NCBI GenBank assembly: GCA_007644065.1
Contig: VJWN01000004.1
Coordinates: 2,043,709-2,107,708, forward strand
Reading direction: 5' to 3'
DNA: 64,000 bases
DNA from: Margaritispora aquatica
Lineage: Eukaryota > Ascomycota > Leotiomycetes > Helotiales > Discinellaceae
Made by a program: the position numbers and the translations under genes. Under the pieces are notes generated by a model. That model made no database searches and was not told the DNA's origin. It saw only the letters and a program-made list of their open reading frames with translations. Below are positions 1-64,000 of the stretch, piece by piece (position 1 is the first letter of the stretch; each line of letters opens with the position of its first letter).

Positions 1-869
1 GGGGTTCATTCCAAGTACAAGTCGGGTCTCGGGGTAAGGCTGGGTTTCTGGTACCAACGCAGGTGGATCTCTACTTCTTGTATGCGGAGGGTGCTTTTGA
101 TGGCTATGATCTCGAATACTCTAGATCCACCAAGACCATCGTATCCGGGTAGCCAGATGATAGTCTTGATGGAGCTTGGAGCTTGGAGCTTGAACCGCTA
201 TCCATTGAGACGAAGTCTCAGGCTTCATGACGCACAAATGCTACTCTGCTCAAAGATGTGGTTCCAATGATGTGGTTTCAGCTGGCCTGTTAAAGGTCGC
301 GACTATCTTAAGTTGTAGAACACTACGCAAGCACTGTCTCCATCTTCCTTCTGCTCTAGATTTGCCTTGTTGCTAGGTTATCATAATGAAGAACACGAGT
401 CAAAAATGACAATTATCCTGGTTTCCAATCATGCAATTCATCTTGAACATAAGAATGACTACATGATGTGATGCGATCATGGCTGAGGCGGAATTCAATT
501 GAATAATTTGGCTTTCTGCTGTCATTGTTAACTATCTATACCTACCTACCTGAGGGAGGTACTAGCGTACCTCACCAGTGGCTGCAGATTCATTTTCGTT
601 TTGGTCGCGTCGACATCCGACCAACTATTTATGCCGGTTGCAACTTTCCAATACTTTCCTCTTCTACTCTTCCCCCAAGTCGACAATTCAGAAAGAATTT
701 TGGCGATCTTCTTAGCCCATCCGCCTCTTCTCTCTTTCTCCCCCTCAACTATCGCTGATTACCGCAAAATCAATTCGGATCTTTGCAATCAAGAGATTAT
801 CCTCGCTTCTTTTCTTCAACACCTCAAGTACATAGCAATCGCTATTTCACCTTTCTCATCTACTTCTCA
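1..869. other. Intergenic, left edge of window
   Basis: No convincing coding region is visible. The last 250 bases before the gene at 870 are rich in C/T runs (for example around 655-750), as is common in fungal promoters and 5' leaders. The neighbouring gene to the left is outside the window. Confidence 0.5.
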
Positions 870-3800
870 ATGAAGGTTCAACACCCTCCGCAGATGCAAT
901 CGCTTTTGGCAGCCATACCCGAATCCTCCTTCTCAATGCCGCAGCCACAGCCGCAGCCTCAACCGTTGACAGAGCCGAAGCTAACTCCAATTGTTCGCCT
1001 TCCAAAATCTACGAAGATGCACAAGGCCTCGAAGAGTATCTCAACGTTAAATCCAGCTTGTGAAGCATTCGGTACGATCCCGTCTGATTTCCATCTGCTT
1101 CTGCAATCTACCTATACTGATCGAGTATGTCCAGATCCGACCAAGACCCCCGCCCACACTTCGCAAATAGCCTTCAATCCAATGCCTGACCACTTCTCGG
1201 GTGTACCTGCGAATGCCCTCGCCCTTGTTTCAACCCAGAATGGAAGATATCCGAAGCGTACATTGGAAGTTACTCCCCCAGCGCTCATCGCTCGAACCGA
1301 TGTCGCACGCGATATTGAAAAGAAGTCCATGAGCATTTGGGATGAATACCGCACCCACCCTCTTCTTTACAACATGCAAACGCCCCAGAATAGGGAAGAC
1401 CTCTACAAATTTTTCGATGCTGTAGATCTACAAGTTGAAGGCCATGAATTTTGCTTCAAGGTTCTCGTCAGATTGTCGCAACATTCTCAAGAGCAGGCAA
1501 GCATCACACATTCAGAGATTTACACTTTTGCAAAAGACTGGGTTGCAAAGGATGGCGCGCATTTGCAGTATCTTGGACGTGACCACGATGTTACTCAAAG
1601 CCATCCAGAGTTTAATGTTGACGAGCTGTCTAGAAGCTTCGACCACCCGGAATATCTCTTTACATTAAAGCGGGCGATCAACCATTATGTTCAAGAACGC
1701 CATTTTCGTACCCAGGAGGCGTCAACTGCATTGATGAGACTTCAGCAACGAGAAATAGATTCCGAATTTCAGAATATGTACATCCAGGATAGGACGCAAC
1801 GCAGCAACACTGTCAGTTTTTCATCAGCCTATGGTCCCCAAGATAGCCGTTTTGGGGTTCCCCAACAACCCCACAGAAATTCCCTAAGCTTTGCACAAAC
1901 TACACAGCTAGATTACCGCTCTCGGAGCTGGTCAAATGCAAGTCATGGAGGCAACCGCCGTGCCAATGATCGTCGTGGAAAACGTTCCAGCCCACCACAT
2001 GAAAATCAGGCTAGCCCACCGCGTGATAACCGTTACAGCCCACCGCGTGGAGGCCGTCACAGTCCGTCACATCACCAATCTGGACATTACCGCACATTTT
2101 CTGGTTTTGCACCCTCAGAAGGCATATTGTTTGAAACGGATAGTGGACCGTGTAGAATCTACACACACCCGAATGGCGATTTCACCTGCACGTATGATGG
2201 GCTGAGAAGGGAACACGACAAGGCAAAGCAAATTCCTTTAACAGTTCTTGTTGAGAACTATCATTTCATTCGCAATTGGAGAGAGTCGCATGAGCTCAAG
2301 AAATTAATGTCGCAGAGCGGCCAGGTAGTCTCGATTGCATATACAGAAAAGGAAAATATACCTCATGCCTTCGTGCAGTGAGTACATGCATTTTCCGTCG
2401 ATGAGCTTTTAGGATCAATGTGCTAACTCTTAACCTAGGTTCGCGGAAGCAACCTCTGTTCATACAGCTGTACGCAAGTTTGATGGATTCCGTGTTGGAC
2501 CACTCGCTACACTTGTCGTAAAGGCTCGGAAGCCATACAAGAATATATCACGTAGCAATACATATAGCAACGAAGAGCAGGGCTACTCTAATAGCGGACC
2601 GGTCAAACATAAGCATGGTCGGAATTGTTCAGGAATATCTGTGACATCTCAGATATCCTCTATGCCATTGGGCAGCATCAATAACCTACCTTCAAAGCAA
2701 GATCTCTCCAAGGAAAAGTCGACTGAACTCAAGGATACCTCGCCAAAGAAGACTCGACAAAGCACAAAGGACAAGCAGCAGAAAGCGGCCAAGGAGAATA
2801 TGTAAGCACCTGTCCTGGAAGACATTTGATTCTAAGCAAGCTGACATACTTTAGTCCCATGTCAACTACCCCAACCAGAACTGGAAATCGATCAAGATCC
2901 GCATACCGTACAAACTCCAAATCTCCCAGAAAACAACGCACTCAATCCGATGCACCATTCAGAGACTATCAAACTTGGAATGGAGAGAGACTATACACTT
3001 TTTCTATGGATGAACAGATGGACACGGAGAACGCGTCTGTTCCAGTAAACACCTTTTCTATGGACAATCATAAGGACACAGAGACTGCGCCTATCTTAGT
3101 GAACAGCTTTTCTATGGGCAATTACAGAGACAAGGAAAATGTGCCAGTTTCTTTAGTTGGTCCAGCAACATCTACAACTGAGAATACTGAATCCAAGCTC
3201 AAGAAGAAATCCAAGCCAAAGACGAAGCAGCCCAGGAACGAGAATAATATCCCCGAACCAGCCAATGCATCAATGTACAACGATACTGATATATTCTCGC
3301 CTGCCAACTCATTCCCTTCATCCACAAACAATACCTCGTTCACTACCAATTCTTCCAAGAATTCAAGCTTTGCATTATCCGACAAAGCAGGAGCTCAAGC
3401 AGGCAAGTCCAGAAAAGCTCGCGAGAGTGAGAACGAAAAAACTTTGTTTGATGATTCCAGAGCCAGCGATATGCCAGCCAATATTGAAACTGGTCGTGGT
3501 GATGGTGGAAGGTTGGGCTCAGCTAAGTCTCAAGGACATGCAAAAAATGGAGCCAGCAACTCTGTTCGCAAGTCTGATGCCAACAAGAAACAGAGCAAGC
3601 ATGGATCTTTTGGCAGATCTAACAATAAGTCCAAGAAGCATGACACAGAGAAACTGGATGCTGGTTTACCGTCTGCAGAGGCCATCGCGCCAATGGCTAC
3701 AAGCGGGGAACTTCCCACAACCAAGACTGAACGTGTTGCTCCCGTTGTCTTCAAAGCTAAGGAGACCGAAGCAAGTTCTGTTGACGACAAGGTAACCATC

Positions 3801-4173
3801 TCTAATGATCAAGCGGTCGCAACAAAGCCTGATGATGTTGCCAAAGAGAGAAATGCAGCCGTGCCTGAGACCTCGAAGCAACATTACTCTAAGGTAAATG
3901 ACGAGAATGGTATTTCCTCTACATCTCCAGATGACGCATCAGCCCCTATCTTGGGAAAGAAGAAACAAATACCACTCGTCGCTGTTCCACGAAACTTTCC
4001 TCCGCGCCCTCAATCGTAAGTCGTAAGAACTCCCTTCTCCCTACTGCTATGAACTTTGCTGACTCGTTTGCAGTCTAACCACTGACGATTCCAATGACAA
4101 TTATGAAAATGATGATGATATGGAGTTGGGAAGTGAAGCATGGCCGTTTGTTAAAAGTGTGAGGCCTCTATAA
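870..4173 (+). CDS. Large low-complexity protein with a probable RRM domain
   Basis: Predicted 1043 aa, four exons. Introns are 2378-2438, 2802-2854 and 4016-4073; each has GT-AG borders, the first has a CTAAC branch site, and all phases close. The start is the ATG at 870; the open frame extends upstream only through a TTG. Residues about 455-545 look like an RNA recognition motif: an RNP2-like strand (LTVLVENYHF), a helix (ELKKLMSQSG), then an RNP1-like strand (HAFVQFAEA) formed across the first splice junction. An Arg/Ser/Pro-rich stretch precedes it, with repeated SPPR-type motifs (about 1985-2070). The C-terminal half is polar, Lys/Ser/Asn-rich and probably disordered, with three copies of a 20-24 residue unit containing (T/S)FSM(D/G). 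This suggests an RNA-binding protein; a precise function is not recognised. Confidence 0.75.
3000..3155 (+). repeat. Three imperfect coding repeats (TFSMD unit)
   Basis: Within the RRM-like protein, three consecutive units read TFSMDEQMDTENASVPVN, TFSMDNHKDTETAPILVN and SFSMGNYRDKENVPVSL. Each is about 60 bases long and the frame is kept. They look like a short in-frame tandem duplication in a disordered segment. Confidence 0.8.
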
Positions 4174-5150
4174 AAGCATCATTGCTATTGCTAAAGGTCT
4201 TACTTCTCGAGTAGGTTTGGTGCACAGCGTGTTATGGTGGTTCAGCTTGTCATGATGGGATTGTTACTGTGGCTGAATTCTTGCACGAATTCTGAGATGG
4301 GGACATGGGCGCAATCAATTAATAATGCTTTACAATGAAGAGTCATCACAACGGTCGATACATACCCACTTTGACAATACTAAAGATGTATTTAACAAGA
4401 TGGAGTCTAATTTTATCTTTGAAGTGACGATGGTTTGAACTCTCTATTAAACCTGTTGTTGCTGTTAGAGGTGGTATCAAAGACCAACTTATACACGGGT
4501 ATTGTCCATACAGTGAGATCTCATGTGTCTAACTACGTCTTTAAAACACTTGATCGTGCCGCATATTTTCTGAATGCCCTTTGATACTTTCGCACATTTC
4601 GCTCATAGCTAGTGTGAAGAGGGCTCGAGTAAGTAACCAAGACACTCACTGCAGGGGAACTATGGTGTGACTTGAAGAGTAGTTGACGATTTTCGAATTT
4701 TACGAATTCTTTCAGTGAAAATGTTAGGGATTGAGACCCTCGAGTAACATACAGCACATAAGCATAAATGGTAAGCTATAATATTAGATACAGATATATA
4801 AATTGGTATGAAACGCTTAGATAGTAGCAACATTTTCGACATCAGGATGAAAGTTCTACATCAATATGAGATTCAACTTCCTACAGCAAACAATGCTTCA
4901 GGATCTCTTACACACAATAGCTTGTATTTAAGTCCAGCAACACACCATCTAATTCCACACCTCCATCTGCATCCACATCCTTTCTTCGAGCCATTCGTTC
5001 ACCTCAGTGCCTTCCACGAAAACGCAACAAGACACCGCGTACCTGGGCAAACACCAAATATCAGCACAAGCACAAGATCCCCAGCTAGAAATCCAAAGGA
5101 CTCACATCACATATGATCAAATCCGCCATTCTTCTCAACGCTGACTCTGC
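4174..5150. other. Intergenic, AT-moderate, no gene seen
   Basis: Only short unrelated open frames are present. On the minus strand near 4970-5045 there is a short open stretch (VFVEGTEVNEWLEE) that could be more of the NRPS relic to its right, but it has no diagnostic motif. Confidence 0.4.
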
Positions 5151-5199
5151 AGCCTGGAAATAGCTTGGTGTGGGAAGCCAGGTAAGGAGCTGTACTCGC

Positions 5200-6860
5200 C
5201 AGGGAGCGTGGTTCACGATGGGGCCTGCAACTTCTCAATGCCGAACATAAGAACGTTACGCCCTGATACAAGGACTCCGAAAATTATATCAGGGTTGTGA
5301 GTTACACATGCCAGTGTATATGCCCAGGCTGCTTTCACTAAATTGGAGTCCGTTATGCCACATGGCTCAAAGAAGCAGCTGGAATCAACTTCTTCACCGA
5401 GCAGTTGACGAGGTTGCAGTAAGCAGGACTGGAGTGATTGATGAATTGGGGCATTCTCGAGCCTTCGAGGTACGTTGTCTGTAACGCCTTGGCTTCAGAT
5501 CTATTTGCGTACTGAATGAACTCTGCGAATCTCGGACCTGTGAGTAACGGCAACCCGCCATAGGCATTTCGAAGGTTGGCCCAGACCTTTTCGATGAATA
5601 TTCCATCATATCGCATGTGCTAGTTTTATGTACAGCACGTTATGCTCGTTGGTACTTTTGATCAGAGCAAATCGAGTCATGAGTGTACTTAGGAGGGAAA
5701 GGGCTTTGAGATCTACATGCATCATGGTCTTTGCAAAAATTTCAGGATCACTGATATCGTTCTATACCATCGAATGCGGCATTTCGGCCAGAAAGAGTTG
5801 AACCAAAAACTGCGTCGTCTTTGTTTGTATATTTTGTTGATGTTACAGTCCATGCTGCTGATTGAGTCATTGGATTGTGGTCTGGAGATGGAAGGCGAGG
5901 GAAGTCTATTCCGGTGATATCCTTCAGCTGATTCTTCCAGTAATCACCCTCCCCGTCGACTGGGCGCACCTCTTCAACGAAACCCTTGAAAGAAATAGAC
6001 AATGGAACATCAGATCCTCGGTATATTTAGTCAGTGTTCTTTACCTGGGTTGCTAGTGACCAGCTATCGTACGCAAGATGATGGGCAGTGAACACAAAAT
6101 GTGGAATTGTGCCTCTCAATTCTGTGTATGAAACTAAAGCAAGCTGAGTGGTCAAGTCGCTGAATCGGCAAGGCGTTTGAGCATCCTCGAAAGAAAATCA
6201 TCGAGGGGGCCAGGAAACTCAGCCCACTGGATGTGTTCATGCGAGATTATGGCAAGTAACATGCTGTCTGAAGAGTTCTCGGATGGAACCACGCATGACG
6301 GCAGAAAAGGCGATGCCTACACGACTCGCCCCACGGCATCTTTGAACCTCGTAATTTCGACAGCGGGACGCGGTTTGAAGATGTACTGTCCTAGGTAGAG
6401 TCAAGTTCCATCTCCGAAAGTGAAAATAGAGCTAATTGAAGCTGGGTACAAGGGAAGATATCTTCCAAGCCAGCCAACTGTTCATTGTATTTGCTCGGAA
6501 TCCGAGACAGCAGATTGAACACGGTATCAGGATCGTCTACTGGCTTACTTGGCAATGCATATGAAACGGGGTTTTTGTGGGTTGGCCTGAGAGAGACAAC
6601 ACCATCTCACGCAGTGTCGATTGAAGGAAGATTTGGTCGACAGTGAGCAAGAGTCCTTCCTCTCTTGTTACTACGACTAATTCATGGCACTGATCGAGTC
6701 TTCTCATATTGCGAAGAAGTCTTTGCTGCCATTAAGAGAGAGGCCCGGGCCTCCAACGGCCTCTGTCCAAAGCTGCGCCAACTGGGTTTTGGCCTCAGTG
6801 AGCGAGGAAGTTGTGCATGCTTTCGGAGACGGGCATGCCGAGTTGGAGAGTGAAGTAGAG
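5200..6860 (-). pseudogene. Decayed NRPS C-terminal region (T - C - partial C)
   Basis: Read right to left on the minus strand, broken NRPS pieces appear in order. First a carrier (T) domain: KLAQLWTEAVGG at about 6745-6785, DSISAM with the phosphopantetheine serine at about 6683-6700, and LLLTVDQIFLQSTLREMV at about 6600-6660. Then condensation-domain landmarks: LEDIFPCTQLQ (about 6437-6470), VFTAHHLAYDSW (about 6058-6095, the HHxxxDG motif with G to S), YWKNQLKD (about 5920-5945) and VFGSTLSGRNAAFDGIE (about 5760-5810). A second condensation relic follows: HMRYDGIFIEKVW (about 5585-5620), YLEGS (about 5455-5470) and IIFGVLVSGRN (about 5245-5285). Many stops and frame changes separate the pieces. 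The short gap between the two C relics implies a deletion of the first C tail, a T domain and the start of the second C. A terminal T-C-T-C order is typical of ferrichrome-type siderophore synthetases, but that assignment is inference. Confidence 0.8.
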
Positions 6861-7320
6861 GCGTAAGACGGTACGTCTTCATTGTTGGTTCGTCTATGAT
6901 CAGGGTCACGTAGTAGAAGGCCAAATACATCTACAAGTGATACAGGTGGGTCAGGAATAACTAGTACTTTTTAGTGTCTCAACGGTTTAGTAAATCTACT
7001 AGCTACAAAGCGCTATCGGGGATAGGCGAATGCCGACCTCACTTCTGCTTTTAAATAAGAACACGGTGTCTAATTTCAGTTTCGCTTTGAGGATACGTTA
7101 CTGGTGTATACAAACATACATGTAAGCACGTTGGCCTGAGAATGAGTCGGACGAGGAACAGTTCATCGCACCTGAGATTTGCTTCGAATTCGTTCATAAG
7201 TACATAACTGCCATTGTCTATCTCCTTTTGACTTTTGAATCCGATGTTTTGAGAAGTTAACAAGCAATTTTGTTTTGAATGCAATTCGTGCCTGTTACGT
7301 ATCTCTAGAACTCAAAAGTT
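6861..7320. other. Intergenic / promoter of the gene at 7321
   Basis: No coding motif is recognised. It separates the NRPS relic (minus) from the kinase-aminotransferase gene (plus), so it would have been a divergent promoter when the NRPS was intact. Confidence 0.4.
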
Positions 7321-10300
7321 ATGCGGGGGTTTCTTATTCAAATGTCGGGTGCTCCGGGATCGGGTAAAAGTACCATGGCGAAATTATTGGCACAGGCGGT
7401 AAGCTAAGATACCCGTCACTAAGCTCTTCCTCCCGAGACGAGAGCTGGTTCTGTAGCCGAATATACAGTGCAAGCTGCTAACTTCTGACGACAGATCAAC
7501 GGGGTGGTTATTGATCACGACCTTATCAAGTCCTTCCTTCTCGAGGACGCCTCCTTTGAGAAGGCGTCTCAGCAAACGTATCGCTTCCAATGGGTCCTAG
7601 CCGAAGATCTGATGAAATATGGGCGATCCGTAATCATCGATAGCACCTGCAACTACGAAGAGACTTTGAGCCAGGGGATCAATCTTGCTCAACGGTACAA
7701 CTACTCCTACCAATACGTTGAATGCAGCACGAAAGACATCGATCTACTCGAGAAACGTCTTCAAACTCGAGTTCCGCAAAGAAGCCAGCGAATGGGCATA
7801 AACAAACCTCCACAAGATGCACATTGCGCTGTTAGTTATGAAGCTTCTCGTGCACTGTTCGAGAAGTGGATTGAGAATCCGTGCCGTCCAGCTAAGGGTG
7901 CTATTATTGTGGATTCGACAGGTGAATCTGAGAAGTTACTCGAGTATATTCTAAAGCAGATTGACTATCCAAGGGATAGTTTGACGAGTAATGATTTGAA
8001 GACTGATGGAGGGTTTGCTGTCGCCGCGAAAGGCGCTCCCCACCACCCTCATGCCAAGGGCGTCAATGAAGTCAGTGGGTTTGATAGTACTTCCAAGGTT
8101 GTCCTTAATGGTACCGGCAAGCTTGTTACCAATGGAGTCAACGGGGCTGGAGATAACGGTGAGAAAACCATTGTAAGATTTCCTGTACTTTAACCAACGT
8201 GCGGAGTACTAACAATTTGTAGAACGAAAAAACTGTAGCAAATCTCGCTGGTGCTCCAATGTTCTCATCAAACTGCCTTGTGCCGCAAATCTTTCCGTCT
8301 GGCTACGGATATATTGGAGAACATAGCGTGGTAGACTCAATCGTTGAAGGCCGTCATGGGCGATGTCAAATCCGCTCGCAGTGGAGTCATCGTTCCTGCG
8401 CTCACTGCGGTATCTACAGCCGAGGCTGTCATGATGGAAGGTTATGTGCCGATTATCGTAGACGTTGATCCCAAGACCTGGATGCTGTCACCCGAAGCTG
8501 CGGCTCGGGCCGTTTCGGAACGGACCGCAGCCATCATCACTGTTGACTGGCTTGGCACGCTCTGCGATATCCGGCCTTTCCGAAAGTTAGCTGATGACCA
8601 CAACATCAAGCTCATTTCAGACAGCGCTCAAAGTTTTGGAGCGACAAACGACAAACCACTTGCAATTGATCTCGCTGATGCTACTATATATAGCACTGGA
8701 TTCCCAAAAGTCTTTCATACTGGAGGATCGGGTGGCATTGTGGTGTGCTCTACTACTGAGGCAAAATGGCTCGAGCAGGAACCCAGTGGGATTTTGCGAC
8801 ATGAGGCACTGTTTGAGTTGAACGCATACCTTGGTCTTCGGGCGCTGGATCAACTTCCACAGGATCTTGCGACCCGTTCAGCGGCAGCAAAGACGTTCCA
8901 TTCCCTCCTCCGTGATACACCGGGCATTACATTCCAACACGTCGCTCCTACTTCGGCAACAAATAACTACCAAATAAGCATCACTGTTGATTCTAAGGAG
9001 TTTGGAATCGATGCAAAGACTCTATCTGCAGCACTTCAAGCAGAGAATGTACTGGCAAGTGCGGATAGAATGCTGTGCATAGGCATTATGCCGCGACTAC
9101 TTCGTCGTGGAAAGGCGGCGGACACTCTTCCAGTTAGCAGACAGCTGGGTGAGAACTCAATTACCCTTCCCATCTTCAATCACATTACTCCAGAGACGTG
9201 TCGCCGAATTTCTTCTTGCGTCATAGCTATCCAACGGCAGCCAGATATCATAGCGTCAAACAAGAACAATCCTTTACCAAAGCCTGCACAGAGAGGCCAA
9301 GGGAGCATTACTGACATCGCTGAGAAGTTCCACGGTTACTGGGTCTTGCCTATTACTGTAGAAGGTACCAGTCTCAGTGAACACTGGTCCGTATTAGTGA
9401 AGCGAAATCACTTGGCCGAACGCCAGATTTCCATCGACGAACTTCTTCGACGGATACTATCCCGACGTGAATGGAGCCAAGGCGACATAGTCATGGACGA
9501 CATCGTCGTACATGCAAAGCTCAGTGAGACACTTTTAATTGTTTCACCACGAGCCAAAGATTCTTCACAGCCTAACAACAGTGTTCTCCTTGACGAGAGT
9601 GGCTCTTCCGCCAATGTTTCTTTGGTATTTGGGAAAAACAGCATTGAAGTCCACAAGAAATGCTCCCACGAAGGCATCGACGGGAACGGGCGCCCTTGGC
9701 TAGAAAGACAAGTGCAATTTTTTCAGTCCAGCGTTGCTGTCAGAGAAACCAACTTGTTCATAGAACCTCTCTGGCATAAAATCACTGACGGCGCCGTTTC
9801 AATTAGCTTCCCATACGTACCTAGCCGTTCCTTAGCAGAGATGGCCCTTGCTGGTATGGGAGCCGATTCAGTGCTGAAGGTGGTTGGCGAACTCCTTGGT
9901 GACATGGCTGTCAATGTCTGGCCGAAGGGTAATGTCTCAGGGCTTGAGACATTCATTGAGCAGGCACACTTTAGTAGAATGAGGAGACGAATTGAAATTG
10001 CCCGCGCTGCAGTGCCTCAGCTAGACGAAGTTGTAAACTACGATTCGATTATTTTGAATGGCAGGTCTTTGCTCGGATTTGAGCGTGTTCTCGAGGCATT
10101 GAGCAAACATCCTACAATTAAGGCGATTGTCCCGCGAAAGTTGGGTGAGATCCATGGCGATCTTAACCTTCACAACATACTCTGTAACCTGGCGCCAGGC
10201 GCAGAAAGGTCTGTTCTGCTTATCGATCCTCGCGGTGTTCCTTTGCTCGACGGCTATAGTAATAAGAGCTTAGAGCCAGGTGATTATACATACGACCTCT

Positions 10301-11820
10301 CAAAGCTGAAGTTCTCATTTTCTGGCTTTTCCGAAATCAGAAAGGGCTTCTATACCCTGCAAGGCGAAGGCAAATCGTTCGAGTTCCATTTCAAAGACCA
10401 CCCAGGCTCAATCACTCTGCACAATGGAGACACTGAATTTTTCGCAAATTTTGCGTGTAACGAAAGGCTGATGAGGTGGGTCGAAGAAGCTGAGCCCTCT
10501 GGGTTTCATTCATTGGAGCTGAGAGTGTTGCTTGGGGAAGCCGCACATTATGTCGCAGATTCAGCTTGCGCATTGGGGAGAGATACGAAAGAGGAAGTTA
10601 TGCCTCTGTTTCTTATGGGCCTTGAGAAGCTCAACGACGTACTTGAGCGGATAGAAGGAAAAGGCAAACTGTCAATGCGCGAATCCATACCAGGCATCGA
10701 GCTTCAGAGCGATACTGCGGATAATATTTCGAATTATGGGGTTTCGGCAATCCAATCCGCGGTCTTAAACTCCAGTCCACTCTGGAACGTCCTGGAGGTC
10801 CTAATCAAATCCGAGTCAGCCGATGTTGCCTATCAACTCATTCGTGAGTTAGTGGGTGAGTGCTTGCCCGAAGGGACTGGCGTCCATGTATCGACCCATG
10901 CTACTGATCAAGTCAAATTCCCTTGTGTGCTGATTCACCCATTTGTGGGCGTCAGAGGGCAGAGCCACGCCACTCTGTCAAGCATACGGAGAACACATGA
11001 ATTTTTAAAAGACGGCGGACTTGCCGAAGAATCAATCATCAAGATGAAGGTAGTTACTATAACTTCGACAGGCGCATCGACACGTTCGCAATTTGTATCG
11101 AGGGAGAACGATAAGCTGCTTGCTCCTGGACCATGGGGCTTGTCACCTCTCCGACTGATCGTGTTAGGGGCAAACCAACTCATATTTCCACGTCCGGGCC
11201 GCTGGATCGTCGAGAATGACTCTTTCTTTATTTTGAGTGAGGAACTTCAACCAGGAGGAGATAGCCTGTGCCTTTTAACATCCAAAAGAGGCACTACTGG
11301 CTCGAACTCGCCATGGAGGGTCTGCATAGACTCAACTCATGAGAACGGTGGCCGAAAGTTTGCCAAAAGCTTTCGGGAAATTGGCCCGCACGAAACAAAC
11401 ACGCCTTTCCTCAGGTCAACGAATGCGATATTCCTGCCCAACGACCTCGGAATCTCAATCTCCAAGATGGAACAGGACTACGCTGCCAGGACCAGTCCAT
11501 TATTAATTGATTTCGTGCTCTCACGCTTTATGTGTAGGGAGGACTGGATAAAGCTATGCTGCAAGCAGGGCTTTGGAGTTGCCTCTGATGTTGCGTGGAG
11601 GAATGCTCGAAAGATTGCTGCGCTTTTTCCGCGGGTAGAGCTCGCGCACGGCGGTGATGAGATGGTGTTCCACCACTTTGGTTCTGATGCTGAATATACC
11701 AACCTGGTCGACGGAGCTGGCGGTGATCCTTTGTTTCGCAGTCTGGCTCTTCTTCCGTCAACCGTGAAATGGCTCAGGAACTACAAGAAACAAGCCGGGA
11801 GAGTTTCTAAGGAGGCATGA
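7321..11820 (+). CDS. P-loop kinase / DegT aminotransferase / APH-type kinase protein, frame broken near 8335-8382
   Basis: ATG at 7321; introns 7399-7494 and 8173-8222 (TACTAAC branch) keep the frame. Residues 1-230 form a P-loop kinase: Walker A GAPGSGKST at 10-18, then DHDLIKSFL and DSTCNYEETL, as in zeta-toxin/PNKP-like AAA_33 proteins. A DegT/DnrJ/EryC1 PLP aminotransferase fold follows: VIVPALTAVSTAEAV, DVDPKTWMLSPEA, ISDSAQSFGA, and FPK with the presumed Schiff-base lysine near 8707. An aminoglycoside-phosphotransferase-like kinase comes next: HGDLNLHN near 10153 and LIDPRG near 10220. The last 350-400 residues are unassigned. At about 8335-8382 the frame shifts (+1) and the stretch that should hold the PLP-phosphate SGTAAL loop, about 40 residues, is absent. 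Downstream 1158 codons stay open, so this is a very recent break, an assembly error, or two genes. Aminosugar-type chemistry is possible but unproven. Confidence 0.7.
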
Positions 11821-12116
11821 TTTAGGGCTGCGATATTCTGAATAATTTGCTAGATTTGTTTCTGTGAAGGGATTTAGGAATATTTAATGTTCTCTAGACG
11901 TTAGATGTTAGATTTGCTAGGGACGGCTTCTAAGCATGGTGCGGCCCTTTTCAGTTGTGTAACAAAAGGCTAGCATATTCTATTGACCAATGAAATTAAC
12001 GAATTAAACTTATGAGCAACAACACTCTATAGCCTGACACCCGAATAGATAAAAGACAATTAGTAAAGTGTTTCTTTTCGTTCGCAAGCTAGGAAGGTTA
12101 GATTTTACTTTGACAT
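11821..12116. other. 3' flank of the kinase-aminotransferase gene
   Basis: AT-rich, no coding potential. It ends at the left target duplication TTTGACAT (12109-12116) of the neighbouring element. Confidence 0.5.
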
Positions 12117-12553
12117 TAGTGTTCGAAATTCGCCCAGGTCAACCCACTTAACCCGCTAGTTTTTAAGCTAGATACCTATCCGGTAAATTTTTTACGGGTT
12201 AGATATTACCAGTTTAAAAATTCTAAAATCCGGGTAAATCCAGCTTTTTAGTATATATATTATTAGTAAGAAGACGTACTTAACTTTGTTTCTCGTTTAA
12301 GGCTCTTAAATAGTTATATATACTTTCGGTTAATTATCGGTCTAAGTTTTTCGGCCGGCCGATAATCTTAAGCTTTTTATTGGCTAACGGTACGTATTTA
12401 CATTGTTCCGAAAAATCCGGGTTAACCCGAATAAATCCGGACACCCTTCGAAATCCTAGGTATCTATCCTTTATACTTCACTTAGGTCGGGTAACCACTC
12501 GACTAGCACTTCGGGTCGACCCGGGTCGACCTATTTCGAACACTGTTTGACAT
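12109..12553. mobile_element. hAT-like MITE with perfect 8-bp target duplication
   Basis: The element spans 12117-12545 (429 bp). It begins TAGTGTTCGAAAT and its right end, read in reverse complement, begins CAGTGTTCGAAAT. Both sides are flanked by TTTGACAT (12109-12116 and 12546-12553). An 8-bp duplication plus terminal inverted repeats starting (C/T)AGTG fits the hAT superfamily. There is no open reading frame. The interior is AT-rich with scattered GGGTAAAT/CCGGGT and GGTCGACCC sub-motifs near the ends, so it is non-autonomous and possibly RIP-affected. Confidence 0.88.
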
Positions 12554-12858
12554 AAGAATCGTTGTGCAAATTTTCAAAATTGCAATTACATCCTCTCCTA
12601 TCTCTTGGTGTGCATATCCACTACATTTCTGTTTACGGGCTGGAAATAACGAGCAGTAAACTGCAAACAATCTCGCTTTATGGCCAGAATTGAGGCAGCG
12701 AAACCATCCTCCAAGTGGCAGATTTGAATATGATAGACACGGCTATCAAAACATGGTAATGTCTAGCAGAACTTCTCCATTTTGAATTTCAATAACACAA
12801 AACACCAATTAGGCAAGGACTCAGTACCACCGCTTCCTGCTCGTCCATGATCCTGCTA
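12546..12858. other. 3' flank of the acyltransferase gene
   Basis: No gene or motif recognised between the MITE and the stop codon of the minus-strand gene. Confidence 0.4.
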
Positions 12859-13860
12859 CTACCATTGTAAACGGATTCGCTGCGATACCATGACCTTTGC
12901 CGAAGCCGCAACTAGTCCCGTAATGCTGGCACTCATAACAAAGTCCGAGCCAACGCTTCCAACCATTTCGTTTAAGAACCGCTTCCCACGTGACCAGGCG
13001 CTCTGCTCTCCACCGTATTTCACCAACATCGTAAGCAATGTTGAGACGATATAAACTTCAAGTGATCTTCTACCGACAGATACTAGCAAAGACTGAACTG
13101 CCGTTGGAAGATACGGCACAACTGCTTCTAGAGCTAAGTATTTGAGAATAGAGGTGCCAGATGTGACGAGGACGAATGATGGTGTCCATAAACTCTTGGA
13201 GATGGGCATATACTTTGGATAAAAATAGTGCAGTGCTTCGCCTACAGCGATCATGCCCACGGCTTCAAAGGCTTTTGGCGATTTTGAGAGGGTTTGGAGC
13301 TGAAATGCTTGTCCGATGAGCATGGAGACGGCGGTAGTCAAGCTGCCGAGCAGGCCTTCGGGATCATAGCTCGATCTGTACAGACGATTCCCGAATAAGA
13401 ATCTATCAATTTTGGTCTGAGCAGTATTCGTTGGATCTTTAGAAAGATAATTGGGGTTGGCCAACGGATTGCTGCCCACGCCTAACAGCGAGATCGCAGA
13501 CCATAACACAACCAACAAAAGTCCATGGTATTTCTGTAACAAGCGTAAAGAAGGCTCATTAGCTAAAATGCTTGCTAGCCCGAGTCGTTGTAGTACGCCA
13601 GGGATCCGGACTCTCTTGCCGTTGGCAAATGCGGATATTGTGTTTAAGCTTAAGCCAATGCCAATAAAACCCACGTTACGCTGCGTGGGTGTTGGAGACA
13701 TGCCGGAAAGAAAGGCAAAGCAAGGAAAGATAGTATCTGCGTATGTAATCTGGCTGATATAGCCTGAGTGGGCAGTCCATTGTAGACTGCTGATATTGAC
13801 GAATGTCATCTCGAGGGATGTCAAGCCACGGACGACATCTCTTATAGGATCGCGAGACAT
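12859..13860 (-). CDS. HGSNAT-like (COG4299) membrane acyltransferase
   Basis: Single exon, 333 aa from the ATG at 13860; the frame opens a little earlier only with GTG. The N-terminus RDPIRDVVRGLTSLEMTFVNI, then SGYISQITYADTIFPCFAFLSGMS and RVRIPGVLQRLGLA, are the conserved blocks of the heparan-alpha-glucosaminide N-acetyltransferase-like family. In the human enzyme a luminal acceptor is acetylated from cytosolic acetyl-CoA. Several hydrophobic segments follow. Family members normally have a histidine in the first luminal loop; HSGY near residue 35 could be it. The physiological substrate in fungi is unknown. The C-terminus ends RIRLQW after a final hydrophobic helix. Confidence 0.8.
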   Translation of the reverse strand: MSRDPIRDVVRGLTSLEMTFVNISSLQWTAHSGYISQITYADTIFPCFAFLSGMSPTPTQRNVGFIGIGLSLNTISAFANGKRVRIPGVLQRLGLASILANEPSLRLLQKYHGLLLVVLWSAISLLGVGSNPLANPNYLSKDPTNTAQTKIDRFLFGNRLYRSSYDPEGLLGSLTTAVSMLIGQAFQLQTLSKSPKAFEAVGMIAVGEALHYFYPKYMPISKSLWTPSFVLVTSGTSILKYLALEAVVPYLPTAVQSLLVSVGRRSLEVYIVSTLLTMLVKYGGEQSAWSRGKRFLNEMVGSVGSDFVMSASITGLVAASAKVMVSQRIRLQW

Positions 13861-14913
13861 GCTAGAGAAATTCAGCACCGGAACCTGCAGCGTCTTGAGT
13901 TGTTAAGTAGAACTGCTACAAAGCAAAGAAGTTAATATTGAAACGGAACATCGAGAAGGGGCTGAGCTGACTAAGCGAGCTAATTATTCATAGTGATTAA
14001 TAATGCTTGGCACACGACAAGTTCTAAATGTATTGCATTGGCCCCTTCTGCAAATCTCTAGTTAGTTGCTGATGGCTAGAGATAGAGAGGACCTTGACAT
14101 CATTCTCAGATAATCATGAACTTGAGGGACTCTCACCACAACTTCACAGCAGGGCAATGTACTGGATCAAGTTACATACTTTCGAAGGCTTCGTCGCTCC
14201 TTTCTAACTTCATAGTCCAACATGAAATGTCACCCTGCCTCCGAGCGGGAATTTAATGATGATCACCAACCACTGAGACACAGTGAAGGCCCAAAACCTA
14301 CCTAGTGTTAAGGTCCTAGACGCATTTATCAGTTGTAGTTCTGCCAGACTGTGAGAGCCAAATGACAGATGGTCGTGGAAATTGCATCTTTGACTGGGCT
14401 AGATTTTGCTTGAAATTGGCTTCTGTTCCTATTCTACTGAGCTGCGGCCTCCATCAAGTGATTGAAAATTCAATTGAGGCGTGTCATGAGCTTTTCCACT
14501 CTGTGGATTGAAGTCGCCAAGTTCTCAAACTAGCAATACCGCTTGCTCTCTCCTCATTCTTTCTCTCCCAATCAAGCGAATATCAACTCTTTTCCCCACA
14601 GTGATATCTATATCACACAGATGCTTTCCTCTCTTGTTAACATCATCTCCCAACACCGTTTCAAACGTTTATCATTGCTGAAGCTTATTGATCTGCAAAC
14701 ACATATTGCATTCACCACTCAATTGACCTTTGGTAGCTTTATGCAATCAGATCAATTCTGATAGCTCTCGTCCTCAACCAGGATTAGGTAGATTTGAGAG
14801 ACCTCGATAAACCCGCAGATCGATCCATACATCAGACCAGAAGTCGTTAAAGACTTTGCATTTAGCACTGTTAAAGCAAACAACCTCAACTTTAGTACAA
14901 GTCTACCTGTAAA
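13861..14913. other. Divergent intergenic region
   Basis: Between the minus-strand acyltransferase and the plus-strand RBR gene. Pyrimidine-rich stretches near 14540-14610 fit a 5' leader or promoter of the RBR gene. No convincing gene is seen. Confidence 0.45.
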
Positions 14914-16255
14914 ATGGGCTCATATGTCAAAAGAGAATTTGACTTGGATGTGTATCACTTCTCCATTAGACGACATATTCGTCTGGCCGAGTATCCCATG
15001 ACTGAATTTGAGGCTGCCATGGAGGTCACACCAAGGCCCACAGGTCTACCAAACAGCATCTTCGGACTTAAGCATTCAAAGCTTTCAGTCAATCAAAGTC
15101 AGAGAGTTTTGAAGCACTACAGAAAGCATTTCAGTTCTCGAGACCGCAAGCCGAGTCTGCTCAATAAGCTTGCTGCTTTGGAGAAAGAGATCACAGAGAG
15201 TGAAATCAATGCTATCAAGACGCTCATCGAAGCCGACAGTTCTGGCCCAATTCCAATGCTTTCTCTTCAAAGCCAAGCTATCAAAACGGAAGATAACAAT
15301 AAGAACGAGCCGTACGTGAAACAAGAGAACGATGCAGTGTTCAAGGAATGTTCTGTATGTACTGCAAGCTTTGGAAGTTCTCATTTTCCACACAGAAAGC
15401 TCACTCCAGACTGCGACCATGAGCCAAGTACTTGCATTCGTTGCCTTACGGAAAGCATCGAATCACAAATTCCAAATATCGTTGGAGAGCAGGTCAAATG
15501 TCCAGAATGCCCAGAAAGCTTACCATTTGATGTCGTCAAGGAATGGACTTCTCAGGAACTCTTCGAGAAGTCACCTCCACCTGCCCTAATTAGGTAAAAA
15601 CTGCTGACAGTTTTCTCAGATACGATCAAAATCTCCCAGTCCAGTACATGAGTTCCTCACCATCATACGTAGAGTGTCTTGGTCCCAATTGTGGCACGAA
15701 GCAATTTCAGAGTGGCGACGAAGTTGAACACTGGATGGCCTGCAACTTTTGCCAATTTAAGACTTGCTTGCAGCATCAAATGCCAGTCAGTAGCTCTATC
15801 CCTCAACTGTCCCACCAACCATGAGACAGTGGCACGAAGGGCAAAGTTGCGACGAGTACGATGCTGCTCAGCAGCTTCAGAAAGAGCGCCTTGAACAAGA
15901 ACAAGCTTCTATGAAGCTGATCTCCGATACTGCCAAAATCTGTCCAAATCCTAGTTGTGGTCACGGAATCACGAAGATCGATGGTTGCGATCATATGACT
16001 TGTAAGTTCCGAATTTCATGGCTGCTTGGCTGATTTTGTAGATTGTGCTAATCGTATGTAGGTCGTCGATGCAACTTCGAGTTTTGCTATGTTTGCCGAG
16101 TCTCCTACACACGTATCAGGATAAAGGCTAATAGCGCACACCACGCAACCTGCAAACACAACTCGAATCGGCTTCCTGTTTTTCCGGTTGGCCTTCAACT
16201 GTTGGTGGACCAGGATACCGATGAGGAAGATCTCTATGGCGGCCTTTTCTTTTAG
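14914..16255 (+). CDS. RBR (RING-IBR-RING) E3 ubiquitin ligase
   Basis: Predicted 395 aa, four exons; introns 15570-15619, 15786-15829 and 16002-16061. For intron 1 I chose the GT at 15570, which gives a 50-nt intron and the family-like join ELFEKYDQNLPVQYM; the alternative GT at 15594 would leave only 26 nt. RING1 starts at Cys146 (CSVC...CIRCL...CPEC). The IBR follows (YVECLGPNCGTKQF...CNFCQFKTCLQHQMPWHEGQSC). RING2 has CPNPSC...GCDHMTCRRCNFEFCYVC, in which Cys327 of GCDHM is the expected catalytic thioester cysteine. The enzyme should take ubiquitin from an E2 onto this cysteine and pass it to a substrate. The Glu/Lys-rich N-terminal 140 residues carry no recognised domain. Confidence 0.88.
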
Positions 16256-17490
16256 TCCAAGCCAAGAATGATTCTTAGAGACTTAATTCTAAAATACGGA
16301 TCTTAAAGCTCATGATCGCACGACTTGGCTACAAGAAACTGAAGACAGTCCTAGAAGAAGAATCAGAAACGTGAGAGTCTCGTATGTCATACTATACTGG
16401 GATCGGCATGGTGGCTGTCGATGACTTTGCGATGTATTTAAAAGTTATTGGCTATGGGCTTTTAGAAGTTGATCGTCAGAAATGAGCTTAAATGTGACAA
16501 TAATGCGAAGTTTTTCACCTTTCCTCCCCTGAATCCCGTTTTGGAGCGTGATGAAGTTTGATATCTTCATGACACCTTAGAAATATTTAATTGTATTTCT
16601 TTGCTAAAGACAGGGAAGACTTGAGCATCGGCTTGCATTCCAGGTCGATACATAAAGTGAGAGGATGGCAAAAGCTAGATGTCTTGCGTTTCACATTACA
16701 AACAGAGTTCGCTTACAAGTTTAGTCAAAATTGATAATGCAAAAAACACGAACATGGCTGACCCAGAGTACAGGTCAAAAATATATATACTTTGAAATTT
16801 TTTGAGCCCATCAAGGACTGAAATCGAAGCAAGAGACTCACTCTCGTTTACCGGCGCCTCTCGTATGTCTGAGGTGACATTGTGAAGGGCTAGAAGCATA
16901 CAGGCTCCAGTTTGTAAGGACACAACAAACCCTACTTTAGCGATTTGCAGTTATGAGAAGTGGAAGAAGTATCTTGGCACTGGATACCAGCATTATTAGG
17001 TCATTGTCTTCATAATGACGTTGTCCCTAGCCCGGATGTATATATCCAGATAGCGTAAATCTCCCAGTACAAGATTCTTTGTTCCGGGGTTCAAGTTCCA
17101 TCATGAAACACAATACAGTCAATCGAAGATATGGTACGATTCGATCATAAGAACGCAATCCTTTAATGTGGTTGGTAGTTAGTGTTGACTTGAAGGTGTC
17201 TCAAACAAACTGTAGACAATTCTGCAGGCGATGATGTTGCGATTCAGGCTTGCGGCCGAATCCGATCCGAGGACGAAGCGATTTCCGGAAGTCTGCTTCC
17301 TTTCTTCACTCGTCGTCTAGACTGCCGCATCAACCGTCCGAACCGTGTATTTCAAAGCTAAAGTCGCAATTTGACCGCCTCTTGACAGCACGAGTGCAAT
17401 CTTAGTTACAATGTCTATATATTTAAGTAATCCCCCACGAGTTGGCGCGATGCAGCTTGGCATTTCCCTGTTTTCGCGACTCCCAACGAC
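16256..17490. other. Intergenic, no gene seen
   Basis: Only short open frames without recognisable motifs. The right part, including a short AT box near 17420, is the likely promoter of the MFS gene. Confidence 0.4.
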
Positions 17491-19068
17491 ATGTCCTCGC
17501 GAACCTCGATCACGTCTAGTCATACGGAAGTTCTTGAGGATAAGGGTTTGGAAGAACCTGTTACTCCACTAAACGATGAGGAGGAGAACGCTCTTCCGCC
17601 AAAGAGGGAGAAGGGGAGGGACGTGAATATTGTCGACTGGGAGAGCGACAGTGACCAAGAGAATCCAAGGAATTGGACCACAGGATACAAGAGCTGGATA
17701 ACTCTCCAACTCGGCATGCTGGCTCTGTCGGCGAGTTTAGGATCTAGCATCATTGCGCCAGCGGAAAACCACATAGCACAGCATTTCCATATCAGCCCAG
17801 AAGTTGCTGTCCTGTCCATTTCACTTTATATGTGAGTCGATGTGCCTTAGCGTGGGCCTTTTACTGATCTCTCTAGACTCGGGTTTGCATTAGGACCTCT
17901 GTGTTGGGCGCCAGTATCAGAACTATTTGGCCGCAGATGGTCAATGCTACCAGCAGTATTCGTACTAGGCCTCTTCTCGATTGGTACAGCAGTGGCACAG
18001 AATGCCCAAACCATATTCATAACACGGTTCTTTGCTGGTCTTTTCGGCTCTGCCCCAGTCAGTAACGTTGCTGCCGCTCTAGGCGATATATGGGAGCCAA
18101 AAGCTCGAGGGACGGCTGTCACATTCTACGCTGTCTGCGTTGTAGGTGGACCAACGCTGGGTCCAATTATTGGTGCTGCTCTGGTTGTGAGTCCAGGACT
18201 TGGATGGCGATGGACGGAATACCTCGAAGCTATCTTTGTCTTTGCCGTGTTTTCTCTCACAGTCTTCACATTGCCGGAAGTCTATGCTCCAGTATTGCTA
18301 AAACGTAAGGCTCAACGCATGCGCAAAGAGACCGGAAATGAAGCTCTTTACCATCCTCAAGAGCAAGTCAAGTTGTCTCCAAAAACGATAATCACCAAGC
18401 ATCTCTCTCGCCCACTTCTGATGCTGTTTACTGAACCGATGGTCACAGCGATTGCTCTGTATGCATCTTTCGTTTATGCCCTTTTATACCTTACCTTGGA
18501 AGTCTTTCCTATTGTCTTCCAAGAGAATCGTGGCTGGAGTCTTGTGATAGGGTCTTTACCGTTTCTCGGCCTCTTCATTGGTGTGCTGGTAGCAGTATTC
18601 ATTAATCTTGGCAATCAGCGTCGATATGCCCGCATTTTGGACGCTGCGAATGGTAAGCCAGTGCCTGAAGCAAGGCTGGCTCCGATGGCTATTGGAGGCT
18701 TCCTCTTTGCTATTGGTCTCTTCTGGTTTGGGTGGACCGCCACTCCAAGTGTACACTGGCTATCTCCTGTCTTCGCTGCTGTCTTTATTGGAGCTGGGTT
18801 CAATGTCATCTTTCAACAATGTATCAACTTCCTGGTTGATACGTATGGCCTGTATGCTGCTAGTGCAGTGTCAGCAAATACTTTCCTGAGAAGTGTTTTG
18901 GCGGCTGGCTTTCCACTTGCTGCACGGCCTATGTTTCACAATCTCGGAGTTGGACCAGCTATGTCGATATTAGGAGCCGTGGCAACTTTGGCGATTCCTG
19001 TACCATTTGTGTTCATGAAGTATGGCTTGACATTGAGGAGAATGTCTAAATTTGCTCCAATTGAATAA
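17491..19068 (+). CDS. MFS transporter, DHA1 (polyamine/multidrug) type
   Basis: Predicted 510 aa, two exons, intron 17832-17876. The cytosolic N-terminus is acidic and ends in DWESDSDQENPRNWTTGYK, a hallmark of fungal DHA1 transporters of the Tpo/Flu1 group. The A-loop FGRRWSMLPAV, helix 4 TRFFAGLFGSAPVSN, the GDIWEPKARGTAV loop and the helix 5 antiporter-type motif GGPTLGPIIGA are all present, with about 12 membrane segments expected. It would be a proton-coupled exporter of polyamines, drugs or fungal metabolites in the plasma membrane. It sits between the RBR gene and the FAD-oxidase pseudogene; a past role in exporting a product made with that oxidase is speculative. Confidence 0.9.
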
Positions 19069-20545
19069 GCAATATATACTCTATCGAGAGCCCTTCTCTC
19101 TCATTTCTTGGTGCTAAACTATGAAGCCTGTGTGATCGCAGGAGGGAGCTCCACAAACAAAATTTGTCGTCTATTGATAACTCAACTGACTTGGGTTGCA
19201 AAATTAGCCCATCGCCTTTCCTGCTCGATTATGCTCTCATCATTCGGAAGAATTTTTTCGAATAAAATATATATATATTCTAAAGTGTATCAAACAGGGT
19301 CCACCAGTTCACAACCACATCACATAGCTACATCAAGCTGGGGTTTCTGATACACAATCTACCCCAACAAAGACAAAGGTACCATCATTTCTATTACCAC
19401 CGAGGGGTTTATCAGATTACTGGTTGGACTTTTTGTTGGTGGGTTTCACACACATGGGCATTTATAGATAATTGCGTAACATCTGTGCGCCGAGGACACG
19501 AAGGCAGGAACTCACAATGGTCTTGCAACAATATAGCAACCCTTGGTCCTTGCTAGCCTCATGATCTCTTTTGTCAAATATTACTGCATCTGAGTTCGAT
19601 CGAAAGGTTGCTGGCTCCAATAAAGGCTTTCGAGCATGATTTGATTCAAATTGTTGGTGATCTTAAAAGTGTTCTGTGTAAGACCGACGGTAGATCACGC
19701 GTGATGGCTGGGAACTTGTACGGTACGGCACAATCCGATTTGTTTGACTTCCAACTTAAAGAAAACGGCCGAAAAGAGAAAATAAGATGATGAAATGCAA
19801 GACCTAGACTTTTCCTCCCCCACGACAAAAGAAGCGGACTTTGAAGTGCGTTTGGAATTCGCATCAATGTCGGAGCATCTGAGGACAGACTGCAGCTGAA
19901 GCTAGACTTGGTAAACCGCTTTTAAATAACCAATTTAAACTTAATGAAGTTATTTCAACTTGCATATAACTTCATGATCTTCTAACCGTAATATACAGCT
20001 ATTCATGGTGAAAGTCTAGCCTCGCGGTCCATGCCGCACCTTTCAACGTTAAAGCTTGACTATGGCTCGCTACATCATTGCAGTCCTCGTCGCTAAGCAG
20101 CTAGATTGCCCCTGAGGCTAAAGCGGTAATCTACGGATCGTGATGGTTGAAATTCGCTTATCACGTTGAGCAAGAAATCTGATGTTTGTGATATGAGCCT
20201 TGAATGTGGGAATAAGTTTCTAGCGTCAAGGCTCAAGTCACAAACGATTTGCTCGCCGTTCGTCGGCTGACAATGCTTGTTTCTGTGAGAGTGTTGGAAC
20301 AGGCTCTTCACTGGTGGAGCAACGGAGATTTGCAAGCCAGCCTGCAATGCATTTCAAGGTGCTGCTCCCGTACTGCAAGGGAGGTTATCGATTTTACGAG
20401 ATGCAAGGAAAGACGGGCTCTGATATCTCCAGGTTCTCAGATACATATATTGATGGAGCTAGAAGGGATGTGATCTAGTTTCCTAAAATGTTTTCAATTT
20501 TACACTCAAACTTAACATCAAAATATCTCTGTCAATATTCCAGGA
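19069..20545. other. Intergenic, no gene seen
   Basis: Short open frames only; nothing recognisable on either strand. AT-rich near 19910-19990. Confidence 0.4.
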
Positions 20546-22869
20546 AATGTTCCTCCTCCTTGGATCTACGACAACCGCTACCGGCTATTCAGTCTCGGAC
20601 ATAGATACGACAGCCATCAAGGACCTCCATAGACCCAAAGGCGGCAGCAAATTCGGTTCAACTTATGTATGGACTCTGCTCATAGCAGTCTTCCAACATA
20701 AAGTCTTGGCTCCTAGTTCAACAGATTACATAGCTAAAGCTACACATATCTAGGATTTGAGAGCTAATTTCTCACCAAAATGCGCTTTCGTTCCTAAGTC
20801 AACAAATGAACTAGCCAGAAGAGTCGTAATTTTAAACATCTGCCAGTCGCAATTTGCCGCTCGAGGTGGGAGCTATATGCCAATGAGAACTCCAATTAAC
20901 CAAGAAGCCTAGAACCAATGGAAATATTTGTCTCGAGGATACTAACAATTCATAGGTTCCTGGAGCAGCAAACTCGGATGGAGGGTTTCTGATAGCACTT
21001 AGTGGCTCCATAGAAATAGCTCTCTTAGCTCACAAGAATAGACTGGAATCAGGCCCAGCTCTCAACTGGTATCAAGTCTAACTCCTTGAGCCAGATGGAA
21101 GGATTTTTACTGGTGAGAGGTTGAAGGGCATTGGGATTACTAGACTTACGCTAGGAGGTGCTATTTCGTGCTTCCTTAATAAGTATGGCTTTGCGAGGCA
21201 TAACGTGCTTGCGTATGCAGTGGTATTGGCTAGTGGGAAGGTTGACACGGCTTCAGTAACTCAGCATCCCATTTATTCTGAGGGGTACGATTAAAATGGC
21301 AACTGTATAGCATAACTCGCATAACTCTCCCGCTTCATAATCCAGCCACGACCCACACTAGCTATACCCAATTAAGAATAGCCTTAAAATAGTATCACAT
21401 GCTTTATACGTAGTAAACTCCTACGTGATCTTCGAATTTAAGAACTATATAGGTAGGTATTTAACGTTATAAAAGTTAATAATTCGTTTTGTTATACTAG
21501 CTCGCTATAAAGAGCTACTAGTAAAAGGTATATCACGTGATCGTTTATATCAATAGATACGTATATTAGTGATATTGGTAGGGCGTGGTTAGATAGTATC
21601 ACGTGATATTTAGACTGTATAAAAATTGTCGAATAAAAGCTAAAATAACTTAAACGAGATACCTAGAGCTCGTAGTTCTAAGGTAATTAGGACTAACTTT
21701 ATTATAGTATATTACGTACTAGTTATAATATAGACGTAATTAAGCTAGTAAATGTTTTTTTTTATTTTTATTAAGGTAAACCTGCCTTAGGTATCAGGTA
21801 TAGAGCGGGGGTTGTATGGATTACTGGACTCGGGCCTAGACTATTCCTAATTGAGTATAGCTAGTGTGGGTCGTGGCTGGATTATGAAGCGGGAGAGTTA
21901 TGCGAGTTATGCTATACAGTTGCCATTTTAATCGTACCCATTCTGAGCACTGAAACGAGGCATGGGTAATGTGAGTGACGATTTCCCAATTTCTTCAAGC
22001 TTAGAAGTCATTTCCCCAGGTATTGCTGAATGAGAATGAAAGTTCGGCATCGCTACCAAGTTCATCTGCCAAACATACTGGATGCCAGTAATCAGCAAAA
22101 TCATAAAAATGCACTTTAAAGCCAAAGAACCAGCTTTCCTCACGTGGATATCATATATCGGCAAGTATCAAGACGCATCTGATGGGGGCGTCGGCGGCAT
22201 TTTCAAAGTTTTCCCGATGCCATAACCGACTTCTACTATTGATGTGCCGTTTCACATCTCGAGGTATGGGTCTCCTAATGCTTTATGTTGGGAAGTGTAC
22301 GTTAAAGAGTGCTGCTATGTTCCGTTTTAACACACATGCCGTACTTGCCGACAACGCTTCGCTTCAGAATATCTATAAGCTATTAAAAACTGCCTTAAAC
22401 TCAAGGAACAGTATTCTCGGCTTTAGTTCTCAACTTTCGCTTCAGCCTATCCTTAAGAGCGCAACCACAGTTGCAAAAACGAACGGCATCGGCAACATGT
22501 GGGTGTGGATAATACTCAAGCATACGTCTGTAAGCCTCCCCCTCCCTATCCTCATATCCTCTCACTATCGCCAGACTAACACACTCATCTCATCTCCACA
22601 GGCTGGAATTCATCGCCTAGTGGCAACTCACATCTGACGACGTGGTCGTGAATACCTGGTTACCGGCCCTAGTGGAGAGTATCCACGCTACTATGCTGGG
22701 ACGGAAGTGTATCATTTGTAGTTGAACGACTGTAGTGAGAGTTAGAAAGCATCCGCTAGTCATCCGGTGGCGAACCTGGCGAAGCTCAAGGCTATACGCA
22801 AGAAGTATGATCCGCCACCTGTGTTTACAAAGTTGTTTAGTGGGGATTCCAGCTGGATTGAGGATTGAG
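20546..22869 (+). pseudogene. FAD-linked (BBE-like) oxidoreductase pseudogene split by a foldback element
   Basis: Family landmarks occur in order but with stops and frame changes. They include APSSTDYIAK (about 20711) and SPKCAFVPKSTNELARRVVILN (about 20773-20838), then CQSQFAARGG (about 20841-20870), matching the CQFAVRSGGH region. The best-preserved run is GPALNWYQV-stop-LLEPDGRIFTGERLKGIGITRLTLGGAISCFLNKYGFA (about 21055-21200), followed by NVLAYAVVLASGKVDTASVTQHP. After the 657-bp insertion, ALKRGMGN (about 21948) resumes the ALKGGGNN region. GFSSQLSLQPILKSATTVAKTNGIGN (about 22419-22496) and the family's C-terminal signature NLAKLKAIRKKYDPPPVFTKLFSGD (to the stop at 22867-22869) close it. 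The intact enzyme would be a secreted or metabolite-pathway flavoprotein oxidising a small molecule. Confidence 0.85.
21275..21947. mobile_element. Foldback-type element with ~102-bp TIRs and 8-bp target duplication
   Basis: The element spans 21283-21939 (657 bp). Left arm 21283-21384 and right arm 21838-21939 are near-perfect inverted repeats starting GGGTACGATTAAAATGGC. ATTCTGAG flanks both sides (21275-21282 and 21940-21947). The 453-bp core is AT-rich, has no open frame, and contains the palindrome ATCACGTGAT twice (21532 and 21598). The superfamily is unclear: 8-bp duplications occur in hAT, P and Merlin elements, but the GGGTA terminus does not match them well. It lies inside the FAD-oxidase pseudogene. 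Confidence 0.9.
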
Positions 22870-23479
22870 ATTGAGGGGTGGCCTTTGAGATGATTTTGAT
22901 GTGTATTTTACATTTGTGCGAGTTTGTTGAAGTGTGTATTTGAAGTCCTTGGATGTGCTTGAGATCAGAGATTTGGGCAAGAGTGTTTAGAACAGCAAAA
23001 CACCTTTTACATGATCTATGCTCTAATCTATGATCGCTACTCTATGTCAAGTAATTAATACCGTCGTAGCTAGGTGTGTTGTTGTGGAAAGTAGGTAGCC
23101 GACCAAGCAAATAATCATGTCTCGCTTAGTCCACGATGCATAGAGTCTACCAAACAGTAATGACTCCTAAGCATTACTCGGTTCAATCGGATTCACGCTC
23201 CAAAACAAATCCTGTACTGAACTTTGGATTGGTGTCAATGACATACACGGTCTTGCAGGAAAATGTCTTTTGGGATTTTGGAATGGATTTCACACCACCA
23301 ATTCACAACCGAGAGTAGAACCTTACTCGGATTATAGTCAAGGACACAGCTACAGTACAAATGAATTTTACTGCTATCTTTGTTGAAAAATTTTCTGGCC
23401 CGAGGTCTACCAGTCTCTACTTTTTTGCATGTGTCGACTGGCCTTCTAGTCTGTGGGTATAGGTCTTAAAATTGCTAGA
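22870..23479. other. Intergenic, no gene seen
   Basis: Nothing recognised between the pseudogene end and the convergent Tad1 stop codon. Confidence 0.4.
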
Positions 23480-24947
23480 TTATGATGCCGCCTTAGTTCG
23501 GCTGTGTTGTTTCGACACTTCTGGTACCTCAAGGACAAAATCCTCCCCACCTGAGTTGCGCACCCAACCACCAAGAATTTTCCGTACTTCGCTCTTTACA
23601 ATACTCCTACTCTCAAGCAGCGAACTTTCCTTCACACATGCATACGTCTTCGCTCTCAGACAGCCTTCAATAGCAGGCACCGAAACCATTGCAGCGATTT
23701 GCAAAGCGAGAGCCCACATCGATCGCTTGCTGCTGGCACTAGCACCTTTCAAAGCGAACTGCTTTCTTCCTTGTAGAGTACCGCCTATCAATGCCTCGCC
23801 AAGTGATTCGGATGCTGTGGAGAAAGAGGAGATATTCGATGAAGTGAGCTTTTCTCCGGAAGGCAAAGTCTGTCTACGGCTGAAAGCAAACTCACGCTCG
23901 GTGGTTAAGACATTGAAAGGCTGGAATTGGTAACCACTTTCCCACTGTTGTGTTTTGTCGGCAAGAGCAGCCAATCGACCTAGAGCAGAGAAGGCTCGCC
24001 TACAAGCTATATCTGAGTACTGGGATGACGGGAGAACGAGACTTTTGATATAGCAGTTTTGTGGAGATATGAGAAGAGAGGTTATGGAAGAAAGGAGAGA
24101 GGTTGATTGCTTAAGGGCGATCTTGTCGGAACAGGATTTCGATAATGTAGGCGGTGCATCAGGACGTGAAGGTTTACGACGTACAAGGCCGAGTGCGGAG
24201 AAATATGATCTTCCGTGTAGATATGGCACTTCCGGATCTTGTGGGATATCTAGTAGATCCCCCGGTGATACGGAGGAAGAGCCGGTAGGTGGCATCTCCC
24301 AAGGTGTTGCGTCATCCTGAGCAGCCATTGTCAGCTCCATACTCGCATCACCACCTTTGAACACTGTTAGATATAAGACCGAGAGCCAGATGAAACTGCT
24401 ATCTGTTGCGGGGTGTCTCACAAGGTGCCTCAGAACAGTACATGTGGAGATGTATTCCTTCATTGAGGGCAAATGGTTGGAAATGAGTGTCGGTGATCTC
24501 ATCTTGAGACCTGAGATGGACAAAATCTGATTCCTTCTTCGGGGATGTTATCAGAGCATGGCACTCATCCAACAAGAATCTGTTAAAGGACCGAATGGCT
24601 AAAACTTCGGCATGCCAGTCGTGTAGCACAACACCTTGAGCCTGGTGGATTTTGTTTTGCGGTAGACATTTCATGCCAGATCTGGAGTATAGATAGTCAG
24701 CGAGAGCAATTGAACGAGATCGATGAAAACGTACGCCACTGACAAGCAAGTGAGTGATTCCTTTCCTGCCACAAATCAGCCATGTGACTTGCAGCCCGCA
24801 AAGTCCATTTCAACCTTGAGCGACAATTCCACTGAGTGGGACCCATTCTTTCACTCCCTCACTCCGATCCCTCGGCTTCCTCTTCTTGGGCCATCTCTCG
24901 AATTCTCGCAGCACTGCATCTGCAATGTCGTCTCCAGAAACCTCCAT
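23480..24947 (-). CDS. tad1: tRNA-specific adenosine deaminase Tad1 (ADAT1 type)
   Basis: Predicted 432 aa, four exons on the minus strand: 24815-24947, 24735-24765 (only 31 nt), 24422-24681 and 23480-24354. Joining them gives the family run GIVAQGKESLTCLSVASGMKCLPQNK. The deaminase motifs are VLHDWHAEVLAIRSFNRFLL (zinc His and catalytic Glu), SEAPCGDAS (formed across an intron) and LSKSCSDKIA (third zinc ligand). The enzyme converts A37 next to the anticodon of tRNA-Ala to inosine. The start is the ATG at 24947, giving MEVSGDDIADAVLREF; an in-frame ATG at 25043 would add 32 residues without family support. The head-to-head neighbour begins at 25290. Confidence 0.9.
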
Positions 24948-25289
24948 CACATGATCTGTAGGTGAGAAAAAGGGGGAATAGAAATCTTTAGCCGGAGAGG
25001 GCTGACTTAGGAATATTGGAAAGAACGTTTTAGCCGACGTCATTTGTAGCCTCGGATCCGAACATCCCTGGTCCTAGGTGTCCCTGGACATCCTCACCAG
25101 CTGCAACAAAGATCAGGAAAGCACAATGCCATTTTCAGATCCGGCTATTGGCACTTGCTACAGATGATATTGTCAGCTTTATAGGCTTAGTGCCGCCTGG
25201 TTAAAACAATGAATAATCCTTTGAGTAAGTACAAACCAACCCCCCCTCGAATGCTCCGATAGTCTGTATGGAGCAATGAATTCCTAACT
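24948..25289. promoter_or_regulatory. Shared divergent promoter, tad1 / NT-C2 gene
   Basis: A 342-bp gap between two divergent start codons; it must hold both promoters. No specific factor site is claimed. Confidence 0.45.
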
Positions 25290-26523
25290 ATGTGGTCGCA
25301 TCTTACAGTCTCTAAAGCGCGAAGGGTATGTTTTGTTGATATAGGCCGCAACTTCTATGATTCATTGCTGATAATTATCATAGCCAAAATTTGAACTCGT
25401 TCTCAGAGTGCGTATGAATTCCAAAACCCCGCCATGCGGCGACAAAGTTGACACGACCAGATAATCGACCTCAACAATGTTCCTCTCGTCACAGGTACAT
25501 GCTTCGCAAAATGGCATCTCCCCTCCTCCACATCTGCGGAACATCGTGGCCGTACAGAGCGCGAGCCCATAATCGAACACAAAGTATCCTGGGAACACAC
25601 CAAGATCATCCCTGTTCGGATGACCATTGATAAGGCGAATAACCTTCAGGAATTCCTCGTAAACTTCGAGGTTGTCCAAGACTACTCGAGTACTGTAAGA
25701 GGGGAGAAGATCACACTGGGGTATGTGAGCTTGAATCTTGCGGAGTATGTGGAGGAGAGCGAGATGGGCGCAGATGGGGAAGAGGGCGTAGTGAGGAGGT
25801 ATTTGATGCAGGATAGCAAGATCAATTCGACATTGAAGATTGGTATCAGCATGAAGCAGGTAGACGGAGAGAGAAATTTTGTCGCACCGCCATTGAAGAC
25901 CGCTCCTGTATTTGGGGGCATAGCTGGTCTCATGGCTGGGGAGCAGAACGATCCAGAGGAAAGTGGTATAAGTGAGTATCCCATCATCTGCCTCAGCTTA
26001 GACTAACCGAATAGCTATGGTTATGCCGACCATAAATAGATCTCGAGACCAAGGTGAGCTACAAGATATGTATCGAAGATCACTAGCAGCTTCCTGGGCT
26101 GCAACCCCCGGAGAACTACCAGCAGATCAATGCATAGAAGACATATTCCACGGAGGCGACGGATGGAAGAATTTAAGAGAGAAAGGCGCGACACCACGAG
26201 TTGGCTTAACGGCACACTTTGAGGACCATTTGAGTGACAGTCGACATCACTATCACAGAAGGACACATTCTGGTGGAAGTAATATCTCTTCGCAGTCGCA
26301 ATCTACCGTGACAACAAAGAGGACTACACCAAGGAAGGGCCATGGACATAAAAGTAAGGATAGTATCGATACGATGGGGATACCGCCAAGCATGCAAACC
26401 GACAGTCTGAGTGAAGGTAGCTCCGACAGGGGAAGGACTGGGTTTAGGAAAGTACACGAGGTTGATGAATTTGATGTAAGGGAGGATTTGATAGCTTGGA
26501 AGTTACCCGGCACAATGTTTTGA
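25290..26523 (+). CDS. NT-C2 (EEIG1/EHBP1 N-terminal C2) domain protein
   Basis: Predicted 359 aa, four exons; introns 25326-25383, 25408-25460 and 25972-26014. The first two exons are tiny (36 and 24 nt) and are supported by the reconstructed family start SKARRPKFELVLRIIDLNNVPL. The C2 domain runs to about residue 150: EHRGRTEREPIIEHKVSWEHTKIIPVRMTID, ITLGYVSLNLAEYVEES and RRYLMQDSKINSTLKIGISMKQ. The block APPLKTAPVFGGIAGLMAGE is typical of fungal members. The C-terminal half is Ser/His-rich after a conserved YRRSLAASWAATPGELPADQCIEDIF segment. Human relatives link membranes or Rab GTPases to actin; the fungal role is not established. Confidence 0.82.
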
Positions 26524-26705
26524 TATGATCGTAGATGAGCATTGCATGGCGTTAAGAGGCTCAGGACCTATGGCGAGCGACTTTACCAATCAGGGGACGT
26601 TTCTATGGAAGTGGCCTCTTCCTGTGACCGCTACTCGTTGTTTAGGCTCTACGTTAAGTCGATGTAGTTCGATGCTAATGTGTCTTGTGCCCATAGTTCA
26701 ATATC

Positions 26706-27253
26706 CTACACCTCCAACCCCTCTTCTCCGTGCAATATTTTAGCCCTCACAATCCTCACCTCCTCTACAGGCCTATCTTCCTTCCCCGTCCTCACCAAAC
26801 CCATCCTCTTCACAACTCCCATGCCTCTCGTCACCCGTCCAAAAATGGTATGCTTCCCATCCAACCACGGCGTTGGCGCCAGCGTAATGAAAAACTGGCT
26901 ACCATTTGTGTTCGGCCCCGAGTTCGCCATACTCAAAATGCCCGCTCCCGTATGCTTCAAATCCGTCCTAATCTCGTCCTCGAACTTCTCGCCATAGATA
27001 CTCGATCCTCCCCTTCCGGTCCCTGTTGGATCGCCGGTTTGCAGCATGAATGAGGGGATGATGCGATGGAAGAGGAGTGTGTCGTAGTAACCTCGTGAGA
27101 CCAGCGTGCTGAAGTTTGTGCAGGTTTTGGGAGCGTGGGACGTGTATAGCTCGACTGTTATTGTACCCTGGTATGAGTGTCAGATGTGATTGGGTGACTA
27201 GAGGAGAGGGAGGTTCCCACCATTGTGGTCTCGAGAGCTATGTTGGTAGCCAT
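26706..27253 (-). CDS. Cyclophilin-type peptidyl-prolyl isomerase (PPIL1-like)
   Basis: Predicted 164 aa, two exons: 27221-27253 (11 codons) and 26706-27167, with an intron 5' site GTGGGA. Start [30 protein letters not shown] is the short single-domain cyclophilin start. The active site is clear: [36 protein letters not shown] and [12 protein letters not shown]. Length and the lack of a signal peptide match the PPIL1/Cyp1 group, whose human member is a spliceosome component. The reaction is cis-trans isomerisation of X-Pro bonds. Confidence 0.92.
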
Positions 27254-27835
27254 TTTGGAGAAGCTTTGCGCCAACAAATGTTACTTGTGATTGGTTCGCA
27301 ATTGAAAGTCTGTTGCAGCAGGAATGATTTGAATTTTTCGGTCTCGAGGTTCTGATGTGCTTAGTAGTCCAAGATTCGAAATGATGGGTGCGAAGAATGG
27401 ATTATTGTTGAAGTCCTGATTGTTTGCAACTTCAACGAGGCTGAAGCTTTTGACGCCCCACCAAAATCTGGGGTCCTCACCTACTGCTTGTCATCGATCT
27501 TGGCATTCAATATTCAGGTTGATCTCAATCCTCATTTCTATAAAGTGTTCTTGTCTCAGCTTCCTTCATCTTTTATACACTCCTCGTGAGAAGCAAACAT
27601 TCCACTCATTCCAACAGTCACTATCATTGAGTTCGGTCCCGACGATCTCGATATATCTGTCGCATTGAAGGGACATCTAGACACAAAAAATCATCAAATA
27701 ATTCCAAAACAGAAACGGAACTCATGTCCGTTCATTGAAGGACATTCGATTTCTCTACCTGGAATTTTCCTGTTGCTTGACAATCTACTCTGAGACACGA
27801 AAGCATATCTCATCGTGAGATCGAGACTCACTGCC
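27254..27835. promoter_or_regulatory. Divergent promoter region, cyclophilin / signal peptide peptidase
   Basis: A 582-bp gap between divergent starts. Pyrimidine-rich stretches near 27540-27640 fit the 5' leader of the protease gene. Confidence 0.4.
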
Positions 27836-29768
27836 ATGTCACAATCTGTGGTGCAATGGTGGCTTAGCAACTGGGACACATTTTTATCCTTCCTAGACCA
27901 ATTCCATGGTGGCAGTCCGACTCTCCAAGCTGTAGGAAAATGGGCTGCAATTCTTTCGAGTCACTTTCCTATGATATGGATGGAGATTCACTTGATTCTC
28001 GCTGCTCTCTTTCCAATCGTCATAGGTGCTCATTCTTCTCTCAAGCGACCACCTTCAGCAGGTCCTCCAGAGTCTGAGTTCGAAGATGAGAAGGAGAAAG
28101 ATGAGTTGGACGATGTAGTTGATGAGCCGCTCAATGCTGGTCTGACTCCTAGCGATGCTATTCTATTTCCTCTTATGGCTGGCATGGTCTTGGGTGGGCT
28201 TTACTTTGTTATAGTATATTTGAAGAAAGCGGATTTGGTTAATCTGCTTATGAATGGTTATCTTTCAAGTAAGTGGAATTCTCACGAGTTTAAGGCTGGC
28301 ACCAAGGGCAAAACCTAAGAGTAACTTGGCACTGACCGGTGACAGTATTCGGTGTATTTGGAGTGGGTAAACTCGCTTCTGATGCCCTCGACGTGCTCAT
28401 CACTTTCATCTTTCCCTCGGTCTGGTCATCGAAAGAGGAGGCTTTCTACGTGGAACCCTTACTTCGAGAGCAAGTCTCTGGTTCTACCAACAAGGCAAGA
28501 GTTTTGGCGATTCGCAAGAATGTCCATGGCAAAACAAATCCATTGCCAGGTTTCTTGTCAAATGTCAACTTCCCCAAGTCTGTCACAGATGCCCTTTGGA
28601 CTTTCCGTGCACTCCTTAAAAATCACTGGATCTTCCGAGCTTATGTCCATGGTAAAGTCACTTGGATATTTTGATTTCATCTGGCTAATCCATGATAGGT
28701 ATTTTCAAAGCAAGAACAAATATTCGCCTCACCTCTATCGTGGGATTTTTCATCGGTTTGGCCACAGTCATTGCCTACAATATGGCACTCACTCGCAACT
28801 GGTATCTCACAAATATCCTCGCCATGAACTTCTGCTATGGTGTTCTTCAGATCCTCTCTCCCACCACTTTCTGGACAGGAACTCTCATCTTGTCCGGTCT
28901 CTTCATCTATGATATTGTGATGGTGTTCTACACGCCTATGATGATCACAGTAGCCAAGAGTCTTGAGGCACCAATCATGTTAATGATTCCCGGGCCTGGA
29001 CGAGGTAGTATGCTTGGACTCGGCGATGTCGTTTTACCAGGTATTGTGATGGCTATGGCACTTCGTTTCGATCTCTACCTTCACTATCTACGCAAGCAGA
29101 AGACATTGTCTCTAGAGAAAACCAACCTAACTGCTAAGAACGACACGATAAAGCTACCGTATGTTGAAGCTACTGGTGTTTGGGGAGAGAGGTTCTGGAA
29201 TCGACGGTCTGTGACGGGGACCACAGTGGCAGACGCTGCTCGGTTCGACAAGGTGTATTTCAAGGCGAGTATCGTAGGATACATTGTTGCTATGATTGTT
29301 ACCTTAGGAGTCATGCTTACATTTAAGCATGGACAGCCCGCTCTTCTCTATCTGGTTCCTGGTGTTCTTGGCGCGCTGTGGGGCACAGCAGCTATTCGGG
29401 GAGAGACAAAACTGATGTGGGATTACTGTGAGGACGGAGAATGGGGTTTTGAGGACGAGAAAAAGAAGAAGCCATCCCAGAACTACAAGCCCGATTCTGA
29501 GATAGGAGCGGCTAAGAGTCGTGAGCTGAAAGCCATGAAGGGTTTCACAGCTGGTAATGGTGCAAATGGCCTTCTTGAAAACAAGGACGACTCAAGCAGC
29601 ACCAGTGACAGTTCTGGATCCGAACTTGACGGATCGAAGAATTCTATCAAGCAGAAGACAGGGAATAAAAAGAAAGATAGTGAGCATGCTCATCATGTGT
29701 TTTTGTTCTCACTTAGCACACCACAGCCGAAGAAGAGAAGGAATAGCTTCTCCGTGGTTGTGCTCTGA
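27836..29768 (+). CDS. Signal peptide peptidase (presenilin-type aspartyl protease)
   Basis: Predicted 602 aa, three exons; introns 28269-28345 and 28652-28698. The ATG at 27836 is chosen; the upstream extension uses GTG. Multiple membrane helices carry the catalytic pair: IYDIVMVFYTP (YD motif, about 28906) and LGLGDVVLPGI (GxGD motif, about 29013). Other family landmarks are IFGVFGVGKLASDALDVLI, NFCYGVLQILSP and YLVPGVLG. It cleaves leftover signal peptides and some tail-anchored proteins within the ER membrane. The C-terminus is Ser/Lys-rich (KNSIKQKTGNKKKDSEHAHH) and cytosolic. The last 25 residues after that Lys-rich stretch are not conserved-looking and could reflect a mis-called 3' end. 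Confidence 0.9.
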
Positions 29769-30350
29769 GCAGTTCTGTGTGTGCTGGAGATGGCCGCTTC
29801 TGCTGGATGGTCTTGAGAGCTTGATCATCATAAGCTTTACTATAGGTAAGGTATTTTCTGCTTGCTCGTTTAACGTTGCTCAGACCTTTCATCATATCGT
29901 CTATTTACTAGCCTCGTATTACTTCATCGGAAGTTTGGTGAATATATGTAGAGCAGGTTGGCAAGCGGGTGCCAAGGAGTATTGGTGGTTGGTGGCGATA
30001 ACGACCATCCACCGACACTGGAAGATCTTTCGGTCGTTTGACGAGAACATATGATGGAGGAATGATGATTGCATTCAAAATACAAATAATACTTACCTTT
30101 ATGGTGGTACAGGTTGATCAATTGTTCGTTCAAGCACCAGTCATGGAAGAGTGTTTTTTCCTGGTGTGCTTCTCCTTTTAAGTCATATTTGCTTCCGATA
30201 TGTAAATTCCCATCGCAGAGTCCTGTCACACTTTTTTTCTCAGTCCTCCCAACCTAACCTGAAAACCCCATGCCAATGCTACCAGAACTCCATCAAACCT
30301 CCCCCAACCACCCATTCTATGCACGCCCATAATCCAGTTATCACCATCAT
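29769..30350. other. Convergent 3' region
   Basis: Between the stops of the protease (plus) and the acetyltransferase (minus). No gene recognised. Confidence 0.45.
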
Positions 30351-31424
30351 TCAAGATCCGTAAGCAGCAGTAGGATACACCCTCTTTTTCTTCTCCCTCA
30401 CAGTCGCACTCCTCGAGCTGCTCCTCGAACTCGCAGCGCTTCCTTCCTTCGATGCAAGCACTGATGGCGCAGTGAGTAGCACCTCGTCTGGAAGGTCGTT
30501 CCACTCGCGTTCTGGGCCGCGTTCTTGGAACGAGCGAGCGTGTGATGGTGGGCCTGGACGAGTCCCCGGCAGACCTGGAGAGGGAGGTCCTAGTATGGGA
30601 GCTCTGGGTTGCAGAGATGTAGATTGGCTTGGAATGGGGGCTTGATGAGAATGTTGTAGGTGATCTGAGGGTGTCAGTTGTCGGCGGAAAATCCAAGCTG
30701 TGTCGGGCTTCAATCGTCTGTAGTATCCGTGTAATACAGGCTCTTCCTTCTTAAAACCTCGCGCTGTGTACCATTGCAATGCCTCCTCGTTTTGGGTCCA
30801 CACATGGGCGTACAAACCCCAAATCTTCATTTCTTGCTGTGTAGTCGCCGCGGCGATCACTTCGTCCAACACGGCTGCCACCAAGCCTTTTCCTCTGTAG
30901 GGCGAGAGAAGCACCAGACTCTGGATATAGATATCATGCACGCCTACTTCGAAAATCGGTGCTTGTGGGGTTGAAGAGGGTGCAAGCGCGGGGTCGAGTC
31001 GACAGACTATCCCTCCAACAACTTTTGCGGTCGGGGGTTTGACGGTAGTATCCATCCATGTAATGACTCGAGAGAAGGATATGGATGCATCGGACGCGAG
31101 GATTCTCTTATAGAATGAGTCTGGGTAGCTGATGGGGAGGAGGAGGGAGTTGATTCTTCGGAGGGGCTCGATGTGGGATTGTTGGAAGTGGCAGATCGAG
31201 GCTTGTGGTGGGAGATGGGACGGTATTGACTTGGATGACGCTGATACAGGAATCGGAGTTGTATTTGGTCTTGGACTCAGTTGTGGGAGAGGTGATGTTG
31301 TTGATGTCTCTGGCTTGGTGGGAGCGGGAGCACCTGGTGGAGCTGCGTAATGTGGTTTCCGGGGCTGAAAGAATGGGTGCATGGGAGGTTGAGTTCGTAC
31401 TTTTGGGGCGTTGCTGTTTTCCAT
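30351..31424 (-). CDS. GNAT N-acetyltransferase, NAA50-like
   Basis: Single exon, 357 aa from the ATG at 31424 (MENSNAPKV); the longer open frame would start with TTG. Residues 1-80 are Pro/Ser/Thr-rich. The GNAT core follows: RRINSLLLPISYPDSFYKRIL, VGGIVCRLDP, and DIYIQSLVLLSPYRGKGLVAAVLDEV with the acetyl-CoA loop RGKG. Then come LYAHVWTQNEEALQWYTARGFKKEEPVLHGYYRRL. The start LPISYPDSFY and the end HGYYRRL resemble the N-alpha-acetyltransferase Naa50 (San). The long Pro/Ser/Arg-rich tail (about 110 residues) is probably disordered. Protein N-terminal acetylation is likely; the exact substrate is inferred. Confidence 0.83.
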   Translation of the reverse strand: MENSNAPKVRTQPPMHPFFQPRKPHYAAPPGAPAPTKPETSTTSPLPQLSPRPNTTPIPVSASSKSIPSHLPPQASICHFQQSHIEPLRRINSLLLPISYPDSFYKRILASDASISFSRVITWMDTTVKPPTAKVVGGIVCRLDPALAPSSTPQAPIFEVGVHDIYIQSLVLLSPYRGKGLVAAVLDEVIAAATTQQEMKIWGLYAHVWTQNEEALQWYTARGFKKEEPVLHGYYRRLKPDTAWIFRRQLTPSDHLQHSHQAPIPSQSTSLQPRAPILGPPSPGLPGTRPGPPSHARSFQERGPEREWNDLPDEVLLTAPSVLASKEGSAASSRSSSRSATVREKKKRVYPTAAYGS

Positions 31425-32053
31425 GTTGACTCCTTGGAAAGTGAATAATCCTCGGATTTGAACCAAAGCACACGAAGGTGTAGATCGAGTGTATGTTCCC
31501 AAGGATTGTTCTGTTGATTCTATTCCTCAGTGCAATCAATCCTCACCAAATTGTTTGAGGGATGAAATCTGTACACCGCCCACCGAATAGGGGCAAGCCT
31601 TCAGATTAGCGTGGCAAAACGATCTCTCCCGCAGGAAATCACTGCCCAATCAGATCACCAGGAGCTTATTATTGTGTCTTGGAGTTTGATCATGACAGGG
31701 GCTGAGGGGCCATTGTCGGGGGTTATAGCACAAGACCAAAGACCAACTAACAGTGAGTGAGCTCCGTTTCAGCACTGTCGCTGCAACAATGGTAATTGGA
31801 AAGTGAATTCATCTCAACCTCAACTCCATCTTTCAACCACAATAAGAGTATGAGGACAATGCAGCTTCGCCTATGAGAGGACACCAGACCAACGAGATAG
31901 TTAAAATGCTCGCACAACATCTCTCTGCCTCCCATATTTTTGCATCAAATCGTATCAGCAATCAAGAAGTCTGCATAGCGGACATTCCTTTTCCCAAGGC
32001 CATCTATCGTACACAGAACTCCACCTAGCCTGGTGTCCGGCCCAGAGTTCGAG
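31425..32053. promoter_or_regulatory. Divergent promoter region, GNAT / Sgf11-like
   Basis: A 629-bp gap between divergent starts. No gene recognised. Confidence 0.4.
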
Positions 32054-33459
32054 ATGTCTGCCAACGAGCACAACGACACTTTTCCCGAGACTGGTTTACT
32101 CGTGCTGAATTCGCAGGACAAGTTGAATCCAATGGCGAGCTTTGTAAGCTATTTCTCCATCCTATCTCCTGTTTTGAAGCCGGTGGGAAAAAAAGTTCCA
32201 AACAGCTAACTCCTAATCAGGCGCACGCGGTTGTTGATGATTTATTGTACAACATCATTCATGATATTGTTCTGCAGACTCATCGGGAAGAAAAGATTGC
32301 AAGGGCTACATCTGCCGCTATTGTCGTTGAAAAAAGAGCCGCAGAAACTGATCCAAATGATCATGACGATACGTCTGTATTGGCTGGCAATAATATTAAA
32401 CCACATGTCGTCGAGACGGAATCTGCAACATATAACAGTGGAGAGGTGTATTTGAAGGGAAATCCGTTGAAAACTACCACCGAGATACTCTGTTCGAAAT
32501 GCGGTCTTCCTCGACTTTTACACCCTACAGATGGCAATGGTGCGAAGAGACCCGAACCAGGAGTTGAATACTGCAAGAAACGACCCTTCATCGACAAGCC
32601 ACACCACGATGTCTATGGACAAACATTTGTGCCTGAAGGACCCGGTAGAGGCAAAAAGAAGAAAGACATGATCGATCCTCTTAAACAATTAGATGGCACT
32701 CCAAATGGCAGTCAGGATTCACCAGGCACTTCGCCCCCACCAGGGGAAGGACCTGCCAAACCAATTCCATTCCCACACGCCAAGTGCATAAATTGCAATA
32801 CGTTTCTCCCTATCAAGCGCATGAACAACCACATGAACAAATGTATCGGTGGCAATGGTCGGGAGTCGTCACGAAATGCTCTCAACAAGATTCAGAATGG
32901 CAATTCGAACGGAAGTCAGAATGGATTCACACCACCTGGAAGCCGGAATGCTACACCCGTTCCATCAAGCAAAAATCGTCACAACAGTCCAAGCAAACGA
33001 AGTGCGGATGATGCATTCGGATCAGATGACTCTCCTGAGAAGAAGCAGAAGAAACCTTTGAAGAAGACACCTGCGAGCAAATTGAAGGCACCAAAGATGG
33101 CCAAATCAGCAAGTTCTCATTCAGCTTCTGGTTTGAGTTTTGAGCAGAAACCTCCTCTAAGTGATGCGGAGGATGATGAGGATGATGATAGAGACGGCGA
33201 TTTCAATGGAAAGGATACCATATCCGTGGAGGCGAAGAAGAAGAATAAGTTGAAGCCACCCAAACCCACGATCAGTAAGAAACCTCTCAAGACGAAAAAT
33301 AAATGGCTGTATGGCAGCAAAAGTGGACTAGGCAATACTGTACCACCTGCACTTCCCCCAGATGTGAAGAAGAGCAGGAGTGAAATTAATGGGAAGGGTG
33401 GCATCAAGCGTGGAGAGTCAGAGAGCAGTCAAACCTTGAGCTCGCCGAACGTTGATTGA
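32054..33459 (+). CDS. SAGA-associated factor 11 (Sgf11)-like protein
   Basis: Predicted 442 aa, two exons, intron 32144-32220. After a 30-codon first exon comes the helix AHAVVDDLLYNIIHDIVLQTHREEK, like the Sgf11 helix that binds the SAGA deubiquitinase module. A Cys pair CSKCGLPRLL lies near residue 120. A zinc finger CINCNTFLPIKRMNNHMNKC, about residues 210-230, fits the Sgf11 C2HC finger that binds the nucleosome acidic patch in yeast. The rest is Lys/Ser/Pro-rich with acidic patches (DAEDDEDDDRDGD). Yeast Sgf11 is only 99 aa, but filamentous-fungal forms are long. A related SAGA finger protein (Sgf73-like) is the main alternative. Confidence 0.65.
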
Positions 33460-34341
33460 GGTGTTTTGATGGCGAGCTGTGAGATAGATAGATGGTGTTT
33501 TCATATGGTACAAGCATGGGATGGCGTAGAGAGACATTGTATCATGGTTCGTTGCGAAGGCTTTTTATCTGGCCTTCGATATGGCTGGCGGGGCTGGTTG
33601 GGCATTGGAGCATTCTCAGGCGTTTTGTGTTTAGACCCTTGTGGTTAAGACCTGTCCGGTTGCATATGGCATATGAAAGTTCTTCACTTCATTCCCTTTC
33701 CTCGTTGATTTTAATTGTCATTTTCTGTTTGAGTCAAGTCGTTTGATCTTCTGGTATATGTGCAGCTTGCTGCTGCTTATGCGGATGTTGAGATTCACGG
33801 CATCTAATGGTGGAGGTTGTTCACATAAGTATGGAGATGAGCTAGAAAGAGCAGTAATTTTTCTGCTTATTCACAATGCAGATGTGGTGATCAACAGAAA
33901 GACACTGCTCAATTCTCATCTGATCTTCCCTCGGTTCTCACTTGATCACTGGCTGACATAGTATTTCTGAATTGAGGTTGATTGAGTCTTGCATTATTTC
34001 GTTGGGTTACGCTCTCTGATGGTTCATCTTCAAGACAACCTGATGAGTTTCCCATTCTGAAGTTCCATCATGATTCAAATCTGCTTCAAGTGAGCTCCAG
34101 AATCCTTTAGTTCGTCGCATCTAGTCAGACCTAAAAACATCGTCAGATAATGCTCCTTGCTAGGTAGGAGGGAGAGTGTATCTTACCGCTTTAGTATGAG
34201 ATCTTTCCAATGTTTGGCTCATTGATGTGGGCTACATCGCCAACATTTCCAAACCGATCTCTCTTCCCCGTTGCCTGCTAAGAAAGGAGCAACTCCTTCA
34301 TAAGCGATTCCCTCTCGCCGTATTGTCTGATTAACCAGCAC
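33460..34341. other. Convergent 3' region
   Basis: Between the Sgf11-like and 2EXR gene ends. Short open frames only. Confidence 0.45.
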
Positions 34342-35217
34342 CTAATACAGTCGCCACAGCTTATAGGGCCAAGGCACATCATCCAACAATGTCAAAACCA
34401 CCAACTTCCAGTCAATTCCTGTCCTCTGGCGGACTCGATCCATATCCACCTGCCACCAATTGTCAAGCAGTCTAGGGATAGCGAGAAGATGTCCATTCTC
34501 ATCACCTAAAGGGGAACTTCTGTCATATTCAAACACCGACGCTTCAACCAGACCAGTCAGTTTCGCGAATGGATTCTCAACCCCGTCTCTTAGGAACCCA
34601 AGTCTGCCTGAAGACTGGTCTAACAACCTCAAATCGATAGCAATGCGCTTGATTAACTCCACATCCTCGAAGTCATGGAGCAACATCTGCAGGCGTGCAC
34701 TTGAATCCCCGTAATACTGCTCAATGCGCTCACTCCGAATACAGAACGTGTCCTTTGAGAAATCGAACCAAACCCTCGGTTCCCGACCAGCATACTCACC
34801 GCCAAAACTGAGCTTGTAGAATCGCATAGCTTCAGCACGGGATTCACAGCACGCGCTCAACGCTTCCGGGATCGCGGCGCGACTGTAACAGATGCGATTG
34901 CGTTTATCGTCGACTTCGAGGTAGCGCACTGTGACGATGCGTGGGCCAGGAAGGCTGAAGCGCCAAATCTTCACACGGAGCTCGGTGGGGAGGAGGGGGA
35001 AGAGCGTGAAACTTTCTTGTGCTTGTGGAATGGGCGATAGGGTCGAGGGAGCGAGGGAGGTGGGAATCGTGGCCGTGGTGGTAGTCGAAGAGGCTGATGG
35101 TGAACTTGATCCCGATTGTGACTTTGAGAGTGATATTTGGAGTTCCGCCCAATTGCGAGGTAATACGCCCATAGCTGGAGCTGGTGGTGATGGTGGAGGG
35201 GAAGGGGTAGGAGACAT
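34342..35217 (-). CDS. 2EXR-domain protein
   Basis: Single exon, 291 aa, ATG at 35217. The first 65 residues are Pro/Ser/Thr-rich. The domain starts FTLFPLLPTELRVKIWRFSLPGPRIVTVRYLEV and continues with PEALSACCESRAEAMRFYKLSFG and WFDFSKDTFCI. This is the pattern of the fungal-expanded 2EXR (formerly F-box-like) family. Its biochemical role is unknown; such genes are often numerous in Leotiomycetes and Sordariomycetes. No F-box-associated repeats are visible. Confidence 0.85.
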   Translation of the reverse strand: MSPTPSPPPSPPAPAMGVLPRNWAELQISLSKSQSGSSSPSASSTTTTATIPTSLAPSTLSPIPQAQESFTLFPLLPTELRVKIWRFSLPGPRIVTVRYLEVDDKRNRICYSRAAIPEALSACCESRAEAMRFYKLSFGGEYAGREPRVWFDFSKDTFCIRSERIEQYYGDSSARLQMLLHDFEDVELIKRIAIDLRLLDQSSGRLGFLRDGVENPFAKLTGLVEASVFEYDRSSPLGDENGHLLAIPRLLDNWWQVDMDRVRQRTGIDWKLVVLTLLDDVPWPYKLWRLY

Positions 35218-36147
35218 CGTTGAGAGTCGAGATCGAGGTGTTTGAGGGAAGAGGAATCGAATGTATGCTCAGGGGAAATCAGAGCAAGTTAAATAGAAGG
35301 GAAGAGTGGGTGTGAGAAGTACTATTCATTTGCACATTGATTTCTTGCTAGTTCGCTTCCTATCGTGGTGCTTAAGCTTAGAAGGTGAAATAGTGTGAGA
35401 AGCAAATACCTCGACCACTTTCACTTCGAGGTTCCACATCTCAACGAGCAATGCCGCTTTGCTGCACTTGGATTCCAGCTTCGGAGTTTAATCAATTGAG
35501 TTCAAAGACCCGCAGCTCTATCACTTTAGACCTTCTTCACTATGTCAGACCCTAATCGTTCCTTCATCACATGACATTCACTCTCGAGCTCGAGAGATAA
35601 ATCATGAGTATGAGACCTAAAAGCATGTGGCGTAAAGTGAAACTCCAATGGCAAATCTTTAATTGCCGAAACAATCCTCCTTCAGTTCAGTAAAAGTGTG
35701 TCAAAATTCCAACGGAACGTTCATTCAGTTCCTCTTTCAGAAAGAACATTTGCATACATTCACCTTCGCCCCACCTTAATAGTGACTATTAAGAATGCAA
35801 AATGTCATTTAAAAATCGAAGAGTGAGCTTTGTTTCAATTTTTGACGCTCTCGTGTCTCATTGTGAGCATCAGTGCCAGTTCGAGAATATGTCCTCCTGA
35901 AGTAGGTATAGATGCCACCCAATCTCACTGGCGAGAGTAATGGCATCTTGGAAAAAGCATAACTGTTCCCTCAGCAGGTATAAAGTTCACTATCAAGCAA
36001 CAGAAGACGTATCTCAGATTCAGACAAATCGCCATCACATTCTATTGAGTAATTCAGCGATCTATCTTGTGTCTTTGACCCCGCACCGAATATCAGCTCG
36101 ACGAGCAAAGCAGTAATTCACCATCGCCATGCACATGATTAACTCAT
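35218..36147. other. Intergenic region
   Basis: Upstream of the 2EXR gene and downstream of the peroxiredoxin gene, both minus strand. No gene recognised. Confidence 0.45.
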
Positions 36148-36781
36148 CTACAACTTGGCCAAGACCGCTTCAGCACTGCTAACAGTCACCTCACGTCCCG
36201 GCTCCTTCTCAGCGTATGTGATCTTTCCGTTGTCGATAACCATTGCATAACGAGCAGTTCGTCCTCCAGCAGTCCAGCCCAATGTCTCGGAGAACTTTGT
36301 GTCAGAATCACAGAGAAAGAGCTAGATCGATGTCAGTATTAGTGACTTGGTATGATGAATGAAACAACATACGATTGAATCGTCCTTGATACCATTGGCC
36401 TTTCCCCAAGCACTCATGACCCAGGCGTCATTGAAAGCAATAACGGCCACGATATCAACACCCTTGCCCTTCAGTGCCTCGAGGTTCTTGATGTATCCTG
36501 GGAGATGTTGGGCAGAACAACCTGGAGTGAATGCACCTGGAACGGAGAAGAGGACGACCTTCTTTCCAGCGAATTCTATTTGGATGTTAGTGGGGTTTGG
36601 CAGGGATGTATTTTCCGACCTGGCAGAAGGAAATGCACTTGGAGACATCTCAAGACATACCTTTGGAGGCGTCATAGTTGATTGGGATACCGCAAGCTGT
36701 GATGTCGCCGTTCTCTGGGGTGTAGGGAACATAGCTGAACTTGACACCCTCTGGGAAGCTATCGCCGACGCTGAGAGACAT
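36148..36781 (-). CDS. Peroxiredoxin-5 / PMP20 type, C-terminal AKL
   Basis: Predicted 165 aa, three exons: 36661-36781, 36373-36575 and 36148-36321. The peroxidatic site is in [22 protein letters not shown], followed by [23 protein letters not shown] and [24 protein letters not shown]. This is the Prx5/AHP1 subfamily, which reduces hydrogen peroxide and alkyl peroxides using thioredoxin or glutathione. The protein ends in AKL, a functional type-1 peroxisomal targeting tripeptide in other fungi, so peroxisomal location is likely. The fungal allergen-type PMP20 proteins belong here. Confidence 0.93.
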
Positions 36782-37682
36782 GATGCAGAAGGGTTGAGGG
36801 TGATTTAGACTTGTGTTTGAAAGTCTTTTGATGGAGGCAGATGAGTTGAAAACTTGGTGCACTTGTTGATAAGTTAAGGTAGTTCCCGCGACTAAGATAT
36901 TTTAGCTGTTGAAGGTAAAGGCAAGGTGAAGGTAGGGTGAGGGGAGCTCTAAATACACGCTAATAGCGGGGCAATCCTTCCAACCCCACCTTCTTCTCTG
37001 CTTGTACTTGTACTGGTAGCAGCGGTCGCGGTCACGGTACCGGTACCTGAATACTTGGTAAGAAACTGAATAATGCAACGATCTCGGCCCTGGTCGCCCT
37101 CAGCATCTTCACTTTCTTACCAAGAACAATGGAATAACAATTTATTCCGCAGAGGTTTCATCATTACCAATGACTCGCTCACACATCCTATTATGGCCTC
37201 TGCCACTAAAACAAATGTCTAGAACGAATAACTTACCTCAGCTGAACTCGGGAGATCAGATTTCAGACTTCGGAATCTGACGAAGAGTAATTGACTGTCC
37301 AAAACAATGGAATGGCACGCCCTTTGAGCAACAATCTTATCATATCCCCAACACTTGTATCAATCAAGGTCGCAGGATGAGCTACCTACCTAGGGTGTGC
37401 TTAATCATGAACACTCAACTCACGAGGACGGACTCCATCTCTGTCGCAGGTTTCTTCCGGCCAGTCCGGAATGCAGGTGTTGAGCGAAATATCTCCGTGG
37501 TTACTGAACTCAATTAAGATCTTGTCAACAGAAAGGCGTACCGTCTGTCTGGAGGTTTTCTTTATAGCTGTTCATACCCCGCACCAATCTATCTCATCAA
37601 CAACATTCCAGACCAAAAGATCTCCGTCTCACCTCTAGCTCCCCATATTGACACAACATTGTTTGTACTGCGCACGAGAAGC
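36782..37682. promoter_or_regulatory. Divergent promoter region, peroxiredoxin / DUF1348 gene
   Basis: A 901-bp gap. A perfect palindrome CGGTACCGGTACC-like stretch lies near 37035-37048. No gene recognised. A stress-response site would be expected for a peroxiredoxin, but I do not claim one. Confidence 0.35.
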
Positions 37683-38265
37683 ATGTCAACCCCATCAAAT
37701 GATTCGGGAAGACCTCCATATCCTCCTTTTACTCTAGAGACGGCAAGAATAAAGGTCAAGGCTGCACAAGATGGGTGGAATACGAAGTATGTCGTGCATC
37801 ATGTCCATAGATAGTGTACTCGGTGTTTTTGTTGACACGTGACAGAAACCCCCAGCTAGTCAAGAACGCATATACTCCGGATTCTATATGGAGAAATCGA
37901 GACACTTTCTTGAAAGGCACTGATGAGATCGTGGCATTTCTGGAGAAGAAATGGTCAGTCGAGAATGGATACAGACTGCGAAAGGAACTGTTTGCCTTCA
38001 CTGAGAACAAGGTTTGTACATGCGCGATCTGAGCAGCGCGAGGTTGACGCAGATACAGATTGCCGTACAATTCTGGTACGAGTGGTATGACTCCGCTGGT
38101 CAGTGGTGGCGAACATACGGGCTGGAGGATTGGACATTCGCTGAAGATGGCCGTATGCGCAAAAGGCAAATGAGTGGAAATGATGTCAAAATCACAGATG
38201 AAGAAAGGTGGTTTACTGAAGGAGTGGATGTCAACGAAGTCATCATCGATGAGAAGCACTGGTAG
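37683..38265 (+). CDS. DUF1348 (NTF2-like/SnoaL-like fold) protein
   Basis: Predicted 158 aa, three exons; introns 37787-37845 and 38012-38058. The reconstructed protein has the family blocks PPFTLETARIKVKAAQDGWNTKNPQ, YTPDSIWRNRDTFLKG, EIVAFLEKKWSVENGYRLRKELFAF, IAVQFWYEWYDSAGQWWRTYGLEDWTF and the end MRKRQMSGNDV...RWF. Such proteins are small and widely distributed in bacteria and fungi, with a SnoaL-like cone fold. No reaction is established. Confidence 0.9.
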
Positions 38266-40200
38266 ACTCGTATGCGAGTTTTCCAGAGCTGTTGCTTTCA
38301 ATTTCCACGTCAAATTCAGAGCTTTCAAGACAACTTAGACGAGTGAGTGATACAAGACCGGGACTAGATCAATTTCCTACCACACCAACGAGGGAGCTTC
38401 AGCTTCGCCATGAGAAGTACACGTGATTGGTTACTCTGCTTTGCTTCTGCATCATCGAGGTGTACGACGTCGCATTTGAGGTTGGATTGTCGACTGAAAA
38501 GCTCAACATCGATTGGAGGGGGTGTTAACGTCCTGCAGCATACAATGCAAATGCAACTTCCTTGAGACGCGAGATATGCCTGAATTTTCTGCCTCTGCTT
38601 GCTTCTACCGCAAATTCTGTTGTGTGGACTATGTAAGCTGCCGGATTTGCTCATTCAAGTCAGGATCGACGCTTCGTGGAACCCCACGCGCTCTGTATGG
38701 TGCCATCGGGTGACGAGATGTGTCATGAAAGGTCCCAGAGGTATGGTAGCAAATCATTAGATCGAGGCAGAAGGATTACACCTTACGGTTGATTCTCGAC
38801 GGAGACTACTTGGTCAAGGATATGAAGGTAATGTGAGTTGCTATAAACAGGACTTGGGTATGAACCTGGACTTCACAATTATACACTTCTATTCAGAGTA
38901 TTTTCACTTGTCTCATTTATACAGACATTACACCATCACACCATCTTTTGTTCCATCTTCTCAATGCTCAGTTGGATATCTCGAGATGCACCCTCTAGCT
39001 TACGCATCCAAGCGGATGTTCTGGGCTCTACCTCCAAACCTTTCGGTTTGCACCTCGCAATAATTATTGCGTTTAAGCAATGACCCACCAGTTGTTGTTC
39101 CAGAAAATGGCTACATTCTAGAAGGACAGATCTCATAGATTGTGGCAGGCCATGTGCTACATATGTCACCAGTAGACGATGGAAAGGAAGGGATGTAAAA
39201 TTTGTGTTAGCTTATTGTGGCTTCAAACGTTTTATCTCTCCTTCAAGCATGATCTAGTCTCCGCCTCTCCTTCTCAAGTGATTGGAAGCTCCTTCCTCGC
39301 ATTCTACCATGGAATTATTATCCCTGGCCTTGATACGCTTGCATACATTGGGAGTACTGGCCTCTGACCTGGTCTTACGGTGCACATGCCAAGCCCCAGC
39401 TCGATGCACAAAGCCGTATTGCGAACGGGTTTGAAAGCATCCTGGTGGACGGTGGTATTCCATCTGATGCACTATTTGTTACTCGTGTTGTGCTCCCTTG
39501 AACCAGTAATAAGTCTCTTCGGTCCATGGAGCGTAAGAGGCACGCAAGAAGACCTGATCTGCTACGAACAGGACTGCTCGGGTACATTCTGCTCAATTGG
39601 GACTGGAGAGATACGCTCAAACTCTGTGTTGAGGTTGTTGTTGTCAAGTCTCAAGAGGGAGAGAAAGGAGATTCTCGTGGTTGTACAAATCCGCTCTTGG
39701 GAGTCTCAAGACGTGCAGGTTCAGTGTTCGTGGCACTTCATCATTTGTCATACCTACTCGCGAAGAAAGTCCTATCGTGAGTTTCAATGATACCTACTCT
39801 CCGAGCAAATCTTCCATAGAGTAAGACGCTCTGAGTATAGATTCAGCTCATTGTTTCAAATCTCCCCATCCAAGATGGAAGACTTGAGCTCAATATATTA
39901 ATGGATCTGAAGACTACACGCTTTGTCATCAAAGCTGTGTAAGGTGGAAATCAATATAACGTCCAGTGGGACAAAGTATAGAGTGATCACAGTTGCACAG
40001 CATCCCACCTGTTCGTGCGGTTTGGGCATGAGCTCTCCATGCATTCCCTTAGTCTAGCTGTAGCACATCAATCCTGGGTGCTTTTTAAGATCTTGTGGTG
40101 CCTGCGTTTCGATACAATGACTCCTGTATTCTCTCGCTTCAGTGGCAGCCCGGTAGCTCGATTGCAATGATGCGTTGTAGGTGAAAATCAAAACCGTCTT
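38266..40200. other. Long intergenic stretch with possible unrecognised relic
   Basis: No gene is assigned. On the plus strand, about 39385-39480 reads YGAHAKPQLDAQSRIANGFESILVDGGIPSDALFVTRVVLP, then a stop. About 39526-39780 (same frame) reads on as MERKRHARRPDLLRTGLLGYILLNWDWRDTLKLCVEVVVVK. The composition looks protein-like, so this may be a decayed or undetected gene, but I do not recognise the family. Confidence 0.35.
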
Positions 40201-41952
40201 ATGTCATCAGTTTCTCTGCAATTCCTACTCTTATCAATGGCTAGCGTTCCACCTCCTACTTGCTTCCCTGGATACCAAAAGTTCCCACCAAGAGCTCTCA
40301 TCATCAAACAGACTCGAGAGATTCACCAAGCCACTTCCTACTCCACTTCAACATCTTCTTGCATGACAATAATGTATGTGGCTCAGACACAACGTAAACA
40401 GTCAGGTTGGGAGAAAGCAAGGATGGTGTTATCCTTACGCCGTCCACGTTCATTGCCTTGTATCTCTGCACAAAGAACTTTCCGAGCAGCTGTGAAGGAT
40501 CTTTTGAGTGGACATCAACCGGACTCGCTGAGAAATTCCGCATCGTCAACATCAGAACTGCATATCCCAGAAAGTGCATCATTTGCTGCTATGCTGAATG
40601 AGAAGACAAATCATGTATGCTCCAGTTTAGCCCTCAAAAACAGACAATTGACGACCCGCTAGCCTATTCAACTCGCTGATTTCGCTGCCTATCTTACGGC
40701 TGAAGGAACAGTGAAAAACCTCATATTTCTGCTGTGGCATCGAGACTATGCTCGACGTTTTGCTTCACTTACACCAGATGACATGATGCTTCACCCACCG
40801 TGGACAAACGAGGATCACGAGCGAGCAGTGAAATCACTTCCTCAGAACCAGGTCCATCATCAAAGGCATTCGGTAGAAAATGCTCTCTGTCACCAAGAAC
40901 TTTCTTACCACAACAAAGCAGACTCGCCATATGATTCTACACGATCCTCAATAGCTAATAGCGACAACGAGAAAGACGACTTGGCTGATTTTCACTTGCC
41001 ACAGGCACTGCGTCCCCCTCCAAGGAGAAAGTGGAGGACAAACTCAAATATCATACCAATACAAATGGCTGAGAAGCCTTTAGACATCAAACTTGTTGCA
41101 CCGTGGGATGAGCCACCACTGACGACACCATTGAAACCGAGCTTCAATTCTCTGATATCCGCAAAGCAGAATTTGCCAGGTACGTCTATTTTGCCTTTCG
41201 AGATACCCAGCATCTAACATCATCAAGTGTCCATTGACGCTCTCCGCGCCGATGTGGCATCCACCCTCCGCAAATACAACACCCTGACCTATCCCGCCTG
41301 TCTCAACGCACTCGACTTGCCCCCAGAATCCACCTACCTTCTCACATACTCAACAGCAAGGTCACTCCACCCTTCTTCCTTCTCCCTCGCAGTCCACCAC
41401 GTTGAGCACATCCTCCGCTCACAATCTTACCCCCGCTTCCTCCTCAGCGTCTCCACGAATGCCAACCCAGCCCGTCTAAATTGTGTCTTCCTCGCAGGTG
41501 CATTCGTCAATCTCGCTAGTCTTGCAGCGAGCATCGCAGCCATTGTCTTTGACTGGGCGAGAGCGATGCGCATTCCTGGCGCGGTGGGCATGGGTGTTGG
41601 CATGGCTGTCATTTACGCAGCATGGAGGGGAATGTGTTTGATTCTGCTCGCGCTAGGGAAAGCGCAGGATCCGCCGTGGGTTAATTGCAACGTCAAGGCT
41701 GATGGCACATCTTACACTGTTGCCTCGTCTGTAGTTTCGAAAGAGAGAGAGTTGGAGAGTGGGACTGTTCGTGGAGCGTGGCTGAAGCAGTATCGGCGTC
41801 GTTGGTTCCTCAGTCGGGTTTTTGAGCATGAGAGGAGAGTGGAAACAGGCTTTGTAAGGGATGCGCAGGATCTGGTGTTCTTGCAGGCGCTGTGGGTGGG
41901 GTTTGTTGCGGTATTGGTGATGTGTACTGTTTTCCTGCCTGTTTCGATATGA
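40201..41952 (+). CDS. RGS-domain protein with three C-terminal membrane segments
   Basis: Predicted 551 aa, three exons; introns 40615-40662 and 41180-41227 (CTAAC branch). Exon joins rebuild the RGS fold: SFAAMLNEKTNHPIQLADFAAYLTAEGTVKNLIFLLWHRDYARRF, then QNLPVSIDALRADVASTLRKYN and FSLAVHHVEHILRSQSYPRFLLS. A polar insert (about residues 180-300) splits the domain. Hydrophobic helices follow: LNCVFLAGAFVNLASLAASIAAIVF, VGMGVGMAVIYAAWRGMCLILLALG and LVFLQALWVGFVAVLVMCTVFLP. The layout resembles Rax1 and RgsB/RgsD-type fungal regulators, which speed GTP hydrolysis on G-alpha or mark polarity. The N-terminal 100 residues and the ATG at 40201 are the least certain part. Confidence 0.75.
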
Positions 41953-42105
41953 GAGTGTCTAGATTGGAGGCCTTGTTTGTTGGAGTAAGTTTAAACTAAA
42001 TTGCGCAAGCTACAGAAAAGAAGTCCGCGAGGATAAGAAGCAGGAGTTTAGAAATTGTATTTTGATAGGAAACTGTTCTTTTGTTCTATTAATGTCTGAT
42101 TCCTC

Positions 42106-44006
42106 TCAGCACAAGGTGAAATAAACCTTGCCCCACCAACTTCTTTCTGAGTACTCCGCTCTGTCCATTTCCTTGAGCACCAATAACTCCTCAAAATTAT
42201 CCTTCATTCCCGTCGTCACATCCATATCCTCTAATCTGACCCACCTTGTCTTATACCATAGCTTGTACACGACATAAGACACTAGAATAATGGGTGCCGC
42301 TAAGTAGACCTCGAAGAAGTTGATGACTAGCTCATTTGTCGTCATGTCTGCATAACCCATTGGAGAAAATCCTGTCCAAAATTGCGCGATGAAGACTAGA
42401 ACATTAAACGAAAATCCAAACCACGAGCCAATCACTCCAGCTTGAGACTTGAAAGGTAGCTCATCAACGGTATGACCAGCCAGCTTCCAGGCTGCCCGAA
42501 AGCGGATATGACAGAGACAAATCGTCAGCCATGTGAACACGGAGCTCAAGCCGCTCAGAGCAAGTAACCAGTTGAATACTTGGCTTTCTGCATCAGGACT
42601 CATAACCGCAGTATATGCAATTAAGCCCATGGCGCTACTGACAATGATTGCAACCAGAGGTCGGCCCTCACGATCGATATACCCTAAGATTGCGGGAGCT
42701 TGATGCTGCTCTGCAAGAGCGGCAAGTGTCCGAGAGCATCCGTAGATGGAAGAGTTGCCCACTGAAAGAACTGCGATCATGATGACGACGTTGAAGACAG
42801 ATGGTAGGCCTTTGATTCCTGCATTTGTGATGGCAATGACGAATGGGGAGGCCTTGGCATCAGCACTTGTGGCTCCGTTGAGTAGACGTTCGTCGTGATA
42901 AGGTACCAATAGTCCGACAAGCAGAAGGGAGACAAGGTAAAACATGGTGATTCTCCAGAAGACCTGCTTAACAGCTCTCGGTAAGCTTTTCCTTGGATCT
43001 TCGGTTTCGGCTGCAGCGAGACCGACGAGTTCGGTACCACTGAATGCAAATGCAGCAGTGACGAAGACCGAGCAGAGACCTTTAAAACCTCCATGAAAAG
43101 CACCTGGGTCATGCCAATAGCGACCTCCGATGTATTCGCCTGACGGTCCTCCTCCACAATCAAGGATAATGCCGAGAATACTGCAGAACGTTAGCGAGAT
43201 CTTAGGCTGAAGACGGGAACATGCATGAAGCCTAGGATTGCAATAACTTTGACAAGAGCAAACCAAAACTCGGATTCACCGAAGCCTTTGGCTCCAAAGA
43301 GATTGATCACAATGATTAGCACCAAAAATATTGTAACCCACACAGCCGCAGAGATTGGCGAGTTCCAGTATTGGATCGTGATCGCAGCCGCGACGATTTC
43401 AAGAGGAAGAGTCACCATCCATTGAAGAGCATACTGATTTGTTAGCGAAGAAACAATCTCGTATGGTTAAACTTACATTCCATCCCATGGCAAATCCCCA
43501 CGCAGGGTCGAGAAATCTAGTGGCGAATGCGCTGAAACTACCCGCGATTGGAAACATGCAGCTCAATTCTCCGAGAGCATACACGGTACAGTAAAGCATG
43601 AAGCTGATGAGACCAAAGGCGATGAGAAGAGATGCGGGTCCGCCTGCAGCAAGTGCTTTTCCTGATCCGACGAATAATCCAGTTCCTAACTCTTTCAGTA
43701 CTGAAGTCTCCGAGCTAGATAAAACCTACCAATTGACCCGCCAATCGCAAGCATCTGCAAATGCCTTGTCTTAAGCGATCGCGACAACTGTGACCTGGAT
43801 GTGTTTGCAATCGCACTCTCAATATCGTAGCTGTCTGAGTGCCCATGTTCGAGTTTAAGATCAACAATTTCGCCTGTTGATGTGACTTTTTGATTTGGAT
43901 CCCGTCTGAAGCTATCGATTATTCTAACAGGAATAGAGCGTTTGATTGGCGTTGCTGGAGCTGCTTCTTCGTGTGGAGAAGGAGCTCTCTCTGTAGGATT
44001 ACCCAT
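42106..44006 (-). CDS. Amino-acid permease (YAT/GAP1 type)
   Basis: Predicted 589 aa, four exons: 43730-44006, 43477-43685, 43225-43433 and 42106-43180. The third intron (43181-43224) has a GC-AG border (GCATGT...CTGCAG); using it gives the conserved AILGFIILGIILDCGG, whereas reading through does not. Family landmarks: [78 protein letters not shown], and FSGTELVGLAAAETEDPRKSLPRAV. About 12 membrane helices are expected. It imports amino acids across the plasma membrane by proton symport. The C-terminus ends ERSWWGKVYFTLC, a Cys that is palmitoylated in yeast homologues. Confidence 0.93.
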
Positions 44007-45647
44007 GATGTGATTGGGTGATGATGTCTGGCAATGATGCTGAAGATGGAAAAGTGGTTTCCATAAGTCATGGAATCAAGGGTATATGTATTCAGTGGGA
44101 GTGGTGAAGAGGACAGCTCAAGATGAAAATGCTTGATTGACATGTGTTACGACATGCCACTATTCATAATTCTTGTGCTGATCCCGAGTTGACAAAAGTC
44201 AACGAGACACTGGTCTAGCGAGGTCTTTGCCGTGGAAAGACACGAGACAATTGCATACACAATCATACCGCAAAGGATAATTTGAACAAGATAGGTGAAT
44301 GGAAGAGATAAGAGACTTGCTTCATTGGAATTGCGAACTAAAACTGTGAGCTGTGGCAAAACATCGTATGTTGCCGTATAACGTGACCAAATTTCAAAGA
44401 ACAAAAGAAGGCATTGGAAGGACCAGATAACGGGAGTGATGCATGGAACCTGAATGAAGCTGAAGAGAGGCGGAAGTTCTCTCCGTCATAGCTCACTTGA
44501 ATATGTCAAAGGGACCTGGGCTGTAGTTGCTAAGCAATTCGATGTAGGAACGGAGATATTTTGCAGATGAATTAACACGACTTGACGTTCATGTGGTTTT
44601 CCGTAATATTAGCTGATATGACGACGAATAAATTTTGTCAACTATTTGAGATTTGGATGAAGCATATGACAATGTTTATGCTTGATGGTTGTGTGCTCGT
44701 CGACTTGAAGCAATCTTATCACGTGTGTTAGCCTGCCCCTGAGATTGCGAGTCACCCACCAATCATCGCGTTCAATCATGGAGAAGTTCTCGGCCAGATG
44801 ATACATTTGCACCAGTTGACTTACCAGTAGACTATTGTATCACTCAATATGAGGCATCAAAACGCGCTCGGCAAATGGCAAACTAAAACTTGCATAATTG
44901 AAAACCATTGAGGCCAACCGTGAGCCACTTCGAGACGTTGCCCTCAAAATGTGTGAAAGAGTGCTAGAATGATGTGGCATCGCCAGAGAAGCTCTGCAAG
45001 TGAGGCAGATACAGGAGATGTGGGAGTTCAAGCTTATCTCACCAATCACTACGAGGACTTCCATTAGGCCTGGAAACAATTGAGAGTGTTTTTGCCACAG
45101 CAGAAGTACGGCGACAAGCAAGTATCACAGCAGAGAAAACCATGTGCAGGAGCTCGACGAGGCGAGCAGTCACGGAGGGGAACATTATGGTCAAAAGAAC
45201 GCAGGAAGCGACAACACTGGAGAAGCTGCCGGGTCCATCTCTTGGGACCAATCTTGCAAGCAAGACCGGAGGACTCCCTCTCAGGCGATGGAAGATATAT
45301 GACTTGCAAATCTCGCTTGGTGTCAGGAGAATAGTATGCCGTTGGTATTCAGCCAGCAGCAGCAAAGAGCGAATGTCAATAGGCAACTCGACAAGAGACA
45401 GCTCGCAGAGCCTGCCTCGAGCGCGAGAGGGAGTACATATTTGGAATCAAGGGCCGGGAAAGTCTTTTCAAGTACTGCAATGACTTCCTGGCGGGTTCGG
45501 CAGTATAGATATTGCAGGTAAGATATTCAGTGTTTCTGTTTCTAAGGTAAAAATATCTTGGCATCTTGGCATTAGTGACATCATCGACTTCTCGAGCCTC
45601 GTTTGCATCCATTACAACTCTCAAATCCCAGAACACTTCTGCTCAAC
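44007..45647. other. Long intergenic region, no gene assigned
   Basis: Divergent region between the permease and the SAM-motif gene. Overlapping opposite-strand open frames at about 45039-45483 have no recognised motif. Confidence 0.4.
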
Positions 45648-46696
45648 ATGCCCAAAATGCTGGACCCGGCGCATATATTTGCCAATTGGCATGGTGTGAT
45701 TAACGACGACTTCTGCGAAACCATTGCGCAAACCTTTGGTCTTCCAGTGGACGATGCATATGTTTACAGAGCAGATGCCTTCGCAATGACCATGTCGCAA
45801 ATTCGACAGCAGATTGAGTCTGGAAGGCTCAAGTACAAATACTCTGCCCGTGGAAAACAAATTGAGGTATGTTGCCTAGCTCTGCTAAGTAATGAGTGTT
45901 GACTGACTAGGTTTCAGCTATAGACATAACATCGTACACCTCAATCTTCTCCCCAACCACCGATACCTCCAAGGCCTTGACTGCATACGGTGCCAATGCG
46001 AAGAAAGGATCCCCGAGAGAGATGGTTGCCAAGTACCTCGTAATGCAACGGCAAACACAGATCAAGGTCCCAAGATGCAAGAACCATGTCAACCCATACT
46101 ATGATTTATGGGCTTATGTGTGCCAACTGACTACCTTCCTTGGCCCTTTATCAGATTCTTTGTATGGACATCCTGCGAATTCGAAAATCACACATCCTAT
46201 TCTACCGGTTTTCTACCATCATTTTGGCTGTGTAGTCCCAAGCTACGAAGCTTTGCATATTATCCAGAGTCTGGGACAAGGTGTCGTTGATGTGGGTAGT
46301 GGGAATGGGTACTGGACATACATGCTTCGGCAGATGGGACTTGATGTAGTGGCTGTTGACAGTATAGCCAGTGAATATCGGATGATGTGGATTTCAGACA
46401 CCGTGAAGGCAGATGGGGTTGAGTTTGTACGCAAGTCTGGAGCTAGAATTCTCTTAATGGTTTACCCAGTGACAGCAGGGTTTTTCACCAGACAAGTGCT
46501 TCAGGCGTACAAGGGAGATACCATTGTGATTGTTGGAACGCAGAATTCGAACCGATATACTGGATTCAGTGATTGCACGACAGAGGAATACTTTGAGAAA
46601 GATATGTCTGGTTGGGTGCTGTCTTGTAGGATTTCTATGCCAAGTTTTCCAGGGAAGGATGATGCGATGTTTGTCTGGCAAAGGAGTTGCTCTTGA
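45648..46696 (+). CDS. Conserved fungal protein with SAM-methyltransferase motif I
   Basis: Predicted 334 aa, two exons, intron 45867-45910. The start is the ATG at 45648 (MPKMLDPAHIFANWHGV). The run QSLGQGVVDVGSGNGYWTYMLRQMGLDVVAVDS is a textbook glycine-rich loop and acidic motif for S-adenosylmethionine binding in a Rossmann fold. A plausible later strand is DTIVIVGTQNSNRYTGF, and WVLSCRISMPSFPGKDDAMFVWQR closes the protein. No catalytic signature for a particular substrate is visible. Confidence 0.72.
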
Positions 46697-47992
46697 GTCA
46701 CAAGAGAGAAGACTACGAATGCAATGAAATTTGGGCAAAAGATCTATTTTGACGTATATATCCAAGTCCACAACATTGAGCTAGCGAGATCAAAGTACTT
46801 ATTTAAGGGTCAGCAGAAGCTTTATTACCCCCACAATTCGTTCTTGGTCGCACCACTACCCCGCAATGAGGATTATCTAATGAAGGGATGGATCGTCCAC
46901 ACTAAGTTTGGCTACTAGACGTATAGCTTAGTACTAGAATTTTCTTTTTGTTTATTGGCTATGTTTTCTATACAATCGTGTAGATCCGTAATAGTGCTGG
47001 TCTTTGTTTCGTTTTTGGGTATAGGTTATATAAAAAGTGGTAGGCCTCTCTAGGTACTATACTAATGAATTGGTTCGCTACAGAGCATATATCTAGGTAC
47101 CTACCTAGGTGGGTATTGAACAATAGGAAAACAATTAAATTAATAGATATTATTGTTTCTTATAGTAATTATATCTCTCTTTCTATATCTAGTATCGTAC
47201 AACCCAGCCCTCTTTCGCCAACCCCAAACCGAAGCAAAACCCAAATAAAGTCTCGGCAACCAACTTCAAATTGTAGCCAGTCGGTATCTAAAATGCGCCC
47301 AAGACCGAAGACAGCCTGCCAGTCTCCCTATCCTCAAACCTAGCTAGGTAGTTACTAAGTTAAATTAAAACACAGTTCCTTATAACTATATCTTTATCTA
47401 AACGCTCGTGTATTTTGCTAGATATACTGTATATTATAGTATTTCACCGCAATGCTATCAATTGAAAGTGAAGCAGATTTCTTGGCATAAAAATCTAAAG
47501 CAGTAAATATTAGACACTCGCTACAACCCTCATGACACGGCCGATTTTCTTTTCATAGCTATTTTCTTTTCTTCTATAGGTTTTACAGACTGTCACTAAC
47601 CCTTGTAAACTGAAGGCGGTGACAAAACTTACCCCAAGCACCTCCGTAAGTCTGGCGAATGGCATTGCTGTAGCCTCGGGCTGCCAATTTCAGTCTGCCT
47701 ATGTCGAATTCTGTTATTGCTAACCAACAGCTAGCTTATCAGCATCTTTTGACGAACACTCTATGCGCAAGTACCGTTTTCAAAGAACCTCTCAAGATAG
47801 ATACTTTGACTGACGAGCTTGATAGGCCGGCTTATCGTGATCTCCAGCATTCGGATCGCAGGCTTAGTCGTCTGCCCTAGCTGAATCCCCCAGATCAACG
47901 AAGGACCACAACTTCCTTTAGGCAAGTTCTCATGAAAGGGACATCTTCCCAATCCCCCGCTATCATCTGGCTTGTGAACTCTGATCGAAACG
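46697..47992. other. Intergenic, partly AT-rich
   Basis: About 46900-47500 is AT-rich with short TA-rich stretches and the near-palindrome CTAGGTACCTACCTAGG near 47093-47109. It could be an old mobile-element relic, but no terminal repeats were found. The right end (about 47760-47990) is the leader of the NLR gene. Confidence 0.35.
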
Positions 47993-50900
47993 ATGCGGCT
48001 TTTGGAACTCACCCTCAATGGCGAGTTCAAGTTGACTAGAGACCTACTCGGTGATAGGATCCCCTCGTACGCCATACTGTCACATACGTGGGGTCCAGAT
48101 ACAGAAGAGGTCACATTGAAGGACATGGTGGACGATACCGCAAAAGGTAAGGTCGGCTATAATAAGATCAAGTTCTGTGCAGAAATAGCAGGACGTGACG
48201 GCCTACGATACTTTTGGGTAGACACGTGCTGTATAGATAAATCGAACAACAACGAACTCTCAGAAGCGATAAATTCAATGTTTCGCTGGTACCGCGACGC
48301 AACTCGATGCTATGTATACCTGTCAGATGTTTCCACTACCAGCTCTCCGCAGAATAACGACCAAACTGAGCTCTCGTGGGCACCCCTTTTTAGAGCGAGC
48401 AGATGGTTTACCCGAGGCTGGACGCTACAAGAACTTATTGCCCCAGCATCGGTCGAGTTCTTCACGCGGGAGGGCGTGCGGCTTGGTGACAAGATATCGC
48501 TAGGCCAGCAAATTCATAACATAACGGGAATACCTGTCTCAGTGCTTCAAGGAGCGCCCCTTTCTCAGTTCGAGGTTGATAAGCGAATAGCATGGGCAAC
48601 GACACGCCAAACTACCCGCGAGGAAGACTGGGCCTACTGTCTCCTCGGAATTTGTGGTGTCTTTATGCCGCTCATCTACGGCGAAGGGAGGGAACATGCA
48701 ATCGGTCGGCTTAAAAGGGAGATTAACAATACTCCGAATGGTCAAGGTATGTCTGACTCGTCGGCCATCCACGACTGGCTGGAGGCCCCCGACGCCTCTA
48801 TTGAGTATAGAAACGCTTGCAAAAAGAGACATCTAGCCACTGGGCTCTGGCTTGTCGAACGACCGTCCTTTTCTTCTTGGCTCCAAAATTCCAACTCTCT
48901 CTTGTGGCTCAACGGCTTCGCAGGTTGCGGCAAGTCTGTGATATGCTCCACCGCCATCCAGTATGTCTCTCGCCATCAGAAGTCTAGCCCACGCGTCGGG
49001 GTCGCCTTCTTTTTCTTTGTCTTCGACGATCAGTCCAAGCAAGACACCTCCGCTATGCTCCGCGCCCTCATTCTGCAACTTTCAAGTCAGCTAGAAGACA
49101 ACCACACTGTTCTCTCGCGGTTACACAACAGTTATCGCAACACTACGCTGCCCAATAACGCGCTCGCCGACTGTCTTCATCAACTCATACGGAAGTTTGA
49201 CCACACATATATCCTCTTAGACGCACTAGACGAAAGCCCTCAGGACAAGCACCGGGAGGACGTGCTCCAAGCTCTGGTGGAATTACGTGCATGGTCGGAG
49301 CCTGGGCTTCATCTCCTAGTCACCAGTCGCAACGAACCAAATATCCGTGATGTGCTTCACCATGAGCTTGGGGCCTTGGAAAACGAGATAATATCGATGA
49401 AGAACAAATCCGTCGATGGCGACATTGCAGCGTTTACCGCCCAGCACCTCAGAGACAATCGGAAACTTCGAAAATGGGCGGCCTATTATGACCAAATCGA
49501 GGTTAAATTTTCTGAGCGTGCAAAGGGCGTGTAGGTTCTTGATTTTCGTCATTGTGTAGACTCACTAACCGTCTTCTAACAGGTTTCGATGGGTAGAATG
49601 CCAATTTAAAGCACTGGAGCAATGTCCACAATCCAAGCATCTTCTGGATCAACTGCTGGATTCGCTACCTGAATCACTGGACCAAACTTACGAGCGTATG
49701 CTTTTGAACATTGCCCCAACTTTCGTGGAATATTCTAAGAGTATGTTAAGGTTGCTCTGCTGCGCCAAACGACCATTGACAGTGCCGGAACTTGTCGACG
49801 GTGTTGCCGTAGAGCTAGGCAACTCACCAAAGTTCAACCCAAGTCGAAGACTAGAAACCGTAGATGCGATTCATGAAGTGTGTCCCGGATTTATCGAAAC
49901 CGACGAGCAAGCCTCTGGGGTGGCCACGGTACGCATCGCGCATTTTTCAGTCCAGGAGTATTTAGAATCAGAACGAATAATTCATCGTGCGGCCGCGAAA
50001 TTCAGCGTACGAAAAAGAGAGGCTCATATAGACATAGCCTGTATATGCCTAACATATTTACTGGAGCCTGCACTATTAACGTCGATTAACCGTGAAAAAG
50101 AGTATCCACTGGCATTTTACGCTGCAAAAACCTGGCATGAACATCTTTGTGAAGGGGACGAAAGAGTACATCCCGTTCAACACCAAACATTCCGGCTATT
50201 TCAAAATACCGCCAGGTTTGAGAATTGGGTTGCTATTTGGAATGTTGACAACTACTACGGCCAGAAACCTGCTGGAAAAGTTCCATCGCCCGTTTACTAT
50301 GCTTCACTTCTAGGACTTGATCTAGTTCTCTCCGGGCTACTTGGTGGAAACACTGCAAGTGTTCCTCTCTTGGGTCTAAGTGTTGCGGAAGTTTCTCGTT
50401 TGGTTAATACTGAAGGAGGAGAATACGGGACTGCGCTACAGGCAGCATCAGCGCGAGGCTATGAAAGGGGAGTCCGACTGCTATTGGAAAAAAATGCCGA
50501 TATCAATGCCTGTGGCGGATATTACGGGAATGCGTTACAGGCAGCATCGGCAGAAGGTCACGAGAAAACAGTCCATTTGCTTTTAGCGAGAAACGCAAAC
50601 GTAAACGCTCATGGTGGAGAATACGGGAATGCGCTATATGCGGCATCGGCACGAGGCCACGAGTCTATAGTCCGACTATTGCTAAGGATGAATGTCGATG
50701 TTAACGCGCAAGGTGGAGAATACAGGAATGCTCTATACGCGGCATCAGCAGGAGGCTACGAGGCTATAGTCCAACAATTGCTAGAAAGGAACGCCGATAT
50801 TAACGCCCTGAGTGGGGGATACGGAAATGCGCTATACGCGGCATCGGCGCGAGGCCATGAGTCTGTAGTACGACTACTACTAGGGAGGAATGCTGACGTT

Positions 50901-53361
50901 AATGTCCAAGGTGGAGAGTACGGGAGTGCACTACACGCGGCATCCGCCCGAGGCTACGAGGTTATAGTCCGACTACTCCTAGAGAGGAATGCTAATATCA
51001 ACGTCCAAGGTGGATATTATGGGGATGTGCTACAGGCAGCATTGGCGGGAGGCCATGCGAATGTATACCATATTCTTCTAGAGAAAAGAGCCACCGTCAA
51101 TACTATAGGTAGTACAGACGGGAGGGAGGGCGAGCCTCCGAGGACACAGCTACAATCCGCTCGTATTAGCGAAAGCCCAGATAAGATACAAGTTTCTTTT
51201 CGACAAAAAGCAAAGAAAAAAAGTGGGAGAGGAACTGGCGCAGTTGGTCTGACTAATCTGGGAAATACAGGTTATATGTCTTCACCCCTACAATGCCTGA
51301 GAAGCGTAAAGGAACTTACCAAGTACTTCCTTACGGGTGAATATGCCGATGATATTAACACGCAGAATCCCCTTGGATACAGCGGTGAGATAGCTATGGC
51401 TTACTGTAACCTTCTCAACGAGATTTACCACACTTCAAATGACTCTGTGCAGCCCTCCGACTTCAGGAGTACTATGGGTACTTACTGTCTATCATTTTCC
51501 GGGCAGGGCCAGCAGGACTCGCAAGAATTCGTGGGTTTCTTATTAGATGCTCTCCTTGAAGATTTGTGTCGGGTTAAGAGGAAACCTTATATTGAGAGGC
51601 CTAACTCAACTGACGATATGGTGCACGACAAGGCGGCCATTGCCAAGATGGCAGATGAGACTTGGGATATCGAAATGAAACGTAAAGACTCTGTTATTAT
51701 GGATCTATTTACTGGCCAATACAAAGTCACACTAACGTGTCCAATCTGTGACAAGATTGATATCAACTTTGACTCCTTCAACAATCTCACTATTAGACTG
51801 CCAGATAATTGGGCCCATACAGTCAATTTTGTTTCGTTAAACTACAGTCCGGTCAAGATCGAGGTTGAAATGTTAGAGGATAGTACCATTGGCGATCTGA
51901 AGCAATTTATCTCTAGCCGAACCAGTGTGCCTGTTGAAAGACTCATCGTCGCCGAGCAGTTTAAGGGCAAATTCTACCAAATATACCAGGACATAGCCGA
52001 TGTCTTGGAGATTCGAAACAATGACAATATTACCATCCACGAACTGGAGGTGACGCCCTCTCATCCTGTTTTCCAAGCAAAGCACCAACTGGATTCTCCG
52101 TTAACTTCAGGGTTAAAACCCAGCAAGAGCAAGCAGCATCTGATTAAAAACATTTGCCATGACTACATAGTCATTCCCGTCCTTCACCGTCGAGGTAATA
52201 AGCAGATTCGGACTTTCAATGATAACGGGCTTCCTCCGCACTTCATTGTACTGAATCGTGAAGAGGTATGGACCCTGATAAAGGCGAAACGTACTAGAGT
52301 CGATTACTAACGATACTGTAGGCTAGAAGCGAGGATACTATTCGGCGAAAGATCTTGGAAAGGATTGCCACGTTCACAACGAGGAGTGCATTTCAGGACG
52401 GTGATGAGGACACTGCTGAGATAAATATTGCTTTATATGCAGATTCTGGAGTCGATTCCAGACTACAGAATACGTTTGACCTGGGCTATTTCTCTGATGT
52501 CAACCCGAGTGACCTGGGAATTTCAACGGGCTGGAAAATTAAACCCCACGAGACTTTCCCTCACCTCTCAGACAGGGGTGATTGGCAGAATGGAGGTGGC
52601 TCCGATGAAAATGCCGGTCCGATCGTCCGTCTCGGTGAAGGTATTGTGGTGGATTGGACAAACAGTGCCTGGGACATGTTGTTCGGTATGGACTCACCAG
52701 GCGATCCCAACCGAGGAGCCAAGACGTACTTGAACCCTTTCAAGCTTCACGATCCTGTCCTGGAGCAGCAGCGCATCTCTCGCCAAATCACGGATATCTC
52801 GCTTGATGATTGTCTAGACGAGTTCGAACGGTCCAAGACTCTTCGTGAAATGGACGCCTGGTACTGTCCTCGCTGTAAGAAACACGTACGTGCCAGCTGT
52901 AAGTTCGAAGTCTGGAAGACGCCTGATATCCTGATTTTCCATCTTAAACGCGCGAGTAGTAAGGCCCGAGAAAAGATCGATAGCATGGTTACTTTTCCTG
53001 TGGAAGGGCTTGATCTGGAACAGCATGTCCTGAAGAAAGAGGTCGGCAAAACTGAAGTGTACGATCTGATCAGTGTCGTTGAGCATTTTGGCGGCTATAC
53101 CGGTGGACATTACACGGCCAGCGCCAAGAACTTTATTGATGGAACTTGGTACCACTATGACGGTAAGATTTGGACCAACTTGCGCCAGCAAATAGCTCGT
53201 GTTCTAACATTATCTTCCTTATTATAGACAGTATTGTTGAGGTGATTAAAGATCCGAACGACGTTGTAAAAGGGGCAGCTTATATTTTATTTTATCGTCG
53301 CCGCTCAGAACGACCTCTTGGTGGCCCTCGATATAGTCACACTTCCAAAGCCTACCCCTAA
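47993..53361 (+). CDS. HET-NACHT-ankyrin NLR-type protein fused to a catalytically dead USP domain
   Basis: Predicted 1731 aa, four exons; introns 49531-49582, 52266-52321 (TACTAAC branch) and 53163-53227, all in phase. HET domain about 20-190: YAILSHTWG at 26-34, RYFWVDTCCIDKSNNNELSEAI, RGWTLQELIAP near 141-151. NACHT: Walker A GFAGCGKS at 308-315, Walker B YILLDALDES at 406-415. A winged-helix-like stretch (AKRPLTVPELVDGVAV) follows. Seven ankyrin repeats span 791-1021. Residues about 1060-1720 are a Ubp12/USP15-type ubiquitin protease: Cys box GLTNLGNTGYMSSPLQCL (1068-1085), FSGQGQQDSQEFVGFLLDALLEDL, CPICDK and YCPRCKKH zinc pairs, TGGHYTA with His1670, and WYHYDDS with the Asp. The catalytic Cys is Gly1076 (codon GGT at 51270-51272). 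Fungal NLRs with HET domains trigger allorecognition cell death; the USP part probably senses rather than cleaves. Confidence 0.92.
50415..51107 (+). repeat. Seven near-identical 99-bp ankyrin repeats
   Basis: Seven consecutive 33-codon units, each starting with a Gly-Gly-x-Tyr-type loop and running through NALYAASARGHESIVRLLL-like helices to NADVN. Units begin at 50415, 50514, 50613, 50712, 50811, 50910 and 51009. The third to sixth differ at only a handful of residues, far closer than ordinary ankyrin repeats. This points to recent unequal exchange or concerted evolution, as in the WD repeats of the HNWD genes of Podospora. Confidence 0.9.
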
Positions 53362-54299
53362 TGAGACCTGGACACGGAAATAGATGACGATTTAGGTTTC
53401 GATACTATTAACGCAAGATGGATCGACCCGTCGATCTTAACAAACTTTAGATAGTGTTTTAGGGTTTGGATAAGGTTTATTTTTATTTATATAAGCTATT
53501 CTATTAAGTGTTTTAATCTAACTCTAAAGGGCTTTAAATAATACTAAGAAATAACTCTATTAATACAAAATTCTAGGGTAAGCTAGATGTGAAAGTCTAG
53601 GGTAAACTAGGTATAAGAATCCTGGAAAGTCTATTTTTAACTTTTATTCTATATTTAGTTTTATATATTAACGTATAAAATAGAGATTAAGGTTAATTAA
53701 GCTTAATTAAGTTTAAAAATAAAGTTTTAGTATTTTTTTATTTTAATTAAGTTATTTATTTATTTTTAAAAAGTTTTATTAAACTTTTTAAAAGAATTAA
53801 AATACTTTATTAATATTTTTAAACTAAGTTATATTAAGTATAAAATATAATTTATACTTTTAATATTTAAAATACTTTATAAATAATAAAATATTTTAAT
53901 TTAAGTATTTATACTTATTCTAAGTATAAAAAATAGGTTAGACTTAGAAACTACTAGGCTTATCTAAGTAAAGTTAAGGTTTTATAAATTTATTTAAATA
54001 TAAAATAAACTATATCTTTAAGTTCTTTTTTAAAAAAACTTAAAATATATTTATTATATATTTATTTATTAATTATAAAACTTAATATACTTATAGTATA
54101 AAGTAGAATTTTATTTATAATAGAACTTATATTATTCTTTAATTTTAGAATTTTTATTATATAATATAATAGTTCCTTAGTATTATCGAACTCTTTTAGT
54201 CTATTAACGATATTTATAATAAAAATAATATCTATATTACTAGTTTATTAATTAACCTTAAAATAATATATTCTCTATTATTACTTAACTTTTAACTTT

Positions 54300-54725
54300 T
54301 ATACTTTCCGATAATAGGTTTTCTATTACTTATTTAACTTTTTTTCGTTAATAATAGTTACTCTATTACTATTTAACTTTTAACCTAGTTCTTTATTATT
54401 TACTTAACTTTTTTTCGTTAATAATAGTTACTTTATTACTACTTAACTTTTAACGTTTATACTTTCTAATAATAGATTCTCTATTACTTACTTAACTTTT
54501 TTTCGTTAATAATAGTTACTCTGTCACTACTTGACTTTTAACCTGGTTCTCTATTACCTACTTGACTTTTTTTCGTCGATAATAGTTACTTTATCACTAC
54601 CTAACTTTTAACGTTTATACTCTCCGATAATAGATTCTCTATTACCTACTTGACTTTTTTTCGTCGATAATAGTTACTTTATCACTACCTAACTTTTAAC
54701 GTTTATACTCTCCGATAATAACTAC
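54300..54725. repeat. Subtelomeric tandem repeats around a CTTTTTTTCGTTAATAATAG core
   Basis: Five copies of the core (variant CTTTTTTTCGTCGATAATAG) are spaced about 65-90 bases apart. They alternate with TTATTACTACTTAACTTTTAAC and TTTATACTTTCCGATAATAG-like pieces. The array is inside the AT-rich region. Confidence 0.75.
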
Positions 54726-57189
54726 TCTATTATTATTCTTTTAGCTTTCGAAAATTAAAATTTATAACCTTTATCGTAACTATACTACGACTTAGTTTTA
54801 TAACTCTTTAACTTTTTTATATTAAAATGTCCCGATCCGTCGTTATTATTATTACTGTTGTTATAGAGACGCCTTACGCTTAGCCTTTTTGTTTTCCGAG
54901 ATCTATAACCTCTTTTTATAAACAATCGAAATTTACTACCTTAAAATACTTTAACTTTATATATATTACGTTTACTTAATAACCGTATTTATAATAGAAG
55001 GTAAGCCATCTTTAAAAGCTCTCCGAGTAAAGGTTAGTATTAGATATCCGGTTATTATATTAGTTCTTACTATCTATAGTTCCTAGCTACTAGTAAAGAA
55101 GTTCTTTTATAAGAAAATATACTCGTATTATATAATATTACGTATAAAGGTAAGGAGGATCTTCTAGATTATAATACTTACTAATAAGATTAGTAACCTT
55201 TTTTGGATATACTATAAAGCCTTATAAAAAGAACTTAAAGTCTACTAGTAAGTATTTTAATCTATTCAAAAAGACGTTTTTAATTAAAAGTAAGTACTAT
55301 CTAATTTATTATATTCTTCTTAAAGATAAACTACTTTCCTTCTCTTAAGCTAGTAACTGATACAAGTCCGAAGTTACTATTTATAGATTCTTTAGTAAAA
55401 TATTAAGCTTCTTAGCCTATTAATAAAGCTTTGGTCTAGAATAAGATACTACGAAAGGTTATAATAATTAAACCTTTTTAATATTTAAATATAATAAATA
55501 TATTAGAATAGAAATAGATTTTATAATATATAAAAAAAATATTATACTAAAAGTTATATTTATTTTAGAATTAATTAATTATAATCTTTATACTATTGTT
55601 CTCTTAAGCTTTATATAATATACTTATCTATATATATATCTATAAACTAGTTATTCTCTAGTTACTTTATAATTATAAATAACTAGAGTAAAGTAATATA
55701 AGTATTCGTACTAGCCTAATATTTATTAAGCTAACGGCTGTCTCTACTTTAGTTATTTAGTAATTATTATTAGTCTAGTTTATATATACTAGTATAAACT
55801 CTTTTATAATTTACTATAGCTTATATAACGTAGTTAGCTAGATAATAACTATTTAAATATATTAATATACTAAAACTTTTATACTATAAACTATAAACCT
55901 CTTTCTAGTAAACCTAACTATAAATATATTATATTATCTGTTATTAAAGAACCTAAAAAAAAATCTTATTATTATATAAAAGTTTAAAAAGTATAGTAGA
56001 TCAAAAGAGAATATCTATAAAAATATTAAAAAAGTAAAGATAAGAGATACTAAAGCTCTAATCGTAAATAAAAAGAAATAGAATATAGATATGTAACGGA
56101 AATTAAGAGCTTATAAGGCTCGATAGTATATAACTATTCTTCTTCTTTATAATTTATATTAATTTATCTAGGACCTCTTTTCCTTCTACTTTTATTAATC
56201 TTTTCGAGTTAAGCCTTAAAGCTAAAAAAAAAGTATATAACGTTATCTTTATTATTAATAGCTAATCTTTAAGTAAGTTATCGTAGAATATAAATATACT
56301 AAAACTTATTTTTATTAAAGAGTATTTACTTAGATCTTTTTTAACTTTAAACGATTTATAAGATACTATACTTAAAGATATAAAGGGTAGTTATAAAGTA
56401 TATACTATCGTTAACGAGAAGGACGGCCTATAGTTAAAGAAGATATACTTATAGAGAGATATTATTAAGATACTCTTAAAGAAGATTAGAAAGCTAGTTA
56501 AGAGTATATCTAATATCTTATTTATCTTTAATATACCTCTTATATTTACTAATCTCTAATTAAGCTTGCCGTCTTACTTTAGTAGAATAATCCTTATACT
56601 AGAGCTTACCTTAAAGTATACTGTTAATATTAGTTTTATAAACTAAATAATTGTTTTTTATATTAATTCTAGATATACTAGACTTACTATACTCGTTAAG
56701 GATTACGAAAAGATTTAGTTATTTACTTCTCTTACTGAATATAATATTACTACTATTATAATAAATAAGTCTATAACTATTATATCTATAGTCAAATAGC
56801 TAATAAACTTAATAGTAATTTATTAGATATCGGTATACGTTATATTTCTCTTACCTAGTATTATTTATACTATATTTACTATTAAAACTAGAATTCTATA
56901 CGGTAGTACTTTTTGTACTTAGTAAAATTTCTAAGGAGCTACGATAGGTATAGTAGTTAACTTACTCGAGCCTAATATAGAAAAAGGAAAATTAATTATT
57001 AAGTTATAGTTAGCTACTTTATAGGATATCGTAAAGTATAAGGATAAGAAGATAAATTATAAAGCTTTAGTATTACTTTCTATAGAGATATTAGTTAAAA
57101 GTTACTATAACGAAGTCTTTAAGGAATAGGAGGACATTATAAAGAGCTTAATTAAGAAGTTATTTCCTAAAACTACGTTTAAAGTATTA

Positions 57190-57630
57190 GAATCTCGTCG
57201 AAAGAAGAGAGGTAAGAAAGGTAAAGAGTAGAATAAGGACGAGGATAAGGAAGGTAAGAAGTAGAATAAGGATAAGGATAAGGAAGGTAAGGAGTAAGAT
57301 AAGGACGAGGATAAGGAAGGTATAGAGTAGGATAAGGACGAGGATAAGAAAGGTATAGAGTAGGATAAGGATAAGTACGAGGATAAGGATAAGTACGAAG
57401 ATAATAGAGGTAAGGAGCAAGATAGGGATAACGAGGATAAGGGAGACGAGGAGCAAGATAAGGGAGATAAGGATAAAAAAGACGAGGAGTAAGATAAAGG
57501 AGATAAGGATAAGGGAGACGAGGAACAAAATAAAAGAGACGAGAATAAGAGAGACGAGGAGTAAGATAAGAGAGATAAGGATAAGGGAGACGAGGAGTAA
57601 GATAAGAGAGATAAGGATAGTAAGGACGTA
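57190..57630. repeat. Purine-rich simple-sequence tract
   Basis: A run of GATAAGGACGAGGATAAGG-type words on the plus strand, more than 400 bp of nearly pure purines. It may be a decayed coding repeat for Asp/Glu/Lys-rich protein. The minus-strand open frame it creates (Leu/Ile-rich) is an artefact of composition. Confidence 0.8.
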
Positions 57631-60600
57631 AAGTTGTAAGTCGAGTATAGAGTATTATTTATATTTATATATAATACTAATAAAGTATATTTAAATTAAA
57701 AATATATTTTAAAAATAGTTACTTTATAGAATATATTAATTACTAAATAAAATCTTTTTTAATTATTTTAGTATTTTAATATACTAAAACTTATTCTTAT
57801 AGTTCTAAATATCTAAGTATTTTTACTTTAAATAACGATAGAGATATAAAGTAAAGTATAAAGTCCTTTTTTTAAATATCTTTCCGTCTTTAAATAAATC
57901 CCTTTTTTTATATTACTAACTACTAAGTTCGTTTTTTTATTGTTTTTACTATTAAGATTAAAGTTTTATTTTTATCTAGAAAAGGTAGTATTTAATAAAA
58001 AGTAAAGAAATTAAGAAAAAAATTAGTTTTCTATTATTTATAAATTAAAAAATATAATTAAAAAGTAGTATTTAACTTTTTAAATATCTTTTAATATTAC
58101 TTATTTTTAAAATATTTATAGTTATATCTAAGGAAAGATAGCTAAAACTAGTTAAATATCTTGTCTATAGTTATTACCCTCGTTTAGTTCCTAGACGTAA
58201 GATATAAATCTCTAAAGTAAGTAGATAGATCTAAGGAGTAAAAAGTTATAATATCTATCTTAATCTTATTTTTAATTTTTAACTAGTCTAAAAAGGATTC
58301 TTTAGTAAGTAAGAAAAGAATCTTTTATTAATATTTTTTAAAGTATAAGTAGTTAAGTAACTATAAAACCTTTAAGAGCTAAGCTAGGTGCTCTATCGTT
58401 CTCGGAAGAATAACTAGAATATCATTAAGTTGCTATATAGTATCCTATACTTTACGAGCTCTTTAATTATATCTTAAGATATCTTTAGATTTAATAATAA
58501 AGTAAGAATAAATATCTTCTATTAGCTATAGACGGCCTTAATTAATAATAAGTATAAACTAATAGTAGTCTATCTAAGTTAAGGTTAACTTAAAGCTTAA
58601 CCTATACTAAATTCTTCTATTATCTTCGTTTTTTTATCGTTAATACTAGAGTATAAACTAGATTATTAATAAGCTTTAAGAGAAGAAGTATCGAAGGTAC
58701 TAGAGAAAAGTATAAAGTAAATAACTCTAACTTTTCTAAATCCTTTCCTTTAGTAAAGTTAAAGTAATTATCTTAAATAAGATATAGATCTTTTAAATAT
58801 TACTTAGTATATATATATAAAACTATAAACTTTTAATTACCTACGTAAAGGTTAGAGTCTAAGACTATTATAGTAGTACTACCTTTTATAGTTACTTACT
58901 TACTATCTCTCGATACTTATTAAGTAAGATAATTAGTACTATACTTATTACTCGATACTTAGAACGTAACGATATTAATCTATTATAAGTATCTTAATAG
59001 GTTAGCCGGACTCGCTTCTTAACCTTATAATAGTTTCTGACTAACGCTTCTCGCGACTTCTTCTCTGTCTACTTCGCTACTAAGGTAGCTAACTACTAAG
59101 TAGCGGGATCGAGGTATAGCTTTAAGAGGTTTTTATTCTAAAATAAATAAATCGTTCTAGTATCTAAAATCTTTTTTTTAACTATATAATATTACTAGTA
59201 CTTTAAGCCTTTTTAAAAAACCTACGACTTCTTTTTTAGTATATATATTATATTATATACCTCGGATAGAAACTTAACGTTATAAAATTATATAAAACTT
59301 GAAATATCTTCTTTATATATCGCTTAAAGAAAGCGCTCTAAATAGTATTACTTCTATAAGTATATCTAAGCCTTACCTTAGTTAGTATTTCTAGTCCCTA
59401 GAAAGCTAAGATAAATCTTAGTAACGATATTAATATAAAGCTCGTCGTATTATAAAAACCCTTAATCGAATATTCGGTCTAACTTAGTATAAAACTTAGT
59501 AAGAACTATAAAAAAAGAATCTTATCTTTAAAATTATAACTTATACTCTTTACTTATAAAGTAAAGAAAAGCTTTAAAAAACTCTATAAGATTTATTTAA
59601 GTAATAAGGCTTTATATTATTCTTTAAATAACCTTAAGATATTCTAATTAAATTAAATAACTTTAGTATAATTTAGTATATAGATTTTAAATACTGGTTC
59701 GTATTTCGTTTATATAAGTAGAAGTATTTAGTTAACTTATTAACTAACTTAATAAAATATACTAAGCTATTACTTTAAGAATATATTTAAAAATACTCTT
59801 TAATATTATATAATTTATAAAGTAGCTTATTTATTTATTAATTAAGCTTTTAAAAGTATATCTCTAAATATATAAACGAAGGAAAAAGATATAGATTAAA
59901 TAGTTATAGATACTTATAGTTCTACTAATATATAAGTATAGAATATATTAAAGTTAAATAGTTATTTATACCTCGTAGCTATTAGTAACTATATATCTAA
60001 TTATCTACTTAATATAAAGATTACTTACGATTCCTTATAAGTATTATAAAGTTAGATAATAATAAAATTCTATTAAAAATACTTTTAAAGAAGTAAGAAA
60101 TCTAATTATACTATTAATATTATAACTCGCTTAAAGAAAAGTAATAAAAAACTCTTTTATATATAGATAAATATTTTTTAAAAAAGACGAAGTATCTAAT
60201 ATTCTTATAAAAAGTTTAGTTATAATAGAAGTCTTAAAAAGTAAAGTCTTAGAATTTACTCTTTAATTCTTATAAAGGTAGTTACTATTAAGCCTAATCG
60301 TAAGACTATTTAGAAATACGTTATTTTTAATATATATAATATTAAGAAAGTAGTAATTATTCTTTGTTTAAGTATAATAAGTTACCTTTTAAAAAGCGTA
60401 CTAAGCCTTAGTATATTCTAATATACTAGTTTAGATTTAATATAAAAGGAAATCTATTAACTTATAGTATTCTTTAGGTTATTTTAGTAAGTTATATTAA
60501 CGTTTTAGATTTAAGATATAATAGCTTAGATTATTATCTTTTTTTTAAAGATAATCTAAGATAGTATAATCTAAGTCTTATATTTATAGTTTAACTAATA

Positions 60601-60812
60601 GCTCTTTAGGTTTTTATTAAAGAGAAATATATTAACCTAACTTTTTTTTATAATATTATTCTTATACTAGCTTATTTTCTACTTTTCTTTACTTTACGTT
60701 TATATCCTTTAAATTTATTCTTTAACTTTTTTTTTCTAAAAGACTTTTAGGACTATCCTTTAAACTTATATAACTTTTTAAACTAGAGGGAAGTAAGAGT
60801 ATAAAAGTAAAT

Positions 60813-61100
60813 CTAGTACTAGATTCTAATATCTAGCCTAATCTACTTGTTGTGTCCGGTAATAGTAGGAGTATAGACGTATACCTAGTACTAGATTCTA
60901 ATACCTAGCCTAACCTACTTATCGTGTCCGGTAGTAGTAGGAGTATAGACGTACACCTAGTACTAGATTCTAATATCTAGCTTAACTTACTTATCGTATC
61001 TAGTAGTAGTAGGAGTATAGACGTATACCTAGTACTAGATTCTAATACCTAGCCTAACCTACTTATCGTGTCTAGTAGTAGTAGGAGTATAAAAATAAAT
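60813..61100. repeat. Four tandem copies of a 72-bp unit
   Basis: Units begin at 60813, 60885, 60957 and 61029 with CTAGTACTAGATTCTAATA and each contains CTTATCGTGTC-like and TAGTAGTAGGAGTATAGACG words. The exact 72-bp spacing holds across all copies. 72 is divisible by three, so it may be a relic coding minisatellite. Confidence 0.88.
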
Positions 61101-62778
61101 CTATCGTTAATTATTATATAAAAGCTTAGAATTTTCTTATATCTTTTATTTTATACTAATAATAGAAAGGATATAGTATTAAGCGAAGAGGACGATTAAT
61201 ATATATTCGATACTAAAGTACTAGATAGAGAAGGAGTCGCGGAAAGAGCTCTAGAAGGCGTAGACAAAGAGTTTCGTAGAGAACTCTATAATAAATTAGT
61301 ATTAAAAGTCTTACTTTAAGTATAAATATACTTTAATAAAGAAATCTATTAAACCTTTTATCTTTTTTTTTATTTAGGTTTAAGATATAGACTAGCTTAA
61401 TAAAGATAGTGGACCTCTATAACGTCTTTTAGGTTTTAAAGAGACTTTTAGTATTTTAGACTCTATAAGCGATTAATAAGTAAAGGTGTTACTTTTAGAA
61501 AGGGTAAATATAGAACTAAGGATATAAAAAAAAGTAACGAGATAATATTCTAGTATATTAATATACTAAAACCTTAAACTCTATCCTTTTAATAACCGCT
61601 AAAAGCTAGACCTTTACCTTTAGGTAAGAATAGCTATATCCTTAGAATTATAATAGTATAAATATTATAAATAGCTTTTAGATATTATTCTAAATATAAA
61701 AAATATATTATCTAAAGAACTAGTAATATAAATTAAGTTCTAAAACCTTTAAAAAAAAGACGTCTCGTCCGGCTTCTACGTTCTACTTTAGATAAAGTTA
61801 AGGGTTACTAGTAATAATAAATTAGGCTAGTATGCCTCTTATAGTGTTTAAAAAAAAGAGAGTCTAGTAGCGGTATTTTTAAAAATATATAGAAGTAAGT
61901 ATTCTATAGTTATATAAATATTTACTACTTAAAGGAAAGCGTTAAAGAGAATCTTAACTATTTATTATATTTTCTAAATATTAATTTTATAAATTCTAAA
62001 AGTTATTAGGAGTATAAAAGCTTATATTCTAAGAGATAACTTACTAACTAGTTATACTTTTTAAAAGTAATACTACGATACTCTTACCGAACCGCTATAT
62101 AAGAAGGTAGACTCTTTAGTATATTTATAACTTATTATTTAAGTACTTTAGTTTTATTCTTAGCTCTTTAGCTAAGTATTTTATAATATAACTCTAAATA
62201 TTACGACTTTAGGATTTTAGGAAGCCTTGTTCCTCGAGGAACTCTCGAAGCTCTTCCCTCTCTAGTCTAGTTACTTTATCTTATAAATTAGTAAAGGCTT
62301 AGTATAGCTTAAATTTATAAATAGTTTTAATAATCTCTTAAGTAATATTCTACTTTACTTTTCTCGCTTTATACTTAGTATATATTAAAAAAAAGATTTA
62401 TATTTTAGGTAGTAAGCTTTTTTATAAGGCTTTCTTTACTACTAGGACTATCCCTAATGTCTTAATATATTTACTCTTAATAATCTTATTAAAAAGCTTA
62501 AGGATATACTCCTAGTAAGTCCTACTAAAAGTATTTTCGAAAAAGAATTCTTTTAAAAAAGTAATTTAAAATAATATAATCTAAGACGAAACGACAGAAT
62601 TATTTCTTTTCTCTTTAATCTAGAGTAGCTATAGTTCCTACTAGAAAGTATTAGCTACGTTTATATCTCGCCCTTAGCTTTACTATTAAGGATCTATATT
62701 TTTCGTAATACTTATACTTAACTAATAGGATATTTTCCTCCGTTTTAAAGGCTATAATATAGAGGAGTCTAATAGCGA

Positions 62779-62902
62779 GAGGAGATTCGTAGAGAGGAGA
62801 TTCGGCGAGAAGAGATTCGTAAAGAGGACATTCGTAGAGAGGAGATTCGGCGAGGGGAGATTCGTAGAAAGGACATTCGTAGAAGGGAGATTCGGCGAGC
62901 GT
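62779..62902. repeat. Short tandem repeats of GAGATTCG(T/G)-type unit
   Basis: About eight copies of a unit near 15 bp, alternating GGAGATTCGTAGAGA and GGAGATTCGGCGAGA, with GGACATTCG variants. They lie in a relatively GC-rich patch about 1 kb from the telomere. Confidence 0.8.
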
Positions 62903-63850
62903 AGATTTAGAGCCGGTAAAGGTAAAGGAAAAGGAACAAAGGTACTCGGGAGTGCTCGAATTAGCGTCGGTAAGAAGTATATAGGTAGTAGTAGTATCGG
63001 AAAAGGCTCTCGAGAAGCGAAATCCTATAGAGATTATAAAGATAATTCTAAGGATATCTATAGAGTATCTATTAAGGATTAAAACGTTTTTTAAATATAG
63101 AAGATCTTTTTTAGTTAAGTAGTTATAGGTTTAAGTATTAAGTAGTAGATAATCTACTATAAAAGCTATCTCCGTTAGTACCGTTACTAGGTAGAGAAAG
63201 GATAGAGGTACTATAGCTTAGTACTCCCCTAAAAGGGTATTACTTTATAGTATCGTAACGGTAGACTATATATTAAAGTCGTTACGACAAATGTCCTTAG
63301 AAGTAGAAAGGTAGAGTATTAATGTTTTTCGTGTCGTAAGACGCTAGACAATTACTAGCGCCGTCGGGTATAAGACGTGTTGTTAGGGAAGTAGCGTACT
63401 ATTTAGAAAAGTATATTAGTAAGGAAAAATATAGTTATACTACTTATTTTAAGCTATATTATCTTTTTATACTAAGGATTAAACCTTTAGCTAACCTTTA
63501 TTCGGTATTAGAGTATATTATTTAGGGTTAAGACCTATTCCGACATTATATCTCTTAGCTAGTCCTTAGGCCAAGTAGATAGTATATTATAGGAGGATAT
63601 TATTAAAGTTACTTATTATTATTATTTTATAATTTTATTATTTTAGTATTTATTTATATACTAGATATATTTCTAGTCTTAGTTTTTCTTTTTCTAATTC
63701 TTCTTACTTACCGGGAGCTTTCCTACCTTTTCTACCGCTTTAGGAATTAGAGCCTTAAGAATCGTAGTCTTAGGAATCGGAGTCTCTATTACCTTTCTAA
63801 CCTACTTCTACTTCTTTACTAGTGATACTAAGTAGTCCGGTACTAAGGCG

Positions 63851-64000
63851 TTAGGGTTAGGGTTAGGGTTAGGGTTAGGGTTAGGGTTAGGGTTAGGGTT
63901 AGGGTTAGGGTTAGGGTTAGGGTTAGGGTTAGGGTTAGGGTTAGGGTTAGGGTTAGGGTTAGGGTTAGGGTTGGGTTAGGGTTAGGGTTAGGGTTAGGGT
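63851..64000 (+). repeat. Telomere, (TTAGGG)n
   Basis: Tandem TTAGGG from 63851 to the window end, about 25 copies. The G-rich strand runs outward on the plus strand, so this is the right-hand chromosome end. One unit near 63971 lacks the A (TTGGG). Confidence 0.98.

Follow-up and report, generated by a model that had tools for sequence, protein, structure and literature searches.

What is a deubiquitinase domain doing at the end of a fungal NLR when its catalytic nucleophile is gone? The question is raised by a gene of Margaritispora aquatica in a 64,000-nucleotide stretch of contig VJWN01000004.1 (hereafter the window, whose coordinates are used throughout). The C-terminus of this HET-NACHT-ankyrin receptor is a Ubp12-type catalytic region without DUSP, in which Gly replaces the nucleophile Cys and the other active-site and zinc residues are kept. 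The explanation we rank first, giving it about an even chance, is that of a fungal NLR with an integrated, inactivated USP domain (a pseudo-deubiquitinase) acting as bait or sensing surface.

Gene architecture and subtelomeric position

The last gene before the telomere-side flank occupies 47993-53361 on the plus strand, and our splice model joins four exons into an open frame of 1731 aa. The first-pass annotation had placed the feature at 51240-53361, which is right for the USP part, while the whole gene starts at 47993; the 1731-codon frame it had described as intact is recovered in the four-exon model. All three introns (52, 56 and 65 nt) have GT-AG borders and a CTAAC close to the 3' end. 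Exon 2 is a single open stretch leading from the end of NACHT through the ankyrin repeats into the USP domain, with neither stop nor intron. The features of the receptor part and of the chromosome end are the following:

47993-49530, 49583-52265, 52322-53162, 53228-53361, plus strand: the four exons (splice model, open frame)
48068-48433, plus strand: HET domain, aa 26-147 (Pfam PF06985, E 1.6e-13, spliced protein)
48839-49366, plus strand: NPHP3_N/NACHT domain, aa 283-458 (Pfam PF24883, PF05729)
48914-48940, plus strand: Walker A, GFAGCGKSV, intact (motif position)
49211-49237, plus strand: Walker B, ILLDALDES, intact (motif position)
49531-49582, plus strand: intron 1, 52 nt, inside the NLR part (GT-AG, CTAAC)
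50472-51170, plus strand: ankyrin repeats with a unit of 33 aa; aa 810-1042 contain seven regular copies (Pfam Ank_2, E 1.1e-27; repeat listing)
51099-51245, plus strand: linker from the last regular ankyrin repeat to the USP, its terminal KKSGRGTG aligning with Ubp12 (alignment)
63850-64000, plus strand: telomeric TTAGGG repeats and contig end, context outside the gene (repeat scan)

Within the NPHP3_N/NACHT region of the spliced protein, Pfam assigns aa 283-446 to NPHP3_N (E 1.5e-37) and aa 303-458 to NACHT (E 3.2e-7), and it finds HET, NACHT, ankyrin and USP in one frame, as had been read from the letters alone. A HET effector domain, a NACHT domain with Walker A and B, and C-terminal ankyrin repeats together give the protein the domain make-up of a fungal NLR (STAND, NACHT type). 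In AlphaFold, run on the window exons with the fungus's own Ubp12 as second row, pLDDT was mostly 70-87 for the ankyrin repeats and nearly all below 50 for the USP parts. The HET domain is considered TIR-like, and it must be functional for the HET-NACHT-WD40 incompatibility reaction (PMC12881547).

Between the gene and the TTAGGG repeats at 63850-64000 lie four frames of at least 150 aa, every one over tandem repeats, in agreement with the earlier placement of the gene as the last before the telomere. The flank, some 10 kb long, is rich in A+T (GC per kb 0.21 to 0.34, starting at 54000) and has RIP-like indices of 1.65 (TpA/ApT) and 0.09 ((CpA+TpG)/(ApC+GpT)). The corresponding values of the gene, introns included, are far from these, at 0.92 and 1.07 for the NLR part and 0.82 and 1.09 for the USP part. 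Tandem-repeat-bearing, strongly RIP-like DNA (53400-63800) thus stands directly behind a gene that is itself spared.

Among the 10 neighbouring frames scanned there was no sign of an NLR cluster around the gene. Elsewhere in the window, a 1161-aa frame at 8335-11817 matches the DegT/DnrJ/EryC1/StrS aminotransferase family over residues 14-296 (E 3e-43), its remaining length being without family match, and further frames carry an adenosine-deaminase domain (23483-24547, just at cut-off), a signal peptide peptidase (28689-29765) and a GNAT acetyltransferase (30354-31526).

The USP domain, its lost nucleophile and its source

The USP part contains the following features, in the order in which they lie along the gene:

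51243-53295, plus strand: USP (UCH) domain of Ubp12/USP4/USP15 type, aa 1067-1710, exons 2-4 (Pfam PF00443, profile 1-254/254, E 2.6e-58)
51270-51272, plus strand: GGT, Gly1076 replacing the nucleophile Cys (spliced model, alignments)
51510-51530, plus strand: QQDSQEF block, kept (motif position)
51738-51752, plus strand: first zinc Cys pair, CPICD (motif position)
52266-52321, plus strand: intron 2, 56 nt, phase 0, position and phase equal to an intron of own Ubp12 (GT-AG, CTAAC, intron comparison)
52865-52879, plus strand: second zinc Cys pair, CPRCK (motif position)
53102-53119, plus strand: His box GGHYTA, with His1670 at 53108-53110 (motif position)
53163-53227, plus strand: intron 3, 65 nt, phase 1, interrupting the Asp codon of WYHYDDS, position and phase equal to an intron of own Ubp12 (GT-AG, CTAAC, intron comparison)

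A sequence comparison with PDB entries puts USP4 first for the USP part (E 8.4e-90), followed by USP15 and USP11, all three being relatives of fungal Ubp12. Its Cys box reads GLTNLGNTGYMSSPLQCL, and a degenerate DNA pattern of the active box matches it at 51261 with one mismatch. The glycine codon reported at 51270 is indeed GGT, and QQDSQEF, both zinc Cys pairs, GGHYTA and WYHYDD, likewise described as kept, were all located in the spliced protein, the second D of WYHYDD being created only by splicing. Compared with an active deubiquitinase of the Ubp12/USP4/USP15 group, the protein has the subfamily domain, the oxyanion Asn1071, His1670, the pair Asp1687 and Asp1688, the zinc pairs CPIC and CPRC, and WYHYDDS, and it lacks the nucleophile Cys and the DUSP. 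The roles of Asn, His and both Asp are those given in PMC10867860. The description of the USP as nearly full therefore stands for the catalytic domain (254/254 UCH positions) and fails for the DUSP, which Pfam detects in own Ubp12 (E 4.8e-13) and not in the fused protein. An insert resembling UBL scores 19.9 bits (E 6.4e-4) against the ubiquitin family, below the cut-off of 25.4.

Elsewhere in the genome, the box STCYMSTPLQ of locus L045 (G000:C24, USP match 231781-232845) has an intact Cys together with the Ser and Pro found next to Gly1076 in the fused domain. Reading these two residues as signs of decay was dropped for this reason, and because L045 combines them with Cys, the C to G replacement is the one change in the fused box that clearly disables it, which upholds the claim that only the nucleophile was lost. 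RIP changes C to T. It was dropped as the cause of the Cys loss, since the change here is T to G and the indices of the gene differ strongly from those of the flank. We infer that the fused USP no longer cleaves, yet still folds and binds; we stop short of calling it dead as a fact because some deubiquitinases earlier classed as inactive have since been reported active (PMC12037411, PMC10919355).

Where the domain came from can be asked within the same genome. Used as query, the USP part of exon 2 finds itself in the window and, at 51% identity, a single further gene. That gene, L021 on the reverse strand, combines DUSP and USP domains with the box GLSNLGNTCYMNSALQC, and to judge by this architecture it is the fungus's own Ubp12 (Ubp12-like). 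Fused gene and Ubp12 share two intron sites, one between Glu and Ala-Arg (phase 0) and one in the Asp codon of WYxYxD (phase 1). Since both USP introns match in place and phase, the copy was taken from genomic DNA and not from a processed transcript; on this evidence the donor is genomic DNA of a Ubp12-type gene, possibly the Ubp12 of its own lineage and possibly that of another fungus. The alignment to the same-genome Ubp12 that the first-pass annotation had proposed as a check thus bears out the Ubp12-type ancestry through shared intron positions and phases.

In two conserved blocks, 117/186 and 99/166 positions of the fused domain are identical to own Ubp12. Identity with human USP4 is 87/180 and 73/162 for the fused domain and 104/180 and 83/164 for own Ubp12. 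The fused copy, being less like USP4 than own Ubp12 is, has therefore evolved faster, as would be expected under relaxed constraint and equally under adaptation.

Bait, ubiquitin reader or passenger

NLRs generally work in the order ligand, NACHT oligomerisation, HET output. According to the explanation we rank first, the USP domain would add a sensing surface to such a receptor, most likely by serving as bait: a foreign or non-self factor directed at Ubp12 or at ubiquitin would take it, and its pocket might be occupied by ubiquitin. Alteration of the USP surface would make NACHT oligomerise and HET start cell death, and a domain without catalysis would leave the ubiquitin pool of the cell intact. 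As expected of an integrated decoy, an otherwise complete NLR carries an extra domain, and this domain comes from a host-type gene, as the shared introns indicate. The integrated-domain reading is further supported by the unbroken exon-2 frame, the full UCH match, the intact Walker motifs and the conserved sites that were kept, by the nearest HET-type NLR frames scanned, which carry repeats only, and by the parallel of NLRs with a CHK-2-derived domain (PMC12258605).

The dead USP might instead be the sensor itself, a tight and slow binder of ubiquitin or chains that reports changes in ubiquitin with no foreign factor involved, which we consider unlikely. The idea draws on USP4, whose C311A mutant binds ubiquitin at 0.60 nM against 92 nM for the wild type (PMC6172466), and whose catalytic domain, once DUSP-Ubl is removed, lets go of ubiquitin only after nearly an hour, compared with less than 1 minute for the full-length protein (PMC4243247). 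The fused domain likewise has a small residue at the Cys place and no DUSP, and it keeps the switching-loop Phe equivalent to USP4 F386 (position counted on the alignment). The roughly 150-fold tighter binding of C311A and the slow release without DUSP-Ubl lend plausibility to a natural ubiquitin trap; for the gain in affinity, the Ubp8 C146A structure offers relief of a steric clash as the reason (PMC6172466). Taken literally, the gene would be an NLR in which a small residue for Cys and the loss of DUSP reproduce the two laboratory changes that give tight, slow holding, the loaded domain forming the surface that triggers HET and guards the ubiquitin system; by its analogy to USP4 this can be entertained, at low probability.

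Several data speak against such a reader. The USP4 measurements concern Ala and not Gly, and Ser in Ubp8 leaves monoubiquitin affinity at the wild-type level; free ubiquitin is given as 4-50 uM (both PMC6172466), a level at which a nanomolar pocket would already be occupied in the resting state. Loss of DUSP-Ubl shifts the equilibrium affinity merely from 92 to 44 nM, and the slow release is only partly common to USP11 and USP15 (both PMC4243247). Finally, switching-loop residues conserved in USP4, USP15 and Ubp12 differ in the fused domain (R to T, A to C and P to L). Because Gly falls outside the USP4 tests, Ser in Ubp8 behaves like wild type, a nanomolar pocket would always be full, the effect of DUSP-Ubl on affinity is small and the switching loop is altered, we prefer a bait, perhaps ubiquitin-loaded, over a pure ubiquitin reader.

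It could also be that the USP is a passenger, picked up by chance and useless to the receptor, and that it has been decaying since its Cys was recently lost. The fused gene is known from one genome only, its USP domain evolves faster than Ubp12, and it adjoins RIP-like DNA in a subtelomeric position. That such losses occur is seen in L046 (G000:C16:424976-425875, minus strand), where a USP-like frame that has diverged very strongly and scores 46 bits to UCH has Gly for Cys, GIENSNHFGWLNSTVQ; by eye it has no clear QQD or His box, and it is unrelated to an NLR, the nearest NPHP3_N match being 39 kb away. Decay is at odds with the intact splice sites and with the pattern of substitutions. Of the residues common to own Ubp12, USP4 and USP15, 128/163 are retained in the fused domain, against 77/164 of the Ubp12 residues at other sites (Fisher p 3.8e-9), columns gapped in any of the four sequences being dropped and the divergent insert and linkers left out. 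This preferential keeping of conserved sites shows real selection on the USP domain at some time since its split from Ubp12, which may predate the Cys loss. The Cys box enjoys no special protection, because its change rate (3/14 deeply conserved sites) is about that of the rest of block A (21/93).

Neutral substitution was simulated in 1000 runs with two thirds transitions and no indels. At 0.02 substitutions per site, the 682-codon USP part stayed open in 254/1000 runs and the whole CDS in 28/1000; at 0.05 the figures were 44/1000 and 0/1000. The scarcity of open frames excludes long neutral decay, and a recent release from constraint is still compatible with the simulation. We regard chance capture as improbable. 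As to the earlier proposal of selection for binding without cleavage, past constraint on the domain stands; such selection itself does not follow, since the constraint may predate the Cys loss and the open frame rules out only long drift.

Very unlikely, in our opinion, is a scaffold or regulator with no sensing role, in which the dead USP would compete or pair with Ubp12 or shield ubiquitinated partners, or the receptor, from degradation: pseudo-deubiquitinases reportedly act as scaffolds or allosteric partners, and chains can be protected by dead ones (PMC10919355, PMC6172466), but a USP lying behind the ankyrin repeats of an NLR suggests a sensing role. An artefact is hardly probable either, be it a wrong base at 51270 from assembly or base calling or the merging of two separate genes: a single base does decide between Gly and Cys, but exon 2 is uninterrupted from the ankyrin repeats into the USP, with no stop and no intron, and the family's motifs are restored by the splice models on either side.

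Relation to known receptors and deubiquitinases

To our knowledge, integrated domains in fungal NLRs are known only from sequence surveys. A close case is that of Sordariales NLRs with a C-terminal CHK-2-derived kinase (PMC12258605), likewise complete NLRs with a domain copied from a housekeeping gene and proposed as integrated decoys; the present gene has a USP instead of a kinase and has lost its nucleophile, whereas the text on the kinase is silent on lost catalytic residues. Plant NLRs also carry extra host-like domains, among them an Ulp1-type protease domain (Peptidase_C48) in three species, but their kinases are reported intact, and the words 'ubiquitin' and 'UCH' are absent from the main text of that study (PMC4759884). 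The pseudo-deubiquitinase USP39/Sad1 is, like the fused domain, a USP fold without catalytic Cys; USP39 also lacks the His and is tied to splicing (PMC10919355), whereas the fused domain keeps His and Asp and sits in a receptor. With Ubp12, USP4 and USP15 the fused domain shares the catalytic domain, the zinc Cys pairs, the UBL-like insert (weak, below cut-off) and the intron positions of own Ubp12, and it differs from them in having neither DUSP nor nucleophile Cys and in being joined to an NLR.

Regarding fungal surveys, the main text of PMC12258605 has no 'UCH' and has 'ubiquitin' just in a cited title, and its domain table, which lies beyond that main text, may hold a USP case; the text of the 2014 survey (PMC4986451) contains neither word, and that of the 2022 survey of N-terminal domains (PMC9815663) mentions ubiquitin only for the clan of the Crinkler domain. 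No HET-NACHT-USP receptor occurred among the best-ranked literature matches (e.g. the best 25 of 1,491). The earlier statement that no HET-NACHT-ANK-USP receptor has been described agrees with these main texts and matches, the domain tables of the surveys lying outside that scope. Integrated domains in fungal NLRs are thus already known, and the USP domain and its dead state look new within the literature searched. If it is a working bait or ubiquitin holder, it would be a fungal dead-enzyme integrated domain comparable to plant decoys and would mark ubiquitin handling as attacked or sensed in fungal immunity; such a receptor would have a defined pocket whose ligand is directly testable. This integrated domain makes for a sharp biochemical prediction.

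Within the genome, 23 USP matches were grouped into 18 loci, the window's included. Among the other 17, the Cys can be read in 11, L046 has Gly, four are unreadable, and L040, which resembles USP39/Sad1, has Asp at the Cys place. When the 23 USP matches were compared with 52 NPHP3_N matches, none beyond the window's two fell within 20 kb of any of them, the next-nearest distance being 24 kb; this comparison covers NLRs with NPHP3_N, types without it, e.g. NB-ARC, being outside it.

Searched against the genome, the first exon finds 58 matches, which fall on either its HET or its NACHT part. At the HET loci, Pfam finds WD40 repeats in L022, L023 and L027, TPR in L024 and L028, and ankyrin repeats in L025 and L026. 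The latter two, like the hnwd HET-NACHT-WD40 genes of Podospora, have the same order of HET, NACHT and C-terminal repeats as the fused gene, in which a USP comes after them; 10 frames from seven of nine HET loci sampled (all but L029 and L030) contain no catalytic domain among the families listed (the best 25 for three WD40 and similar frames). Two of these loci carry very regular WD40 arrays behind their NACHT frames (L023:3188-4396 with 359 bits and L027:3386-5224 with 587 bits), which resemble the fast-evolving HET-NACHT-WD40 incompatibility genes.
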